Positions 1 through 64,000 of a DNA stretch of 64,000 bases are shown here, piece after piece. Source of the DNA: Albibacterium bauzanense (GTDB taxonomy: Bacteria; Bacteroidota; Bacteroidia; Sphingobacteriales; Sphingobacteriaceae); NCBI RefSeq assembly GCF_004339765.1, contig NZ_SMGO01000001.1:62001-126000 (forward strand), written 5' to 3'. The first letter of the stretch is position 1. Every line of letters begins with the position of its first letter. The position numbers and the translations under genes are program-made. The notes beneath the pieces were generated by a model. That model was not told where the DNA came from. It searched no databases and saw only the letters and a program-made list of their open reading frames with translations.

Positions 1-678
1 TAGGCTATATTGATAGTTTTGTTTATCTATTCCGGTGGCTAACACTTTTTGGTCTGTAATAAATTCAACATTTTCATGAATTGCCTGTCTTATAAACCAG
101 CAAACAGGGTTATACCAAAAAAGCATGAGTGCAATTTCTGCGATTAAGGTATCCAGGCTATGTAGTTGACGTATGTGTATATATTCGTGTTTAAGTATTT
201 TGTCAAATTCATCTTTTCCATGTTTATCAGGGTTCAAATAAATTGATTTCCAAAATGAAAATGGAGCAATGTCTTCTTGAGATTTACGATAGGAGTAGAT
301 AGTCCAATGTGCTTGTACAGAATTCAGATGAATGCGTAACACGCCCCAGAGCTTAATCAATAAGCTAAGAAAAACTATAACAAAGCTGAACCATAATAAA
401 TAATCAATAATTTGATTAAACTCTATTCCTTGCTGTGCAAACTGAAAGCTATTTAAGTCTGGTAATACTGTCATTACTTCAGCTGGAATTTCTAAACTTT
501 TATTAAGCAGAGCCCTTAAATTAATCAATGGATATACAGCTGAAAAAATAAGAGTAAAGAGAAGATAATACCTGTTTGATCTGTAAAATGTTAGATCGCG
601 GAGCCAAAAATAATAGCCTAAATATAATAAGGTTAATGCAATATTGGCTTTTAGAAGATATATTATTAGTTCTGACAT
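1..678 (-). CDS. BlaR1-type M56 family metallopeptidase, N-terminal part (cut by window edge)
   Basis: Membrane-embedded zinc metallopeptidase/sensor of the BlaR1/MecR1 family, 226 codons visible and open at base 1. Translation shows several hydrophobic segments in the first half, then the zinc motif HEYIH (HExxH) followed by a FWYNPVCWF stretch and a TDQKVL stretch, the usual order in M56 domains. The ATG at 676-678 lies 4 bases after the stop of the BlaI-type repressor gene, so the two are co-transcribed. In the known family the peptidase inactivates its partner BlaI repressor after sensing an envelope signal; the signal here is unknown. The C-terminal sensor or TonB-like part, which would tell the type, is outside the window. 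The family call is safe from the HExxH and its context. Confidence 0.85.
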   Translation of the reverse strand, partial: MSELIIYLLKANIALTLLYLGYYFWLRDLTFYRSNRYYLLFTLIFSAVYPLINLRALLNKSLEIPAEVMTVLPDLNSFQFAQQGIEFNQIIDYLLWFSFVIVFLSLLIKLWGVLRIHLNSVQAHWTIYSYRKSQEDIAPFSFWKSIYLNPDKHGKDEFDKILKHEYIHIRQLHSLDTLIAEIALMLFWYNPVCWFIRQAIHENVEFITDQKVLATGIDKQNYQYSL

Positions 679-682
679 AACC

Positions 683-1045
683 TTAAGGTTTTTGTTTATT
701 AATCATTTCTAAAATTTCCTTTAACTCCTTAGGAGATATCTTTTCTTCCTTTGCAAAGAAACTAACCAGGTCTTTATAAGAGTTTTTGAAATAATCACTT
801 ACGAAATCTCCCATAAAAGCTTTCTTGTAATCGTTCTCTCGAATAAGAGGTTTATAATGATAGGAATTCCCTAGCTTAGTTGATTTTAAATACTTTTTCT
901 TTTCCAGGTTCTTTAAGGTTGATGCCAGAGTGGTATAAGGGACTTTCGGTTCAGGAAGTAAATTCAATAGGTCTTTTATAAACCCACCTTTATTCTGCCA
1001 TACCAATTGCATGGCTTCTTCTTCTTGCTGACTTAGTTTTTCCAT
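683..1045 (-). CDS. BlaI/MecI/CopY family transcriptional repressor
   Basis: Penicillinase-repressor family regulator, 120 aa, the usual length. It begins with the family pattern LSQQEEEAMQLVW, followed by a winged helix (about residues 5-75, with VPYTTLASTLKNLEKKKYL as recognition helix and wing) and a C-terminal dimerisation helix region. It is the first gene of a two-gene operon with the M56 peptidase downstream, separated by 4 bases. BlaI proteins bind short palindromes as dimers and are removed by the cognate M56 peptidase. No clear palindrome resembling the one at 13582-13595 lies in its own upstream region; only a weak GAAT-N8-ATTC dyad at 1066-1081 is seen next to the predicted transcription start. 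Target genes are not known from sequence; the barrel/GLPGLI operon at 10-13.6 kb is a candidate. Confidence 0.9.
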   Translation of the reverse strand: MEKLSQQEEEAMQLVWQNKGGFIKDLLNLLPEPKVPYTTLASTLKNLEKKKYLKSTKLGNSYHYKPLIRENDYKKAFMGDFVSDYFKNSYKDLVSFFAKEEKISPKELKEILEMINKQKP

Positions 1046-1091
1046 ATTGTTATTACTTAAAGAGTGAATCTACGAACATTCCGTAATTAAA

Positions 1092-1099
1092 CAAATATA
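1092..1099 (-). promoter_or_regulatory. -7 promoter element of the blaI-M56 operon
   Basis: On the minus strand this reads TATATTTG, a perfect match to the Bacteroidota TAnnTTTG element. It would start transcription near 1088 and give a leader of about 43 nt. No convincing -33 TTG was seen. Confidence 0.45.
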
Positions 1100-1120
1100 T
1101 TTAACATTTCTTTTAATACG

Positions 1121-1149
1121 TTGAATATATGATTGAATGGGTATCTTTG
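1121..1149 (+). promoter_or_regulatory. Promoter of the MFS transporter gene (-33 TTG, -7 TATCTTTG)
   Basis: TTG at 1121-1123 and TATCTTTG at 1142-1149 are separated by 18 bases, the consensus arrangement of the main Bacteroidota sigma factor. It predicts a leader of about 23 nt before the ATG at 1177. Confidence 0.6.
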
Positions 1150-1176
1150 CTGCCGTTTTAATGGTATAAGATATTC

Positions 1177-2400
1177 ATGATTAAAGAAGAAGAAAAGGAA
1201 GATACCCCTCTGTTCAAAGATGCGCCCGCAAAGACAAGATTTGATGTAATAATAATGGCGGTAGGTGTAGTAATTGTAGGAGCTACATTACGCGCACCAA
1301 TTACTTCAGTTGGCCCGGTAATACTGGAAATAACAGAACAACTGAGCCTTACACCCGTATTGGTAGGATTAATAACTACAATCCCACTCATGTCCTTTGC
1401 GTTATTATCAGTTTTAGCACCTAAAGCAGCAAAACGAATTGGATTAGAGAAGCTATTGCTTTACTCTATGTTAGTTCTTGCTTTCGGACTACTTGTTCGC
1501 TCTGTAGGAAATGTTTTTTTATTGTTTATAGGTGCTGCTCTAATTGGTGCAGCTATTACCATAGGAAATGTATTGATGCCTGCTTTTATTAAGAAAGAAT
1601 TTCCAAATAAAGTAGGCCTTATCACCGGGTTTTATCTTGTTTCAATGAACCTGACCTCTGCACTAGCGGTAGGATTTAGTATAAGTATAGGGCAATCTAC
1701 CGGTTTAGGATGGAAGGCTTCTATCGGTATTTGGGGTGTTCTTGCATTGATAGCTTTTCTTATTTGGCTGCCACAGATTAAACAGAGATCCGGAGTTGAA
1801 AGTGAAAGCACTTCCAGGTTAAGCAGTAAAGCACTCTGGAAATCTCGGCTGGCCTGGCAAATATCTATTTTAATGGGCTTGCAATCATTCTTTTTTTACA
1901 CCTTAGCAGCCTGGCTTCCTGCAGCTTTACAAAGTTGGGGAATGTCGGCCGAAAGCTCTGGCTGGATGCTTTCCTATATTCAAATGGGTCAGCTACCCAT
2001 TATGCTCATCGGGCCGATTGTTGCTGGAAAGATGAAAGATCAAACCTCCTTAATGTGGATTACTTTCATTTTATTATTATTAGGTCTGTTAGGAATTATT
2101 ATTTGGAAGACTGAGTTTATTATTATCTCAGTGATTTTAATAGGAGTATCCCTTGGTTTAGCATATACGCTTGTAACCATGTTTTTTATTCTTAGAACAA
2201 AACATTCTTCTGAATCCGCAAACCTATCAGGTATGGCACAGTCAGTAGGGTATTTGATAGCCGCTACAGGTCCTCCATTATTTGGTGCACTTTATAGCTT
2301 AACGAATAATTGGTATGTTCCATTTGCTTTATTATTAGTAGCAGCTGTATTTCTGCTTACTTCTGGTTTAGCATCTTCAAAAGACAGATATGTTTCTTAA
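1177..2400 (+). CDS. CynX/NimT-type MFS transporter
   Basis: Inner-membrane major facilitator transporter, 407 aa with about 12 hydrophobic segments. The first segment carries the pattern LRAPITSVGP (residues 38-47), characteristic of the CynX/NimT (cyanate / 2-nitroimidazole transporter) group, and a charged central loop (about residues 200-220) divides the two six-helix halves. Substrate cannot be read from sequence: characterised relatives move cyanate or nitroimidazoles, and many are simply efflux pumps of unknown substrate. It is a single gene, divergent from the blaI operon, with its own consensus promoter and ending in a hairpin shared with metE. No cyanase or nitroreductase gene is next to it. 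Confidence 0.85.
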   Translation: MIKEEEKEDTPLFKDAPAKTRFDVIIMAVGVVIVGATLRAPITSVGPVILEITEQLSLTPVLVGLITTIPLMSFALLSVLAPKAAKRIGLEKLLLYSMLVLAFGLLVRSVGNVFLLFIGAALIGAAITIGNVLMPAFIKKEFPNKVGLITGFYLVSMNLTSALAVGFSISIGQSTGLGWKASIGIWGVLALIAFLIWLPQIKQRSGVESESTSRLSSKALWKSRLAWQISILMGLQSFFFYTLAAWLPAALQSWGMSAESSGWMLSYIQMGQLPIMLIGPIVAGKMKDQTSLMWITFILLLLGLLGIIIWKTEFIIISVILIGVSLGLAYTLVTMFFILRTKHSSESANLSGMAQSVGYLIAATGPPLFGALYSLTNNWYVPFALLLVAAVFLLTSGLASSKDRYVS

Positions 2401-2405
2401 GAAAG

Positions 2406-2443
2406 GGGATGAGGTATCTGCTAAAAAGTAAATACCTCATCCC
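2406..2443. terminator. Bidirectional terminator between the MFS gene and metE
   Basis: Perfect 12-bp inverted repeat (GGGATGAGGTAT at 2406-2417 with its complement at 2432-2443) around a 14-nt loop, lying between two convergent stop codons. U-tracts are poor, but position and stem strength fit a two-way terminator. Confidence 0.75.
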
Positions 2444-2451
2444 TGAATTTA

Positions 2452-4773
2452 TTAAGCTACAGCTTCCTTTTCTGTTATGCGAAGTTCCTTTGCTGCAGCT
2501 ACCATTTCTAATAGTGCTTTCTTGGTTTCATCCCAATGACGGGTCTTTAATCCGCAGTCTGGATTAACCCATAATTGATCTGCAGGTATTACTGCCTTTG
2601 CTTTCTTTAAAAGATCGATCATTTCTTCCTTTGATGGTACCCTTGGTGAATGAATATCATATACTCCCGGACCTATTTCATGTGGATATTTGAATTCAGC
2701 AAAGGCATCCAACAACTCCATCTTTGAACGCGAGCATTCAATGGTAATTACATCGGCATCCATATTTGCTATATTCTGAATAATATCATTAAATTCAGAA
2801 TAACACATATGAGTATGTATTTGAGTTTCATCAGCAACGCTTGATGATGAGATCCTGAAAGCTTTTACAGCCCATTGTAAATAGTTTTGCCAATCAGCTT
2901 TTCTTAAAGGTAATCCTTCACGAATTGCAGGCTCATCAATCTGAATAACTTTAATCCCTGCTTTTTCAAGATCAGTTACTTCATCACGAATAGCCAATGC
3001 AATTTGATTGCACGTTTCTGATCGTGCCTGATCGTTTCGCACAAACGACCATTGTAAAATAGTAACTGGCCCGGTTAACATACCTTTAACCAAGCGAGAA
3101 GTTAAACTCTGTGCATATTCAGTCCATTGAACGGTCATAGCTGTCGGACGAGCAATATCTCCATAAATAATCGGAGGCTTTACGCAGCGTGAACCATAGC
3201 TCTGTACCCAGCCGTTTTTTGTAAATACAAATCCTGCCAATTGTTCTCCGAAATATTCAACCATATCGTTGCGTTCAAATTCACCATGCACCAATACATC
3301 TATATCAATCTCTTCCTGCCAACGTATCGTTCTTTCAGTTTCCTGTTTTAGTAAATCTTCGTATTGTTGTTTGTTCAGATCACCTTTTTTAAATTGAGCT
3401 CTCCAGCTTCTTACCTCGGTTGTTTGTGGAAACGAACCAATAGTTGTGGTAGGAAATAAGGGAAGGTTTAGTGCTTCTTGTTGTTTTTGCTTACGTATAG
3501 AAAAAGGGTTTTTCCTTTTTGCATCCTCCTCACGAATAGCTTTTACTCTTTCTTTTACTACCTGATTATGGATCAGTGTAGATACCTTTCGAGCTTCAAT
3601 AGCAATTTGGTTTTGATTTAGCTTTTCTAGTATAGCAGCATCTTTATTTCCGATAGCCAGCTCTTTCAATACCTTTACTTCATCAATTTTTTGTTTAGCA
3701 AACGCAAGCCATTGTTTAATTTCAGGACTAAGCGTTTTTTCATTTGTTTCATTATCCAAATCACAAGGCGAATGAAGTAAAGAACAAGACGGAGCAATTA
3801 ATACCCGTTCAGCACCAATCTTTTGAACTGTTTTCTCTACCAATTCCAAAGAACTCTTAAAATCATTTTTCCATACATTTCTTCCGTCAACAATACCAAG
3901 AGATAGCTGAAGATTAGCAGGAAGGGCATTTAAAACTTCATCTAGCTGCTCCGGATTGCGTACTAAATCAATATGCAAAGCATTTATCGGCAAAGAAGCA
4001 GCTAATTGAGTATTGTCGCGTAAGCCCTCAAAGTAGGTAGCGACCATTATATTGATACCTGGAAATTGTTTTCTGATCTCTGTATAGGCTGAATTGAACG
4101 CTTTCTTTTCCTTCTCACTTAAATCCAAGGCTAAGAAAGGTTCGTCAAACTGCACCCATTCTACTCCATTATCTTTTAACTTATCCAAGATTTCGATATA
4201 TACAGGTAAAAGATTCTTCAATAGATCTATTCTCTCAAAACCTTCTTCCTTTTCTTTCCCTAAGAGCAGGTAAGAAACCGGACCAATAATAACAGGTTTT
4301 GTGAGTATGCCTAATTGCTTTGCTTCATAAAACTCGTCAACTATCTTGGTAGAAAAGAGCTTGAATTGTTGGTCTTTTTGGAATTCAGGAACGATGTAAT
4401 GATAATTGGTGTCAAACCATTTCGTCATTTCCATAGCAGTAATATCTACTTCCTCTTTTTGAAATCCTCTTGCCATGGCAAAATAAAGATCAAGTTCCGA
4501 GTTGTTATGATTCAGTATAACATCGTAATATTTATTGGGTATTGCACCAACTGTTAATGTCATATCTAAAACCTGGTCGTAGAATGAAAAGTCGTTGGAT
4601 GGTATTAAATCAATACCTGCAGCCTTCTGTAATTGCCAATTTTGTTGACGGATACTTCTACCTACCTGTAGAAGTTCGTGTTGTGATGTTTTTCCCGACC
4701 AGTACTGCTCGGAAGCCTTTTTGAGTTCTCGATTGCTACCAATGCGCGGATAGCCAAGATTGTTAGTTAGCAT
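2452..4773 (-). CDS. metE: Cobalamin-independent methionine synthase
   Basis: 5-methyltetrahydropteroyltriglutamate-homocysteine methyltransferase, the last step of methionine synthesis without vitamin B12; cytoplasmic zinc enzyme. At 773 aa it has the normal two-barrel length. The N-terminal barrel starts with LGYPRIGSNRELKKA; the linker and catalytic barrel contain TTIGSFPQT. The zinc ligands are visible in the C-terminal barrel: His and Cys of HTHMCYSEF (Cys about 657), Glu of IECSRSK (about 679) and Cys of NPDCGLKTR (about 740). It is monocistronic. A cobalamin riboswitch fills its roughly 380-nt leader, so the gene should be switched off when B12 is present and a B12-dependent MetH (not in this window) can take over. 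Confidence 0.98.
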   Translation of the reverse strand: MLTNNLGYPRIGSNRELKKASEQYWSGKTSQHELLQVGRSIRQQNWQLQKAAGIDLIPSNDFSFYDQVLDMTLTVGAIPNKYYDVILNHNNSELDLYFAMARGFQKEEVDITAMEMTKWFDTNYHYIVPEFQKDQQFKLFSTKIVDEFYEAKQLGILTKPVIIGPVSYLLLGKEKEEGFERIDLLKNLLPVYIEILDKLKDNGVEWVQFDEPFLALDLSEKEKKAFNSAYTEIRKQFPGINIMVATYFEGLRDNTQLAASLPINALHIDLVRNPEQLDEVLNALPANLQLSLGIVDGRNVWKNDFKSSLELVEKTVQKIGAERVLIAPSCSLLHSPCDLDNETNEKTLSPEIKQWLAFAKQKIDEVKVLKELAIGNKDAAILEKLNQNQIAIEARKVSTLIHNQVVKERVKAIREEDAKRKNPFSIRKQKQQEALNLPLFPTTTIGSFPQTTEVRSWRAQFKKGDLNKQQYEDLLKQETERTIRWQEEIDIDVLVHGEFERNDMVEYFGEQLAGFVFTKNGWVQSYGSRCVKPPIIYGDIARPTAMTVQWTEYAQSLTSRLVKGMLTGPVTILQWSFVRNDQARSETCNQIALAIRDEVTDLEKAGIKVIQIDEPAIREGLPLRKADWQNYLQWAVKAFRISSSSVADETQIHTHMCYSEFNDIIQNIANMDADVITIECSRSKMELLDAFAEFKYPHEIGPGVYDIHSPRVPSKEEMIDLLKKAKAVIPADQLWVNPDCGLKTRHWDETKKALLEMVAAAKELRITEKEAVA

Positions 4774-4944
4774 GTTGTTTTTTTAAAAGATTAATAAATC
4801 AGTTAAAGTTCTTTGCTAAAATCACAATGCTTTACGAGAAATGAAATGGAAAGAAAGGTATGCATAGAGCAAATTCATGGGTGGAGAAGAACCTGAATTG
4901 GACGCATCATACCTGACTGGAGCTTCATATCGCGAAAGCATTGT

Positions 4945-5120
4945 CAATTCGAAAGAGGCAGGTCTCCTGACTTGTAACAGCTTTTACCATCCTTCCCGTT
5001 CTGATTGCTCAGACAGTGGATTTCTGTATGGGTAAAAACCTGAAGTTACTTACAGTTGCGCGACAGTTCGTGATTTACACACGATTCCCTATTAATTTGC
5101 AGCTAAGCAAAACCTTTTTC
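4945..5120 (-). promoter_or_regulatory. Cobalamin (B12) riboswitch upstream of metE
   Basis: On the minus strand the leader carries the conserved blocks of the cobalamin aptamer in order: AATAGGGAATCGTG (5081-5094), CTGTCGCGCAACTGTAAG (about 5047-5064), a CCACTG block (about 5012-5017), a GGGAAGG block (about 4994-5000) and the B12 box GTCAGGAGACCTGCC (4957-4971). It lies between a TAnnTTTG promoter at 5157-5164 and the metE start at 4773. The roughly 170 nt between aptamer and start codon would hold the expression platform; whether this acts on termination or translation was not resolved. Expected effect: B12 represses metE. Boundaries are approximate. Confidence 0.95.
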
Positions 5121-5156
5121 CGGTTGATTAAGAAATAATTAAAAGAACTTGAAAAG

Positions 5157-5164
5157 CAAAGATA
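5157..5164 (-). promoter_or_regulatory. metE: -7 promoter element of metE
   Basis: On the minus strand this reads TATCTTTG, a perfect TAnnTTTG. It lies about 35-40 bases upstream of the riboswitch, so the transcript would begin just before the aptamer. No clear -33 TTG was found. Confidence 0.55.
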
Positions 5165-5191
5165 CAATTAATGCTATAGTTTTCATAGACA

Positions 5192-6724
5192 TTAAGAAGG
5201 TGTATCTTTTGGTTTCGCTAAATTTTTATATGCAGGCCCCTCAATGACCTCTCCATCAATAGTAAAACGACTTCCATGACATGGGCAATCCCAGCTTTTT
5301 TCTGCATTATTAAAGTGAACAATACAGCCTAGATGGGTGCAAACAGATGAAACGATATGTAGTTTATTGTTTTCATCTCGGTATGCCGCTATCTTTTCAT
5401 CATCAAGCTTTAAGGTTTTTCCTTCACCCACTTTGATTTCTTTTAATTTGTCTACTTCTCCATAAAAGAAATAGTCTTTAATTAAAGAAGTAATAACATT
5501 GGCATTCTCCTTGAAAAACTGTCCGGCTGTAGCCAAAGGGGTAAAGCGTTTAGGATTATATAACTTAGTCCAATCGTTTTCTATTCCAAAAATAGAGTCT
5601 GTAATAATAGAAGCTGCAAGTGTACCATAAACAAGTCCATCAGCCTTAAATCCGGTTGCAATAAAAACATTTGATTGTAATGGGCTTGTTCCAATATATG
5701 GCAATCCGTCTGCAGATTTATAGTTTTGTGCCGCCCAGCGATAAACAATGCTTTCCACATCAAAATGTTCGTACAAATATTGCTCAACTTTTAATAAGCA
5801 CTCTTCCGTATTATTTACCGTTCCAACTAAATAAGGTTCTCCAATTATTATTAAGAAGTTACCATCTTCATTTGAATAAGGACGGATTGAATATTGATAA
5901 GAATCATTAACATGCCAGTATATTCCTTCTAAAGGTAAAGTCCCTTTTATTTTTGCAGCCAAAGCAAACTCTCGATAGGCTTCCATTTCAGTATGTACCT
6001 CATAAATTCCTTTTGGAGAATGAGTTGCCATAATAACTTGGTCTGCTTTAACTATTCCCTGGTTTGTATGAACAACGCAGGGCGTTCCATCTTCAACGTT
6101 TAAGACTTTGGTGTGTTCAAAGATCTGACATTTCTCAGGATCAAGACTATCTGCAAGCCCCAATACATATTTGTACGGATTTATTTGCGCTTGATGGTCA
6201 ATAATAGTTATTTTAGAGACGTTAGGAAAAGGAAATATATAGGGTAATGAATTAATAGCTTCCAGGTTAGCTCTATGAGCTGCATCAAACTCTTTCTCTA
6301 CCTCTTCATCTTTTTCCTTTGAAGCGCTTGTTGTAAATAGGTGCCAGGGAATCCGTTGAAATTCACAGTCTATACTATGTTTATTAACCTGTTCTTGTAT
6401 AAAATTAATAGCAAACATCCGAGAGTCTACAACCTGAAACAGCTTTTCCTCTCCATGTTTTGAATCAATAGAACTGAGTCTTTCACCAACAGTTGCATAT
6501 AAATTCCCTGTTGAATAACCTGTAGATCCTTTCCCAATTGAGTGTGCCTCAAGTACAACTACATTTTTTCCTTTAGCTGTTAACATCGCGGCCGCACTAA
6601 TACCCGTTATTCCACCGCCTATAATAGCTACATCAACCTCTAAATTATTGCTTAATCTTGGATATCCTTTTGAGTGAGCACTCGCAGTCCATATTGATTC
6701 TGTAAAATCACGATCTTTTCTCAT
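5192..6724 (-). CDS. FAD-dependent oxidoreductase with C-terminal Rieske [2Fe-2S] domain
   Basis: Amine/amino-acid oxidase-like flavoprotein (DadA/DAO fold) fused to a Rieske domain, about 510 aa from the chosen ATG. A Rossmann FAD motif (IIGGGITG, residues 34-41) opens the protein. The C-terminal 55 residues hold both halves of the Rieske cluster site, C462-T-H464 and C480-P-C-H483. This fusion is a recognised family (often annotated FAD-dependent oxidoreductase/Rieske) of uncertain substrate, probably an electron-transferring dehydrogenase rather than an oxygen-using oxidase. The longest frame begins with GTG at 6763, but an ATG at 6724 preceded by AAGAGA is the better start, because a promoter-like TACATTTT sits just upstream of the GTG. 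It follows a D-2-hydroxyacid dehydrogenase gene on the same strand. Confidence 0.88.
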   Translation of the reverse strand: MRKDRDFTESIWTASAHSKGYPRLSNNLEVDVAIIGGGITGISAAAMLTAKGKNVVVLEAHSIGKGSTGYSTGNLYATVGERLSSIDSKHGEEKLFQVVDSRMFAINFIQEQVNKHSIDCEFQRIPWHLFTTSASKEKDEEVEKEFDAAHRANLEAINSLPYIFPFPNVSKITIIDHQAQINPYKYVLGLADSLDPEKCQIFEHTKVLNVEDGTPCVVHTNQGIVKADQVIMATHSPKGIYEVHTEMEAYREFALAAKIKGTLPLEGIYWHVNDSYQYSIRPYSNEDGNFLIIIGEPYLVGTVNNTEECLLKVEQYLYEHFDVESIVYRWAAQNYKSADGLPYIGTSPLQSNVFIATGFKADGLVYGTLAASIITDSIFGIENDWTKLYNPKRFTPLATAGQFFKENANVITSLIKDYFFYGEVDKLKEIKVGEGKTLKLDDEKIAAYRDENNKLHIVSSVCTHLGCIVHFNNAEKSWDCPCHGSRFTIDGEVIEGPAYKNLAKPKDTPS

Positions 6725-6776
6725 TTCTCTTGATTTATTATTACTAACTGTATAATAAACCACTAAAAATGTATTT

Positions 6777-6793
6777 TGTTGAATATTTCAACA
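6777..6793. repeat. Short inverted repeat between two redox genes
   Basis: TGTTGAA-TAT-TTCAACA, perfect 7-bp arms around three bases, in the gap between the D-2-hydroxyacid dehydrogenase stop and the FAD/Rieske start. It could be an operator for the downstream gene or a weak terminator; sequence alone does not decide. Confidence 0.4.
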
Positions 6794-6810
6794 ATTTCAC
6801 CGGATCCCGG

Positions 6811-7743
6811 CTAATATCCTGTTTGTAATTCTACTTTATCATTTATTTCTTCATCCTTTATAAAAAGGTAGAAATTAGAAATGAATCTTTTTACTCTTCC
6901 AATTACTTCCTGGCTTCCGCTGCCACCGGTATGTTGAGTTAGAATAACATTATCCATGGTCCAGAGCGGACTGTCTTTAGATAAAGGCTCTTTTTCAGTA
7001 ACATCGAGTACAGCGCCTCCTAACTTATTATTGGCTAAATTAGCTATTAAAGCTTTTTCATCTGTTGTATTACCCCTTCCGATATTTGCATAAATACTCC
7101 CTTTTCGCATTGCTTCTATAAATGTCTGTGAAACATAATGCGTAAGAGTGCCCGGAAGTGTGTTAATAACAAGATCTGTTTCTGGTAATGCCTTCAGTAT
7201 TTCTTCAAAAGAATGGAAATCAGCGATTGGATTATTTCGGGCAGTCGTTTTTATTTGGCAGCCAAATCCACTCAATGCTTTTTTAACAGCCAAGCCAATC
7301 GTTCCACTACCAAGAATTAAAACTTTTTTGTCGCCCAAACTCTCAGTAAAAGGCCTGATCTCTTGTGCTCTCCACTCTTTATCTAATTGAAATTTGATGA
7401 GATGGTTCAATCCCCTATAGAGTGCAAGTATACCTCCAATAATAGTTTCCGCACAGTCTTGAGAAAACAAGTCTCCCATATTCGCTATGGTGGTATTGAG
7501 CTTAAGATGTTGATACTGATTGAAGCCAGCAGAATCTATTTGCCAGAATTTAGGTGAAGGTAATGGTTCTTCAAACCAGGAAGGGGGAGGATTTCCCATA
7601 ATAACCTCAGCCAGCTTAAAAGCAGGAAGAACCTCAGATTCCGACAAATTGCTTTTAAAGCTTAACTCTGTCCCGGGAGGTAGTTCTATGCGTAACTTTT
7701 CCTGGAGGCTTTGGTTAAGATCTGTATAGATAAATACTTTCAC
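6811..7743 (-). CDS. D-2-hydroxyacid dehydrogenase family protein (NAD(P)-binding)
   Basis: NAD(P)H-linked oxidoreductase of the D-isomer-specific 2-hydroxyacid dehydrogenase family, about 310 aa. Seen: the nucleotide-binding GSGTIG (about residues 145-150) and the catalytic Arg-Glu-His set, namely Arg in NIGRGN (about 223), Glu in DVTEKEPL (about 250) and His in LTQHTGG (about 271). It reduces or oxidises a 2-keto/2-hydroxy acid; the exact substrate is not readable. The start is set at the GTG at 7743, whose first base is the last base of the upstream stop (TAGTG), giving MKVFIYTD, a normal family N-terminus. A longer frame from 7785 would overlap the neighbour by 43 bases. Translationally coupled to the AhpD-like gene. 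Confidence 0.88.
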   Translation of the reverse strand: MKVFIYTDLNQSLQEKLRIELPPGTELSFKSNLSESEVLPAFKLAEVIMGNPPPSWFEEPLPSPKFWQIDSAGFNQYQHLKLNTTIANMGDLFSQDCAETIIGGILALYRGLNHLIKFQLDKEWRAQEIRPFTESLGDKKVLILGSGTIGLAVKKALSGFGCQIKTTARNNPIADFHSFEEILKALPETDLVINTLPGTLTHYVSQTFIEAMRKGSIYANIGRGNTTDEKALIANLANNKLGGAVLDVTEKEPLSKDSPLWTMDNVILTQHTGGSGSQEVIGRVKRFISNFYLFIKDEEINDKVELQTGY

Positions 7744-8177
7744 TAGTCTAGTTCTTTTTGCGAGGTAATAGCCAGGCGGTTCCAACTATTAATGGTAACA
7801 ATTGCCATCAGGATATCTGTAAGGTATTTATCATCAAACAATGATGCTGCTTTTTCAAAGGTTTCATCTGATACATGATTCTTAATGTTGGTAACCTCTT
7901 CAGTTAATGCTAAAATAGCTTTTTCCTCCTCAGTATATAAATCTGTTTCGCGCCATGCGTTAAGCATGTAAATTCGTTGTTCTGTTTCACCAGCTTTACG
8001 AGCATCTCGGGTATGCATATTTATACAATAGGCACAACCATTTATTTGTGAAGCCCTGATTTTAATTAACTCTTTATGTGTAGTAGAAAGGCTAGAGGCT
8101 TTTACATAGCCTTCAAGAGCCGACATAGCTTTATAAGCTTCTGGTTGGCTTCCAATAATATCAACACGTTTTTTCAT
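7743..8177 (-). CDS. Carboxymuconolactone decarboxylase / AhpD-like peroxidase family protein
   Basis: Small all-helical AhpD-fold protein, 144 aa. It shows the redox motif CAYCINMH (C-x-x-C-x-x-x-H) at about residues 52-59 after IRASQINGCAYC, the signature of the alkylhydroperoxidase AhpD core, which suggests thiol-based peroxidase or disulfide reductase activity. It is first in a three-gene run with a D-2-hydroxyacid dehydrogenase (1-base overlap) and a FAD/Rieske oxidoreductase, suggesting a redox or detoxification role. The family assignment is firm, the biological substrate unknown. Confidence 0.9.
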   Translation of the reverse strand: MKKRVDIIGSQPEAYKAMSALEGYVKASSLSTTHKELIKIRASQINGCAYCINMHTRDARKAGETEQRIYMLNAWRETDLYTEEEKAILALTEEVTNIKNHVSDETFEKAASLFDDKYLTDILMAIVTINSWNRLAITSQKELD

Positions 8178-8498
8178 TAGTATAATATGTTTTTAATTAG
8201 CAATAATGCTAGTACGATTATAAAATTTATAATTTTAAAGTTAACAAAAAACCAATGCCTAAATAGTTAACCCGATGTAATTTTGTGAGTTTTATCATTA
8301 AATAATATGTTTTTCACTACCTCATTTAAGGCTTTATCTACGTCTTTTGCAGACAAGGAATGAGAAGAGATTCCTTAATTACAAAATTAATTTAACAGTA
8401 TGCTTTTATTCTATATATCTTTGAACGATATTGACAAAAAACAAAAACCATTAAATTTTTGTAAATAAAAAATAGAAAGCAAAAGATTAGTATTAACT
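8178..8498. other. Divergent intergenic region (321 bp)
   Basis: AT-rich spacer between the AhpD-like gene (minus) and the acyl-CoA dehydrogenase (plus). It holds a TATCTTTG promoter element for the right-hand gene. A minus-strand stretch at about 8267-8370 reads as a protein-like tail (SAKDVDKALNEVVKNILF followed later by a stop) without a start codon, perhaps a decayed gene end. No RNA gene or repeat was seen. Confidence 0.5.
8416..8423 (+). promoter_or_regulatory. -7 promoter element of the acyl-CoA dehydrogenase gene
   Basis: TATCTTTG, a perfect TAnnTTTG, about 75 bases before the ATG at 8499. The -33 region is not clear. Confidence 0.5.
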
Positions 8499-9998
8499 AT
8501 GGACCTGACACACAGCGAATATTCAGTATTCTTAAAAGACTTTGAAGAGACATTAGATCACTTATTTCATGAAAAAGAAGATATAAATAAGTTAAGCTTA
8601 GAAAGAGGTCTACCACCTGCAGTAATGAGTGAAATTATGTCTAAAGTGCCACTTTCAGTTGCAATTCCAAAGCAATATGGTGGACGAGGAAGTATTGTAA
8701 AAGAATGCTTAGGAGTTTTGTCAGCTGCTTCATACGAGTCATTATCGCTTTCTTTAACTTTCGGAATCAATATCGCATTGTTCCTGGAACCTGTTTCTAA
8801 ATATGCAAACGAAAGTATCAGGCAGGAAATATTCGACCGCTTTTTAAAGAATCAGAACATGGGAGGGCTTATGATCACCGAGCCCGATTACGGCAGCGAT
8901 GCCTTAAACATGAAGACCCTTAATAAAGAAGTTGAAAACGGTTATAAAATTAAGGGAACAAAACATTGGCAAGGACTAACCGGATTGGCTAATTACTGGA
9001 TCATTGCATCCAGAAAAGAACTTGATAACGGTGAGCTTGCAAGAGATATCGATTTCTTCATATCGGATGAGTCTGTTCCTAAACAAAAAATAATAGTAGA
9101 AGAACTGTATGATAATGCAGGGCTTTATATGATACCTTACGGTTTGAATAAGCTGGATATAGAGGTACCCAAAAATCATAAACTAGAACCTGAAACTACA
9201 GGCATTAAAATGATGCTTGACATCTTACATAGAAGCAGACTGCAATTTCCAGGAATGGGAATGGGCTTTATCAAACGTATGATGGATGAAGCAATCTCTC
9301 ATTGTAGAAATAGAATTGTTGGAGCCGGTAACCTACTTGCAATTGACCAGGTACAATACCAATTAACCAGAATCCAATCTGCATTTACCATCTGCTCTGC
9401 AATGTGTGCTCACAGTAGTGATATGAGTGGGATTGAACATAACCTGGCTACAGAGGGTTTAGAAGCTAATAGCATGAAAGCCGTAGTAACCGATTTGATG
9501 CAAGAATCATCTCAACTATTAGTTCAGCTATCAGGAGCTAATGGCTATAGAACAACGCACATTGGTGGTAGAGGGATTATGGATAGCAGACCTTTCCAAA
9601 TCTTTGAAGGGTCAAATGAAATGCTATATTCTCAAATCGCCGACATGATTACCCGGGCGATGAAAAAGCAAAAGCAATTGCATTTGTTTGATTTCCTGAA
9701 AGATTTTAAACTTACATCAGAGGCTTGTTTGCACTTTAAGAAAGATTTAAGCTTTACATTAAATAGTATTATCTCACAACGTAAACTTGTCGACTTAGGT
9801 AAAATCCTTTCAAGAATAGTATGTATTGGCTATGTTCTTGAATTACAAGCAAAAGGTTTCAGAACAGATCTGGTTGAGAACTGCATAACGTCTGTTAAAC
9901 AAGAGGTTTCAGCCTTGTTTAGTTCATTCCATTTCGATAGCGTGACTACTGTTGTTGAAGATTATTCAGAGAATAGCTTGTGGCTTAAATTTGTTTAA
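8499..9998 (+). CDS. Acyl-CoA dehydrogenase family protein
   Basis: Flavin-dependent dehydrogenase of the acyl-CoA dehydrogenase superfamily, 499 aa, longer than the classic roughly 380 aa because of N- and C-terminal additions. Seen: the middle-domain motif GGLMITEPDYGSDA (about residues 126-139) and KGTKHWQGL, which contact FAD and substrate, and the C-terminal helical-domain motif LSGANGYR followed by FQIFEGSNEMLY, the usual second family signature. The last 110 residues form an extra helical region. It has no acyl-CoA pathway partners nearby (no enoyl hydratase or ETF), so substrate chain type is unknown; a non-fatty-acid substrate is possible. It ends at a hairpin shared with the convergent GLPGLI gene. 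Confidence 0.88.
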   Translation: MDLTHSEYSVFLKDFEETLDHLFHEKEDINKLSLERGLPPAVMSEIMSKVPLSVAIPKQYGGRGSIVKECLGVLSAASYESLSLSLTFGINIALFLEPVSKYANESIRQEIFDRFLKNQNMGGLMITEPDYGSDALNMKTLNKEVENGYKIKGTKHWQGLTGLANYWIIASRKELDNGELARDIDFFISDESVPKQKIIVEELYDNAGLYMIPYGLNKLDIEVPKNHKLEPETTGIKMMLDILHRSRLQFPGMGMGFIKRMMDEAISHCRNRIVGAGNLLAIDQVQYQLTRIQSAFTICSAMCAHSSDMSGIEHNLATEGLEANSMKAVVTDLMQESSQLLVQLSGANGYRTTHIGGRGIMDSRPFQIFEGSNEMLYSQIADMITRAMKKQKQLHLFDFLKDFKLTSEACLHFKKDLSFTLNSIISQRKLVDLGKILSRIVCIGYVLELQAKGFRTDLVENCITSVKQEVSALFSSFHFDSVTTVVEDYSENSLWLKFV

Positions 9999-10021
9999 GC
10001 ATCGGCAATAATTTCAGTGTT

Positions 10022-10048
10022 TAGAGCTACCTTAGAACGGTAGCTCTA
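10022..10048. terminator. Bidirectional hairpin between acyl-CoA dehydrogenase and GLPGLI genes
   Basis: Ten-base arms TAGAGCTACC and GGTAGCTCTA around a 7-nt loop. The stem overlaps the last codons of the minus-strand GLPGLI gene. No strong U-tract on either side, so efficiency is uncertain. Confidence 0.55.
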
Positions 10049-10862
10049 TCCAGTTACTATGTTTCCTAAAATATTCATTGCTATTCCTTTGCATCTCAGC
10101 ACGACCTGCCATAATTCTTAAGCCATACATTTCTCTTATTTGTAGGCTGTTTTCTGTAAAATATTTCTTGTTTGCAAGAAACTCCTTCTTGGTAGTAAGC
10201 ACCGGTTGTTTATCTTTTTTGAAATTTATTGTAATGGACTTAGAAATAATCTCAAGCCTTGTTAATTCAAAATTCCAAAAATTATTGCTATCATTTATTT
10301 TAATAATTAAACCCGGCAAACCTGAAAATTTATAGGGACCATCTGAGATGGGTATATCAGTTGTAAACCAGGCAACCCATTTCCTGTTTGCGAAATTCAA
10401 TTCAGCTTTTTGACATAAAAGCTTATTGATCGTTACTGTATCTTCTTTAATTTCCCATTGAAAAGCCGTCTTATCTTCAATATAATAAAAATGATTAGGG
10501 CCCTTAAAGCCATTCTCAAGAACGTCGAATGTTGTAACCACACTATTTTGTTTTAATATTTGATAATGGAAAATAGTATAAGGATTACTCATTATGTCAC
10601 TATTTTCATTGAGTGTTTCCTGAAGTTCAAGTGAGTCAATAATCCTTTTATTTACAGATTCAAATAATGATATGGAGTCATTGAACAACAATTCCATATA
10701 CTCTTCTTTGATAGAACCTTTATCCGTACTATCAGGTTGATAGGTCATTTTATAGATTGCCTGTTTATCAAAATTAAAACTTTGCTGCTCTTGAGCAAAT
10801 GCTGCAATATTGAAAAGAAATCCGGATAATAATCCGAACATTAGTATGGTTTTCATAAGCAT
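10032..10862 (-). CDS. GLPGLI family secreted protein
   Basis: Bacteroidota-specific protein of the GLPGLI family, 276 aa, with a signal peptide (hydrophobic residues about 5-20, then AFAQEQQ). The family block is plain at GPYKFSGLPGLIIKI (about residues 182-196), preceded by WVAWFTTDIPIS. Molecular function of the family is not established; members usually sit beside TonB-dependent barrels, as here, where the barrel gene lies 60 bases upstream on the same strand. It is probably periplasmic or surface-associated and works with that barrel. An alternative start two codons in (10856) is equally likely. The gene ends within a hairpin. Confidence 0.9.
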   Translation of the reverse strand: MLMKTILMFGLLSGFLFNIAAFAQEQQSFNFDKQAIYKMTYQPDSTDKGSIKEEYMELLFNDSISLFESVNKRIIDSLELQETLNENSDIMSNPYTIFHYQILKQNSVVTTFDVLENGFKGPNHFYYIEDKTAFQWEIKEDTVTINKLLCQKAELNFANRKWVAWFTTDIPISDGPYKFSGLPGLIIKINDSNNFWNFELTRLEIISKSITINFKKDKQPVLTTKKEFLANKKYFTENSLQIREMYGLRIMAGRAEMQRNSNEYFRKHSNWIELPF

Positions 10863-10922
10863 TTAATTAACTGGTCTGATTTTCTAATCTAATTCTGTAC
10901 TTATAGTCTTATTTAATTTGTA

Positions 10923-13568
10923 CTAAAATCTAAAGTGGGTTGAAACTATAATTTGTCTCGGTCGAAGGTCAAAGTAGGTTTCTATTAACTGATAGTCGTT
11001 TGAGAACTGTTGCGTATAGCGTTCATTATTTAATAAATTTTGTCCCGCAATTTCGATGTCTGTTTTCCATTTTTCAATCCGATAGCGATAAGCTATGTCT
11101 AAGAAATACTGATTCTTCAATCCTGGAATATTTGTTCGATAGTATGCATTATTAATGGTCAAACTATGTCGTTCTCCAGGGTAGACCATAATATTAAGAA
11201 AATGATTGTTTGACCGTATACTGTTTCTTGTATCATTCAGGAACTTACTTTCCGAGTATGTAAAAGTGGTACTATACTCAAATCCTATGGCATCCCATTT
11301 ATTGTTTATGATTTCCAGATTACCTCCATATAAATTGAACTTTTGTCTGCCCATGACATCGTTCAACAAGTAATCCGACTCTCCATAGGATAAATTACCG
11401 TTCAGTTTAAAAGTCGTTCTGATTGACCTAAAGAACTTGGATAGCTCTATTGCCAGCTTATGACTGAAGTTATTGCTTTCACGATCTTCAATACTTGTTA
11501 TAGTTCGTCCAGACTGGTCCAATTGACTACGAAAAATATAATCGCGTTTTCCATGCGTATATTGATAAGAAGTACCGGCAAAATAGGCCTTCAGCACATT
11601 CCTGTAATCATAACGGATGCCGGTACTTAAACTTTTATTGCCTAATAAACGGGTTTCATAGCGCTGTATGCTTCGGTAATTATTGACGATATAAGAATTA
11701 TAAAAGTTATCTAAACCACTGTATCTGACTGTATGATTTCCATTTAAGCTGATTTCGTTATAATTGTCAAGCGTATATTGCAGATTTGCAGATGGGTTAA
11801 AGCTGTTCTTGTTTGCCCAATCTAAGGTTTTAACCTTTTGTTGGTTGGCATTGAACAGAGAAAGTGCAAAAGGCAGGTTGAACGACAATTTTAATTTGCT
11901 CGTTTCATATTGAATGTCCATCCCGATCTCTGTTTTTAATTCTTGAAACTGTAAATCATTTACATAATCATCCCCAAGGATATTTTCATTTCCTTGATCA
12001 AAAGTGTGAATCGTTGATGCCATATTATTATTCTGATAGTTTATAGCAAAGCGAGGCGAAAGAGTAAAGTTCTTTATCCTGCGTACAAAGGAGAGATTGT
12101 TCCTTGTGCTAAAAATTCGGTAGTCAACTTGTTGCCGCAGCTGATCATAAGGATTTCCATTATTCAGGATGTCCTCCAACTGACCAGGATTTATTGTAAG
12201 TGTTTGAGGTGTTCGGTTCCATTCAATGCTTGAACTGATATTGACCAGCTGTTTTCCCAGAAAACGTGCCAGAGAAAGGTTGTTCATCAAGCTTTGGTCG
12301 TCGTAATGCTTTTTTTGATTAATGGTCTCCTCTTTGTTAAAGAGTAAATTTCCATGGTCATTATTCCAGCGTTTATGAAACTTCAGACTGTTGCGCAAGT
12401 AGATTGTCTTTTCATTTTTCTCAATCAATAATCCACCAGCAAGATCATTAATCCGGTATTTATTATTTACCGATTCACTTAATAGTATAGATTGATCAGG
12501 AGCGAAAACTTCAGTCAATGTATAACCAGATCGTTTTCTGTAGTCGTTATAATAGGAAATACTGCCCTTCAGCTCCAGTCCGTTTTCCAGTTTCTGTAAA
12601 ATATTGGTTGAGGCAAGAAAGAGACGATTATCCAACCATTTACTTTCCGCAAAATTTGGACTGCTTACTTCTTGAATAGTTAAGAAAGAGGGGCCAGAAG
12701 TATGATTTTCTTGTCGAAAGAACGTACCTCCTGTATAGAATGCCCTAAGACCCCTGCTAGCATCAAACCCAGTGTTATTAGTCTGAAATGAATTGAGCAT
12801 CTGAAAAGTCTTACCGAATGTCATGGGCGTAAGGTTGACATCCCAGAGGGCAGGAGAGAGTCCGACGCCCAGTTTGCCTGTACCTGTTGTCGTGAGCTTT
12901 TTGAGCTCCAGGTTTAGGGAAGCCCTGTCAGAGAAAACCAGTGAATCAAGAATCTTAATAGGCTGATCATTTTCTATAATCTGAACCCTACTGACAGCTT
13001 CAACAGGCATGTTATTATTAATGATACCATATTGACCTTCCATGAGATCCAATTTATTGACCATGTATTTCTGTATCGGCTGTCCCTGATATAATATTTC
13101 ACCATCCTTCATTTCAATTCCGGGCAGTTTTTTAATTATATCAGCTATTACACGATCCTGTTTGGAAGTGAAGGCATCCACATTGTAATTAATGGTATCT
13201 TGTTTTTTAAATATCGGAATGTTCCCTATATTAACCACTTCAAGTTCCCGGCTCTCTTGGTGTAATATATAGGTATAATTACCAGATCTATTAGGAATGA
13301 TGATCGACTTCCTGGCATAGGATAAGTGATTTAAGTCTAACTGTAGACTGTCCAGATCTTTACCATTTTTTACTTCAAGACTGAATGAGCCATCTTGTTC
13401 ACTTCTGGCAAATCCGAGTATGGCTGCCTTGCCGACACCTTTGTAAGATATGTTGACATTTTCAATACCTTTTTGCTGAGCATCGATGATCTTTCCAGAA
13501 ATAATATTCTGTGCAACTCCCAGAAAAGGAGATAAAAGCAAGACGATTATGAGTATGGATCTGGCCAT
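10923..13568 (-). CDS. TonB-dependent-receptor-like outer-membrane barrel with carboxypeptidase-regulatory-like N-domain
   Basis: Large outer-membrane protein, about 881 aa from the ATG at 13568. Order: signal peptide (to about residue 20, GVAQNIISGKI), a carboxypeptidase-regulatory-like beta-sandwich (IIDAQQKGIENVNISYKG), a plug-like part (DRVIADIIKKLPGIEMKDG) and a long beta-barrel ending in STHFRF with the C-terminal Phe typical of barrels. The plug resembles TonB receptors, but a TonB box was not recognised. It transcribes into a GLPGLI gene. The frame can be opened at TTG 13574, but that TTG is the end of a perfect -7 element, so ATG 13568 is preferred, which makes the message practically leaderless. 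A tandem palindrome overlaps the promoter. Confidence 0.85.
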   Translation of the reverse strand: MARSILIIVLLLSPFLGVAQNIISGKIIDAQQKGIENVNISYKGVGKAAILGFARSEQDGSFSLEVKNGKDLDSLQLDLNHLSYARKSIIIPNRSGNYTYILHQESRELEVVNIGNIPIFKKQDTINYNVDAFTSKQDRVIADIIKKLPGIEMKDGEILYQGQPIQKYMVNKLDLMEGQYGIINNNMPVEAVSRVQIIENDQPIKILDSLVFSDRASLNLELKKLTTTGTGKLGVGLSPALWDVNLTPMTFGKTFQMLNSFQTNNTGFDASRGLRAFYTGGTFFRQENHTSGPSFLTIQEVSSPNFAESKWLDNRLFLASTNILQKLENGLELKGSISYYNDYRKRSGYTLTEVFAPDQSILLSESVNNKYRINDLAGGLLIEKNEKTIYLRNSLKFHKRWNNDHGNLLFNKEETINQKKHYDDQSLMNNLSLARFLGKQLVNISSSIEWNRTPQTLTINPGQLEDILNNGNPYDQLRQQVDYRIFSTRNNLSFVRRIKNFTLSPRFAINYQNNNMASTIHTFDQGNENILGDDYVNDLQFQELKTEIGMDIQYETSKLKLSFNLPFALSLFNANQQKVKTLDWANKNSFNPSANLQYTLDNYNEISLNGNHTVRYSGLDNFYNSYIVNNYRSIQRYETRLLGNKSLSTGIRYDYRNVLKAYFAGTSYQYTHGKRDYIFRSQLDQSGRTITSIEDRESNNFSHKLAIELSKFFRSIRTTFKLNGNLSYGESDYLLNDVMGRQKFNLYGGNLEIINNKWDAIGFEYSTTFTYSESKFLNDTRNSIRSNNHFLNIMVYPGERHSLTINNAYYRTNIPGLKNQYFLDIAYRYRIEKWKTDIEIAGQNLLNNERYTQQFSNDYQLIETYFDLRPRQIIVSTHFRF

Positions 13569-13571
13569 AAC

Positions 13572-13616
13572 CAAATGTACTACTAAATATTTAGTTATCG
13601 AACTATTTATTTAGTT
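13572..13616 (-). promoter_or_regulatory. Promoter with tandem palindromic operator (barrel/GLPGLI operon)
   Basis: On the minus strand a -7 element TACATTTG occupies 13572-13579, only three bases before the ATG. Directly upstream is a perfect 14-bp palindrome ACTAAATATTTAGT (13582-13595). Exactly 20 bases further is a second copy, ACTATTTATTTAGT (13602-13615), differing at two positions. Two dimer sites two helical turns apart, the first between -7 and -33, is the layout of a repressor-controlled promoter. Binding protein is inferred, not shown; the BlaI homologue in this window is a candidate. Confidence 0.65.
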
Positions 13617-13662
13617 TATTTAAATTCCTTTATTTCTATATATTCCGATATACATAAGAATG

Positions 13663-13695
13663 TTGCTTAATTTGCAGCTTGATGTGTTATCTTTG
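13663..13695 (+). promoter_or_regulatory. Promoter of the lipoate-protein ligase gene
   Basis: TATCTTTG at 13688-13695 with a TTG at 13663-13665, 22 bases apart (slightly long). It gives a leader of about 27 nt. Confidence 0.5.
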
Positions 13696-13726
13696 ATAGA
13701 TACATCTCTATTTACGGATATAAAGC

Positions 13727-14710
13727 ATGCGGTTTATTGATAATAAGGGTATAACAGATCCAGCGATTAATCTGGCGATGGAAGAATATGTCCTTCATCA
13801 TGCACCTGTTAATGAAAGCTATTTCTTATTCTATATTAATTCACCATCTATTATTGTCGGTAAGAATCAGAACGCTTTAGAAGAATTTAATAGATCTTAT
13901 GTAAATGAAAAGGACATTCAGGTAGTCAGACGCCTTTCGGGCGGAGGGACAGTATACCATGACCTGGGTAATCTTAATTTTAGTTTTATTACGAGCTATG
14001 ACGGTAAGAACTTTCACAATTACAGCAAGTTTGTTCAACCCATTGTAGAAACTCTTAATAAAATAGGTGTACCTGCCGAACTAAACAGCAGGAATGATAT
14101 ATTCGTAAATGGTAGAAAGATCTCGGGCAACGCTCAATTTGCTCAGAAGGGAAGAATGCTTTCACATGGTACCCTGCTCTTGAATGCAAACCTGGATAAA
14201 ATAGTCAATTCACTTAGTGTGAGTGATGCCAACATTCATTCCAAAAGTATTAAATCAGTGCGATCTAAAGTTGCAAACATCAATGAGTTTCTATCCGAAC
14301 CACTTAATATGGATGAATTTAAAGAAATCATTCTAGAAGCTATTTTTGAAGGTAGAGAACATATTGATGAATATTTGTTAAAAGAAGAAGATTGGCAATT
14401 GATTCATCAAATCAGCCAGGAAAAATACAAGCAATGGGAGTGGAACTTTGGCAGATCTCCTAAATTTTCTATTATTAAATCCAGCCGTTTTCCTATGGGA
14501 GGTATTGAAGTGAAGTTAATTATAGAGCATGGTCTGATTGTACAAGCAGCTATTATCGGCGATTTTCTGGAAGATGTTGCTCATATTGAAAATTCACTGA
14601 TAGGAGCAACCTATCATTCACAAGGTATCCAGAATGCATTAAAAGAAATTGATGTTCAATTGTATTCCGGACAGGTATCTAAGGAGTCTTTTATAAGACT
14701 ATTAAATTAG
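13727..14710 (+). CDS. lplA: Lipoate-protein ligase
   Basis: ATP-dependent ligase that attaches free lipoate to lipoyl domains of 2-oxoacid dehydrogenases and glycine cleavage H protein; cytoplasmic. At 327 aa it matches bacterial LplA with the C-terminal accessory domain. Seen: the biotin/lipoate ligase fold with the lipoate-binding RRLSGGGTVYHDLGNLNFS (about residues 73-91), the GRKISGNAQ loop carrying the catalytic lysine (about 129-137) and an HGTLL strand. Monocistronic, with its own promoter and a strong hairpin after the stop. No lipoate synthase or LipB nearby. Confidence 0.93.
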   Translation: MRFIDNKGITDPAINLAMEEYVLHHAPVNESYFLFYINSPSIIVGKNQNALEEFNRSYVNEKDIQVVRRLSGGGTVYHDLGNLNFSFITSYDGKNFHNYSKFVQPIVETLNKIGVPAELNSRNDIFVNGRKISGNAQFAQKGRMLSHGTLLLNANLDKIVNSLSVSDANIHSKSIKSVRSKVANINEFLSEPLNMDEFKEIILEAIFEGREHIDEYLLKEEDWQLIHQISQEKYKQWEWNFGRSPKFSIIKSSRFPMGGIEVKLIIEHGLIVQAAIIGDFLEDVAHIENSLIGATYHSQGIQNALKEIDVQLYSGQVSKESFIRLLN

Positions 14711-14742
14711 TTCATTAACATACAAGCTTAATACGATAATGA

Positions 14743-14792
14743 ATAAAGGGTTAATTTTTAGATTTTATTAACCTAAAAAACTAACCCTTTAT
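14743..14792. terminator. Bidirectional terminator between lplA and the SIMPL gene
   Basis: Outer arms ATAAAGGGTTA (14743-14753) and TAACCCTTTAT (14782-14792) are perfect complements; inside, TTTTTAG (14755-14761) can pair with CTAAAAA (14773-14779), making one long bulged hairpin between convergent genes. Confidence 0.75.
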
Positions 14793-14814
14793 CATATTAT
14801 ATTAGAGTTCTTTC

Positions 14815-15507
14815 TTATTGCAATAAGAAAGCAACACTAACCCTTGCTGTTACTTCAATATCGCCATTAGCGATAGGCTCTTGTCCGCTTTCAGCCATAT
14901 CTGCTGATTTGTAAGCCATCATCATCGGCTGTCTTGGATAGCTGTTAGAAGATGTATTATCGTTGATGCTGTAGGCAGCACCGATATTTTGTCCGATTGC
15001 TTTAGCAAGAATAGTAGCTTTTGCTTTCGCATCAAGCATCGCATGTGAACGCGCTTCGTTCTGAATCTCTTCAATCTTAGACGATTTGAACTGTACATTC
15101 TGGATGTTATTGACTCCCAGATCAATTAAACCACTCAGCAAGGTCGCTGTTTTATCTAAGTCTTTCAAATCGAAAGTAATGGATTGTTGGGCACTGAACA
15201 TCGGAATTGGTTTTCCATCTTTAACATATTCATTGTAAGGATTTACATTTACACGTGTTGTGCGGATATCTTTTTCTGGTATCCCTTGAGCTTTTAAATA
15301 GGAAATTGCCTTAGATACAATTGCATCATTAGTTTTTTTAGCTTCCTGTAAATCTTTATGATTGGTTGAAACCATAAAATTAATGTCTGCTTCATCTGGC
15401 TTTACCATAATAATATATTCCCCATTTACATTTACAAGTGATTTCTCTTGTGCAAATGCAAAATTAACGGCTACCAACATGCTAAGTATTAAGATTGCTT
15501 TCTTCAT
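14815..15507 (-). CDS. SIMPL domain-containing protein (DUF541)
   Basis: Secreted SIMPL-domain protein, 230 aa. A clear signal peptide (KKAILILSMLVAVNFAFA, then QEKSLV) is followed by one SIMPL domain covering nearly the whole mature protein (VNGEYIIMVKPDEADINF at its start, VTARVSVAFLL at its end). Relatives include the E. coli oxidative-stress protein YggE and Brucella BP26; they are periplasmic or outer-membrane, and BP26 assembles into ring-shaped oligomers, but the biochemical role is unclear. Single gene with terminator downstream. The upstream spacer holds an unusual repeat cluster. Confidence 0.9.
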   Translation of the reverse strand: MKKAILILSMLVAVNFAFAQEKSLVNVNGEYIIMVKPDEADINFMVSTNHKDLQEAKKTNDAIVSKAISYLKAQGIPEKDIRTTRVNVNPYNEYVKDGKPIPMFSAQQSITFDLKDLDKTATLLSGLIDLGVNNIQNVQFKSSKIEEIQNEARSHAMLDAKAKATILAKAIGQNIGAAYSINDNTSSNSYPRQPMMMAYKSADMAESGQEPIANGDIEVTARVSVAFLLQ

Positions 15508-15830
15508 TTCTGTTGTTTTTTGTTCTGTATTTTATTTTACGATTATGTGATTTAATACAAGAACTGTGCCCGATACAAATTCGCTACACCTTCAAGATTT
15601 ATTTTAAACAAATAGTATTCAAAGATGAATCAAACAAGGCTCAAACAGGAGTTGAACAGGGTAAATATGACTGTTCTGCCCCTGTTTGGTCCCTGTTTGA
15701 CCCCTGTTTAACCCTTGCTTGAATAAAACGAAATAAAAGTGAAATTTAATTCTTTTTGAAGTCAAGTATTCTGGCCAACTAGTTTTAAGATTGGGAATTG
15801 AGAAGTGAAAATTAATTGAGGGGAGGTCTA
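15508..15830. other. Intergenic region (323 bp) with repeat cluster
   Basis: Spacer between the LTA-synthase-like gene (ending at 15831) and the SIMPL gene start at 15507, both minus strand. The middle holds a patterned repeat element (separate entry, 15631-15720); the rest is AT-rich with no gene or clear promoter. The left 120 bases should contain the SIMPL promoter, where only a weak TTG-N19-TAAAATAA arrangement was found. Confidence 0.5.
15631..15720. repeat. 11-bp-period CCTGTTT repeats forming a large hairpin
   Basis: Left side: AAACAGG at 15643-15649 and GAACAGG at 15654-15660. Right side: CCTGTTT at 15681-15687, 15692-15698 and 15703-15709, always 11 bases apart. The two sides are complementary: TCAAACAGG (15641-15649) pairs perfectly with CCTGTTTGA (15692-15700) and CAAGG (15635-15639) with CCTTG (15713-15717), around a loop of roughly 20 nt. 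It is GC-richer than its AT-rich surroundings. Origin and role unknown. Confidence 0.7.
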
Positions 15831-17702
15831 CTAATAGTTTAGATACTGATTGTAGACTTCTTGTAAATAAGCTTGTCCGATGGTTTGTAGGTTTTGATTT
15901 ACAGAGTCTTGTACATTTTTATCTTTTAGGTAAATGACTTCTTTACCCACATTATCAAATGTTAGACTTTGTTCAGGAGTTATTACGCCAAAACCATTGT
16001 CGTAACTGAAAAAAGCAAATGGTGGTGTATTAGGATCCAGCAAATCTTTGCTCCAAAAATAGGGTTTAGGGCTAATGTTTAGCTGATGAAGCAAGGTGCT
16101 GACCAGATCAGTTTGATTTCCGATTTTATCAATCTTTTGCCCGCGGAATTCCTCTTTAATAACATCTCCATATAAAAGGAAAGGTATCCGGTAGCGGTTA
16201 GGATGAAAGCTATCCCATTTATCAAGCGGTAAACGATGACCGTGATCTGCAATGATTACAAAAAGTGTATTCTTATACCAGTCGGTTTGTTTGGCTCGGT
16301 TAATATAGTTATAAAGTGCTGAATCGGTGTAAAATGCTGTACTTCTAAATAAGTTAGCCTGACTATCAGATCCGTATTTTGGCGGACCGGGAAGATCAAA
16401 TGGTTCGTGATTGCTAAGTGTTAGGATTGTTGAGAAAAAGGGTTGCGGACTTTGATTCAGGTATTCAATTTGTTTCTGGAAAGCAAGGTGATCAAAGGCT
16501 CCCCATTTTGATTGCACATCTTTTAATGGAAAATCGTATTGATCGATAACCTTTTGAACACCATGGCTTAACATATAAGATTTAAAGTTGTAGAATTCGC
16601 TTTCTCCACCATGTACGAAAGAAGTACTATAACCATTTTCGAGGAATTCTTGTCCGATGCCTGGCAAGTGCTCTAGCTTGTTTACGTTTTTAATAATACT
16701 TTGCGTTGCTTGCGATGGAAAAGCACTCATTGAGGCAATAATTCCTTTATCGGTTCTATCACTCGCCGAGTAGATATTTGTAAACAATACGCCGTCTTGG
16801 ATCAGTTTTTCGAAGCCAGGAGCAATTCCTGGTTCACCGCCTAAGCTTTCAATCAGATCGGATGTAAAGCTTTCTAGTATAATAAGAACCACATTGGGTT
16901 TAGGCTGATTTAAGATCTTTACCGGATTTGAAAGCGACTCTTTATTGATATATGGGAGTATCTCTTCCTGGGCTAAGGATTCTTCCATATAATTATATGG
17001 ATTTTTATCCGAGCCTTTACCATGAAGGAAATCGCTTAATAAATTCCATTCTGTATTTACGGCTGCATGGTTTAATATTGGTTTGGTAGAGAAATAAGCC
17101 ATGCTAGGATTTAGTGGTGTAGTTTGCCAACCGCTTCGGATAAAAAGGAATAGGATCCCGATCAGAAGTATGCTAACTGGTATTTTCACAAACCATTTAG
17201 TGCCATGAAGTTGTATCGGTTGCTTTATTGCTTTATTTAATAGATATCTTCCTGCAAAAAATACAATCAGCATTAAGAGGGCAGGCAATACAAAAGGAGA
17301 AGAATAGGAGGAAATAAAAGCCTGATAGGGATATTCAAGAAAGGTTGAAATGGCTCTATAGGGAAGCTTTGTTCCCCATTCCTGATATATATTCAGGTTA
17401 ATTGCTGACAGCAAGCAGCATGTAACTAATAGGAATAAAGAGTATACACGGAGTACTTTGGCAGATATTTTTAAAGAGGGGATAAGCCATTTAAAAATGA
17501 AGAGCAGCAATGGTAATGCGCAAATGTAGGCTGCCATTGAGGCATCCATCCTTAAACCGAATAGGAATGTTAGAATAAACTCTTTCAGGCTTATAGGAAA
17601 TATTTTTGCATAGAAATATCCTATGAAAATTAGCCTTTCAAGAAAAAATATAGCAATCCAGATGAGGTAAAACTTAACTAAAGGATAAATCGTTTTTAAC
17701 AT
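15831..17702 (-). CDS. LTA synthase family / phosphoglycerol-transferase-like sulfatase-fold protein
   Basis: Inner-membrane enzyme of the alkaline phosphatase superfamily, 623 aa. Five hydrophobic helices occupy about residues 1-200, then an extracytoplasmic catalytic domain. Metal and nucleophile motifs are visible: Glu in LIILESF (about 275), the Thr nucleophile region SASDRTDKG (about 311-319), HGGESEFYNF, and DHGH near residue 485. Gram-negative relatives transfer phosphoglycerol or phosphoethanolamine to periplasmic glycans or lipids; a true lipoteichoic acid is not expected in this phylum. Substrate is therefore open. It lies downstream of an ICMT-type methyltransferase gene on the same strand (62-base gap), which may also modify envelope lipid. 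Confidence 0.85.
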   Translation of the reverse strand: MLKTIYPLVKFYLIWIAIFFLERLIFIGYFYAKIFPISLKEFILTFLFGLRMDASMAAYICALPLLLFIFKWLIPSLKISAKVLRVYSLFLLVTCCLLSAINLNIYQEWGTKLPYRAISTFLEYPYQAFISSYSSPFVLPALLMLIVFFAGRYLLNKAIKQPIQLHGTKWFVKIPVSILLIGILFLFIRSGWQTTPLNPSMAYFSTKPILNHAAVNTEWNLLSDFLHGKGSDKNPYNYMEESLAQEEILPYINKESLSNPVKILNQPKPNVVLIILESFTSDLIESLGGEPGIAPGFEKLIQDGVLFTNIYSASDRTDKGIIASMSAFPSQATQSIIKNVNKLEHLPGIGQEFLENGYSTSFVHGGESEFYNFKSYMLSHGVQKVIDQYDFPLKDVQSKWGAFDHLAFQKQIEYLNQSPQPFFSTILTLSNHEPFDLPGPPKYGSDSQANLFRSTAFYTDSALYNYINRAKQTDWYKNTLFVIIADHGHRLPLDKWDSFHPNRYRIPFLLYGDVIKEEFRGQKIDKIGNQTDLVSTLLHQLNISPKPYFWSKDLLDPNTPPFAFFSYDNGFGVITPEQSLTFDNVGKEVIYLKDKNVQDSVNQNLQTIGQAYLQEVYNQYLNY

Positions 17703-17764
17703 TGGAACAAATATAAAGCTAAAAACGAGATTTAGATAAAGCTAATATCTTGTCTTAATATTTC

Positions 17765-18517
17765 TTATCGTCCGATATCATTTAATAGTGTGGTACGTGT
17801 TTTTAAGTATTTTATAAAAACATACATAAATAGCGTTAGGAAACAGCAGAATATGAGAAAGTAATTGTAATCAGTTTCTTTTTCAAGAAGTTCTCCTGAA
17901 ATATTGAATGCGGTGAAGATAAGAAAGACTGCTAGTAAACCGTTTTTTTCTTTTTTTAATACCTTTTTCCAACTGAAGCACAGACAAGGCTTTGCGAAAG
18001 TTTTAAAGTTAGGGATAAATGCAGGCACATTGTTTGCCCAGTTTAAGTAAACGTCTCCGAATTTATTTCTTAAAAACTGTTCTTCGGCGAACATAATTCT
18101 TTCATAATAAAGCCAATAGAAGAGAGTGAAGGCAATTACGAACCAGAAGTTGCCAGTCATTAATGCAGGTCCTAGCCACATAAAGAAATTTCCTAAATAT
18201 AATGGATGTCTTACAATTGAGTAGATGCCGGTCGTATTCAGCGTATCTGCTATTTGACCTTTAACGTTTCTTCCTGAAGTATTTTGCGGAGTATGCCCTA
18301 CAGTATAGATACGAATAACTAATCCTGCTAAACTAATAATGAGACAAAGGCTTTCGTAGTAAAATTCATAAGGGGTATCTTCCAGAAAGAAAGTTCCGGG
18401 GTATATTTCTGTTCTTAAATATAGGTAAGCACCAATTAATAAAATGGCGATGGGTAAGGTGCTTCTGTATCTAAAAAGCCATACTCCTTGTTTCTCTAAT
18501 TCTTCTTGTAGTGGCAT
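17765..18517 (-). CDS. Isoprenylcysteine carboxyl methyltransferase (ICMT)-family membrane protein
   Basis: Integral membrane methyltransferase of the ICMT/PEMT-like family, 250 aa with five to six hydrophobic segments. The SAM-binding signature is present in order: GIYSIVRHPLYLGNF (about residues 97-111) and, after one helix, YYERIMFAEEQFL with the conserved Glu pair (about 136-148). Bacterial members methylate lipids or small molecules; some act on lipid A phosphate, which would fit the company of the LTA-synthase-like gene downstream, but that is inference. The last two helices (after about residue 185) are an extension beyond the minimal domain. Confidence 0.82.
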   Translation of the reverse strand: MPLQEELEKQGVWLFRYRSTLPIAILLIGAYLYLRTEIYPGTFFLEDTPYEFYYESLCLIISLAGLVIRIYTVGHTPQNTSGRNVKGQIADTLNTTGIYSIVRHPLYLGNFFMWLGPALMTGNFWFVIAFTLFYWLYYERIMFAEEQFLRNKFGDVYLNWANNVPAFIPNFKTFAKPCLCFSWKKVLKKEKNGLLAVFLIFTAFNISGELLEKETDYNYFLIFCCFLTLFMYVFIKYLKTRTTLLNDIGR

Positions 18518-18584
18518 AAATTGTAGGTTAGGTTTTATACTTGGTTAGGTTATATTTGGTTGGATATAATTGATGCTCTGATTA

Positions 18585-18815
18585 TTAAACCAGAGCATCA
18601 ATCTTTTTAGCAAGGGTTTTGTCCTTTTCAGTGACAATGTCTCCCGCATCATGAGTAGAAAGCCATATTTCTACCTTATTCCATTCGTTAGTCCATTTTG
18701 GATGATGATTCATGGACTCGGCTATCAGGGCAACCTGGGTCATAAAAGCAAAAGCTTCAGAGAAGTTTTTAAACTCAAATAATCTGTAAAGCGTATTGTC
18801 CTTTTGTTGCCACAT
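18585..18815 (-). CDS. Pterin-4-alpha-carbinolamine dehydratase-like protein (PCD/DCoH)
   Basis: Small cytoplasmic protein, 76 aa, of the 4a-hydroxytetrahydrobiopterin dehydratase family, slightly shorter than the usual 95-110 aa. It keeps the active-site segment: FMTQVALIAESMNHHPKW (the His pair) followed by NKVEIWLSTHD. The known reaction dehydrates the carbinolamine formed by aromatic amino acid hydroxylases and so recycles the pterin. No hydroxylase gene is adjacent; the gene sits 12 bases after a PQQ-type sugar dehydrogenase gene. Many bacterial copies also occur without a hydroxylase and serve molybdopterin or other pterin chemistry. Confidence 0.88.
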   Translation of the reverse strand: MWQQKDNTLYRLFEFKNFSEAFAFMTQVALIAESMNHHPKWTNEWNKVEIWLSTHDAGDIVTEKDKTLAKKIDALV

Positions 18816-18827
18816 GATGATATGATA

Positions 18828-20078
18828 TTATTGTGGTTTCCCGATTCTATATAACCTTCCTTGGTCAGTAACAGCGTAAAGAGCTCCATCTTTTCCTTGG
18901 GTTATATCTCTGAAACGTTGAGATTGATCTGCAAGTAATCTTTCTTCGCCAACAACTTTGTCATTTTCAATGACTAAGCGTGCTACGTGCATGCCACTTA
19001 ATGAAGAAATGAACAGATTGTTTTTCCATTCAGGAATTTGGTCTCCGGTATAGAAGGTGATTCCACTTGGAGATATTACCGGATCGTAGTAGTAAACTGG
19101 TTGTTGTAAGCCTTCTTTTTGTTGGATGCTATCTCCAATTGCTGCACCACTGTATTCGCGTCCGTAAGTGATTGTTGGCCAACCGTAGTTGTTTCCCGGT
19201 TTAATGATGTTTACTTCATCACCACCTAATGGGCCGAATTCTGTTTCCCAAAGATCGCCTGTAACCGGGTTAATAGCTAATCCTTGAACGTTTCTATGAC
19301 CATATGAATATAATTCCGGTCTTGCATCGGCTTGGTTTTCGAAAGGATTTCCAGCTGCTGCTTTTCCATCTTTTGTAATCCTGATTACTTTACCTAGCGA
19401 AGAGTTTAAGAATTGTGCCTGAGGTCTTGATTCTATATTTGAACGTTCACCGGTACTGAAGATAATATTGCCTGCCTTGTCGAATAGGATTCTACCTCCA
19501 TAGTGTAAATTGCTGTTAAATGCCGGAGTTGCCTGATAGATAACCTGAGCATTTTCAATTGTCTTTTCGTCGTCGGCTAGTCGTCCTTTGGCAACGGCTG
19601 TTAAGTTTCCTCCGGATACAGCTTCAGAGAATGTCCAATAAACCATTCGGTTATTAGCAAAGTCAGGGTCAATAGTAACACCTAATAAACCGCCTTGCCC
19701 TTGATCGTTTACTTTAGGTAGACCGGTAATAGGCTCACTTAATGTTCCATCTGCAGAAGCGATCCTCATGGTTCCACTTTTTTCAGTGATTAAAAATCTA
19801 CCATCTGGAAGGCTGGTGATTCCCCATGGTCTGTTTAATCCTTCACTTAATATTTTTCCTTCATAGGGTGTAGTCGTTTTTACTCCGCCAATACGTGTTT
19901 GCCCTTCAAAGGCGGGTTTGTATGTTGAATTGGGAGCTTTTGTTTCTACAGGTGCTAATCGAGCAGTATCTGCTGCTGGTGTAGAAGCTTGTTGATTATC
20001 AGTTCCTGATGAACCACAAGAGGTAATTGCTACAGCTAAGCTTGTTGCTATTCCGAGTAATTTGAAGGTATTATTCAT
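18828..20078 (-). CDS. PQQ-dependent sugar dehydrogenase, lipoprotein
   Basis: Soluble-type aldose dehydrogenase beta-propeller (glucose/sorbosone dehydrogenase family, like E. coli YliI), 416 aa. The N-terminus has a lipoprotein signal with lipobox AITSC (Cys about 21), then a Thr/Ala/Pro linker, then the propeller from about residue 70. Family features include SEGLNRPWGITSLPDGRFL, NLHYGGRILFD with the catalytic-site His, ERSNIESRPQAQ, and YSYGHRNVQGL followed by WETEFGPLGGDE, which line the PQQ and calcium site. It oxidises sugars in the periplasm and feeds electrons onward. PQQ synthesis genes are not in the window. Co-directional with the pterin dehydratase gene. Confidence 0.9.
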   Translation of the reverse strand: MNNTFKLLGIATSLAVAITSCGSSGTDNQQASTPAADTARLAPVETKAPNSTYKPAFEGQTRIGGVKTTTPYEGKILSEGLNRPWGITSLPDGRFLITEKSGTMRIASADGTLSEPITGLPKVNDQGQGGLLGVTIDPDFANNRMVYWTFSEAVSGGNLTAVAKGRLADDEKTIENAQVIYQATPAFNSNLHYGGRILFDKAGNIIFSTGERSNIESRPQAQFLNSSLGKVIRITKDGKAAAGNPFENQADARPELYSYGHRNVQGLAINPVTGDLWETEFGPLGGDEVNIIKPGNNYGWPTITYGREYSGAAIGDSIQQKEGLQQPVYYYDPVISPSGITFYTGDQIPEWKNNLFISSLSGMHVARLVIENDKVVGEERLLADQSQRFRDITQGKDGALYAVTDQGRLYRIGKPQ

Positions 20079-20217
20079 GAGTGTTATTTATTGATTTTAT
20101 TATTTGATTATATTATTGATAAATAGAAACCTAGTTAAATTTAAGCTTTTTTCTTTTAAATTAACAATATATCAACAATATTACGGCTAAATGGTTCTTT
20201 ATTTATAATAAAAGCTT

Positions 20218-20681
20218 TTAGTTTTGAAGCATCTTTTCAATGGAATATGCGTCTAAATTCCTTGCTATGATCTTGCCTTCGTTGTTAACCAAATAATTTA
20301 AAGGTAATGCTTTGGTGTTGAATCTTTCATAATTGGTAGATTTCGATGGTCTTACCCCTTCGCAAATGTTTGTCCAGGTAAGGGCATCTGCTTCCATTCG
20401 CTAGTAAGACTATCTATTGGTGCTGAATTTTTAAAGTCGATATAATAGAACCCTGTGTTTATTTTATTGGTATGTAAAGTGAATTGATTGTTTTTGACTG
20501 TGGTGGAATCATACACGATCTTAGAGTTCAGGTCTGTTAGCCGAACGATGGTTTCATTTATTTCAGCTTGCCCGGTTATGGTTATAGGAAATTCTTTGGG
20601 CTGATTGCAGGAGGGAAGTAGGTATAGAAGGAAGAAGAAAGCCCAACTGTAAGTTATAGATTTTAGGTTTGGTTTTTTCAT
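20218..20681 (-). pseudogene. Broken DUF4369-thioredoxin (TlpA-type) lipoprotein gene
   Basis: The open frame from 20681 to 20352 gives 109 aa: a lipoprotein signal (lipobox LLPSC), about 55 residues of a DUF4369-like domain (FPITITGQAEINETIVRLTD), then IDSLTSEWKQ and a premature end. In the next frame, from about 20390 to the TAA at 20218-20220, the sequence continues with ALTWTNICEGVRPSKS, then LPLNYLVNNEGKIIARNL, which is the C-terminal half of a TlpA/thioredoxin domain. The redox CxxC part that should lie between is missing. So two lesions are seen: an internal deletion near 20425 and a frameshift near 20388. It is last in the barrel/CBM9/GLPGLI operon. Confidence 0.8.
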
Positions 20682-20700
20682 ATTTTGAAGATTTATAGGC

Positions 20701-21480
20701 TTAAAGCATATATTCTTTTAGAAGGTCTGAAGCAGATCTTTGATTCTTAAAAAGATCTGATAGAATAGCTTGGAAGCTTAAATTGTTAACGGGTTTACCT
20801 TTTGTTGGAGCTGCTACATTGTTAGCTGGAACTGGCTTCTCTGTTACCTTAGTTGCAAACCAGGTTACATTTTCATAGGGTAGGGCAACGCCTAAAATCA
20901 TACCAGGTAGACCGGAAAATGATTCCGGTCCGCTTGATAGAGGAATCATATCCGTGTAAAACGCTACGATGTAAATTGAATCCATCATCAGTCCATTTGC
21001 CCTGCGACACTGGAAACCTGCTATATCTCGCATTTCATCGGTTATTTTCCATTTGATCTTTCTCAGGCTATCGCTTACCAGGAAGGTTTCTTCGTATACC
21101 TGCTTTTGAATGGTGCTGGTTTTTAAGGTCAGGTCATTGGCAACGGTATTGATCTGGGAAGAAGCTGGCCGGTTACCAAAAAAATTGACAGCCAGGTTGT
21201 TATTTCCATTTGCTGCTGGAATATATAAGCTCTTATCCTTTGAGAAAGTTAGGGTGCTGTTCAGAGTTAAGAACTGTGGTTGTGCTTTCTTATATGCTTC
21301 AAAGGCTTGAACAATTATACCTGAACTATTTTGAGTAATTCCCTTTTCAATCAATGCATACATATTAACTCTTTTTTCAAATTCTATGCTTCCTGATTCG
21401 AGGAAGTGGGCATATTGAGCAAACAGGGATTTTCCGACCAGTATGAATATGATCATTAATATCAGCTTCGTTTTTTTCAT
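20701..21480 (-). CDS. GLPGLI family secreted protein (second copy)
   Basis: Second GLPGLI protein of the window, about 259 aa. Signal peptide KKTKLILMIIFILVGKSLFA, then the mature part; the family block reads GPESFSGLPGMILGV (about residues 185-199), preceded by FYTDMIPLSS. The start is set at ATG 21480 because a longer frame to 21516 would overlap the upstream barrel gene, and the signal peptide begins exactly here. It follows the barrel gene by 10 bases, repeating the barrel-then-GLPGLI order of the 10-13.6 kb operon, so the two proteins probably function together in the envelope. Biochemical role of the family is not known. Confidence 0.88.
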   Translation of the reverse strand: MKKTKLILMIIFILVGKSLFAQYAHFLESGSIEFEKRVNMYALIEKGITQNSSGIIVQAFEAYKKAQPQFLTLNSTLTFSKDKSLYIPAANGNNNLAVNFFGNRPASSQINTVANDLTLKTSTIQKQVYEETFLVSDSLRKIKWKITDEMRDIAGFQCRRANGLMMDSIYIVAFYTDMIPLSSGPESFSGLPGMILGVALPYENVTWFATKVTEKPVPANNVAAPTKGKPVNNLSFQAILSDLFKNQRSASDLLKEYML

Positions 21481-21490
21481 AATCGTATAA

Positions 21491-24262
21491 TTATAAGATT
21501 TTACCGAACTTATCAAAATCCCAAGTTAAAGAAAACATGAAGTAACGTGGGATGGTTGTGTAGCTATTTTGAGAGATTGTGGTGCCAGATGAACTTCTAT
21601 TGAATGGCTTGTTACTCTTTAATAGATCATTTACCGATACTGATAACTTGAGATTATCCTTTTCGAGAAATTTCTTACCTAATGAACTATTTACAACGAT
21701 AGTTTTCATGTCCTGGTTAAATGCATCCGTTTTTGCCTGAAAACTATAACGTGCGTCTGAACGTAATTCAATTTTTCCGGGCAAATAGATATTAATTGAA
21801 AGGTAACTTTCAAAGCCTCTTCCACTATTATTTAATTGATAAGAAGAAGAAGAGATGCTCTTTCTGTAAGTTGGTCCGACTGTTAGATAGAGGTCATACT
21901 TTTCTATTTTTGATTTGGATAGATATAAATTGCCTGAATAGGTTTGTGAGCTTCTATAATTGATTACATTGTTTGAAACACCATAATCGTAATTGCCCGT
22001 AAACCTTGTATATAATCCGAGCTGGGTATCTAGTCTTTTGATTTTTTTGCCATAGGATCCGTATAAGCTCATTTGTTTTTGCGTTTTATCAGACAAGTTT
22101 ATAGAACGGTAAATGGTTTTACCCGCATCATCAGTAGTCATGCTGTTAATAATTGGGTTTGAAATAGTTGAATAGGAGCCACTTAGGTTAATGTTTCTGC
22201 TATTTAATACTTTATATGAATAATAAAAAAAGTCAAAACGATTGCTAAAGGCAGGATCAAGATCAGGATTACCTTCTATAATGTTCAATGGGTCTGTATT
22301 GGTACTAATTGGTTGCAATTGATCAATACTAGGTTGTATGGTTGCTCCGGAGTAATATAGATTGAAAATTTTTTGTGGAGAGAATTGGAGTCTATAGTTC
22401 GCAAGTGGATTCCAATAGATGAAATTTCGTTTGTAGGAAGTGTTTGTGTCCTGATCAATTTGATTTAGGTTGACTGCTGTTGTCTTTGTTCCAAATTGAA
22501 GAGAATGTTTGTCTTTTTTATAATTGAATGTGGCTCCCCCTTGATTGGAATATTGATTTAGAAGAAGATTGCTGCTAAATTCATCGATCAATTCATCATA
22601 ATTTCCGGATGTAGATTTGTTAAAAGATTCCCGAAGGGAGGACTCCTTATTGATTCCTAACCCATAATTTAAAGTAAGGGAAAAGGCTTTTGATAGCATT
22701 TCAGTATAAGTGATGTTGCTGTTAAAGATACCGCTCTGTGAAGTTCCTGGTTTGTATTGATCGATATTTTGTATGCTATCTGGCTGACCTTGCGTATCAT
22801 AAAATTCATTATTGGAATTCAGATAGCCTTTTGTTTGCATGCGATTCAAGGATTGCGTTAAGTTGATTGAGAAGGTTCTGCCAGGTTTGTTAAGGCGCTT
22901 GTTGTAAAGAGCATCGATCTTGAAACGCTGCTGATCATTATTATTATTGATAGTACGATTGCTTCTGTTGAGTATCGTATTATCAACACCTAGTGTAGAG
23001 GCCAGATAATTGTTTGACTCCTCTCCATTACCGATCATACCATTGACTGTTATTTTTAAGGAAGAAGCGGTGTCGGGAGTCATCTGATAAATAATGTCCA
23101 ACGCTTTTTCGTTATTCAGGTTATGAAATTGTTGTTCTGAATTGCTATTTAATATCCCTGAAGGTAATGTGTTTTGTGAAATAGAATTCCGTTCACCTGT
23201 GACTTCGAGTGATCCTATTTTGAAATTAGTGTTGATGGATTCTTTATCATCATTCCATTTTGTATCATAATGAGCGCCACCTGACCGACCAATTGGAATT
23301 CCTTGTCCATCATATTGAGGTCTCGATCCTCCTAGGTCTACCGTGATTCCTCCATTTACGAAGTTTACACCACTTCCAGAAGGAGCATATTTGCTAGCAT
23401 CACTAAAATTTAATCCGATGGTGCCATTATTTGCGATGTTCGTATAGGCCGAAAGCTTTTGTTTCTCTTGAAATAGGTTGATCATGGCTTGTCCTTTGTA
23501 AAATTCATCTGTTCCTCCGCCGGCATCTATTTTTCCGAAATAGCCTTCTTTCTTATCGTCTTTTAGTTGAAGGTTGAGTGTCTTGGTCCTTTCACCATCA
23601 TCTATTCCAGTAAATATAGCTTGATCACTTTTCTTATCGTATAATTGGACTTTGTCGATCATATCACCTCTCAAATTTCGGGTAACGAGTGTCGGATCAT
23701 CTCCAAAAAACTCTTCACCATCGACTAATACCTTTCTTACTGTTTCTCCGTGGGCGGTGATTTTTCCATCTTGATCTACTTGTATTCCGGGAAGTTGTTT
23801 AAGGAGATCTTCTACTTTAGCATTGGGTTGAATCACGAATGCGCGTGCGTCGTATTCTGTTGTATCTCCTTTTAGTTTGATGGCTGCTATGCCGCCTGTT
23901 ATGATTACTTCACTTAATAAGCGCTCTTTAAGGATTAGGTTCAGGTTGCCAAAATCATAGGATTGATTTAGAGAGTCAAGTGTAAAGGTTTCTACATAAT
24001 CTGCATAATCGGGATAAGTTACCAATAAAATAAATGTTCCTTTTTGGAGATCTGTGAGCTCGAAAACTCCATCTTTTGTTGATCTATTGAACTTGACCAG
24101 AATTGAATCTGCCGCGTTTAATACAGTAATGCTGGCATTGACGAGACCTACATTCACAGCGGTATCAATCACGGTTCCTTTGATCTGATAATTTGATTGA
24201 GCTAAAGCAGGGATGCTGCTTAGTAGAAATAAGATGATGGCTATAATTGATAAGTATCTCAT
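21491..24262 (-). CDS. TonB-dependent-receptor-like outer-membrane barrel (I)
   Basis: Outer-membrane protein of 923 aa. Signal peptide to about residue 21 (PALAQSN), carboxypeptidase-regulatory-like domain (IKGTVIDTAVNVGLVNASI), plug-like region with AKVEDLLKQLPGIQVDQDG and VLVDGEEFFGDDP (about residues 145-200), then a long barrel rich in Asn/Ser/Tyr. The region NIIEGNPDLDPAFSNRFDF is a common segment of this barrel family. A Gly-rich loop at about 330-345 suggests a surface loop. It lies 26 bases after the CBM9/thioredoxin chimera gene and 10 bases before the GLPGLI gene. It is paralogous to the barrel at 26008-28782 (same order of domains and matching motifs). Transport substrate unknown. 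Confidence 0.85.
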   Translation of the reverse strand: MRYLSIIAIILFLLSSIPALAQSNYQIKGTVIDTAVNVGLVNASITVLNAADSILVKFNRSTKDGVFELTDLQKGTFILLVTYPDYADYVETFTLDSLNQSYDFGNLNLILKERLLSEVIITGGIAAIKLKGDTTEYDARAFVIQPNAKVEDLLKQLPGIQVDQDGKITAHGETVRKVLVDGEEFFGDDPTLVTRNLRGDMIDKVQLYDKKSDQAIFTGIDDGERTKTLNLQLKDDKKEGYFGKIDAGGGTDEFYKGQAMINLFQEKQKLSAYTNIANNGTIGLNFSDASKYAPSGSGVNFVNGGITVDLGGSRPQYDGQGIPIGRSGGAHYDTKWNDDKESINTNFKIGSLEVTGERNSISQNTLPSGILNSNSEQQFHNLNNEKALDIIYQMTPDTASSLKITVNGMIGNGEESNNYLASTLGVDNTILNRSNRTINNNNDQQRFKIDALYNKRLNKPGRTFSINLTQSLNRMQTKGYLNSNNEFYDTQGQPDSIQNIDQYKPGTSQSGIFNSNITYTEMLSKAFSLTLNYGLGINKESSLRESFNKSTSGNYDELIDEFSSNLLLNQYSNQGGATFNYKKDKHSLQFGTKTTAVNLNQIDQDTNTSYKRNFIYWNPLANYRLQFSPQKIFNLYYSGATIQPSIDQLQPISTNTDPLNIIEGNPDLDPAFSNRFDFFYYSYKVLNSRNINLSGSYSTISNPIINSMTTDDAGKTIYRSINLSDKTQKQMSLYGSYGKKIKRLDTQLGLYTRFTGNYDYGVSNNVINYRSSQTYSGNLYLSKSKIEKYDLYLTVGPTYRKSISSSSYQLNNSGRGFESYLSINIYLPGKIELRSDARYSFQAKTDAFNQDMKTIVVNSSLGKKFLEKDNLKLSVSVNDLLKSNKPFNRSSSGTTISQNSYTTIPRYFMFSLTWDFDKFGKIL

Positions 24263-24288
24263 TGTTTGTGCTTCTTTGGTATAAAGAT

Positions 24289-25113
24289 TTATGGTTCTGT
24301 TGGGAATACCTGAGCTAACAATCTGGTGATTCTTATAAAGTCATCACTGCCCTCTCTTCTATAAATGATTTTTCCCATTGGGTCGATAATTACTGTTGTT
24401 GGATAAGCCCCGATATCAAACTTCGCTGTTATGCTTTCCTCTTTAATTTTCTGATCTTGCCATAAATTCACCCAATCCATATGTTTTTCTTTAATGATTG
24501 CTTTTGCTTTTGTATATTGCATTTCATCGTTAAATTGTGCTGCCACCCTGATGCCTTCTAAATTATAAATGGAAATTGCTGGTTCTTGAATTTCCTTTAT
24601 ACCGCTTACATTGATTTCCTTAAATACATCGTTCACTATTGCATTGAGAGAGGATTTTAAAGAGTCTACTTTCGCTAGAGCTTCTTTTGTAGTGTCATTT
24701 TTTAGACGCCTAACTATTCTTATATTTTCTCCTAATAGGTTACTTTTCTCTGAGGGGATGGGGATAGGGAATGTGACTACAGCATTTGTTTCGTTGTTTT
24801 TTTCAACAGACAAGTTTATTGTAAAACTTATTCCATCCATGACTTTTTCATTAGCGTATCCATCACTTGTAAGCAGAGTTAAGTAAAGGTTATTATCATT
24901 ATTGGATATCGTATAATAAATACGATTATTTGTATTGTAAGCATGGAATCTGTTATCCCATTCTGTTGTTTTTCCGTCAATTTTGATACTCGATGGTGCT
25001 TGAACACTTTCTTCCTGAACCTTAGGCAGATTTTGCGCATGGACTATTCCTATAGATAAGAATGATAGGATAGAAGTAAGAATCGTTGTTTGTGTGAATT
25101 TTGACTTTCTCAT
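24289..25113 (-). CDS. Secreted chimera: CBM9-like N-domain with C-terminal half of a thioredoxin fold
   Basis: Protein of 274 aa with a signal peptide (to HAQ at about 27). Residues 28-194 match the neighbouring protein at 25133-25978 throughout: QNLPKVQEESVQAPSSIKID, GKTTEW (CBM9/DOMON-like), NRIYYTIS, and SIYNLEGIRVAAQF. At about residue 195 (near base 24528) the likeness stops. The remainder (AKAIIKEKHMDWVNLWQD, FDIGAYPTTVIIDPMGKIIY) is the second half of a TlpA/thioredoxin domain, including the cis-Pro segment but without CxxC. A thiol-redox function is therefore not expected. It may be a live fusion or a fossil of a deletion that joined two neighbouring genes. The frame is intact and tightly packed in the operon. 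Confidence 0.75.
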   Translation of the reverse strand: MRKSKFTQTTILTSILSFLSIGIVHAQNLPKVQEESVQAPSSIKIDGKTTEWDNRFHAYNTNNRIYYTISNNDNNLYLTLLTSDGYANEKVMDGISFTINLSVEKNNETNAVVTFPIPIPSEKSNLLGENIRIVRRLKNDTTKEALAKVDSLKSSLNAIVNDVFKEINVSGIKEIQEPAISIYNLEGIRVAAQFNDEMQYTKAKAIIKEKHMDWVNLWQDQKIKEESITAKFDIGAYPTTVIIDPMGKIIYRREGSDDFIRITRLLAQVFPTEP

Positions 25114-25132
25114 AACGGTTTTAGTTTCGTAG

Positions 25133-25978
25133 TTACTTTAGTGTATATTCTCCCCATAGATCAGTGGTGCTTTGGGTATATAAAACATTTGGATCTGATG
25201 TGCCGACGAAAATTGGTGCTGGCATTTCATTAGGTGGTAACACAGAGTTTTGATCACTTAATTTAATATTGTAACTGAAAGGTTGATTCTGCTCGGATAG
25301 CATTAAGTATTTTAGTGGTATAGCCAGTTCGTAGGTGAAAGCCAGTTTATAATCGAATGCCGCGGCTACTTGAATTCCTAAAAGGTTATAGATAGAAACT
25401 GGATTATCAGTAACTTCTGGAATACCTGTTACCTGTATCCCTTTATACTGGAGATTGATTTCATTGTTGGCAATATTCATGAGAGAATCGATTTGTTTTT
25501 TGTATTGCACAGTATCAACATTATATTCTAAATAGGTATTCCATAAGGCATCACCGATTAGATCTGATTGTGGTTGCATACCTTTTTGTACTGGCTTGAC
25601 TTTTATAGGATATAGGATAGCTATATTATTAATATCCTTAGCTTTTTCGTTATTGTTTTTTTGGGTAGAGAGGCTCGTGGTAAAGGTTATACCTCCGCTG
25701 GTTATTTTAGTCACAGCATAATAATCATCCGTATGTATGGTTAAGTAAAGTTTTTCATTATCATTGGAAACTGTATAGAAGATTCGATTAATCGGATTGT
25801 AGGCTTGAAGCCCATTGTTCCACTCGTTTAGTTTGCCATCTATTTTGATATTTGATGGCGCATGAACACTGGATTCTTGTACTTTAGGAAGGTTTTGTGC
25901 ATTTGTAGCCTCTAGTATTAAAAAGAAGGATAATGAAGAAAGCATAATTGCTATTAGCTTGAATTTATATCTTTTCAT
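25133..25978 (-). CDS. Secreted CBM9/DOMON-like domain protein
   Basis: Protein of 281 aa, signal peptide to about residue 27 (LEATNAQ), then one domain of the CBM9-like beta-sandwich type recognised by APSNIKIDGKLNEW, NRIFYTVSNDNEKLYLTI and the closing YELAIPLKYL plus FSYNIKLSDQ. Characterised CBM9-like domains bind carbohydrate or act as accessory domains of secreted enzymes; ligand here unknown. It is the intact paralogue of the protein encoded next (24289-25113), with which it shares the first roughly 195 residues, so the pair arose by tandem duplication. Spacing of 19 bases to the next gene and 29 to the previous barrel gene indicates one operon. Confidence 0.72.
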   Translation of the reverse strand: MKRYKFKLIAIMLSSLSFFLILEATNAQNLPKVQESSVHAPSNIKIDGKLNEWNNGLQAYNPINRIFYTVSNDNEKLYLTIHTDDYYAVTKITSGGITFTTSLSTQKNNNEKAKDINNIAILYPIKVKPVQKGMQPQSDLIGDALWNTYLEYNVDTVQYKKQIDSLMNIANNEINLQYKGIQVTGIPEVTDNPVSIYNLLGIQVAAAFDYKLAFTYELAIPLKYLMLSEQNQPFSYNIKLSDQNSVLPPNEMPAPIFVGTSDPNVLYTQSTTDLWGEYTLK

Positions 25979-26007
25979 AGTTGAATGATTTTTAATGTTG
26001 CAGCTAT

Positions 26008-28782
26008 CTATTGTCTAATAAAGCTTCCATCACCTCGACGAGGGAGAGGTTGTCCGTTTTGTTGAGGCGTACCGCTCCACTTTTGTAAATTCATGCCGAA
26101 TGTTATCATAAAATACCTGCTTAATGTATTAGTTTGCGTGTCGATAATGGAGTTTTCAGTTATAATACGATTGATAAAATTGTTTTGATTGAATATATCA
26201 AAGGCTTCTAGACGTAAAGTCGCGCCTATTTTATTTGAGAATCGTTTTTCTAAATAGGTGTTTAAAACAAAAGGGTTTTTTGTAATATTCGTACCGATAC
26301 CACTTCGGTAATTTTTGCTGGCATAATAACCGAAGTGAAACCCTTTTGGGAGATAGATGTTGCCATCTATATTAAACGCAAAGGTTTGTGTGTTAATGTC
26401 TGAAGATGAGGGGATAGAGTTAGTTGATTTTATGACATCATAAGAAAGATAAGGGTTGATTTCTAACCAGTCTGTTGGTTGCATTCTGGGCCCGAATCTT
26501 TCAATATATCTCCATATCGATGTTGTGTTTTTGAGATTATTACTCATTGAGATTGAATGCATATTACTGATAAGACCATCTAACGCGAAGTAGTATTTTC
26601 GAGAAGAAAATTGTTTGGATAAGCTATAGTTGGCATTGAATGAATAATCTCCATCGAGGTTTAAGAAATGGGTCTCATACTTTAGGCTGTTATATGCATC
26701 CTCAATTAATAACAGATTTCTTACTACTTGATCATTTATGAATGTGGTGTTTAACCTGACCGAATAGGCAAACTGAGAATTGGCTATATAACGATTGTAG
26801 TTTGCATTAATAGTGTGTGTAAAAGAAGGCTTTAAGTCAGGATTCCCTATTATTGAGTTTTGTGGATTAGATACATCTCTAACTGGTTGTAGCTGATTGA
26901 AATTGGGTTCGATTGGGCTGCCAGAGTAGTTAATTTGAAATAAATGTTGATTTGACCATTGGTATTGAAATCTTGCAATCGGGATCAAATTGAAGTTCGT
27001 TTTATGGGTGCTATGATTTGCTCCAGTTCCCTCCAAAACTGTGGGAATAGCATTTACTCCTAGTGAGAAATTATATTTTCTTTCAGTGAATAAATAATTG
27101 AGTGCTAACCTGGTTTCAATGAAAGAATAGTTATAGCTGTTGCTTAAGGAATCAATAGGATTGGAAATGTTGCCAGAAATAATATCACTTGTGATTTTGC
27201 TATTATCGTAGGAACGGTAATTGATTTGTCCGTTAAACTGTAATTTAGATTTAGTACTTAGTGGCTCAGAATAGGTTGTACTGGCTCGGTAATTATTAAT
27301 CTGGTTTTCGTTGTTGATTTGTTGATGAATTAATGAATCTTTTAAGATGAGGTCTGAATCGTTCTCAAAATAGGTGACTCTTGTATTTTGTTCTGTATCG
27401 TTATTTTGATTGGAGATGTCACTGCTTAGTTGCACCGTAAAGTTCCTGCCAAGTTTATTGAAAATGTGCTGATAAAATAGGACTCCTCCAATATCTGGAA
27501 CGGTTGAATTGTTTTTATTTAACCCATATTGATTTTGATGAATAAGACCGGACTGCATACTGGATAGATTATTATCTGACGAGCTCGTATGATAGGTCAG
27601 TTTAGGGCTTATACGTAAAAAGTTTGCTTTATTAATTTCATATTCGAACAAGGAAGTGAAACTATGGATCTTGTTATTTATATTTTGGTTTTCTTCGTTT
27701 TTGGAAAATGTAGTGCCTAATGTGCTGAATTGTTGTAAATCGGTTTTATTAATTGAATTTATTTGAGAGTTATTATATGAGTAACTTAGGTTTATGTATA
27801 TCTTTTCATTTAATGTGTTGCTGTAGCTAAAAGTAGGGTTGAGGGTTTGAGTTGTTCCACCGCTGTTGGCGAGGTTCATTGCATTGTTGGAAATTGGCTT
27901 GTTGGAATTAAATTCTGGGTTTGCAATACCATTTACAGTGTTTGACAGGTTTGCATTTAGTCCGATGGTTTCGTTGGCATTTATGCGAGTGCCAAAAAGT
28001 TGACCCTCATATCGCTCATTGTTTCCTGCCCCTGTATTAATGCGGGCCATATTTCCAATCGACCTGTCTACTTTTGTGGTAAGGTTAAGGATTTTTTTAG
28101 GTTCACCCTCTTTAATTCCAGTTCTGGCTACCTGATCACCATAATCATTGACGATTTGAACTTTTTCAACAATTTCGGCAGGGAGGTTTTTAATTGTCGA
28201 AGAGACATCTCCGCCGAGGAAGTCTCTTCCATTGAGTCTGGCTTTCGTAATTAACTCGCCTTGATGAGTTAAAGTACCATCTCTGCTCACTTGCATTCCC
28301 TCCATTTTTTTGAGAAGTTCATCAACAGTAGCAAACTCTCTAACTTGATAGCCGGAAGCACGATATTCGATTGTGTCGGTTTTATAAGTGATATTGGGTG
28401 TTCCATCAATGGTTACTTGTGCGAGCATTCTACTATCAGGCACCAGCATAACAGGATCTAAGATGATTTTGGATGCTCTGTCATCGTTTAATAGATGATA
28501 GGTAATTGGCTTGTAACCTAAACTGTTAACAGTAAGATAAAAGGTGGCTGATTTGACTCCTTTAAATACAAATATTCCATCCTCGTTGGTACTGGTAGAA
28601 AGGGAATCTGTATTATATTTTAAGATTAAGGTTGCTCCAGGAACAGAGTTTCTGGCTGAATCTAATACGATTCCACTAACTTCCCAAGATGTTATGAGCG
28701 GATTAAGACTCGCCGCTTGAGGTATTTGGGCAATTAATTTATCAACGCTTGTAGCAAAAAGTAATAGAAATACCCACCTCAT
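26008..28782 (-). CDS. TonB-dependent-receptor-like outer-membrane barrel (II)
   Basis: Outer-membrane protein of 924 aa, first gene of the operon. It has a weak signal peptide (RWVFLLLFATSVDKLIAQ), a regulatory-like domain (WEVSGIVLDSARNSVPGATL), a plug-like segment (ATVDELLKKMEGMQVSRDG and ARLNGRDFLGGDV) and a barrel with SIIGNPDLKPSFTHTINAN. The C-terminus ends in a polar Gly/Pro/Arg tail (QPLPRRGDGSFIRQ) instead of the usual terminal aromatic strand, so an extension follows the last strand. Paralogue of the barrel at 21491-24262. No strong TAnnTTTG promoter was seen in the 195 bases upstream. Function unknown; probably uptake or export of a substrate bound by the CBM9-like proteins. Confidence 0.83.
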   Translation of the reverse strand: MRWVFLLLFATSVDKLIAQIPQAASLNPLITSWEVSGIVLDSARNSVPGATLILKYNTDSLSTSTNEDGIFVFKGVKSATFYLTVNSLGYKPITYHLLNDDRASKIILDPVMLVPDSRMLAQVTIDGTPNITYKTDTIEYRASGYQVREFATVDELLKKMEGMQVSRDGTLTHQGELITKARLNGRDFLGGDVSSTIKNLPAEIVEKVQIVNDYGDQVARTGIKEGEPKKILNLTTKVDRSIGNMARINTGAGNNERYEGQLFGTRINANETIGLNANLSNTVNGIANPEFNSNKPISNNAMNLANSGGTTQTLNPTFSYSNTLNEKIYINLSYSYNNSQINSINKTDLQQFSTLGTTFSKNEENQNINNKIHSFTSLFEYEINKANFLRISPKLTYHTSSSDNNLSSMQSGLIHQNQYGLNKNNSTVPDIGGVLFYQHIFNKLGRNFTVQLSSDISNQNNDTEQNTRVTYFENDSDLILKDSLIHQQINNENQINNYRASTTYSEPLSTKSKLQFNGQINYRSYDNSKITSDIISGNISNPIDSLSNSYNYSFIETRLALNYLFTERKYNFSLGVNAIPTVLEGTGANHSTHKTNFNLIPIARFQYQWSNQHLFQINYSGSPIEPNFNQLQPVRDVSNPQNSIIGNPDLKPSFTHTINANYNRYIANSQFAYSVRLNTTFINDQVVRNLLLIEDAYNSLKYETHFLNLDGDYSFNANYSLSKQFSSRKYYFALDGLISNMHSISMSNNLKNTTSIWRYIERFGPRMQPTDWLEINPYLSYDVIKSTNSIPSSSDINTQTFAFNIDGNIYLPKGFHFGYYASKNYRSGIGTNITKNPFVLNTYLEKRFSNKIGATLRLEAFDIFNQNNFINRIITENSIIDTQTNTLSRYFMITFGMNLQKWSGTPQQNGQPLPRRGDGSFIRQ

Positions 28783-28977
28783 TCCTTATAGTTTGGCAAT
28801 GGTGATTCAATCGCTTACTCCACATCCAGGCCATTATTTGCCAGGTATTATAATAAAAGACTATTTACAACAGGTTAATGTATGTTAATTGGTAAAAGAA
28901 TAGATTGCTTATACCAAGCTAGCCAGTATAATTGGCAATTCAAAATATAGTAAGATGATCTACGTCTTAATAGTCAT

Positions 28978-30537
28978 TTACTCAGTTGTGTGTCCAATAT
29001 TTTTGTCAGCCCATTTTAAAAACCATTTCATGTTAGCTTGATCTTGATGTCCTTGGTCATGTTGGCGCCAGGCAAGTTGTCCATCAAGCATAGGCGTGTT
29101 CACCGGTGGCATCTTTTCTGTTTTGTAATCGTTAGATACGCCCAGGTCTTTTACTCCTAATAGTTTAAACACAGGTCCGGCAGCAATGGCCGCCATATAA
29201 GTGCCTTGATGATCAAGCCATTTGGCATCGCCCATTTCTGGAATACCATAACTGATAAATACGAGCCTAGGTGCGCACATCGCAATAAGTTGATGAGTAT
29301 CAACCGGTATATCACCTGCATTTTTACTGCCAAACGTTGCATCTGACGCACCATATTTCATGAAATTACCGGCCATCCAATAATAAAACCCACCTGTTAA
29401 ACTTTCAACGGCTTCTCCCCAGTTGCGTCGATGTAATGTAGTGCCTCCTTTACCTGAAGAACCTATTAGTCCCATTGAAAATCTATCATCATAAGCCATG
29501 GTAACTAAGGCTGCTTTACCATAACGGGAAACTCCTTCAATACCTACATGTTTAGCATCGACAGCTGGTTCTGATTTAATGAGATAATTTAGGGCTTCGC
29601 TGGCTCCCCAAGCCCATGCACGCAAAGCACCCCAATCATCTGGTTTACGTGCTTGTCCTTTATTGACCAACCCGATGATGCCTCGTGTCAAACCTGCCCC
29701 GTTATCTGCTTGTATGCTTGAAGGATTTATCATAATATATCCCCAGCCATTCGCAATGAGCTGTTCGGTTGAAGGAGGATCATTATTTACTCCTGGTACA
29801 CCAGGAATATCCGGGGTAGGCGGTTTAGGTGGAGGTTGTGGACCAAATCTATTGGCTTGTGGTGCTGCGGGAATTGGCTGATAAGCAGGATATTGATCTA
29901 ATGCTGCTTTTACTGCTGGGTCACTATCTGCTAATAATTTTCTTAATGCAGTGTTAATGGTTTCTAGAGATGCTGGGTCAGGTTGTGCGGGCGCTGGTAA
30001 ACGTGCGGGACCAAACATCATTAAAACAGGGACGGGACCTTTTGCATTGGCAGGAACAACTAATACCATGTCGATATTTACATCTATAAGTGGATAGGAA
30101 GAATTATCTACATGACCGATAATATGTTTAGCAATAACCGGTATGCGGTTTATCATTTCCTTATCAGTAACTTTTACTGTCCATGTAACTTTAGGTATAT
30201 TATTTGGTAAACGACCATATACTTCCCGATCCATTTCTTCTACAATTTCAGGCCTGCGTTCATTCCACCACATAGCAGGTGTTGTTACTTTTTTGCCATT
30301 CTTAAGGGTAAGAACTTCAGGAAGATTTGGATAGGGATTGGCTAAAGATTCATCATAATTAGCGTGATTAGGTGCTTTTTCATCACCACTCGGGCCTGGA
30401 CGTAATGCCTTTATGCCTAATTGATCCATCATATTTTGATGGCCCTGTTCTGCTGTAAAAGTTACTAATGGCGGATAATTATTTTGTGCAATGGCGCTTG
30501 CTGATACAAATAACAAGAGACTTAAAATACTTTTCAT
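28978..30537 (-). CDS. Glucuronoyl-esterase-like (CE15-type) alpha/beta hydrolase
   Basis: Secreted alpha/beta hydrolase of 519 aa with signal peptide (SILSLLLFVSASAIAQ). The nucleophile motif GVEGVSRYGKAAL (Ser about 337) corresponds to the G-x-S-R-x-G-K site of family CE15 4-O-methyl-glucuronoyl methylesterases; a downstream Glu (about 375 or 378) and the His in QHDQGH (about 493 or 497) would complete the triad. Known members cut ester links between glucuronoxylan and lignin. Residues about 180-258 form a Pro/Ala-rich insertion (for example PQPPPKPPTPDIPG) not needed for the fold. It lies 26 bases after an O-acetylesterase gene, so the two form a polysaccharide de-esterification pair. No xylanase or SusD gene is adjacent. 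Confidence 0.85.
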   Translation of the reverse strand: MKSILSLLLFVSASAIAQNNYPPLVTFTAEQGHQNMMDQLGIKALRPGPSGDEKAPNHANYDESLANPYPNLPEVLTLKNGKKVTTPAMWWNERRPEIVEEMDREVYGRLPNNIPKVTWTVKVTDKEMINRIPVIAKHIIGHVDNSSYPLIDVNIDMVLVVPANAKGPVPVLMMFGPARLPAPAQPDPASLETINTALRKLLADSDPAVKAALDQYPAYQPIPAAPQANRFGPQPPPKPPTPDIPGVPGVNNDPPSTEQLIANGWGYIMINPSSIQADNGAGLTRGIIGLVNKGQARKPDDWGALRAWAWGASEALNYLIKSEPAVDAKHVGIEGVSRYGKAALVTMAYDDRFSMGLIGSSGKGGTTLHRRNWGEAVESLTGGFYYWMAGNFMKYGASDATFGSKNAGDIPVDTHQLIAMCAPRLVFISYGIPEMGDAKWLDHQGTYMAAIAAGPVFKLLGVKDLGVSNDYKTEKMPPVNTPMLDGQLAWRQHDQGHQDQANMKWFLKWADKNIGHTTE

Positions 30538-30563
30538 CTTCTATTATATAGTTTAGTGAATGA

Positions 30564-32534
30564 TTAATTATCCGTTTCAAATGGTGAAGCCGGCAAGCCT
30601 TCTTTGTTATATAGATTTGCACCTTCAGGGTTGTCTGCCCATGCGTAGCGTACGTACTTTGGATTTTGTATGTCATTGTTCCATACAATTACTTTATCAC
30701 CCTCTATCACTGCTTTTGCCCATACATATCGTTTATCAGTTCCGGCAATAGCAAAGTAATACAGGTCTCCACCACCTTTAACCATCAGGCCGCTACCGAT
30801 GCTGGAAAAAGAGAGGATGATTTTATTACCTTCAATTTTATAGGATTGATATATTGGTCCGGAGTATACTACATCTTTAGCCCCATAAGCAAGATATTCA
30901 GCCCAGAGTGCAAGTCGTTCACCTATATCTTTTTTATTTAATGGGTGGATATCGTTCCATTCACCTGCGTCGATACCGACAGCCATACCGGTATTGGATA
31001 CTGATAGAACTTTTAGCTGACTTTTTCTTAATTGAGCCCAATCACTTTCTGAAGGAGAATAATTTACTTCCATAAAATTTGGTAATTGTGCATATATAAA
31101 TGGTAGGTCTCCTTGTCCCCACTTATTTCTCCAATCAGCAATTAAAGCTGGTAGTAATTTGGCATATTCTTTTGGTCTGCTACCGTTTGTTTCACCCTGA
31201 TACCATAAGAATCCTTTTATTCTATAGTTGATAGCAGGAGCGGCCATTGTGTTATATAAACCTGTTGGTTCATTTTGAGCGACGAATGGTCTGTCTCTAA
31301 TAGTACTGTTGTCAATATCAATTTTAGGTTGTACCTGGCCTACCTGGTAAATCCAGTCGCCACGCAAATCAATACGTTGACCATTTGCATTTAAGGAATA
31401 GTTTTTATCTGGAACAAAGCCACCTTTTCCTGATGTACTGATTACTTTAACAACAATTGTATTTTTGCCTGGCTTTAAAAGACCGGCTGGAACATTGTAT
31501 CGGCGTGGTGGGTACTGATAGGTGATATTACCTACAAATTCTCCATTTACAAAAGTCGAATCAGCATCTATTATGCGCCCTACAAATAATTTAGCAGGTA
31601 CGCCGATCATAGAGGCGGGTACTTCAATTTCTTTGCGGAAATATAAAATACCATTAAGATCTTTTACACCTTGATCTGCCCAATAGCCAGGCAGCCAGAA
31701 TTTATGCCAATTTTCAGGTACATAGCTAGGATCAGTCCATTTGATTGGGCCACTTATTCCTTTATCAGGCTCTGGATTTATTATGTTTTTTGGGGGAGTA
31801 TTGTTTGCCTTCAAATTTTTGAGCATATTACTCATATATGCAGTATCTCTGAAGTTCTTTATTTTATCTGAATATTCCGGAAATTCTTTGAATGCGTCAG
31901 CGCTCATCCAAGCTTCAATGGGTACACCACCAACACTTGAATTAATAATGCCTATTGGTACTTTATACTTTTGATAGAGCATTTTAGCGAAGAAATAAGT
32001 TGTTCCCCCAAATCCTAATATATTATTGCCTACAGCTGGTTTCCATTCTCCAGGAGGCAGGTCTTCAGAAATAGTGCTAACGTTGGCACTGGTAGGTACA
32101 AAGAAATTTCTTATTTGAGGGAAATTATCATTGGCTACTTCATCGGGATACCTTTCTTTTAAACGCTCCATGGGCAATACCATGTTAGATTGTCCGGAGG
32201 CAAACCATACATCGCCAATATAAATATCATTCAAGGTTATTTGATTATTACCCTGAAGAACCATCTTATATGGACCTCCAGCTTTCATTGCAGGGAGTTC
32301 TAATAACCACTTTCCATTAGCATCCGTAACTGTTTTTCCTTTTTTGCCATTAAAGTTTACACTTATTTTTTCTTTAGGTGACGCCCATCCCCATATTTTT
32401 AGTTTAATATCTCGCTGTAATACCATATGATCACTTATCAGTTGTGGTAATTTAATATCAGCAAAAGCAGAGGAAGTAGAAAAGATGAGAATGAGGCTAA
32501 ATAGCCTTAAAAGGAGTTTAATATTAGTTTTCAA
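30564..32534 (-). CDS. Sialate/xylan O-acetylesterase family protein (SGNH hydrolase)
   Basis: Secreted carbohydrate esterase of 656 aa. Signal peptide to about residue 25 (SSAFAD), a beta-sandwich start (LPQLISDHMVLQRD) as in 9-O-acetylesterase-like proteins, then the SGNH catalytic part: GDVWFASGQSNM with nucleophile Ser (about 115), GGVPIEAW, and later FLWYQGETNG and a DxxH near the end (GEWNDIHP, Asp/His about 528-531). A jelly-roll domain is inserted at about 270-385 (WHKFWLPGYWADQGVKDL). It removes acetyl groups from sugars; the partner glucuronoyl esterase suggests acetylated glucuronoxylan rather than sialic acid, an inference from context. First gene of a two-gene operon. Confidence 0.87.
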   Translation of the reverse strand: MKTNIKLLLRLFSLILIFSTSSAFADIKLPQLISDHMVLQRDIKLKIWGWASPKEKISVNFNGKKGKTVTDANGKWLLELPAMKAGGPYKMVLQGNNQITLNDIYIGDVWFASGQSNMVLPMERLKERYPDEVANDNFPQIRNFFVPTSANVSTISEDLPPGEWKPAVGNNILGFGGTTYFFAKMLYQKYKVPIGIINSSVGGVPIEAWMSADAFKEFPEYSDKIKNFRDTAYMSNMLKNLKANNTPPKNIINPEPDKGISGPIKWTDPSYVPENWHKFWLPGYWADQGVKDLNGILYFRKEIEVPASMIGVPAKLFVGRIIDADSTFVNGEFVGNITYQYPPRRYNVPAGLLKPGKNTIVVKVISTSGKGGFVPDKNYSLNANGQRIDLRGDWIYQVGQVQPKIDIDNSTIRDRPFVAQNEPTGLYNTMAAPAINYRIKGFLWYQGETNGSRPKEYAKLLPALIADWRNKWGQGDLPFIYAQLPNFMEVNYSPSESDWAQLRKSQLKVLSVSNTGMAVGIDAGEWNDIHPLNKKDIGERLALWAEYLAYGAKDVVYSGPIYQSYKIEGNKIILSFSSIGSGLMVKGGGDLYYFAIAGTDKRYVWAKAVIEGDKVIVWNNDIQNPKYVRYAWADNPEGANLYNKEGLPASPFETDN

Positions 32535-32591
32535 TATGTAAGGTTTTGGTTACAGAGCTAAGATAAGAATTAATTTCTATCAAAATAAGAA

Positions 32592-33926
32592 TTAGTTCCT
32601 ATCAAATAATAACCGCCTTCCGCTAACACTTTCAATAATTTCACCATTTTCATATACAAGGTTTCCTGAAACAATGGTATGAGTAATGGATGATTGGAAA
32701 GTGTGATCTTCAAATGGTGACCACTGACATTTAGATAGAATATTAGATTTGCTTACAGTATAGGGTTTGTTTAGGTCTACTAAAACAAGATCGGCCCAAT
32801 AGCCTTCTTTGATGAATCCACGTCTCTCTACTTGAAAGCAAAGTGCTGTATTGTGAGCAGTTTTTTGTACGATTTGCTCTAGGGTCATTTTTTCTTGATG
32901 GTAGAAATCGAGCAAAGCTTGTAAAGCGTGTTGAACCAATGGACCACCTGAAGGAGCTTGTGAATAAGGTTTGGACTTTTCTTCAATGGTGTGTGGGGCA
33001 TGGTCTGTAGCAATTACATCAATTGTTCCATTTAGCACAGCCTGAAAGATAGCGTCACGATCATGGGCTGTTTTAATAGCAGGGTTCCATTTGATGAAAT
33101 TGCCTTTTTCTGCATAGTTTTTATCTGAAAACCAGAGATGATGGATACAGGCCTCAGCAGTAATTTTCTTTTCTATCAGAGGAATATCATTTTGGAATAA
33201 ACTAAGTTCGTCTGCTGTAGATATATGGAGTATATGTAAACGCGTTCCATGTTTTTTAGCCAATGCTGTGGCTGATGAAGAGGAGATATAGCATGCTTCT
33301 GCAGAGCGAATTAATGGATGCATTTCAATAGTTAGTTCATTATATTCGCTTTGATATCTTGCAAGGTTCATTTTAATGGTTTCCTCGTCTTCGCAGTGGG
33401 TAGCAATTAACATAGGAACTTGTGAAAATATTCCTTCTAAGGTATTTTCATCATCCACCAGCATGTTGCCAGTAGAGGAGCCCATAAAGACTTTTACACC
33501 ACAAACAGTTTTCGGATTAGTGCGTAGAACTTGTTCGATATTATCATTTGAGGCACCCATATAGAAAGAATAGTTCGCTATGGATTTTGTAGCAGCAATT
33601 TGATATTTATCTTCTAGAAGTTCTTGAGTCAAAGCATTGGGAACGGTATTGGGCATTTCCATGAAACTGGTTGTTCCCCCAGCAACGGCAGCCCGACTTT
33701 CGTGCCATATATCAGCTTTATGAGTTAAACCGGGCTCACGAAAATGAACTTGATCATCTATTAATCCAGGTAGTAAATGCAAACCTTCGGCGTTTATGAT
33801 ACGATCGCTTGGAGAATTTATATAGCTATCGATTTTTTCAATAATTCCTTTATGTATTAAAATATCGGCTACTTTTTGCTTGCCTTCGTTTACAATGGTT
33901 GCATTTTTTATTAGGATTCTGGACAT
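32592..33926 (-). CDS. pyrC: Dihydroorotase
   Basis: Zinc amidohydrolase of the cyclic amidohydrolase (type I dihydroorotase/allantoinase-like) family, about 444 aa from ATG 33926; it closes carbamoyl aspartate to dihydroorotate in pyrimidine synthesis. Seen: LHLLPGLIDDQVHFREPG (first metal site, with DxHxR written DQVHFR), GGTTSFMEMPNT, ATHCEDE, HILHIST and IDVIATDHAPHT for the remaining ligands. DxH replaced by QVH at the first site is common in the Bacteroidota group. A longer frame to 33953 exists, but the promoter element at 33956-33963 would put transcription start almost on it, so the internal ATG is used. The 32.5-32.6 kb spacer separates it from the esterase pair. Confidence 0.9.
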   Translation of the reverse strand: MSRILIKNATIVNEGKQKVADILIHKGIIEKIDSYINSPSDRIINAEGLHLLPGLIDDQVHFREPGLTHKADIWHESRAAVAGGTTSFMEMPNTVPNALTQELLEDKYQIAATKSIANYSFYMGASNDNIEQVLRTNPKTVCGVKVFMGSSTGNMLVDDENTLEGIFSQVPMLIATHCEDEETIKMNLARYQSEYNELTIEMHPLIRSAEACYISSSSATALAKKHGTRLHILHISTADELSLFQNDIPLIEKKITAEACIHHLWFSDKNYAEKGNFIKWNPAIKTAHDRDAIFQAVLNGTIDVIATDHAPHTIEEKSKPYSQAPSGGPLVQHALQALLDFYHQEKMTLEQIVQKTAHNTALCFQVERRGFIKEGYWADLVLVDLNKPYTVSKSNILSKCQWSPFEDHTFQSSITHTIVSGNLVYENGEIIESVSGRRLLFDRN

Positions 33927-33955
33927 GTTTTTTGATTTGATCAAGAAATTCAATT

Positions 33956-33963
33956 CAAAAATA
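33956..33963 (-). promoter_or_regulatory. pyrC: -7 promoter element of the dihydroorotase gene
   Basis: TATTTTTG on the minus strand, a TAnnTTTG match; predicts a leader of about 26 nt to the ATG at 33926. Confidence 0.45.
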
Positions 33964-34023
33964 ACGATTTGCAGTCGTTATGGCTAATTAACATCATTTA
34001 AACGTTAAAGTTTTTGAATGGAA

Positions 34024-34052
34024 TTGCTATTAAAGGCTTTTATCTATCTTTG
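34024..34052 (+). promoter_or_regulatory. Promoter of the DEAD-box helicase gene, ending five bases before the ATG
   Basis: TTG at 34024-34026, 18-base spacer, TATCTTTG at 34045-34052: full consensus. The ATG begins at 34058, so transcription should start within about 0-4 bases of the start codon. Confidence 0.65.
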
Positions 34053-34057
34053 CAGCT

Positions 34058-35416
34058 ATGTACAACTCATTTGAGGATTTTAAACTAAACAGACAATTAT
34101 TAAATGCTATTGAAGAGGCTGGTTATACACAACCGACGCCTATTCAGCAAAAAGCAATTACTCCTATATTGGCAGGACAGGATTTGATGGGTGTGGCGCA
34201 AACTGGTACTGGAAAGACTGCTGCTTATGTTTTACCTATTTTAATGAAGTTGAAATATGCACAAGGGGAAGATCCTCGTGCATTGATTCTTTCGCCAACG
34301 CGTGAGTTAGCGATGCAAATTGAGGCTGATATTCGTAGCCTTGGTAAGTATACTGATTTAAGGACAGTAGTGCTTTATGGAGGATTAGGGCCAAAAACAC
34401 AGATAGAAAACTTGAAGAAAGGTGTAGATATTATTGTTGCAACGCCGGGTCGTTTTTTAGATCTTTATTCAGCAGGACATATCTTTTTGAAGTCTATTAA
34501 GTTTTTAGTTTTGGATGAAGCTGATAAGATGATGGATATGGGCTTCATTAGCAAAATTCACCGCGTTTTAGAGATCGTTCCCAGAAAGCGACAGAATCTT
34601 TTATTCTCTGCAACGATGAGTGAGTTGGTTCATAAAATTGCTGGTGATTTTTTAGCCTTTCCTACGAAGGTAGAAGTTGATACTCAAGCAACGCCGGCAG
34701 AAACTGTAGAGCAGTCACTTTATTATGTTCCGAATTTAAAAACGAAGATTAACCTGTTACATAATCTATTAAACGATATTGATACGTTCAATAGAATCAT
34801 CGTTTTTTGTAAAACACGAAAAGTTGCAGATAATGTTTTTACATTTCTGGAACGTAAGTATGGGATAGAAGATGTACGTGTTATTCATGCAAATAAAGGT
34901 CAGAATACACGTATTAATTCAATTACTGCTTTTAAGGAAGGTGGTTTAAGAATATTGGTTGCAACTGATGTTGCTGCAAGAGGCTTAGATGTTAGTGATG
35001 TAAGTCATGTTATTAACTTTGAGGTTCCGGTTGTTATTGAAGATTATGTGCATCGAATTGGCAGAACAGGTAGAGCTTTGAAACAAGGAAGTGCTATTAC
35101 ATTTTGTGATCCTTCGGAAGAATACTACTTACATAAGATAGAAAAGCTAATCAGACAGAAAATACCTGTTAAGGAGATTCCTGAAGCTGTGTTTGTTGAA
35201 AAGACTGGTTATGAAGAACGGCAAATAATAGCAAGGGAGATCGATAATCAGAAGAGGAGGGATGATCCGGAATTTAAGGGTGCTTTTCATGAAAAAAAAT
35301 CGGCAAATAACCGTGCTAATGATGGTAAAGGGAAGAGTAATAACCCTCGAAAAGATGCTGGGAAGTCTGTTCATCGGGCAAATGGAAAATCAAAACGATT
35401 TGATAAGAAAAAATGA
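34058..35416 (+). CDS. DEAD-box RNA helicase (RhlE-like)
   Basis: ATP-dependent RNA helicase, 452 aa. All core motifs are in order: Q-motif (YTQPTPIQ, 24-31), AQTGTGKT (Walker A, 48-55), PTRELA, LDEADKMMDMGF (DEAD), SAT in LLFSATMS, and HRIGRTGRA in the second RecA domain (about 328-336). The last 60 residues form a basic, Lys/Arg/Asn-rich tail typical of RNA-binding extensions in RhlE-type proteins that act in ribosome assembly or cold response. The Q-motif so near the N-terminus fixes the start at this ATG even though the promoter leaves almost no leader. Its stop overlaps the next ATG by four bases. Confidence 0.93.
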   Translation: MYNSFEDFKLNRQLLNAIEEAGYTQPTPIQQKAITPILAGQDLMGVAQTGTGKTAAYVLPILMKLKYAQGEDPRALILSPTRELAMQIEADIRSLGKYTDLRTVVLYGGLGPKTQIENLKKGVDIIVATPGRFLDLYSAGHIFLKSIKFLVLDEADKMMDMGFISKIHRVLEIVPRKRQNLLFSATMSELVHKIAGDFLAFPTKVEVDTQATPAETVEQSLYYVPNLKTKINLLHNLLNDIDTFNRIIVFCKTRKVADNVFTFLERKYGIEDVRVIHANKGQNTRINSITAFKEGGLRILVATDVAARGLDVSDVSHVINFEVPVVIEDYVHRIGRTGRALKQGSAITFCDPSEEYYLHKIEKLIRQKIPVKEIPEAVFVEKTGYEERQIIAREIDNQKRRDDPEFKGAFHEKKSANNRANDGKGKSNNPRKDAGKSVHRANGKSKRFDKKK

Positions 35417-35661
35417 AGCGTGTTACTCCTTTAAATATACTAACGGCAGCTTTATTGATATGGCTGGGTTTCGGTTTATTGGATGGTACACTTGGGTTGA
35501 GCCAGGCATTATGGGTTTTATTACTTGTTGTACTTGTTTTTATCGGAGATCAGCTTTTTAGAATGTTGCTTGGTAGTTTAAAAAGGATTTGGATAGTACA
35601 AATGATATTTATTGCTATTACGGTAGCTACAGCTTTTGCAATTTGGTATATTAAGAATTAA
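35413..35661 (+). CDS. Small three-helix membrane protein of unknown function
   Basis: 82 aa with three hydrophobic segments (about 8-25, 30-52 and 58-78) and a basic short loop (RMLLGSLKR). The ATG overlaps the stop of the helicase gene in ATGA, so it is translationally coupled. No recognised domain. It is followed 20 bases later by gldC, so helicase, this protein and GldC form one transcription unit. It is real judging by position and its uniform hydrophobic pattern; the role is unknown. Confidence 0.7.
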   Translation: MKRVTPLNILTAALLIWLGFGLLDGTLGLSQALWVLLLVVLVFIGDQLFRMLLGSLKRIWIVQMIFIAITVATAFAIWYIKN

Positions 35662-35681
35662 TAGATTAGAATAATTTTTCA

Positions 35682-36029
35682 ATGAAAACAGCAGAAATTA
35701 AATTAGTAGTAACATTGGACGATCAAAACGTTCCAGAAAATATAACATGGGAATCAACGGATGGGGAATCATCAGAAGCTTTAGCGGCTAAAGCACTATT
35801 TTTAGCTTTATGGGACCCTCATTATAAGAATTCAATGCGCATTGATTTGTGGACGAAAGATATGCCAATCGATGAAATGAAGCGTTTCTTTTATGAAACC
35901 TTGCAAACCTTAGGTGATACATTTTTACGTGCATCTGGAGATGATGAAATGGCAAAAGCTGTTATTGGCGATCTACGCGATTATTGCGACCATTTTGCAG
36001 AGAAAATGGAAGTTACACAAACGAAGTAA
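35682..36029 (+). CDS. gldC: Gliding motility protein GldC
   Basis: Cytoplasmic protein of 115 aa that matches the GldC family over its full length (AEIKLVVTLDDQNVPENITW at the start, then ALFLALWDPHYKNSMRIDLW and FRASGDD-like AFLRASGDDEMA). In gliding Bacteroidota GldC is associated with the Gld machinery, but it is widely kept in non-gliding species and its biochemical role is unclear. Here it is the third gene after the helicase and the small membrane protein; no other gld gene lies in the window, so gliding cannot be inferred. It is convergent with mnmD, with only 7 bases between stops. Confidence 0.92.
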   Translation: MKTAEIKLVVTLDDQNVPENITWESTDGESSEALAAKALFLALWDPHYKNSMRIDLWTKDMPIDEMKRFFYETLQTLGDTFLRASGDDEMAKAVIGDLRDYCDHFAEKMEVTQTK

Positions 36030-36036
36030 TTTAAGA

Positions 36037-36699
36037 TTATTGTTTAATCGCCCGTAGCATTTCGCGTTTGCCAGATGCTCCGGGCGCTTTTTCAATTGAG
36101 AAGCCCATTGATTTCATAATACGCTTTAAATTGCCGGTTATAGCATAAGTTACGAAAACACCTCCTGTTTTTAAGTAAGAGCAAACATGAGTTAAGGTTT
36201 CTTGACTCCACATCTCGGGTTGATGAGCCGCCGCAAAAGCATCAAAGTAAATTATATCAACTTTATTATTTGATTTATAGTTAATTACATCACATACATT
36301 GATCAATAATTTACCTGCTTTAGTTGTTATCTGTGATTGCATTGCAGCTTCATAGTGTGCTAAAAACTCATTTCCGATTGTTGGAGAAATGTGTTTTATA
36401 TTATCAACTTCAATAAGAATTTCTTTATTTAATGGATAACGTTCAATACCTGTATAATTTAAGGTAATGTCATTATGGAAGCAATAATCGGCTGATATGA
36501 GGTAGTTTAAGCCTGTTCCAAAACCAACTTCTAAGATTGAAATAGCCTGCTGAGCTTGTTTGTTTAAATAAAATTCAAGGCCAGAGTTTAGAAATACGTG
36601 TCTGCTTTCTTGCAGAGCTCCGTGAGTAGAATGATAATGCTCTCCTATTTCTGAATTAAATAGGGTGGAAGAACCATCCTCAGTTTGTATAACGTTCAT
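36037..36699 (-). CDS. mnmD: tRNA 5-methylaminomethyl-2-thiouridine methyltransferase MnmD
   Basis: SAM-dependent tRNA wobble-U34 methyltransferase, 220 aa, corresponding to the methyltransferase half of E. coli MnmC as a free-standing enzyme, the usual state in Bacteroidota. Seen: the SAM site ILEVGFGTGLNYL (about residues 54-66), TGIERYPL, and the family motif IIYFDAFAAAHQPEMW (about 149-164). It completes the mnm5s2U modification that supports reading of Lys, Glu and Gln codons. Its ATG overlaps the stop of the upstream rhodanese gene by one base. Two sulfur-transfer genes just upstream make a sulfur-linked operon plausible, though the nearest rhodanese looks exported. Confidence 0.9.
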   Translation of the reverse strand: MNVIQTEDGSSTLFNSEIGEHYHSTHGALQESRHVFLNSGLEFYLNKQAQQAISILEVGFGTGLNYLISADYCFHNDITLNYTGIERYPLNKEILIEVDNIKHISPTIGNEFLAHYEAAMQSQITTKAGKLLINVCDVINYKSNNKVDIIYFDAFAAAHQPEMWSQETLTHVCSYLKTGGVFVTYAITGNLKRIMKSMGFSIEKAPGASGKREMLRAIKQ

Positions 36700-37199
36700 T
36701 ACAGTACTTTTGAACCGCGCTCAAGCCAAACGCTCCATCGATTGTTGTAAGCGTGTATTTGGGGAGTTTGGGCACCTTGATTTGTATAAACAGGGTGACC
36801 TTCATTGACCCATTCAAAAATGCCGCCGTAAAGGTTATATACATGCTTATAACCTGCTTTAATTAACATTCCGGCAATTCTTTGAGCACGATTTCCGACA
36901 GAACAGTAAACGATAACGGTTCGGTCTTTAGGGATATCATAAATACTGCGCATATCAAACCAGATATAACCTACATTTCTTGCATGCCTTAAATGACTTA
37001 TATTAAATTCATTTTCTTCGCGAGCATCTAATATAAATAAGCTATCACTATTTAATTTAAGGAACTGATTTATATCGATAGTAGGTATTTGTTGATTGTA
37101 TATCTTCTCCAATTCAGATTTGAATTCAGGATTAATAACCCTTTCTTTTGTTTGAAAGAAAGGGAAGATTGTAAGGAAAATTAGAATAAAGCTAGGCAT
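36699..37199 (-). CDS. Exported rhodanese-like domain protein
   Basis: Single-domain rhodanese of 166 aa. A hydrophobic N-terminus (SFILIFLTIFPFF) suggests export or membrane anchoring. The rhodanese domain covers about residues 38-140 and keeps the active loop VIVYCSVGNRAQRIA (Cys about 111), so persulfide transfer is possible, followed by AGYKHVYNLYGGIFEWV. It lies between a MBL/rhodanese protein (8-base gap) and mnmD (1-base overlap). A periplasmic rhodanese would not feed the cytoplasmic tRNA thiolation directly, so the operon link may concern sulfide or persulfide handling instead. Confidence 0.85.
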   Translation of the reverse strand: MPSFILIFLTIFPFFQTKERVINPEFKSELEKIYNQQIPTIDINQFLKLNSDSLFILDAREENEFNISHLRHARNVGYIWFDMRSIYDIPKDRTVIVYCSVGNRAQRIAGMLIKAGYKHVYNLYGGIFEWVNEGHPVYTNQGAQTPQIHAYNNRWSVWLERGSKVL

Positions 37200-37206
37200 G
37201 TATTAA

Positions 37207-38541
37207 TTAGCTTTTATATTGTTTAATTCTTGTCCCCATATCCAAGACTGTAGCACCATTTAGTTTTAAAGATAAAATGCTAGAACCGATTGCTGACCTT
37301 AATCCTCCCGCACAATGAACAGCTATGAGCTTGTCAGTCGGAATATGTTCTGTTGACTCGCGCAAACGAGGCAATGGAATATGAATAGCGTTTTTAAAAA
37401 TGCTATCTTTTTTTACTTCATTGTCGTTCCTTATATCCACAACGGTGAATTGGTCCCTATTATTGTCAAATGCCTCTTGATTAAAGTTATTTTCTTTTAT
37501 GGATCCGAAGTCATTCCAAAGGAGACCATCAACAAACTTCTCATAACCAATCTTTGCTACCTTTTCCATAATTTGATGAAGGGATGCTTCATCATAACCA
37601 ACTAAGTAAAAAGATTCACTTGGATTTACGATGGAACCTAACCAGGTTTCAAACTTTAAACTATCAGGAATATTAATAGCATTTTTATGATGTCCATTTT
37701 GAAAATCTGCCGCTTGCCTGGTGTCAACTATAAGTACATTTTCAGTTAGGTTTTCTTTATGAAGCATGTTTGTGGCAGCACGTATGCTTTGTTCAAAAGA
37801 TTCTAATCCGGCTTTATTTAAAGCAACATTGTACTGGAAATACTTGGGTACCCACGGTTGGTCTTCTGTAATTAAATTAACAAAATCGTTCTCAGACATA
37901 TCCTGGAGCGTTGGATTTTCTTTCAATTCCTTTCCGATAGTGCTTTGTAATTCAGGGCTAATATTCTTTCCACATAGAGAACCCGGACCGTGAGCCGGAT
38001 AGATGATAACATTCTCAGGTAAGGTCATTATTTTATCACGCGTAGAATGGTAAAGACTACGTGCAAGCTCCTCAGCCCTGGCTTTTATATTACCTACATT
38101 TTCTCTTAAATCGGGTCTTCCAACATCTCCTACAAATAAGGTGTCTCCTGTAAATAAAGCATGTTCTATACCGTCTTTATTAATAACTAAAACAGATATA
38201 CTATCGGGTGAGTGCCCTGGAGTATTTATTGCTTCCAGGCTAATATCTCCAAGTTCTATATGATCACCCTCATCAAAAGCTTGATGAGGGTAATCTGCCC
38301 CAACTAATCTGCTTGTATAGATTGTTGCACCTGTTGTATGATGAATCTCAAGATGAGAGCTAGTAAAATCAGCATGAGGGTGTGTTTCAATAACGCCAAC
38401 AATTTTTGCCTGATTGTTCTTTGCATATTCATAATAAGGTTGTGGGTTTCTGGCAGGATCCACTAAAATTATTTCTTTATTGTTTAACACAGCATACGAT
38501 GCATGTGCTAATCCTTTATCATAAAATTGCTCTATCTTCAT
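37207..38541 (-). CDS. MBL-fold hydrolase with two rhodanese domains (persulfide dioxygenase-like)
   Basis: Metallo-beta-lactamase-fold protein fused to two rhodanese domains, about 444 aa. The N-terminal MBL domain has ETHPHADFTSSH (THxHxDH-type site written THPHAD), NTPGHSPDS, FTGDTLFVGDVGRPD and YPAHGPGS, as in persulfide dioxygenases (ETHE1-like). Rhodanese domain 1 (about 260-345) lacks the catalytic Cys (its loop reads FYLVGYDEAS), whereas domain 2 keeps VHCAGGLRS (Cys about 415). Likely role: oxidation and transfer of protein or glutathione persulfides. The start is moved to ATG 38541, because the longer frame starts with TTG. Downstream are a second rhodanese and mnmD. Confidence 0.88.
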   Translation of the reverse strand: MKIEQFYDKGLAHASYAVLNNKEIILVDPARNPQPYYEYAKNNQAKIVGVIETHPHADFTSSHLEIHHTTGATIYTSRLVGADYPHQAFDEGDHIELGDISLEAINTPGHSPDSISVLVINKDGIEHALFTGDTLFVGDVGRPDLRENVGNIKARAEELARSLYHSTRDKIMTLPENVIIYPAHGPGSLCGKNISPELQSTIGKELKENPTLQDMSENDFVNLITEDQPWVPKYFQYNVALNKAGLESFEQSIRAATNMLHKENLTENVLIVDTRQAADFQNGHHKNAINIPDSLKFETWLGSIVNPSESFYLVGYDEASLHQIMEKVAKIGYEKFVDGLLWNDFGSIKENNFNQEAFDNNRDQFTVVDIRNDNEVKKDSIFKNAIHIPLPRLRESTEHIPTDKLIAVHCAGGLRSAIGSSILSLKLNGATVLDMGTRIKQYKS

Positions 38542-38557
38542 CTTTATCAATTAAATA

Positions 38558-40606
38558 CTACCATACCTTTATTCTGTCCTTTTCTGGAACAAATAGTTTG
38601 TCGCCTTCTTGAATATTAAAGGCTTTATACCAGGCGTCCATATTTACTATAGGGCCTACGGTTCTGGCATCGGCAGGCGAATGAGGATCTACTAAAATAA
38701 ACTGCGCGGCAGTTTCGGGACGAATATTCATTCTCCATACCTGAGCCCATGACAGGAAGAATCGTTGATCAGGAGTTAAACCATCAATTAATTCATTAGA
38801 TTGGCCTTGGGGAGTTTTCTTGAATGCTGCATAAGCAATTGCTAAACCACCTAAATCTGCTAAGTTTTCACCCAATGTTAAATTTCCATTGACATTGATT
38901 GTGTCTAATACTGTGTATTTATTGTATTGATCAACAACTTTATCTGCACGTTCTTTAAATTTAGTAGCATCTTCTGATGTCCACCAATCTTTTAAATTCC
39001 CATCTGCAGCAAATTGACGACCTTGATCATCAAATCCATGTGTCATTTCATGCCCGATTACAGCGCCAATTCCACCATAATTGATGGCATCATCTGCCTC
39101 GAAAGCAAAGAAAGGGAATTGTAAGATACCTGCTGGAAATGCTATTTCATTATTAACCGGATTGTAGTAAGCATTTACGGTCGGAGGAGTCATTCCCCAA
39201 CGGGTACGATCAACAGGTTTACCATATTGGCTGACCATATAATCATAGTTCCATTGATCAGCACGTTTTACATTTCCATAAAAATCGTCTGCATTAATCT
39301 CTAGCCCATCGTAGGTTTCCCATTTATCTGTATAGCCAATCTTTGGCGTGAAAGCATTTAATTTTTCTAATGCTTTTTTCTTTGTTTCTTCACTCATCCA
39401 ATCCAGATCCTGAATGCGTTCAGCAAAGGTGACAGATAGGTTTTTAACCAGATCCTGCATTCTTTGTTTAGCTTCCGGAGTGAAATATTTCGCGACATAT
39501 AATTGTCCTAATAGATCGCCAATGGTATTGTCAATTAATGTGAAGTTTCGCTGCCAGCGTGGTGTCATTACTTTTTGACCACTAAGTACTTGAGCGAAAG
39601 CAAAATTAGCATCAACAAAATCCTTGCTTAAATAAGGAGCTGATTTCTTTAGAATATTCCACTTTAGATATACTTTTAAGTCTTCTATAGGAGTACTTGC
39701 TATTAATTTGCCTTCATCAATGAAAAATTGTGGATTATCTACAATAATCGAATCTGCACCATTTACCTTTAATGCCGGTAAGATCTCTACCCAATTGAAA
39801 GGTTGGGTATTTTGGCTGAATTGCTCTAGTGAGAATTTATTGTAAGTAGCAATTGGATCACGCATTTCTACACGGCTTTTTTGTGATTTTGCGAGTATAC
39901 TTTCTGTTTTCCAGATAGCATCGAAATTTGCTGCAGCTTGTTCTTCAGATAATCCTGTTAATTTAAAGAGAGCTGCGATGTATTTCTTATAAGCTTCCTT
40001 AATGGTGTTATTACGATCGTTAGTTACTAGATAGTAATCGCGATCGGGTAGAGTAATTCCACCTTGGGATAGTTGAGGCATATTTTTATTTGCATTCTTA
40101 CTATCCTGATAAACATAAAAATCATAAAAAGGACTTGTTAATCCGGTTGATTGTTGATGGTTTATTTCATTGATAATACCTTTTAGATCATTGATTTTAT
40201 CAATTCTATTTAAATCTTCAATAATCGGTTTTGCTCCTGCTTCTTCAATAGCAAGACTATCCATTGAGCTTTTAAAGAAATCGCCTACACGTTGTTCTAT
40301 GCTTCCAGGAGTAGCATTTGTATTTGCAGCAGCTTCTTCAAGTAAGCCTTTTACAGCTTGTGCATTAAATTCACGTAATTCATTGAAACTACCCCAGCGA
40401 GTTTCTTTATCCGGAATTGGATTGTTTTTCATCCAAACTCCGTTTGCATAATGAAAAAAGTCATCTCCTGGTCTTACAGTTGTATCCATATTGACAGGAT
40501 CAATGAATTTGTCTGGTATGTTTGAGACTTTTTTAGACTCTGGACGGGCGCATCCGTTTATGGTAATAAGAACTATCCCACAATAAATTAATGATGAATA
40601 TTTCAT
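38558..40606 (-). CDS. M13 family zinc metallopeptidase (PepO/neprilysin-like), lipoprotein
   Basis: Peptidase of 682 aa, the normal M13 length. Lipoprotein signal with lipobox TINGC (Cys about 18). The catalytic segment is complete: IGHEMTHGFDDQG (HExxH, about 514-526), GENLADLGG (ENLAD with the third ligand Glu, about 577-585), and the substrate-binding NAYYNP motif earlier. M13 enzymes cut short peptides; bacterial PepO-like copies are periplasmic or surface-bound. The gene is monocistronic or first with the MBL/rhodanese gene 16 bases later; it is divergent from valS. Confidence 0.94.
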   Translation of the reverse strand: MKYSSLIYCGIVLITINGCARPESKKVSNIPDKFIDPVNMDTTVRPGDDFFHYANGVWMKNNPIPDKETRWGSFNELREFNAQAVKGLLEEAAANTNATPGSIEQRVGDFFKSSMDSLAIEEAGAKPIIEDLNRIDKINDLKGIINEINHQQSTGLTSPFYDFYVYQDSKNANKNMPQLSQGGITLPDRDYYLVTNDRNNTIKEAYKKYIAALFKLTGLSEEQAAANFDAIWKTESILAKSQKSRVEMRDPIATYNKFSLEQFSQNTQPFNWVEILPALKVNGADSIIVDNPQFFIDEGKLIASTPIEDLKVYLKWNILKKSAPYLSKDFVDANFAFAQVLSGQKVMTPRWQRNFTLIDNTIGDLLGQLYVAKYFTPEAKQRMQDLVKNLSVTFAERIQDLDWMSEETKKKALEKLNAFTPKIGYTDKWETYDGLEINADDFYGNVKRADQWNYDYMVSQYGKPVDRTRWGMTPPTVNAYYNPVNNEIAFPAGILQFPFFAFEADDAINYGGIGAVIGHEMTHGFDDQGRQFAADGNLKDWWTSEDATKFKERADKVVDQYNKYTVLDTINVNGNLTLGENLADLGGLAIAYAAFKKTPQGQSNELIDGLTPDQRFFLSWAQVWRMNIRPETAAQFILVDPHSPADARTVGPIVNMDAWYKAFNIQEGDKLFVPEKDRIKVW

Positions 40607-40666
40607 AGATTGTAGATTGATGTTTTATAGATTGAAATGTAAGGGCGAAGTTAGTAAACAAAATAC

Positions 40667-40674
40667 TATTTTTG
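40667..40674 (+). promoter_or_regulatory. valS: -7 promoter element of valS
   Basis: TATTTTTG, TAnnTTTG match, 23 bases before the ATG at 40698. No good -33 TTG at the right distance. Confidence 0.4.
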
Positions 40675-40697
40675 TCTTTCTTACGAATATTTGAAAC

Positions 40698-43316
40698 ATG
40701 AGCTTAACAAAAACGTACAATCCAAACGATACAGAAGATAAATGGTATAGCTATTGGTTAGAAAAAAAATTCTTTCGTTCTATACCTGATGAACGTGAGC
40801 CCTATACCATAGTGATGCCACCGCCGAATGTGACGGGTGTATTGCATATGGGTCATATGTTAAATAATACCATTCAGGATGTGTTGATTCGTCGGGCTAG
40901 GATGCAAGGGAAAAATGCTTGTTGGGTGCCTGGAACTGACCATGCTTCTATTGCTACTGAGGCTAAGGTTGTGCATATGCTGAAGGAGCGGGGAATTGAT
41001 AAAAAATCTATTAGCCGTGAAGAGTTTTTAGAATATGCATGGGAATGGAAAGAAAAATACGGTGGTATTATTCTGGATCAATTAAAAAAACTTGGAGCTT
41101 CTTGTGATTGGGACAGAACCCGTTTTACTATGGATCCTGATTTGAGCGAATCGGTTATTGATACTTTTATTCATTTATATAAAGAAGGCTATATATACAG
41201 AGGAGTAAGGATGGTAAATTGGGATCCGATGGGCCAAACTGCTCTTTCTGATGAAGAGGTAATTCGTAAGGAGGTTGATCAGCGTTTGTTTTATTTGCGC
41301 TATCCAATTGTTGGTTCTGAAAATGAGTATTTAATAATTGCGACTACTCGTCCGGAAACGATTATGGCAGATGCTGCAATATGTGTTAATCCTAATGATC
41401 CGCGTTATCAACATTTAAAAGGAAAGAGGGTTATTATTCCATTGGTGAATCGTGAGATTCCTATCATTGAAGATGAGTATGTGGAAATGGATTTCGGTAC
41501 AGGATGTTTAAAGGTTACTCCAGCACACGATTTAAATGACTTTGAACTTGGACAAAAACATAATTTAGAGATCATTGATATCTTAAATGATGATGGCAGT
41601 TTAAATGAAAAGGCTCAGATTCTTATTGGGCAGGACCGTTTTGCTGCAAGAAAGAACATCATTGCGCTATTGGAAAATGACGGGAAGATTGAAAAAATAG
41701 AGAATTATAAATCGCAAGTTGGATTTTCAGAACGTACAGACGCTGTTATAGAACCTAAACTATCTATGCAATGGTTTTGCAAAATGGATGAATTAGCGAA
41801 GCCAGCTTTAGATTATGTTATGAATGGAGAGGTGAATCTTATACCGGATAAATTCACTAATTCATACAAACATTGGATGGAAAATGTGAAGGATTGGTGT
41901 ATAAGCAGGCAATTGTGGTGGGGGCAGCGTATTCCTGCCTGGTTTAACAAGGATAATGAATGGGTAGTTGCAAAAACAGAGGCAGATGCTGTAGCAGAAT
42001 TTGAAAAGGAAGGTAAGAGCATTGAAGGAATTGTTCAAGAGGAAGATGTATTGGATACCTGGTTTTCTTCTGGCTTATGGCCCATCTCTGTATTTGATGG
42101 TTTGAAAGACCCTGAAGGTGCTGATATTAATTATTACTATCCTACCAATGATTTAATTACTGCTCCGGAAATTTTATTTTTCTGGGTTGCAAGGATGATG
42201 ATTTTTGGCCATGAATTTAAGAATCAGGCTCCTTTTAAGAATGTATACTTAACAGGGATTGTTCGTGATAAATTAGGCAGAAAGATGTCTAAATCATTGG
42301 GAAACTCGCCTGACCCTCTTGAGTTAATGAAGCTATATGGAACAGATGGTGTGAGAGTAGGTATGCTTCTTTCATCTCCGGCAGGAAATGATTTGATGTT
42401 TGATGTTTCTTATTGTGAACAGGGAAGGAACTTCGCAAATAAGATCTGGAATGCCTTCCGTTTGGTAAAAAGCTGGGAATTAAATGATGAAAAAGCCTCT
42501 GCTGCAGATTTAAAGGTTGCTAAATGGTTTGAAAGCAAGTTCAATTCAGTATTGATAGAAATAGAAGGTCATTTTGATAATTATCGCTTATCTGATGCTT
42601 TAATGGCAACTTATAAGTTAGTATGGGATGATTTTTGTGCGTGGTATCTAGAGTGGGTTAAACCACCTTATCAGCAAGCGATTTCAAAAGAAACTTTTGA
42701 AATAACCAGATCGTTTTTTGAGCGTATTTTAACACTGATACATCCCTTTATGCCATTTATAAGTGAAGAATTATGGCATGATGAATTGTTTGGGGAACGC
42801 AGTGAATTGGATTGTTGTATTGTTGCAACTTTTCCTAGGTCACAACCGTTTGATCAAGGCATCTTAAAAGAATTTAAACAGCTTCAGTCTATTGTTACTG
42901 AGATTCGTAATATAAGAAATGCCAAGCAAATCTCTCCGAAAGAACCTTTGCCTCTTTTCTATAAAGAAGGCTCGAAGATTGATTATGCAGATTGCGAATT
43001 TCTGATTTCTAAATTGGCAAATTTAAGTGAGCTGAATCTTACAAAAGAGAATCCTAGCGGTGCAATTAGCTTTTTGATTGGTAGGGATGAGTTCTTTGTG
43101 ACTATTAATCAGAATGTTGATCCTGAAGCTGAAAGAGAACGGATCCAAAAGGAGATAGCGTATTTAACTGGTTTCTTGAAATCGGTTAATGCTAAACTTT
43201 CGAATGAACGTTTTGTTCAAAATGCAAAACCTGATGTTGTTTTGAATGAGCAGAATAAGAAAGCTGATGCAGAAGCGAAGCTGGCTTCTTTGATGGAAAG
43301 TATAGAAGGCTTATAA
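40698..43316 (+). CDS. valS: Valyl-tRNA synthetase
   Basis: Class I aminoacyl-tRNA synthetase charging tRNA-Val, 872 aa, standard length. Seen: PPPNVTGVLHMGHML (HIGH motif as HMGH, about residues 41-55), the editing domain segment ATTRPETIMADAA and GTGCLKVTPAHDLND, LDTWFSSGLWP, and KMSKSLGNSPDP (KMSKS, about 527-538). The C-terminal coiled coil (about 810-872, ERIQKEIAYLTGFLKSVNAK) is present. It ends in a strong terminator shared with the convergent lysS. Essential housekeeping gene, single and complete. Confidence 0.98.
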   Translation: MSLTKTYNPNDTEDKWYSYWLEKKFFRSIPDEREPYTIVMPPPNVTGVLHMGHMLNNTIQDVLIRRARMQGKNACWVPGTDHASIATEAKVVHMLKERGIDKKSISREEFLEYAWEWKEKYGGIILDQLKKLGASCDWDRTRFTMDPDLSESVIDTFIHLYKEGYIYRGVRMVNWDPMGQTALSDEEVIRKEVDQRLFYLRYPIVGSENEYLIIATTRPETIMADAAICVNPNDPRYQHLKGKRVIIPLVNREIPIIEDEYVEMDFGTGCLKVTPAHDLNDFELGQKHNLEIIDILNDDGSLNEKAQILIGQDRFAARKNIIALLENDGKIEKIENYKSQVGFSERTDAVIEPKLSMQWFCKMDELAKPALDYVMNGEVNLIPDKFTNSYKHWMENVKDWCISRQLWWGQRIPAWFNKDNEWVVAKTEADAVAEFEKEGKSIEGIVQEEDVLDTWFSSGLWPISVFDGLKDPEGADINYYYPTNDLITAPEILFFWVARMMIFGHEFKNQAPFKNVYLTGIVRDKLGRKMSKSLGNSPDPLELMKLYGTDGVRVGMLLSSPAGNDLMFDVSYCEQGRNFANKIWNAFRLVKSWELNDEKASAADLKVAKWFESKFNSVLIEIEGHFDNYRLSDALMATYKLVWDDFCAWYLEWVKPPYQQAISKETFEITRSFFERILTLIHPFMPFISEELWHDELFGERSELDCCIVATFPRSQPFDQGILKEFKQLQSIVTEIRNIRNAKQISPKEPLPLFYKEGSKIDYADCEFLISKLANLSELNLTKENPSGAISFLIGRDEFFVTINQNVDPEAERERIQKEIAYLTGFLKSVNAKLSNERFVQNAKPDVVLNEQNKKADAEAKLASLMESIEGL

Positions 43317-43356
43317 AAATAAAGCCCTGAATTTAAAATTCAGGGCTTTATTTTTA
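43314..43356. terminator. Strong bidirectional terminator between valS and lysS
   Basis: Near-perfect palindrome whose core AAAGCCCTGAA (43321-43331) pairs with TTCAGGGCTTT (43339-43349), flanked by an A-run on the left and a T-run on the right, giving a U-tract in both directions. Textbook intrinsic terminator for both convergent genes. Confidence 0.92.
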
Positions 43357-43372
43357 TAGTTATATCTGTTTT

Positions 43373-45091
43373 TTATTTAAACCAATCGGCAACTTCCTCT
43401 TTACTTGGCATTGTAATATCAAGCTTCATTTTTTTGCGTAATCCGCCTAAATCATTGAAAACTTTGTTTGCATTGGCCGCTTTTAAAGCTTCGATCGTAT
43501 TTAAGCCCATTTTTTGCAGAACAGGAACCCAGGCTGTTGGGATACCTTCTTTTTCATAGTCTTCGACAGATGCAACTTTCGTGATTTTTTCTGGACGCAT
43601 TTGCGGAAAGAAAAGAACATCTTGTATACTTGCCTGGTTTGTCATTAACATGGCTAAGCGATCAATTCCAATTCCGATTCCTGAAGTAGGAGGCATGCCG
43701 TATTCCAGAGCACGTAAGAAATCATAGTCAATAAACATAGCCTCATCGTCTCCTCGTTCCATTAACTTTGATTGATCTTCGAATCTTGCTAGTTGATCAA
43801 TTGGATCATTTAACTCTGAATATGCATTTGCTAACTCTTTACCATTAATCATTAGTTCAAAACGTTCAACAAGACCTTCTTTACTACGATGTTTTTTAGT
43901 TAAAGGACTCATTTCTATTGGATAGTCGATAATGAATGTTGGTTGAATGTAATGCTGCTCACATTTTTCGCCAAATATTTCATCAATAAGTTTTCCTTTA
44001 CCCATGCTTTCGTCAGCTTCAATATGTAATTGCTTACATACATCACGAAGCTCTATTTCATCCATTTGACTTACATCAATTCCTGTATGTTCTTTGATTG
44101 CATCGTATATTGAAATCCTTTTATAAGGTGCTGCGAAATTGATTTCTTTATCGCCAACTTGTAAAGTAGTTTTTCCATTAGTGGCCATTGCTATGGTTTC
44201 GAATAACTTTTCAGTGATATCCATCATCCACAGATAATCTTTATAAGCTACATAGAATTCCAATACTGTGAATTCAGGGTTGTGAGTGCGATCCATTCCT
44301 TCATTTCTGAAGTTACGGCTAAATTCATATACCCAATCGAAACCCCCAACAATAAGGCGCTTTAAATACAGTTCGTTGGCTATACGTAAATATAAAGGAA
44401 TATCTAAAGCATTATGATGAGTGGTAAAAGGCTTGGCCGCTGCGCCGCCTGGGATACTTTGCAAAACTGGTGTATCTACTTCTAAAGCGCCTTCCTTATT
44501 TAAGAAGTCGCGAATCGCTGTTTTAATAGTTGATACCTTAATGAAAGTTTCTTTTACATGTGGGTTTACTACTAAGTCAACATATCGCTGACGATAGCGA
44601 AATTCAGGATCAGTTACAGCATCAAATGTTTTACCATCAGCAGATTTTACCACAGGCAGAGGCTTCAACGATTTAGATAAAACTGTAAGTTGCTCAGCAT
44701 GTATTGAAATGGTTCCTGTTTGTGTAGTAAACACAAATCCTTTGATTCCGATGATATCACCAATGTCGAGAAGTTTTTTGAAAACCGTGTTGTAGAGAGT
44801 TTTATCTTCGGTAGGAGAGAGCTCATCGCGGGTTAGATAAACTTGAACTCTTCCTGTTGAATCCTGTAATTCAATAAATGAAGCACTACCCATGATCCGG
44901 CGGCTCATCATCCTTCCTGCTATACTTATTGACTTAAAGTCTTCTGGGTGTTGTTCAAAATTTTCAGCAATTAATTTAGCAGTAGTATTAATATCATATG
45001 ATTCGGCCGGATAGGGATCTATACCTAAGTTTATTAAGGAATTAAGGGCTTCACGGCGTAATATTTCTTGTTCGGAAAGTAGAATACTCAT
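43373..45091 (-). CDS. lysS: Lysyl-tRNA synthetase (class II)
   Basis: Class II synthetase charging tRNA-Lys, about 572 aa from ATG 45091; longer than E. coli LysS (505 aa) because of a C-terminal extension (about residues 500-572, EKEGIPTAWVPVLQKMGLNT onward) that looks like a small helix-hairpin-helix tail. OB-fold anticodon domain: SIAGRMMSRRIMGSASFIEL (about 54-73). Motif 2: RNFRNEGMDRTHNPEFT. Motif 3: GIGIGIDRLAML (about 475-486). The longer frame to 45112 starts with a TTG inside the promoter, so the ATG is used. Confidence 0.96.
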   Translation of the reverse strand: MSILLSEQEILRREALNSLINLGIDPYPAESYDINTTAKLIAENFEQHPEDFKSISIAGRMMSRRIMGSASFIELQDSTGRVQVYLTRDELSPTEDKTLYNTVFKKLLDIGDIIGIKGFVFTTQTGTISIHAEQLTVLSKSLKPLPVVKSADGKTFDAVTDPEFRYRQRYVDLVVNPHVKETFIKVSTIKTAIRDFLNKEGALEVDTPVLQSIPGGAAAKPFTTHHNALDIPLYLRIANELYLKRLIVGGFDWVYEFSRNFRNEGMDRTHNPEFTVLEFYVAYKDYLWMMDITEKLFETIAMATNGKTTLQVGDKEINFAAPYKRISIYDAIKEHTGIDVSQMDEIELRDVCKQLHIEADESMGKGKLIDEIFGEKCEQHYIQPTFIIDYPIEMSPLTKKHRSKEGLVERFELMINGKELANAYSELNDPIDQLARFEDQSKLMERGDDEAMFIDYDFLRALEYGMPPTSGIGIGIDRLAMLMTNQASIQDVLFFPQMRPEKITKVASVEDYEKEGIPTAWVPVLQKMGLNTIEALKAANANKVFNDLGGLRKKMKLDITMPSKEEVADWFK

Positions 45092-45109
45092 TATAAAATC
45101 AAATTTGCG

Positions 45110-45117
45110 CAAAAATA
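45110..45117 (-). promoter_or_regulatory. lysS: -7 promoter element of lysS
   Basis: TATTTTTG on the minus strand (TAnnTTTG), predicting a leader of about 15 nt to ATG 45091. Confidence 0.45.
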
Positions 45118-45344
45118 CATATTTTAATCGTATTCATTCAAAATTCAGTATTTCCAGATTATAAATATGTCCTTCTAAAATATAATTCAAGATATTTTAG
45201 AATACTTGTAGCACTTGTTATTATTAATCGTTATTAGATGTAGTGAAACAAATTTTATGGGAAATTTTTAAAAAGGTGAACAAATCAAATCAATAATTTA
45301 TGGTGCTTTGATTAATTAAGCCGAATTTTGGCAAAGATTAAATT

Positions 45345-45983
45345 TTGAACAGTATACCAATTTCATTTGTGAGTGAGCCTGTTGTAATTTCTAGAGACCA
45401 GCATGTACCTAATCTTTTTTGGGCAATAAATGCGTGTGCCAGAAGTAATGATGAGCGTGCGAAAGAATTGATCTATCGAAAATTATACGGTTATATTAAT
45501 GCTGTTATTAGCCGCTATGTTAAGGATATACACGATACAGAAGAATTGGTCAATGAAACCTTTATAAAGGCTTTTAAAGCTATCCACACATTTTCTTATG
45601 CAGATATGGAAGAAAGTAAAGTAGAAAAATTTTTCTACGGATGGATAGGACGGATTGCAGCAAATCTTTCAATTGATCATTTAAGATCTAAGAAAAGGCT
45701 TCGAATAAAGGATGACAGCGTTTCAGAGGAGGAGCTAAGGAAGGTTTATGTTGCACCTGCTGATAATTTAGAAGTTCAGGATATATTGAAGCTGTTGAGT
45801 CAATTACCCGATGTGCAGCGAATTATTTTCAATTTATATGAAGTAGAAGGATTTAGTCATCAGGAGATAGCACAACAATTGAAAATTCCTGAAAGTACTT
45901 CAAGAACTTACCTGACTCGAGCAAAACAAAGATTAAGATTACTTTATAGCCAGTTAATGGAAATAAATAAAAGGAATAATTAA
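45345..45983 (+). CDS. ECF-type RNA polymerase sigma factor
   Basis: Sigma-70 family extracytoplasmic-function sigma factor of up to 212 aa. Region 2: RKLYGYINAVISRYVKD, then DTEELVNETFIKAFKAIHTF (about residues 67-86); region 4: LSQLPDVQRIIFNLYEVEGF and SHQEIAQQLKIPESTSRTYL (about 165-184), the helix-turn-helix that reads the -35. There is no ATG near the N-terminus: the frame opens with TTG at 45345, and GTG at 45369 is an alternative that fits better with the near-consensus -7 element at 45339-45347. It directs a stress or envelope regulon. The next gene, four bases later, encodes its likely anti-sigma factor. Confidence 0.9.
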   Translation: MNSIPISFVSEPVVISRDQHVPNLFWAINACARSNDERAKELIYRKLYGYINAVISRYVKDIHDTEELVNETFIKAFKAIHTFSYADMEESKVEKFFYGWIGRIAANLSIDHLRSKKRLRIKDDSVSEEELRKVYVAPADNLEVQDILKLLSQLPDVQRIIFNLYEVEGFSHQEIAQQLKIPESTSRTYLTRAKQRLRLLYSQLMEINKRNN

Positions 45984-45987
45984 GGTT

Positions 45988-47256
45988 ATGAAACCGGATA
46001 AAAATAAAGATATTACTAAGCATATTGCCGAAGTGCTGAAAGGGCATTCGCTTCCTTATGAAGAAGGCGCTTGGGAACGCTTTAAGGATTTTGAGACTAC
46101 AAAGAAAAGGAAAATTGTGTTATGGCCTTATTTTACTGGGGCTGCAGCTGCAGTAGTTTTGCTAGCGGTGTCTTTGTTTTTATTTACTGGAGAAAATAAG
46201 AATGAAAGCCAACAAGTAGTAAAACAAGATGTTACTAAAGATATTGTAGATACACCAGATAATGGTTTAACAGATAGTAGTGAACCTATAAATAGTGAAA
46301 GTTTGGTTTCTACTACAACTCAATCGAATTTAGTTGCCACGTTAAATAAGCGCCAAACTGAGAGTGCTGTTATTTCAAATAGTTTATCTGGTTCAAATTC
46401 ATTAGATATTGAACAGAGAGATTTGAATAGAACGGATCTATCTTCACCGTCTCTCTACCAAAGTGATACAAGTGGGTATAAAGAGGCCCAATCAATTGCT
46501 TCAACAGAGCCGAGTACTTCAAATAGTGTAACCCCAGTTCCAAAAGAGATATATACTTCGCCTCATATAGGCTCAGAACCATTAAGTCCGCATGTTGTAA
46601 ATATTGCAGATAATAAGAAGTGGGATTTTAGTGTGGAATTGTCGCCTAATATAAAGGATAAAGATGTGAATTTTGGCGGTGGAGTCGCTATTGCCTATAA
46701 TTTGAGTGATAAGATTTCGATTGGTTCGGGTGTATCTTATATGCAACTTGATGCACAGAGAGCACCAAATGGAATAGATATACCTGCAGAGTTTTCAACC
46801 CTGGACGGCTCTAAAAATAAATCTTTGAACACCATTAGCACATCATTGACAGGATTAGATATTCCTATTAACTTAAAAATGAATGTGGGAAATGCTATGT
46901 ATGTCAATGCAGGAGTCTCTGTATTCAGTGTGTTAAATGAATCACGTTATAATAATTTCGAAGAACGTATAGCTGTAACCGCACTTGCAAGTCCAGCATT
47001 TTCTCCTTCAGATAGTAGGAAGGAAAAAAGCGGGGTTGAAGCTCAGTCTCTCCATTCTCAAGAGGTGAACAGCAGTACTCCTTATGAGGGTAAGAATTTC
47101 ACTGGTTTCTTTAATTTCTCAGTTGGATATAAACTGCCGTTTCTCCCAAAGATGAACCTGGCAATTGAACCTTATTTTAAAATACCTATTGGTAGCCTTT
47201 CTGATCAGGACATGGATTTAAATAACGGTGGTTTTAAAATTAAAGCCAGTTTTTAG
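45988..47256 (+). CDS. Dual membrane-spanning anti-sigma factor-like protein (inner-membrane helix plus outer-membrane barrel)
   Basis: Protein of 422 aa with an unusual layout. Residues 1-43 are a charged cytoplasmic segment with the YEEGAWERFKDFE pattern common at the start of such proteins. Residues 44-66 form one transmembrane helix. Residues 67-210 are a low-complexity Ser/Thr/Asn/Gln-rich linker long enough to cross the periplasm. Residues 211-422 form an outer-membrane beta-barrel (VELSPNIKDKDVNFGGGVAI, ending in KIKASF). It lies four bases after the ECF sigma gene. This is the domain order of the Dma proteins reported in Bacteroides thetaiotaomicron, anti-sigma factors that touch both membranes. 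Sigma binding here is inferred from position. Its last four bases overlap the convergent peptidase gene. Confidence 0.82.
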   Translation: MKPDKNKDITKHIAEVLKGHSLPYEEGAWERFKDFETTKKRKIVLWPYFTGAAAAVVLLAVSLFLFTGENKNESQQVVKQDVTKDIVDTPDNGLTDSSEPINSESLVSTTTQSNLVATLNKRQTESAVISNSLSGSNSLDIEQRDLNRTDLSSPSLYQSDTSGYKEAQSIASTEPSTSNSVTPVPKEIYTSPHIGSEPLSPHVVNIADNKKWDFSVELSPNIKDKDVNFGGGVAIAYNLSDKISIGSGVSYMQLDAQRAPNGIDIPAEFSTLDGSKNKSLNTISTSLTGLDIPINLKMNVGNAMYVNAGVSVFSVLNESRYNNFEERIAVTALASPAFSPSDSRKEKSGVEAQSLHSQEVNSSTPYEGKNFTGFFNFSVGYKLPFLPKMNLAIEPYFKIPIGSLSDQDMDLNNGGFKIKASF

Positions 47257-49403
47257 TCTTTATAGCTGATTCCCATATTTTGGAACATAAAGGCCCATTT
47301 ATCTGCGGCTTCTTCTATGATTTTATCAGTTGGCTTCCCTGCACCATGTCCGGCGTTTGTTTCAATGCGAATCAATACAGGGTTTTCTCCTTGGTGATAT
47401 TCTTGTAGACGAGCTGCAAATTTAAAGGAGTGTGCCGGAACAACACGGTCATCATGATCAGCTGTTGTAATTAATGTTGCCGGATAAGAAACACCTTGTT
47501 TAATAGCATGATAAGGAGAATACTTAATCAAATACTCAAACATCTCCTTGGAGTCTTCTGCCGTGCCATAATCGAATGACCAACCTGCTCCTGCAGTAAA
47601 TTTATTGTATCGTAGCATATCGAGAACGCCGACAGCTGGTAGTGCTACTTTAAAGAGCTCTGGACGTTGCGCCATTGCAGCTCCGACTAATAAACCACCA
47701 TTTGAACCTCCTGCGATTGCAAGCTTTTCTGAAGAAGTATATTTATTTTCAATTAAGTATTCAGCAGCAGCTATGAAGTCATCAAAAACATTCTGCTTCT
47801 GCATTTTTGTGCCTGCGACATGCCATTTTTCACCGTATTCACCACCACCACGAATATTTGCTACTGCATATACTCCTCCTTGTTCGAGTAGAATAATATT
47901 AGAGACGCTAAATGTAGGAGTGAGGCTAACATTGAAGCCCCCGTATCCGTATAATAGGGTTGGATTATGTCCATTTAATTCAATACCTTTTTTGTATGTG
48001 ATAATCATTGGAATCTTTGTGCCATCTTTTGATTCGTAGAAAACCTGCTCGGATTCATACAGTGATGGATCAAAATCTACCCCAGCCTTTTTATATTCAG
48101 AAGACTCGCCATTATTGATGTTATATTTAAAAATAGTAGGCGGGTATATATGAGATGTAAAGCTATAATATAGTTCTGTTTCGTTTTCTTTTGCCGAAAA
48201 ACCGGATGCAGTTCCAACTGCGGGTAATTCGATGTTACGTTCTAGCTTTCCTGAATAATCGTACTGTTGTACAAGCGATGTGGCATCTTTTAAATAGTTA
48301 GCAAATATTTTTCCTCCACCCGTACTAACATTTAATACATCTTCAGTTTCTGGGATAATATCTTTCCAATTTTCAATACCAAGGTTATCAATACTTGTAC
48401 TTACAACACGATAATTTGGAGCATTCAAATTAGTGTAAATAAACAATGTTTCTCCTTGATTATCCAGAACATAGTATTCTTGTTCAAAATTATTAATGAT
48501 ATTGATAATGGGAGAGTCCGGTTTTGATAGATCTTGAATGTATAATTCATTGCCGCTCGTGGTATTGGCCGCAGTAATTATTAGAAAACGTTCATCTTCT
48601 GTTAATGTGGCATCAATGTATCTTCGTTTAGTTTTATCTCCTCCAAAAATCAATTCATCTTCACTTTGAGGAGTTCCTAATTTGTGGAAATAAAGTTTAT
48701 GATATTGTGTTAGACCTGATAAAGTACTACCTTCTTTCGGTTTATCATAACTGCTATAGTAAAAGCCTTCGTTGCCTTTCCAAGCTAATCCTGTGAATTT
48801 TAAATCGACAAGGGTATCTCCAATTATTTTATTTTCTATGGCATTAAGTATGATTGCCTTTCTCCAGTCAGATCCGCCTTCTGAGATTTGATAGGCAGCT
48901 AAGCTGCCATCTTTTGAAAAGGAGATGCCTGCTAATGAAGTAGTTCCTTCGGCAGAAAATTTATTTGGATCTAAGAATACTTTAGCATTCTCTTCTCCTT
49001 TTTGACGATAGAGTACATATTGATTCTGTAATCCATCATTTTTAGAGAAGTAGGTGAAATCGCCTTCTTTGTAGGGAGCAGTAAATTTTTCATAGTTCCA
49101 GAGATTTTCTAATCGATTCTTTATTGCATTTCGATAAGGTATCTGTGATAAATAGTTTTTAGTAACTTCATTTTCTTGAATAACCCACGCTTTGGTATCT
49201 TCGGCCATATCATCTTCTAACCAACGGTATGGATCTGTAACTTGAGTGCCAAAATAAGTATCTATAGTCTCAGTCTTTTTTGTATCTGGATAAGGCATTA
49301 TGCTAATATCTTTATTAGGGTTAATTATCTCGGAAGTTGGATTTTCATTATTACAGGCTACCAGTAAGGTTGCACAAAGTAATATTCTTGTAGTCGTTTT
49401 CAT
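47253..49403 (-). CDS. Prolyl oligopeptidase family serine peptidase (S9), lipoprotein
   Basis: Serine peptidase cleaving short peptides after proline, 716 aa. Lipoprotein signal with lipobox LLVAC (Cys about 17). N-terminal cap (KKTETIDTYFGTQVTDPYRW, about 41-60), beta-propeller (about 110-430), then the catalytic alpha/beta-hydrolase domain with AIAGGSNGGLLVG (Ser about 567), DHDDRVVPAHS (Asp about 651) and NAGHGAGKP (His about 691). Export makes it a periplasmic or surface peptidase rather than the cytoplasmic form. Single gene, convergent with the anti-sigma-like gene and overlapping it by four bases. Confidence 0.95.
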   Translation of the reverse strand: MKTTTRILLCATLLVACNNENPTSEIINPNKDISIMPYPDTKKTETIDTYFGTQVTDPYRWLEDDMAEDTKAWVIQENEVTKNYLSQIPYRNAIKNRLENLWNYEKFTAPYKEGDFTYFSKNDGLQNQYVLYRQKGEENAKVFLDPNKFSAEGTTSLAGISFSKDGSLAAYQISEGGSDWRKAIILNAIENKIIGDTLVDLKFTGLAWKGNEGFYYSSYDKPKEGSTLSGLTQYHKLYFHKLGTPQSEDELIFGGDKTKRRYIDATLTEDERFLIITAANTTSGNELYIQDLSKPDSPIINIINNFEQEYYVLDNQGETLFIYTNLNAPNYRVVSTSIDNLGIENWKDIIPETEDVLNVSTGGGKIFANYLKDATSLVQQYDYSGKLERNIELPAVGTASGFSAKENETELYYSFTSHIYPPTIFKYNINNGESSEYKKAGVDFDPSLYESEQVFYESKDGTKIPMIITYKKGIELNGHNPTLLYGYGGFNVSLTPTFSVSNIILLEQGGVYAVANIRGGGEYGEKWHVAGTKMQKQNVFDDFIAAAEYLIENKYTSSEKLAIAGGSNGGLLVGAAMAQRPELFKVALPAVGVLDMLRYNKFTAGAGWSFDYGTAEDSKEMFEYLIKYSPYHAIKQGVSYPATLITTADHDDRVVPAHSFKFAARLQEYHQGENPVLIRIETNAGHGAGKPTDKIIEEAADKWAFMFQNMGISYKD

Positions 49404-49449
49404 CTATGCTCTTGCTTTAATCTTAGCAAATTTAATTGAATATCTTGAA

Positions 49450-49479
49450 TTGCAAAAACAGCATCTTTTTGTAAGTTTG
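49450..49479 (+). promoter_or_regulatory. lpxH: Promoter of lpxH, ending five bases before the ATG
   Basis: TTG at 49450-49452, 19-base spacer, TAAGTTTG at 49472-49479. The ATG starts at 49485, leaving room for at most about 0-4 nt of leader. Confidence 0.6.
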
Positions 49480-49484
49480 TTTTT

Positions 49485-50240
49485 ATGATAAAAGCCGGAA
49501 AACTTTATTTCGCATCTGATTTTCATTTGGGTGTGCCTTCTTATGAAAGTAGTCTACAAAGGGAGAAGCGAATTATTGATTGGCTCGAATATATAAAGCA
49601 TGATGCTGCCGAAGTTTTTTTGATGGGAGATGTTTTTGATTTTTGGTTTGAATATAAGCATGTTATTCCTAAAGGGTACATTCGTTTCTTGGCAAAATTG
49701 GCAGAACTTGTATCAATGGGGATAAAGGTTACACTTTTTAAGGGAAACCATGATATGTGGATGTTTGGCTATTTGGAAAAAGAGATTGGTGTGAAGATTG
49801 TGTCGGATGAGCTCATATTAATGCATAGTGGTAAACGATTCTATTTGCATCATGGAGATGGGTTAGGACCTGGAGATAAAAAGTACAAGATTTTAAAGAA
49901 AATATTTAGAAGCAGATTGAGCCAATGGCTATTCTCCTGGCTGCATCCTAATATAGGAATGGCTATTGCCGAAATGTGGTCTAAAAACAGCAGGATAGCT
50001 AATAATAAAAAAGAAGAATTTAGAAGTGAAGATGAAGAGTGGTTGGTTGGCTTCTCAAAGGAAAAATTAAAGACAGAGCATTTTGATTACTTTATTTATG
50101 GCCATCGGCATTTGCCTTTATCGATTGACTTAGGAAAAGGAAGCCTTTATATCAATTTAGGCGAGTGGATTAATTATAACAGTTATGCCGTCTTTGACGG
50201 AAGAGATTTAGAATTAAAATATTGGGGTAAGCTTTTATAG
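49485..50240 (+). CDS. lpxH: UDP-2,3-diacylglucosamine diphosphatase
   Basis: Peripheral-membrane metallophosphoesterase of the lipid A pathway that hydrolyses UDP-2,3-diacylglucosamine to lipid X, 251 aa. The calcineurin-like motifs are in order: ASDFHLG (9-15), LMGDVFDFWFEY (about 45-56), FKGNHDMWMFG (about 85-95), and later LHHGDGLGPGD and YGHRHLP (about 206-212). The Bacteroidota version differs from E. coli LpxH in its C-terminal half, but the DFWFEY and GHRHLP context is typical. Monocistronic, with a consensus promoter that abuts the start codon. Convergent with the DUF4397 gene. Confidence 0.9.
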   Translation: MIKAGKLYFASDFHLGVPSYESSLQREKRIIDWLEYIKHDAAEVFLMGDVFDFWFEYKHVIPKGYIRFLAKLAELVSMGIKVTLFKGNHDMWMFGYLEKEIGVKIVSDELILMHSGKRFYLHHGDGLGPGDKKYKILKKIFRSRLSQWLFSWLHPNIGMAIAEMWSKNSRIANNKKEEFRSEDEEWLVGFSKEKLKTEHFDYFIYGHRHLPLSIDLGKGSLYINLGEWINYNSYAVFDGRDLELKYWGKLL

Positions 50241-50271
50241 TTATTTGAACTTACACCAATATTTATTCTAA

Positions 50272-50997
50272 TTAATTGTTATGATTTAGAATATCATAAC
50301 CAAATTCTTCTTCTTCAACATCTGTACTAATTAAACCTTTTGCCCAAATAGTATATATGTTACCATCTTTTAACTCTAAATCAACTGGTAGGTTGACTGA
50401 ATTTCCACTGTGTGATTTGATGGTAGCTTCATAGTTGCCAGCGTCTACTTCCTGAAAACTTGTGTACTCATTGAATTTTTTGTCACTTGCTAAGGTTGTA
50501 GTTTGGGAAATGTTAAAATCAAGTGCTGGTGCATCTGGACTTAAATTTACAAAACGTATTTTCGCTTTACCTTCTACTGGTTTTGTTAGGTCATCATCGA
50601 TTAATAGGGAAGTAAGAGACTCCTTTTTTCCACTTATAAATAGACTGTAATAGTTCCCACTTGTTAATTTTAACTCCACTTCATGAAGTGGGGTAATGAA
50701 ATTATTTTTTTCATAAATTCTCGCTAAACGGGATCCCGAAAATGCTCTGAAGTAAGGAATTCTTTTTCCATATACAAACTCTGGTCCGCTGGGATCCAGT
50801 ATTCTTTGATTATCTAAAACAAAATCAAACGCAGGAGAGTTTGGAGATGCATGAATTACTGTAATGGCAGAAACAATAGAGCCAGTGTCTGGACCTGAAT
50901 CTTTTAAGCAGGAACTTAGCGAAAATGATATTAAGGCAAATAGCAAGAGCATTATTGAGGATGCCTTTGACGATTTAATTTTGAAAGCAGTTTTCAT
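50272..50997 (-). CDS. DUF4397 domain-containing lipoprotein
   Basis: Lipoprotein of 241 aa with lipobox SLSSC (Cys about 30) after a hydrophobic stretch. Two repeats of the DUF4397 beta-sandwich are visible: VIHASPNSPAFDFVLD (about residues 48-63) and RFVNLSPDAPALDFNI (about 148-163), each followed by a Tyr-rich strand (YFRAFSGSRL; YTSFQEVDAG). The domain is found in surface lipoproteins across bacteria and its ligand is unknown. Single gene, divergent from ftsK. Confidence 0.88.
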   Translation of the reverse strand: MKTAFKIKSSKASSIMLLLFALISFSLSSCLKDSGPDTGSIVSAITVIHASPNSPAFDFVLDNQRILDPSGPEFVYGKRIPYFRAFSGSRLARIYEKNNFITPLHEVELKLTSGNYYSLFISGKKESLTSLLIDDDLTKPVEGKAKIRFVNLSPDAPALDFNISQTTTLASDKKFNEYTSFQEVDAGNYEATIKSHSGNSVNLPVDLELKDGNIYTIWAKGLISTDVEEEEFGYDILNHNN

Positions 50998-51139
50998 ATA
51001 ATATTGATCTAGATATTAGTGTTTGCTTATTGCAATTTACAACTATTCAAGTAGAACGTCCTATTTAAATATCATGCTACAATTTTTTAAAATATTCAGT
51101 CCATGAATCATGAGTTCATAGAAATCATCAAAATTTCCG

Positions 51140-51147
51140 TAAGTTTG
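51140..51147 (+). promoter_or_regulatory. ftsK: -7 promoter element of ftsK
   Basis: TAAGTTTG, TAnnTTTG match, giving a leader of about 20 nt to ATG 51171. No clear -33. Confidence 0.4.
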
Positions 51148-51170
51148 TCTAAACGAACAATGTCCTATAA

Positions 51171-53696
51171 ATGCCTATAAAAGGAAATCAATTTAGATCA
51201 AACACGGCTAAGAGTGGAAATTTAAATAATGGCCAATCTACGAGACGCGCTGCTCCAAAGAGGGTAGGTCGTTCAGAGCAAATACCCAATTTGCGATTCA
51301 GTGGTAGCAAAATAGCAAAAATTATAGGTTTATTTTTATTGCTATTAAGCATTTACTTTCTTGTGGCTTTTGTTTCTTACTTGTTTACCTGGCAAGAAGA
51401 CCAGAGCTATGTGTCTTTCTCAAATGGAGGATGGTCAAACCTGTTGAAAAGCCAGGAAGAGTTAATAGCAGGAGGCGTTAAGGACCCACTTGTTGAAAAC
51501 TGGTTGGGTAAGTTCGGTGCTTTATTGGCTCATCAATTTATATATAAATGGTTTGGGATTGCATCTTTCATATTCCTGTTCGTATTTTTTGCAATTGGTC
51601 ATCGTTTATTGTTTAGAGTTCGTTTATTTTCACTGCTTAAGGCTTTAGGATATTCGTTTTTCTTTTTGATATTTATATCAGTAACATTGGGCTATTTTCA
51701 TAGCTTTTTAAGTAATTATCCACATTTTTTAGAGGGCGAATTTGGATTTTGGACAAATCGTTTATTGCAAGTTCAGCTTGGAAATGCTGGAGTAGGCGGG
51801 TTGCTTGTTTTCGCTGCATTGACGTTTATGGTTATCGCTTATAATTTAGATTTTAAGCTTCCTGAAAGAAGAAGTCGGGATGATAAACCAGAAAGTATAA
51901 AGGATGATTTTGAGGCTATAATTTCACCAGACTATAAATCTGAACAAATTGAACTGAATCCGAAATTTAATGAGAGGAAGGAAGATACTCCTTTATCCCA
52001 TGCAACAGTTGCTAAGCAAAAAGAAGTTGTAATTGATAAGGAATTAACTCTTACAGCAGAACGTAATAGTGTTGTTGTAGAAGAAGAAGAAGATACTAAA
52101 TTGTCTCCAAACCTAGCTGTTGAGGAAGTTGTTGAGGAGAAGAAGGCTGATGCAAATGTGTTAGTAGAGAAGTTTGGTCAATATGACCCGCAATTAGATT
52201 TATCGAGCTATAAATTTCCTCACTTAGGCTTATTGCGTGATTATGGAACAGGTAAAATTGTGGTTAATAGTGCCGAACTTGAGGCTAATAAAGACCGTAT
52301 TGTTGAAACCCTGGGAAATTATAATATTGAAATTGAGAAAATTAAGGCAACGATCGGTCCGACGGTTACTTTATATGAAATTGTTCCGAAGCCAGGTGTT
52401 AGAATTTCAAGGATTAAGAACTTAGAGGATGATATTGCACTTAGTTTAGCTGCGTTAGGTATTCGAATTATTGCCCCAATGCCAGGCAAGGGTACGATCG
52501 GGATTGAAGTTCCAAATAGTCAACCTGAAATGGTATCCATGCGATCAGTTATTGCTACTGAGAAGTTTCAGCATACAGATATGGATTTGCCAATTGCTTT
52601 TGGTAAAACTATTACAAATGAAGTCTTTATTGCAGACCTGGCTAAAATGCCTCACTTATTAGTGGCAGGTGCTACCGGACAAGGAAAATCGGTAGGAATT
52701 AATGCAATTATTACTTCGTTGCTGTTTAAGCGCCATCCGGCAGAATTGAAATTTGTATTGGTGGATCCTAAAAAAGTGGAGCTTTCTCTTTTCAATACCA
52801 TTGAACGTCACTTTTTGGCTAAGCTACCAGGAGAAGAAGACGCTATTATAACAGATACGAAAAAGGTTATCAATACATTAAATTCCCTGTGTATTGAAAT
52901 GGACCTACGTTATGATTTATTAAAGAATGCAGGTGTTAGAAACCTAAAAGAGTATAACGCAAAGTTTGTTAATCGTCGTTTAAATCCTGAAGAAGGTCAT
53001 CGTTTCTTGCCGTTTATTGTTTTGATCGTTGATGAGTTTGCTGATTTAATGATGACTGCTGGTAAGGAGATTGAAGCGCCTATCGCTCGATTAGCTCAAT
53101 TAGCCCGTGCCGTTGGTATTCATTTAGTTATTGCAACTCAGAGGCCTTCGGTTAATATTATAACTGGTACTATAAAAGCTAACTTTCCTGCTCGTTTGGC
53201 TTTCAGGGTGTTATCTCGTATTGATTCAAGGACTATTTTAGATACAGGTGGAGCCGATCAACTTATTGGGCGTGGAGATATGCTTTTGTCAACTGGTAGT
53301 GATTTAATTCGTATTCAGTGCGCATTTGTTGACACTCCTGAAGTGGAAGCAATTTCTGAGTATATAGGATCACAGCGAGGTTATTCTTCTGCTTTTTTGT
53401 TGCCTGAGTATGTTGATGAAAATAGCAAAGGAACGGCATCCGATTCATTTGGAGAAGAAGACCGTGATTCATTGTTTGAAGATGCAGCTCGTTTAATTGT
53501 ATTGCACCAACAGGGCTCAACCTCCCTTATTCAACGGAAATTGAAATTAGGTTATAATCGGGCAGGTCGAATTATAGATCAGTTGGAACAAGCTGGAATA
53601 GTTGGACAGTTTGAAGGAAGTAAAGCACGAGAAGTTTTATACCCAGATGAAGGGTCATTGGAACGGTATTTGGATACATTGCGTAAGGAGGGTTAA
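51171..53696 (+). CDS. ftsK: DNA translocase FtsK
   Basis: Septum-located double-stranded DNA pump that clears chromosomes during division and activates XerCD, 841 aa. N-terminal domain with four membrane helices (about residues 42-68, 118-142, 152-174 and 208-228), a short charged linker (about 230-330, Glu-rich), the alpha/beta motor with GATGQGKSVGINA (Walker A, about 502-514) and LIVDEFADLMM (Walker B, about 618-628), then the gamma winged helix that reads KOPS (SLFEDAARLIVLHQQGSTSL onward, about 763-841). Upstream of lolA by seven bases, a conserved pairing in this phylum. Confidence 0.97.
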   Translation: MPIKGNQFRSNTAKSGNLNNGQSTRRAAPKRVGRSEQIPNLRFSGSKIAKIIGLFLLLLSIYFLVAFVSYLFTWQEDQSYVSFSNGGWSNLLKSQEELIAGGVKDPLVENWLGKFGALLAHQFIYKWFGIASFIFLFVFFAIGHRLLFRVRLFSLLKALGYSFFFLIFISVTLGYFHSFLSNYPHFLEGEFGFWTNRLLQVQLGNAGVGGLLVFAALTFMVIAYNLDFKLPERRSRDDKPESIKDDFEAIISPDYKSEQIELNPKFNERKEDTPLSHATVAKQKEVVIDKELTLTAERNSVVVEEEEDTKLSPNLAVEEVVEEKKADANVLVEKFGQYDPQLDLSSYKFPHLGLLRDYGTGKIVVNSAELEANKDRIVETLGNYNIEIEKIKATIGPTVTLYEIVPKPGVRISRIKNLEDDIALSLAALGIRIIAPMPGKGTIGIEVPNSQPEMVSMRSVIATEKFQHTDMDLPIAFGKTITNEVFIADLAKMPHLLVAGATGQGKSVGINAIITSLLFKRHPAELKFVLVDPKKVELSLFNTIERHFLAKLPGEEDAIITDTKKVINTLNSLCIEMDLRYDLLKNAGVRNLKEYNAKFVNRRLNPEEGHRFLPFIVLIVDEFADLMMTAGKEIEAPIARLAQLARAVGIHLVIATQRPSVNIITGTIKANFPARLAFRVLSRIDSRTILDTGGADQLIGRGDMLLSTGSDLIRIQCAFVDTPEVEAISEYIGSQRGYSSAFLLPEYVDENSKGTASDSFGEEDRDSLFEDAARLIVLHQQGSTSLIQRKLKLGYNRAGRIIDQLEQAGIVGQFEGSKAREVLYPDEGSLERYLDTLRKEG

Positions 53697-53703
53697 TATT
53701 ATT

Positions 53704-54360
53704 ATGAAAGCTTCGTTTGTCCTTACGTTTATATTTTCGACTATTTCCTTTATTTCTACTGCTATTGCTCAGAATAATTCATCGGCAAAATCTGTTTTAG
53801 ATAATGCTAGCAAGGTTTATTCGTCTTATAAAACTATAATGGCTGATTTCACCTTGCAAGGGAATAATAAGCAGGAGAATTCAAATTTTAGTGAAAAAGG
53901 GAAAGTTTATTTAGTTCCAGGTTCAGGGAAGTTTAAAATTGAAATGGATAACCACGCTATAATTAGCGATGGAAAGACTCAATGGAATGTTCTATTAGAC
54001 TTAGGAGAAGCGCAAATTACAGATGTAAATCCAGCTGATAAATCCATCAATCCATCCAATATCTTTAACTTCTATACAAGTGGTTATCAGATGAATAAAC
54101 TCGGTGAAACTAAAGTTGGAACGAATGTTTTGTCTATTATAGAACTTGTACCAACCGATCAATCTCAAAATATATCTAAGATACAGCTTCGAATAAATAA
54201 TTCAAGCGGATTTATTTATGATGCCAGTGTATTTGATAAGAATGGGAATAAATACACATATACATTAACAAATATTGAGGTAAACAAAACTTTTTCATCA
54301 GGTATCTTTAGTTTCTATAAGCATAACTATCCTGATATTGAGATTGTTGATTTGCGTTAA
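53704..54360 (+). CDS. lolA: Outer-membrane lipoprotein carrier protein LolA-like
   Basis: Periplasmic chaperone that carries lipoproteins from the inner to the outer membrane, about 218 aa from ATG 53704. Signal peptide (KASFVLTFIFSTISFISTA, cut near AIAQ), then the LolA half-barrel: ASKVYSSYKTIMADFTLQG, GKVYLVPGSGKFKIEM and DGKTQWNVLLDLGEAQITDV. A longer frame reaching back to 53602 overlaps ftsK by nearly 100 bases and does not extend the signal peptide sensibly, so it is discarded. The ftsK-lolA order fits the family. No LolB is expected in this phylum. Confidence 0.9.
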   Translation: MKASFVLTFIFSTISFISTAIAQNNSSAKSVLDNASKVYSSYKTIMADFTLQGNNKQENSNFSEKGKVYLVPGSGKFKIEMDNHAIISDGKTQWNVLLDLGEAQITDVNPADKSINPSNIFNFYTSGYQMNKLGETKVGTNVLSIIELVPTDQSQNISKIQLRINNSSGFIYDASVFDKNGNKYTYTLTNIEVNKTFSSGIFSFYKHNYPDIEIVDLR

Positions 54361-54374
54361 TAATTTTATTTATT

Positions 54375-54647
54375 ATGCTTCCTTTTACACAACATAGCCT
54401 GCATAAGCTTGAAGATTTATTAAAAGCCAGCAATTATAAGATCCGCTATGAAAAGGGAAATTTCAAATCGGGTGTATGTGTTTTACTGCAAGATAAAGTT
54501 TTGGTCATCAATAAGTTTTCAGATATAGAAGTCAAGATTAATTCATTGATTGAAACTATTAGAGAATTAGATTTTTCTAATTCAATGCTGGATGATAAAC
54601 AAAAGAAGTTTTTATATTTGGTTAAACAAACAAAACTAAACCTGTGA
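54375..54647 (+). CDS. Conserved-type small protein of unknown function
   Basis: 90 aa, no signal peptide or membrane helix, mixed charged (KLEDLLKASNYKIRYEKGNF). Fourteen bases after lolA and overlapping the next gene by four bases (GTGA), so it lies in the ftsK-lolA operon. I do not recognise a domain; the compact alpha/beta-looking pattern and the tight spacing argue for a real, cytoplasmic protein. Function unknown. Confidence 0.7.
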   Translation: MLPFTQHSLHKLEDLLKASNYKIRYEKGNFKSGVCVLLQDKVLVINKFSDIEVKINSLIETIRELDFSNSMLDDKQKKFLYLVKQTKLNL

Positions 54648-55405
54648 CCATAACCTTTTTAGGAACTGGTACGTCTCAAGGGGTACCGGTTATAGCTTGT
54701 GAATGCCCGGTTTGTCTATCTACAGATAAAAGAGATAAGCGCTTACGATCTTCTATTCTAATTGAAATAAACGGGAAGAATATAGTTATAGATACCGGTC
54801 CGGATTTCAGGTATCAAATGTTACGAGAAAATGTGAAACATTTAGATGCTATTTTATTCACACATGAACATAAAGATCATATAGCAGGTTTAGATGACAT
54901 ACGTGCATTTAACTATAAACAGAAGGCTGCTATACCCATATATGCAAGTCAGCGGGTGATTAAAGCATTAGAACGTGAATTTTATTATATTTTTTCAAGT
55001 TTAAGCTATCCAGGTATCCCGCAAGTTCATATTCATGAAATAACGAATGATGCTTTTACAATTGATGATATAAAGATAAGACCTATTGAAGTACAGCATT
55101 TTAAATTACCTGTAATGGGATTTAGAATTAATGATTTTACATATATCACGGATGCTAAAACGGTTGATGATGATGAATTTCAAAAAATTATAGGAACGAA
55201 AGTTCTTGTTATAAATGCTTTACAACGAGAAAAACATATTTCACATTTTACGCTCAGTGAGGCTATTTCTTTTGCTAAAAAGATTAATGCAGAGAGGACC
55301 TATTTTACACATATCAGCCATTTATTAGGCAAGCATTCTGATGTTTCCAATGAGCTTCCTGAAGCGATTTTTCTTGCTTATGATGGCTTAAAGCTTACGC
55401 TATAA
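54644..55405 (+). CDS. MBL-fold metallo-hydrolase (PhnP/phosphodiesterase-like)
   Basis: Metallo-beta-lactamase-fold hydrolase, 253 aa, starting at GTG 54644 inside the previous stop (GTGA). Opening GTGTSQGVPVIACECPVC (zinc-ribbon-like Cys set CxCxxC, about residues 8-25) is as in PhnP-type phosphodiesterases. Metal site FTHEHKDHIAGLDD (HxHxDH, about 72-85), later YITDAKT and FTHISHLLGKHSD. Relatives hydrolyse cyclic phosphate bonds of nucleotides or ribose phosphates; the particular substrate is not evident since no phn genes are nearby. Last gene of the ftsK operon. Confidence 0.87.
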   Translation: MTITFLGTGTSQGVPVIACECPVCLSTDKRDKRLRSSILIEINGKNIVIDTGPDFRYQMLRENVKHLDAILFTHEHKDHIAGLDDIRAFNYKQKAAIPIYASQRVIKALEREFYYIFSSLSYPGIPQVHIHEITNDAFTIDDIKIRPIEVQHFKLPVMGFRINDFTYITDAKTVDDDEFQKIIGTKVLVINALQREKHISHFTLSEAISFAKKINAERTYFTHISHLLGKHSDVSNELPEAIFLAYDGLKLTL

Positions 55406-55497
55406 GAGCTTCTGTTTATATTTTTTCTATTCTGGTTAAAACTTTTATGGTGTTTTTTCCTTTATAATGTAATTATTAACATTAAATAGAAAAGATT

Positions 55498-55650
55498 ATG
55501 GGAAACTTATTGTACATCATCGCCGTGATATTGGTTATCATTTGGGCGATCAGTTTTTTTGGAGGATATGCATCAGGAGGGATTATTCATATCCTTCTAG
55601 TTATAGCTATTATTGCAATTTTATTGAGATTGATTAGAGGAGCAGCTTAA
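55498..55650 (+). CDS. Lmo0937 family small membrane protein
   Basis: 50 aa. Sequence MGNLLYIIAVILVIIWAISF, then FGGYASGGIIHILLVIAI and a basic end LLRLIRGAA. This matches the widespread lmo0937-type two-helix membrane protein, often stress-associated, function unknown. ATG at 55498 follows a GAAAAG ribosome-binding-like stretch; the stop abuts the convergent ispD stop without a gap. A -7-like TTTATAATG at about 55470-55478 may be its promoter. Confidence 0.85.
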   Translation: MGNLLYIIAVILVIIWAISFFGGYASGGIIHILLVIAIIAILLRLIRGAA

Positions 55651-56343
55651 TTATTTCACCCAAATAGCCGCGATATCTATATCCGTGGGATAAGTTATCT
55701 TAATATTCCGGATATCCCCTTCAATTAAATGAATTGGATATCCGGATTTTTCAATTACTGAGGCATCGTCTGTAAAACTTTCTTCAAACTTATGCTTATA
55801 AGCTTCTTGGAGAAGGTCAGCTCTAAAAACTTGTGGCGTTTGTATTATTAATACTGAGTCACGATCAATTGCTTTATTCTCTTTTTTCGCATTGATAATG
55901 CGTATTGAATCTCTGCTCTTAATGGCTGGGATAGCTGAACCATTGCTTTCGGCAGTGCTATAGGCTCTGTTTATAACCTCTTGACTAATTAATGGTCTGA
56001 CACCATCATGTATACCTATCAATACATTAGTTAAAAATGATTCTTGTTTGAAAATGAAATCCAGTCCATTTTTTACTGAATGGAAACGACTTTCTCCTCC
56101 ATATACAAGATCATACGGGACTTCGAAGGCATATTTCTTGCAAAGGTCTTCCCAGAGCTTTTGATGAGCCTTATTAATTACTAATATTATTTTAATTGAT
56201 TTATCGTTCCTGTAAAATGCATATAAACTATGCATAAGTATAGGTAAACCATTTAATAGATGAAATTGCTTAGGAAGTGAACTGTCCATTCTGGAACCTG
56301 TCCCTCCACTAACGATTATTACGTATTTCGATAATACCGCCAC
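55651..56343 (-). CDS. ispD: 2-C-methyl-D-erythritol 4-phosphate cytidylyltransferase
   Basis: MEP-pathway enzyme making CDP-methylerythritol for isoprenoid synthesis, 230 aa, normal length. Seen: VSGGTGSRMDSSLPKQFHLL (CTP-binding loop, with Arg and Lys of GxGxRM...PKQ, about 12-31), IHDGVRPLIS (about 111-120) and TDDASVIEKSG (about 189-199). It follows queA by 17 bases on the same strand, so the two are one operon. Its stop touches that of the small membrane protein gene. Confidence 0.95.
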   Translation of the reverse strand: MAVLSKYVIIVSGGTGSRMDSSLPKQFHLLNGLPILMHSLYAFYRNDKSIKIILVINKAHQKLWEDLCKKYAFEVPYDLVYGGESRFHSVKNGLDFIFKQESFLTNVLIGIHDGVRPLISQEVINRAYSTAESNGSAIPAIKSRDSIRIINAKKENKAIDRDSVLIIQTPQVFRADLLQEAYKHKFEESFTDDASVIEKSGYPIHLIEGDIRNIKITYPTDIDIAAIWVK

Positions 56344-56360
56344 AATCTATCCGACTTTTG

Positions 56361-57410
56361 TTATATGATTAACATTGCGTCACCATAGCTATAAAAACGA
56401 TATTTTTCTTTTACAGCAACTTCATAGGCATTCATCACATTTTCATAACCTCCGAATGCACTTACCATCATTAATAGAGTTGATTCAGGAGTATGGAAGT
56501 TTGTAATCATACTATTTGCTATACTGAAGTCATAAGGAGGAAAGATAAACTTGCTAGTCCAGCTATTTGCAGCTTTCAAACGAAGGTTTGCTGAAACTGC
56601 TGATTCTATAGCGCGCATACTGGTTGTACCAACAGCACACACTCTTCTTTTATTATCGATTGCTTCATTTACAAGTTCTGCTTCTTTTTCACCGACAATG
56701 AATTGCTCTGAATCCATTTTATGTTTGGTAAGATCTTCAACTTCTACTGTTCTAAAAGTTCCTAAACCAACATGAAGGGTTACTTCTGCAAACTCTACAC
56801 CCTTTAATTCCAATCGTTTCATTAACTCCCGACTAAAATGTAAACCTGCAGTAGGTGCAGCTACGGCTCCTTCATGCTTAGCATAAATGGTTTGATAGCG
56901 AAATTTATCTTCCGGAACAGCTTTACGATTAATGTATTTAGGAAGGGGTGTTTCTCCCAATATTTCTATGTTTTTACGAAATTCTTCGTCAGTTCCATCA
57001 AATAAGAAACGGATTGTACGTCCTCTTGACGTGGTATTATCAACTACTTCAGCCACCAATAAATCGTCGTCTCCAAAATAGAGCTTATTGCCAACGCGAA
57101 TTTTTCTGGCCGGGTCAACGAGTACGTCCCATAATCTTAATTCTTTATTTAACTCACGCAGCAAAAAGACTTCAATTGTAGCACCGGTTTTTTCTTTATT
57201 ACCATAAAGGCGGGCAGGAAATACTTTTGTATTATTGAAGATCATTACATCTTTCTCATCAAAATACTCAAGTATATCTTTAAATATTTTATGCTCGATC
57301 TCTCCAGTATCTTTATGTAAAACCATTAAACGAGATTCATCACGAGTCGGAGTGGGATGTGATGCAATTAAGGACTGTGGTAAATTAAATTTGAATTGAG
57401 ATAGTTTCAT
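56361..57410 (-). CDS. queA: S-adenosylmethionine:tRNA ribosyltransferase-isomerase
   Basis: Penultimate step of queuosine synthesis, transferring the ribosyl part of SAM to preQ1 at position 34 of tRNA; 349 aa from ATG 57410. Family features: [20 protein letters not shown] near the N-terminus, [36 protein letters not shown] (about 190-205), [11 protein letters not shown] and [11 protein letters not shown] near the end. A longer frame to 57446 adds 12 residues with no likeness to the family, so the MKLSQFKF start is used. First gene of the queA-ispD unit. Confidence 0.95.
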
Positions 57411-57502
57411 AATATATATTGAAATAGTATAACCTTTGAAACTCAAATAATAAGAATTTGTTTGTTCATTAATTATTTGATATTAGTGTATAAATCAGCG
57501 CG

Positions 57503-57510
57503 CAAATATA
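57503..57510 (-). promoter_or_regulatory. -7 promoter element upstream of queA
   Basis: TATATTTG on the minus strand, TAnnTTTG match, giving a roughly 90-nt leader. No -33 TTG was assigned. Confidence 0.35.
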
Positions 57511-57615
57511 CGATTTTTTAACGATTATTTTTAATACTTAATTCTTGATATATATTGTAAATATTTTATAGTATATACATGTAACTAATTTTACTTTTAT
57601 ACGTCTTAGTTATAT

Positions 57616-58857
57616 ATGATTGTTTTAAAACTACTAGGCGAAAGCTTTCGTTTTGCATTTTCAGCTTTGCGCGGCAATAAAACTCGTACTTTATTGTCCT
57701 TATTAGGCATCACGATAGGTATTATGACCATAATAGCTGTCTTTTCTGCTGTGGATACGCTTCGCTCCAATCTGGAGAGCAGTGTTGAGAAATTAGGCAG
57801 TAAGACAATTTATGTTGCAAAATGGCCATGGGATGGTGGACCTGATTTCCCTTGGTGGAAATATGAGAACCGTCCGGAACCTACTTTACGAGATTTTGAA
57901 CAGTTGCAAAGTCGTTTAACTATGGTCGATGGAATCTGTTATTCAGTTTCTTTAGGAAATAGGACCGTAAAGTTTTTAAACAATAATGTAGAAGGAGCAA
58001 CAATATCCGGTGCTTCTTATGACTTCTATAAAATAAGAGATCTTGAGTTTGAATCAGGGAGGTACTTTACTTCTTTAGAATCCGACCATGGTACACCGGT
58101 TTCAATTATTGGCTCTACAATAGCTGGTGCATTATATCCAAATATGGATCCTATTGGAAAAGAACTTGTAATTCTAGGACGGAAAACTATCGTGATTGGA
58201 ATATTTAAAGAAGAGGGAGAGGGTATGCTAATGGATGTGTCTCTTGATAACAGTATTTTAGTCCCTTTAAACTTTATTAAAAACCTTATACATGTTGAAG
58301 ATTACGGCCCTAACATTGTTATTCAAGCTGCAGTAAAATATCCATTAGAGGAAACTGAAAGTGAAGTACGTGGGGTATTACGCTCCATACATCGACTTAG
58401 TCCTATTCAAGAAGATGATTTCTCATTGAATAAAACAACCTTAATAACCGCACAGTTAGATGAACTGTTTACAATTATTAATGCTGCTGGTCTATTTATC
58501 GGAATCTTTTCAATTTTAGTAGGAGGTTTTGGAATTGCAAATATCATGTTTGTTTCAGTTAAGGAACGTACGCCATTAATTGGAATTCAAAAGTCTTTGG
58601 GAGCTAAGAACTACTTTATTCTGGCGCAATTTTTAATTGAGGCTATAATGCTTTGTATCCTGGGTGGCTTAATAGGGCTTGGAATAGTTTATCTTTTAGC
58701 ATTTATTGTTAAAATGGGCTTCGATTTAGCAATTGTTGTTGATTTTAGCAAAGTTATCTTAACCCTTATATTATCAACTGTTATTGGATTAATAGCTGGT
58801 ATTATACCTGCAGTAATGGCTTCCAGATTAGATCCTGTGGAGGCGATCCGAAGTTAA
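57616..58857 (+). CDS. MacB-type ABC transporter permease (FtsX-like)
   Basis: Inner-membrane permease with MacB periplasmic core, 413 aa. N-terminal helix (LSLLGITIGIMTIIAVFSAV, about 28-47), a large periplasmic domain (about 48-280) and three C-terminal helices of the FtsX domain (about 283-310, 335-365 and 380-405). It belongs to the mechanotransmission ABC family used for efflux or lipoprotein/peptide handling. No ATPase gene or membrane fusion protein is adjacent, so its partner must be elsewhere. Single gene ending in a strong hairpin. Confidence 0.87.
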   Translation: MIVLKLLGESFRFAFSALRGNKTRTLLSLLGITIGIMTIIAVFSAVDTLRSNLESSVEKLGSKTIYVAKWPWDGGPDFPWWKYENRPEPTLRDFEQLQSRLTMVDGICYSVSLGNRTVKFLNNNVEGATISGASYDFYKIRDLEFESGRYFTSLESDHGTPVSIIGSTIAGALYPNMDPIGKELVILGRKTIVIGIFKEEGEGMLMDVSLDNSILVPLNFIKNLIHVEDYGPNIVIQAAVKYPLEETESEVRGVLRSIHRLSPIQEDDFSLNKTTLITAQLDELFTIINAAGLFIGIFSILVGGFGIANIMFVSVKERTPLIGIQKSLGAKNYFILAQFLIEAIMLCILGGLIGLGIVYLLAFIVKMGFDLAIVVDFSKVILTLILSTVIGLIAGIIPAVMASRLDPVEAIRS

Positions 58858-58891
58858 CCGACTTTATTAGTTTTAGTTTTTAGTTTTAATG

Positions 58892-58928
58892 AGAAGGGCT
58901 GTTCAGATATAATCTGAACAGCCCTTCT
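58892..58928. terminator. Strong terminator after the ABC permease gene
   Basis: Perfect 17-bp stem (AGAAGGGCTGTTCAGAT at 58892-58908 with its complement at 58912-58928) around three bases, followed by TTATTGTTTT on the plus strand. It also lies downstream of the convergent aminotransferase gene, for which the U-tract is poorer. Confidence 0.88.
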
Positions 58929-58948
58929 TTATTGTTTTATTACATATC

Positions 58949-60154
58949 CTATTGCAATTTAGCTAAGGCGTTTTTAATTCTCTTTAGAGCTTCTATCAAA
59001 TTTTCTTCTGATGCTGCATAAGAAAAACGAATGCAATCATTATTGCCAAATGAATCTCCACCTACTGTTGCAACGTGTCCGGTATTTAAAAGGTAAAGAA
59101 CCATATCTGCTGAATCCTTTATAACTTCACCAGTTTCCGTTTTCTTTCCGAAAAAAGAACTGATATCAGGAAAGAAATAAAATGCACCTTCTGGAAGGTT
59201 GGTTTTAACTCCTGGAATATCTTTTAATAAATTATATACAATACCTCTTCTCTTTAAAAAAGCATCTCTCATAAGTAATACGCTTTCTAATCCTCCTTCG
59301 TAAGCTGCCAAGGCTGCTCTCTGAGCAATAGAGCATGTGCCAGAGGTGATTTGTCCTTGCAGTTTATCTGTGGCAGCTGCAATCGCAGCGTTTGCAGCTA
59401 AATAGCCAACTCGCCAGCCAGTCATTGCATAGGCCTTTGAGAATCCATTTACAACAATTACCCGATCTTTAATAGAATCAAATTGTGCAATAGATTCATG
59501 TTTACCTGTAAAATTGATATGTTCATAAATTTCATCAGATAATATATAGATGTTAGGATATTTTTCAAAAACTTTCGCTAATGACTCTAACTCATCCTTG
59601 CTATACATACTACCTGTTGGATTGCAGGGAGATGAAAACATAAATAGTTTAGTTTTCGGGGTAATTGCTGCCTCTAACTCTGCAGCACTGATTTTAAAAT
59701 CGCTTTCAATGGTAGCATCGATAAATACCGATTCTCCATCAGCTAGTTTTACCATTTCAGAATATGAAACCCAATAAGGAGTTGGAATAATTACCTCATC
59801 TCCTGGATTTATCAAGCACATAATAACATTCGCCAAAGATTGTTTTGCTCCGGTTGATACTACGATTTGTGAAATATCGTAATCTAAGTTATTCTCTTCC
59901 TTTAATTTATTTACAATAGCTTTTCTTAGATCAGGGTATCCAGGTACAGGAGAATAGTATGTGTAATTATCGTCCATTGCTTTTTTTGCAGCTTCCTTTA
60001 TATGATTAGGAGTAGGGAAGTCTGGTTCGCCAAAGCTTAGGCTGATTACATTTACACCTTTTGCTGTTAATTCTCTTCCTAATTTAGCCATTTTTATTGT
60101 GGCAGATTCAGAGAGGTTATTAATTTTGTCTGATAAAACGATTGTATTACTCAT
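58949..60154 (-). CDS. Pyridoxal-phosphate aminotransferase (aspartate aminotransferase type)
   Basis: Class I/II aminotransferase, 401 aa, most like the Ib-type aspartate aminotransferases. Seen: ISLSFGEPDFPTP (about 39-51), YSPVPGYPDLRKAI, SSPCNPTGSMY (about 174-184), ILSDEIYEHINF and the PLP lysine motif NGFSKAYAMTGWRVGYL (Lys about 240), ending with FGNNDCIRFSYA carrying the substrate-carboxylate Arg. Cytoplasmic; amino-group exchange between aspartate/glutamate and their keto acids is the most probable reaction. Single gene divergent from the CDF transporter. Confidence 0.93.
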   Translation of the reverse strand: MSNTIVLSDKINNLSESATIKMAKLGRELTAKGVNVISLSFGEPDFPTPNHIKEAAKKAMDDNYTYYSPVPGYPDLRKAIVNKLKEENNLDYDISQIVVSTGAKQSLANVIMCLINPGDEVIIPTPYWVSYSEMVKLADGESVFIDATIESDFKISAAELEAAITPKTKLFMFSSPCNPTGSMYSKDELESLAKVFEKYPNIYILSDEIYEHINFTGKHESIAQFDSIKDRVIVVNGFSKAYAMTGWRVGYLAANAAIAAATDKLQGQITSGTCSIAQRAALAAYEGGLESVLLMRDAFLKRRGIVYNLLKDIPGVKTNLPEGAFYFFPDISSFFGKKTETGEVIKDSADMVLYLLNTGHVATVGGDSFGNNDCIRFSYAASEENLIEALKRIKNALAKLQ

Positions 60155-60177
60155 TATTATGATCTATATATGATTTA

Positions 60178-60185
60178 CAAATTTA
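60178..60185 (-). promoter_or_regulatory. -7 promoter element of the aminotransferase gene
   Basis: TAAATTTG on the minus strand, TAnnTTTG match, about 23 bases before ATG 60154. Confidence 0.45.
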
Positions 60186-60298
60186 CTGGATATGATTTAA
60201 ATATTTAACTCATTAATAACATTTATCTTTTAAATTTTTCAAAAATATAGCTTTTTTTTAATAAATATAGCATCCTGCATTATTCTTAAACAATTCTC

Positions 60299-60306
60299 TA
60301 TTTTTG
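60299..60306 (+). promoter_or_regulatory. -7 promoter element of the CDF transporter gene
   Basis: TATTTTTG; places the transcript start near 60310 and supports the TTG start codon at 60324 (leader about 14 nt). Confidence 0.4.
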
Positions 60307-60323
60307 TTTAAAATCTTTACGCA

Positions 60324-61313
60324 TTGAACAATCAAAGGAATCTGATCTTATTATCGCTTGTCACAGGCATTGTATTAATGTTAGCTAAATTTTTAGCTTA
60401 CTTTATCACAAACTCTAATGCTATTTTTACGGATGCTTTGGAAAGTATAGTGAATGTGGCAGCCAGTAGTTTTGCCTTCTACAGTATATATCTTTCCTCA
60501 GTTCCTCGCGACGAAAACCATCCATACGGACATGGAAAAATTGAATTTTTCTCGGTATTTGTAGAAGGAGGATTAATATTTTTAGCTGGTTCATTTATTA
60601 TAGTTAAGGCAGTTTATAATATATTTTATCCCTCTGATCTTGAAAACATTTTGGAAGGTATTGGAATAATTGCAATCACAGGCATTGTGAACTATGCTTT
60701 AGGTGCTTTTTTGCTTAAAAAGAGTAAGAAACTAGATTCACTGACTTTAATGGCTGATGGAAAGCATTTGATTACTGATGCTTATAGTACTTTAGGACTA
60801 TTGCTTGGTTTACTTTTATTATATTTTACTGGGATCCGGTTTATAGATACTTTGTTGTCTTTGGTTTTAGGAGTGTTCATCATATATAATGGTTATAAGC
60901 TTTTACGAAAATCAGTAGGAGGGCTGATGGATGAATCAGATGCAAAGATTGTAGAAGATGTTGTAGAAATACTCCAGCTTAATCGGAAAGATGCCTGGAT
61001 TGATGTTCATAATTTAAGAGTGCAACGTTATGGAACAGAGCTGCATTTAGATTGTCATGTAACCTTGCCAAATTACTTTGATTTGAACCAAGTACATAGT
61101 GAGGTTTCTGAAATTGATAGGTTAATTAATGAGAATGTAACTTTAAAAACCGAATTTTTTATTCACGCAGATCCTTGTTTACCAAAATGTTGTCATTACT
61201 GTAGTGTACAAAACTGTCCTATTCGTTCGGAACCGAAAACGATTGATATAGATTGGAGTAAAGAGTTACTTGTTAAGAATCGTAAACATTTTGAGTATAC
61301 GAAGCCTAATTAA
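60324..61313 (+). CDS. Cation diffusion facilitator (CDF) family transporter with Cys-rich tail
   Basis: Inner-membrane proton/divalent-metal antiporter, 329 aa, six hydrophobic segments in residues 8-205. Metal-site residues visible: FTDALESIVN (HxxxD-type site written TDALE, about 34-43), HPYGHGKIEFF (about 67-77) and MADGKHLITDAY (DxxxD-like, about 148-159). The C-terminal cytoplasmic domain holds VHNLRVQRYGTELHLDCHVT (about 229-248) and ends in a Cys cluster CLPKCCHYCSVQNC (about 289-302). The start is TTG: no ATG fits and the promoter lies just upstream. Metal specificity (Zn, Co, Fe or Mn) cannot be fixed. Confidence 0.9.
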   Translation: MNNQRNLILLSLVTGIVLMLAKFLAYFITNSNAIFTDALESIVNVAASSFAFYSIYLSSVPRDENHPYGHGKIEFFSVFVEGGLIFLAGSFIIVKAVYNIFYPSDLENILEGIGIIAITGIVNYALGAFLLKKSKKLDSLTLMADGKHLITDAYSTLGLLLGLLLLYFTGIRFIDTLLSLVLGVFIIYNGYKLLRKSVGGLMDESDAKIVEDVVEILQLNRKDAWIDVHNLRVQRYGTELHLDCHVTLPNYFDLNQVHSEVSEIDRLINENVTLKTEFFIHADPCLPKCCHYCSVQNCPIRSEPKTIDIDWSKELLVKNRKHFEYTKPN

Positions 61314-61318
61314 AGCAC

Positions 61319-61765
61319 ATGCAGTTGAAATTTTTTAATATTCGGTCTTATGGCATTATGATTAATCATCGTAATGAGATTTTAATTAGTGATGAAATTT
61401 ATCATGGACAGCTATTCTCTAAATTCCCAGGAGGAGGAATGGAACTTGGAGAAAGTCTCTCAGATAGTTTAAGGAGAGAATTTATGGAAGAGTGTCAGTT
61501 AAATTTGACGAGTTTGAATCTGCTTCATATAACGGATACTGTGGTGGCTTCAATATTTGATAATAGTCAGGTTATCGGAGTGTATTATCAGGTTTTTACA
61601 GATGAACTATTATCAATACCAACAAAAACTATAGCATTTGATTTCGAAGAAGATAGTCAGCAGTCTTTCCGTTGGGTTTCTTTACAGAATTTTAAAGCTG
61701 AAGATTTAACTTTTGAGATGGATCAGCATGCATGGAATGCCATCAAGGGAAAAATTATCACATAA
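61319..61765 (+). CDS. Nudix hydrolase
   Basis: Nudix-fold pyrophosphohydrolase, 148 aa. The Nudix box is complete: GGMELGESLSDSLRREFMEE (about residues 40-59), followed by ITDTVV and WVSLQNFKAEDL, which frame the fold. It hydrolyses a nucleoside diphosphate linked to another group; substrate unknown. Starts five bases after the CDF gene, so the two are co-transcribed. Confidence 0.88.
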   Translation: MQLKFFNIRSYGIMINHRNEILISDEIYHGQLFSKFPGGGMELGESLSDSLRREFMEECQLNLTSLNLLHITDTVVASIFDNSQVIGVYYQVFTDELLSIPTKTIAFDFEEDSQQSFRWVSLQNFKAEDLTFEMDQHAWNAIKGKIIT

Positions 61766-61882
61766 TAAATTATCTTGATATAAAACTAAATCTTTTATTA
61801 ATATAGCTAAGTATCAGCTATTTGAACTTGTAAAACTTTTTATACCCATTAATTGAACTTAGCTTGCTCATAACACAAGGTT

Positions 61883-62680
61883 ATGAGATTTTTAGTTCTA
61901 TTTCTTATTTTATTCGCGGAAAAACTTAATGCTCAGATAAATTCTGGTGCCAGATCTATGGCTATGGCAAATGCTGCAACAGCCTTGAATGATGTTTATA
62001 GTTTAGGTAGTAATCAGGCTGGTATTGCCTCTTTGAAAAGGTCAGAATTAGCATTCGCATTTCAAGAACATAACTATTCAACTAACGTACGTAGTATTGC
62101 TGCTTTTCTAGTATTTCCAAGTAATATTGGTGTATTCGGACTGTATGCAAATAATTATAGCTTAAGTCAGAACTTCAATGAACTTAGAACAGGTTTAACC
62201 TTATCCCGTTTGTTGACATCAAAGCTTGCAATTTCCGGAACTCTGAATTATAATCAACTTTCAATTTCTGATTATGGTATAAATAGAACTTTATCATTTG
62301 ATTTAGGTTTTCAATACCGATTATCTGAAGATTGGGTATTAGGAGTTCATCTTAACAATCCTGCGGCTTATGTGACCGTAAAGAAATCGTCTTATAACGT
62401 TCCAGCTCAAATAAGATTGGGTACAAGTTATGTGTTAAGCGATCAAATTTTATTGGCAATAGATTCTGAATATGATTTGGATGACTACTTTGATTTTCGA
62501 TTTGGATTGGAGTACTCTATTATCAATAGAGTGAATCTGAGAGGAGGGACATCTCTTTTGCCTTTTAAGCAATATATGGGTGCTGGTATAGACTTTAATA
62601 AGATTAGTGTAGATGCGGCTTCATCATTTCATCCTCAATTAGGAATATCCTCACAACTCTCCTTAAATTATGCATTTTAG
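61883..62680 (+). CDS. PorV-like outer-membrane beta-barrel protein
   Basis: Outer-membrane protein of 265 aa. Signal peptide (VLFLILFAEKLNA), then SGARSMAMANAATALNDVYS (about residues 22-41) and NQAGIASL, a start shared by PorV/PorQ-type barrels, followed by alternating hydrophobic strands up to the C-terminal LSLNYAF (aromatic end). Role uncertain: PorV-like proteins serve the type IX secretion system or are general porin-like proteins; no type IX gene lies here. It overlaps the next gene by 11 bases, so the pair is coupled. Confidence 0.75.
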   Translation: MRFLVLFLILFAEKLNAQINSGARSMAMANAATALNDVYSLGSNQAGIASLKRSELAFAFQEHNYSTNVRSIAAFLVFPSNIGVFGLYANNYSLSQNFNELRTGLTLSRLLTSKLAISGTLNYNQLSISDYGINRTLSFDLGFQYRLSEDWVLGVHLNNPAAYVTVKKSSYNVPAQIRLGTSYVLSDQILLAIDSEYDLDDYFDFRFGLEYSIINRVNLRGGTSLLPFKQYMGAGIDFNKISVDAASSFHPQLGISSQLSLNYAF

Positions 62681-64000
62681 ATATATAATATATGCGTTTG
62701 TATTAGGACAAATATCTGTGAAAGGTTCTTTTGCACAGCAGTTCTTTGATACTGAAACAATTGTTGAGAGTATTATTGGAGAGATGATTGAAGAGGCAGA
62801 GGATGAGTTTGATTATTCAGATATTTCAGAGCGGTTAGAATTTTATATAAGAAATCCAATTGATTTGAATAAGACGGACGAAAAGGAGTTAACTGAACTT
62901 TATTTTCTTTCATCTACTCAAATTAGTGAACTTTTGCTTCATAGAGAACTTAGCGGCAGCTTTATTTCGCTTTATGAATTACAGGCTATTGAAGGTTTTA
63001 GTGATCAAATTATTCAACGTTTATTACCTTTTGTAAGTATTCGGCAGAGTGTTGATCAATCTGCATTAAATTTTAAAGATGGTAAACACGATCTTATTCT
63101 CCGTTATGGCAGAGTCTTGGAAAAACAAAAAGGTTATTTAACTCCTGAAAGACCTGGTCAGTCACATTATCTTGGTACACCTGATCGTTTATTCGTTCGT
63201 TATCGATATCAGCTGGGAAACAAATTGCAGTTCGCTTTAAATATGAAGAAGGATGCTGGTGAAGATTTCTTTAAAGGAGATCAGCGATCTGGATTTGATT
63301 TCTACTCTGCCAGTTTTTTTATTAAAGATATTGGTAAAATCCAGAATTTAGCTTTAGGAGATTACTCCTTACAATTAGGGCAAGGTCTAAGCTTATGGAA
63401 TGGGTTTAGTTTTGGGAAAGGGTCGCTTGTTCAGCATGTTGCTCGACAAAATATTGGTTTACGACCTTATACATCTGCTAATGAATCTCAATACTTGAGA
63501 GGAGTAGCAGCTACTATCAAATTCGGACAAATAGAAATATTGCCTTTTGTGTCTTATAAGAAATTTGATGGTACATTATCTAGCGATTCATTAAGCTTCA
63601 GCTCGATAGGAATTTCAGGTTATCATCGTACACCTGCTGAAAATAAAAACCGGAATTCTGCTTCTCAATTGCTTTATGGATTAAATGTTTTTTATAATTC
63701 ACGTAATTTGAAGGTAGGTACCATGGCTTTTCAGACTGCATTTGATAAACCTATGTTGCCCAATCAACAGTTATATAATGCTTATGCATTTAGAGGAGAG
63801 CGATTAACAAATAGTAGTGTTTATTACCATTATACTTTTAGAAACATATATGCTTTTGGAGAAAGTGCTTATAGTTTTAATAGTGGTATAGGGTCAGTAA
63901 ATGGTTTAATTGCAAGTCTATCTCATCAACTATCGCTGGTACTGTTACATCGTTACTATCAGAAAGATTTTCATTCATTCTTTAGTCAGGGTTTCTCAGA
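62670..64000 (+). CDS. Helix-hairpin-helix domain outer-membrane protein, N-terminal part (cut by window edge)
   Basis: Open at base 64000; 443 codons visible. Signal peptide with cut near SFAQ (about residue 22). Residues about 40-110 contain helix-hairpin-helix segments (NPIDLNKTDEKELTELYFLS, then LYELQAIEGFSDQIIQRLLP). The rest is rich in alternating Tyr/Phe/Gly strands (LALGDYSLQLGQGLSLWNGF), looking like an outer-membrane barrel. This HHH-plus-barrel architecture is found in Bacteroidota proteins of unknown function that are often placed after a PorV-like gene, exactly as here. ATG 62670 lies inside the preceding gene (11-base overlap), which is consistent with translational coupling. 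DNA binding is not implied by the HHH in an exported protein. Confidence 0.75.
   Translation, partial: MHFRYIIYAFVLGQISVKGSFAQQFFDTETIVESIIGEMIEEAEDEFDYSDISERLEFYIRNPIDLNKTDEKELTELYFLSSTQISELLLHRELSGSFISLYELQAIEGFSDQIIQRLLPFVSIRQSVDQSALNFKDGKHDLILRYGRVLEKQKGYLTPERPGQSHYLGTPDRLFVRYRYQLGNKLQFALNMKKDAGEDFFKGDQRSGFDFYSASFFIKDIGKIQNLALGDYSLQLGQGLSLWNGFSFGKGSLVQHVARQNIGLRPYTSANESQYLRGVAATIKFGQIEILPFVSYKKFDGTLSSDSLSFSSIGISGYHRTPAENKNRNSASQLLYGLNVFYNSRNLKVGTMAFQTAFDKPMLPNQQLYNAYAFRGERLTNSSVYYHYTFRNIYAFGESAYSFNSGIGSVNGLIASLSHQLSLVLLHRYYQKDFHSFFSQGFS

Follow-up and report, generated by a model that had tools for sequence, protein, structure and literature searches.

Deletion between neighbouring genes can form chimeric genes, a process known as gene fusion by deletion. 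Two protein families are relevant to the case described here, namely the TlpA/ResA-type thioredoxin domain and a secreted, CBM9-like family of the Sphingobacteriaceae. No report of a fusion between such CBM9-like and TlpA proteins was found in the literature. Here, we analysed a stretch of 64,000 nucleotides of Albibacterium bauzanense (contig NZ_SMGO01000001.1, positions 62,001 to 126,000 of the forward strand), referred to below as the window, in which the front of a CBM9-like protein and the back of a TlpA protein are joined in frame. This join is confirmed as real. Neither half amounts to a complete fold, so that gene loss most likely left the chimera behind as a by-product, rather than producing a working new protein.

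Gene Setting of the Chimeric Reading Frame

The chimera lies among closely packed genes that are all encoded on the minus strand (Table 1). Its reading frame is uninterrupted from the ATG at position 25113 to the stop codon at 24291–24289. The earlier note, made from the DNA letters, had described a cleanly joined frame with a CBM9-like and a TlpA source, and both points are borne out, the latter by separate homologies. With gaps of 19 bp on its upstream and 26 bp on its downstream side, the chimera stays within the tight gene run. The signal-peptide-like segment at its N-terminus (MRKSKFTQTTILTSILSFLSIGIVHAQ) was read straight from the sequence.

The second OMP_b-brl_3 protein (OMP2) and the GLPGLI family protein form a pair that is conserved in all 14 relatives examined, where it lacks the CBM9 or TlpA neighbours found here. 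The pair is also present in the same-genus genome, again without these neighbours. A putative second pair of this kind was recognized by reading at 10032–13574 on the minus strand, where a GLPGLI-like protein comes after a large protein resembling those of the outer membrane.

Table 1. Coordinates of the chimera, its parts and the genes around it (positions in the window).
Feature	Position	Strand	Basis and remarks
OMP_b-brl_3 outer-membrane protein (OMP1)	26008..28782	-	Pfam, neighbourhoods; this type follows CBM9-like genes in many relatives
Intact CBM9-like paralogue	25133..25978	-	ORF, AlphaFold model
Chimeric ORF, 274 aa	24289..25113	-	ORF and translation
N part, residues 1–201, front of a CBM9-like beta-sandwich gene	24511..25113	-	Homology and AlphaFold strands of the neighbour
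Join, residues 201–206, a few residues of alignment play	24496..24513	-	CBM9-like and TlpA alignments
C part, residues 202–274, back half of a TlpA thioredoxin domain	24292..24510	-	Homology, secondary structure
Second OMP_b-brl_3 protein (OMP2)	21491..24262	-	Pfam
GLPGLI family protein	20701..21516	-	TIGR01200; conserved partner of OMP2
TlpA pseudogene, internally deleted and frameshifted	20220..20681	-	DUF4369 N-terminus (109-aa ORF 20352–20681), then cis-Pro C-terminus (KALPLNYLVNNEGKIIARNL) in another frame

The Front of a CBM9-Like Protein

The N part shares 46% identity with the intact neighbour over residues 1–206 (E 4e-41) and 53% with a relative in Pedobacter montanisoli (G093; E 1.4e-56), and it matches many relatives in the family genomes at E-values of 1e-56 to 1e-20. 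The CBM9-like family is widespread in the Sphingobacteriaceae, with matches at E ≤ 1e-8 in 185 of 401 genomes. In the chimera, the N-terminal two thirds are conserved, including the signal, IDGK-EW and SIYN-GI, and the score of the N part lies near the median of the family. Both the neighbour and the Pedobacter montanisoli relative continue into three more beta strands, which are absent from the chimera. In the AlphaFold model of the neighbour, these correspond to E214–221, E233–240 and E272–279, and none of them has a counterpart in the chimera, where TlpA sequence from residue 202 onwards replaces the last three CBM9-like strands ending in WGEYTLAK.

The intact neighbour was modelled as a confident beta-sandwich with helices (pLDDT 86.6, pTM 0.83, 42-row alignment). 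A Foldseek search with this model placed the CBM9 entries 1i82, 7nwo and 7nwn at ranks 2–4 with probabilities of 0.87–0.99, as weak matches (best E 0.008, TM 0.34–0.52). A Pfam search of the family gave no consistent family match and no CBM9 match. The name CBM9-like thus denotes a predicted likeness in fold only.

This unannotated secreted family commonly lies directly before an OMP_b-brl_3 gene in the Sphingobacteriaceae, as in L031, L034–L040, L043, L044, L105, L106, L113 and L120. Across the kept loci, 27 of its 102 genes have this arrangement. In the window (25133–28782, minus strand), the OMP gene precedes the CBM9-like gene.

The Back of a TlpA Thioredoxin Domain

The C part matches the C-terminal halves of TlpA proteins of 370–450 aa; the best-matching protein (E = 1.6e-12) is 373 aa long. 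Its last 78 residues match TlpA protein ends in 105 of the 401 family genomes at E ≤ 1e-4, a count that includes the window's own gene. Among solved structures, a profile of the C part matched the thiol-disulfide oxidoreductase 3fw2 (residues 84–148 of 150, E 7.6e-16), and the single sequence matched a second such enzyme, 2kuc (E 6e-4). The C part stays below the curated Pfam and NCBIfam cut-offs for Thioredoxin_8 (15.7 versus 27 bits) and ResA (16.2 versus 170 bits). It scores above 98% of the TlpA fragments, a pool biased by having been gathered partly through similarity to the chimera.

The segment comprises helix 3, the cis-Pro loop, strands 4–5 and helix 4 of the fold, while the CxxC half is missing. 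No CxxC occurs anywhere in the chimeric protein, and the homology to TlpA begins after the CxxC and strand 3. The cis-Pro residue (P238), W214, G247 and K248 are kept. The cis-Pro segment is present as AYPTTVIIDPMGKII, and P238 and G247 are invariant in alignment A5. Several mixed alignments misplaced the TlpA fragments, and the fold was read from alignment A4. AlphaFold assigned H200–209, E240–243, E249–253 and H256–269 to this part. Sequence, profile and secondary structure therefore agree with the earlier claim that the protein ends in the second half of a TlpA-type fold lacking CxxC. Structure prediction, which had been named as a check on the C-terminus, gave this part of the chimera the secondary structure of a thioredoxin second half, but the chimera model did not yield a confident fold.

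Position of the Join

The likeness to CBM9-like proteins extends to EMQYT (residue 201; HFQYT in the CBM9 genes), and the likeness to TlpA starts at KAKAII. The earlier note had let the resemblance to the neighbour cover the first 195 residues and stop near base 24528. The resemblance itself holds, but it reaches to about residue 201, which moves the join by about five residues, slightly 3′. The CBM9 strand IRVAAQFND is similar to strand 3 of thioredoxin, which allows alignments to TlpA to stretch back through the join to about residue 183. Counted by eye over the stretch before the join, about 13 of 19 positions are identical to CBM9 sequences versus 4 of 19 for TlpA. We therefore favour a CBM9 origin for the stretch from about residue 183 to the join, as judged from these sequence identities.

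Search for the Fusion in Other Genomes

No match spanning both parts was present among the 401 Sphingobacteriaceae genomes. A scan of 85,000 species with the chimeric protein alone returned no matches. The same scan with the family alignment returned 171 relatives, of which 78 loci were kept, and none of these holds a protein with both homologies; records very close to the window's own genome, such as those of sister strains, may be left out of this set. The genus of the nearest N-part relative was covered by 147 genomes, in which every protein matched by the join region was either CBM9-like or TlpA and none was both. The one other same-genus genome searched has no CBM9-like gene. Two candidates for further fusions, L300 (residues 5–270) and L247, were rejected as ordinary members of the CBM9-like family, since both end in WGEYTLAK or a sequence close to it. 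An old, conserved architecture, which relatives carrying the same fusion would have indicated, thus finds no support in the 401 family genomes, the 78 kept loci or the 147 genus genomes.

Folding and Function of the Product

The AlphaFold model of the chimera has a pLDDT of 50.2 and a pTM of 0.38, compared with a pLDDT of 86.6 for the intact neighbour, although the alignment behind the chimera's score was thin and mixed, with 13 rows versus 42 for the neighbour. A Foldseek search of this model against the PDB matched nothing, as expected at a pLDDT of 50. Codon use and GC3 are normal in both halves and resemble those of other window genes. Neither half displays sequence decay, each scoring like ordinary members of its family. 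Such absence of decay is predicted both by a young join and by a selected one. TlpA chemistry is impossible for the chimera because it lacks CxxC, and the CBM9-like sandwich is incomplete because three strands are missing.

A functional product can nevertheless be imagined, in which the CBM9 strand at residues 188–195 replaces thioredoxin strand 3 and a beta-alpha-beta-beta-alpha periplasmic subdomain binds peptides or sugars without redox chemistry. The absence of decay would fit this proposal, as would the TlpA alignments that pass the join back to about residue 183 and the modelled order of strand, helix, short helix, strand, strand and helix after residue 188. Against it, model confidence is very low at residues 164–225 (pLDDT below 50), the model is unmatched in the PDB, no relative was found to retain the fusion, and both parent domains are incomplete. 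We regard this proposal as unlikely, and doubt more generally that the chimeric protein is functional. Still less probable is a fold-compatible join by which a periplasmic CBM9-like protein gained a half-thioredoxin lacking the active site, with selection maintaining the result as a new protein. Of the earlier statement that a new protein had been created, the in-frame chimera stands, while "new protein" goes beyond the evidence, given the truncated folds and the unconfident model.

Origin of the Chimera

The second TlpA gene of the operon is itself broken. Its DUF4369 remnant resembles the N-terminus of TlpA proteins of about 400 aa in other genomes, and its C-terminus is that of the same proteins, in another frame. 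Compared with a relative, about 250 codons have been lost (positions ~90–346). This pseudogene was rejected as the donor of the C part, as it still has its own C-terminus, which belongs to another subfamily.

The halves missing from the chimera were sought elsewhere in the genome. For the CBM9 tail, the only match was the intact neighbour. The front half of the TlpA gene was not found, its matches falling in other ORFs; those examined (L005–L007) are complete TlpA proteins of 365–376 aa. A partial AhpC-TSA match (G000:C2:472179) was rejected as a surviving front half, since its ORF of 170 aa reads as a complete protein, which we take from its sequence to be glutathione-peroxidase-like.

Mucilaginibacter myungsuensis has a TlpA gene 40 bp behind a CBM9-like gene on the same strand, which is the order required for fusion by deletion. 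In an uncultured Mucilaginibacter, a redoxin-like protein of a different type comes after two CBM9-like genes. The exact ancestral pair was not seen, because the TlpA protein beside CBM9 in Mucilaginibacter belongs to a different subfamily from the donor of the chimera, whose best match is at 39% identity. The same-genus genome does not qualify as the unfused ancestor, since it has OMP2-GLPGLI in another setting and lacks a CBM9-like gene, and no close relative with an unfused locus occurred in the searched sets. The comparison with relatives suggested in the earlier note thus yielded separate CBM9 and TlpA genes in M. myungsuensis, but not in a close relative with the same subfamilies.

We infer that a deletion inside the operon joined approximately codon 201 of the CBM9-like gene to approximately codon 300 of a TlpA gene just downstream. 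A junction in frame would have had a chance of one in three, and about 1.2 kb may have been lost if the ancestor resembled the Mucilaginibacter arrangement. In the periplasm, to which it would be exported, the product would be a beta-sandwich without its last three strands, followed by a thioredoxin domain without its active-site half, and it most likely has no activity in redox chemistry or sugar binding. The chimera would then be a young, still open by-product of gene loss. This combination of deletion, probable lack of function and youth is the best explanation and, in our judgement, a likely one. A deletion is the simplest account because two TlpA genes within 5 kb have lost internal DNA. 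The deletion from a CBM9-like into a TlpA gene proposed by the earlier note thus gains indirect support from the lost halves, the Mucilaginibacter order, the uniqueness of the fusion and the broken TlpA gene, which falls short of proof.

The TlpA half might instead have come by recombination with incoming DNA or an ectopic copy. A search of the genome for further TlpA proteins of this subfamily found none, and both the locus and the CBM9 genes are missing from the same-genus genome, which on this reading would make the region mobile or rearranged. However, the C part resembles host genes in base composition and codon use, and a deletion accounts in one event for the loss of both missing halves, so that we consider an imported TlpA half improbable. 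The occurrence of the fusion in a single genome could also point to an assembly artefact, but the join is in frame, the contig around it measures 1.3 Mb, the assembly comprises 6 contigs (99.25% complete, 0.12% contaminated), and searches of the rest of the genome did not recover the missing halves. We consider an artefact very improbable.

Comparison with Known Systems

The locus is ordinary in kind and offers a clean example of a bacterial operon in which two genes were joined within both of their domains, with a further gene of the same type, broken by a comparable deletion, beside it. Should the protein be produced and stable, it would give a rare view of a gene being born; otherwise, the locus illustrates that open reading frames left behind by gene loss will be annotated as proteins.

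Compared with the CBM9-like secreted proteins of the Sphingobacteriaceae, the chimera shares the signal-peptide-like start and the IKIDGK-x-x-EW motif and keeps the conserved positions of the family up to residue 201, but lacks the last three strands, including the ending WGEYTLAK. Compared with the TlpA/ResA-type domain (Pfam AhpC-TSA/Thioredoxin_8; DUF4369-TlpA; 3fw2), residues 202–271 match the second half, including the cis-Pro segment, whereas the CxxC motif, strands 1–3, helices 1–2 and the DUF4369 region are absent. As in neighbouring genes fused by deletion, halves of two families are joined in frame inside an operon. In contrast to these, the chimera is joined within both domains instead of between them, and no intact domain is carried over.
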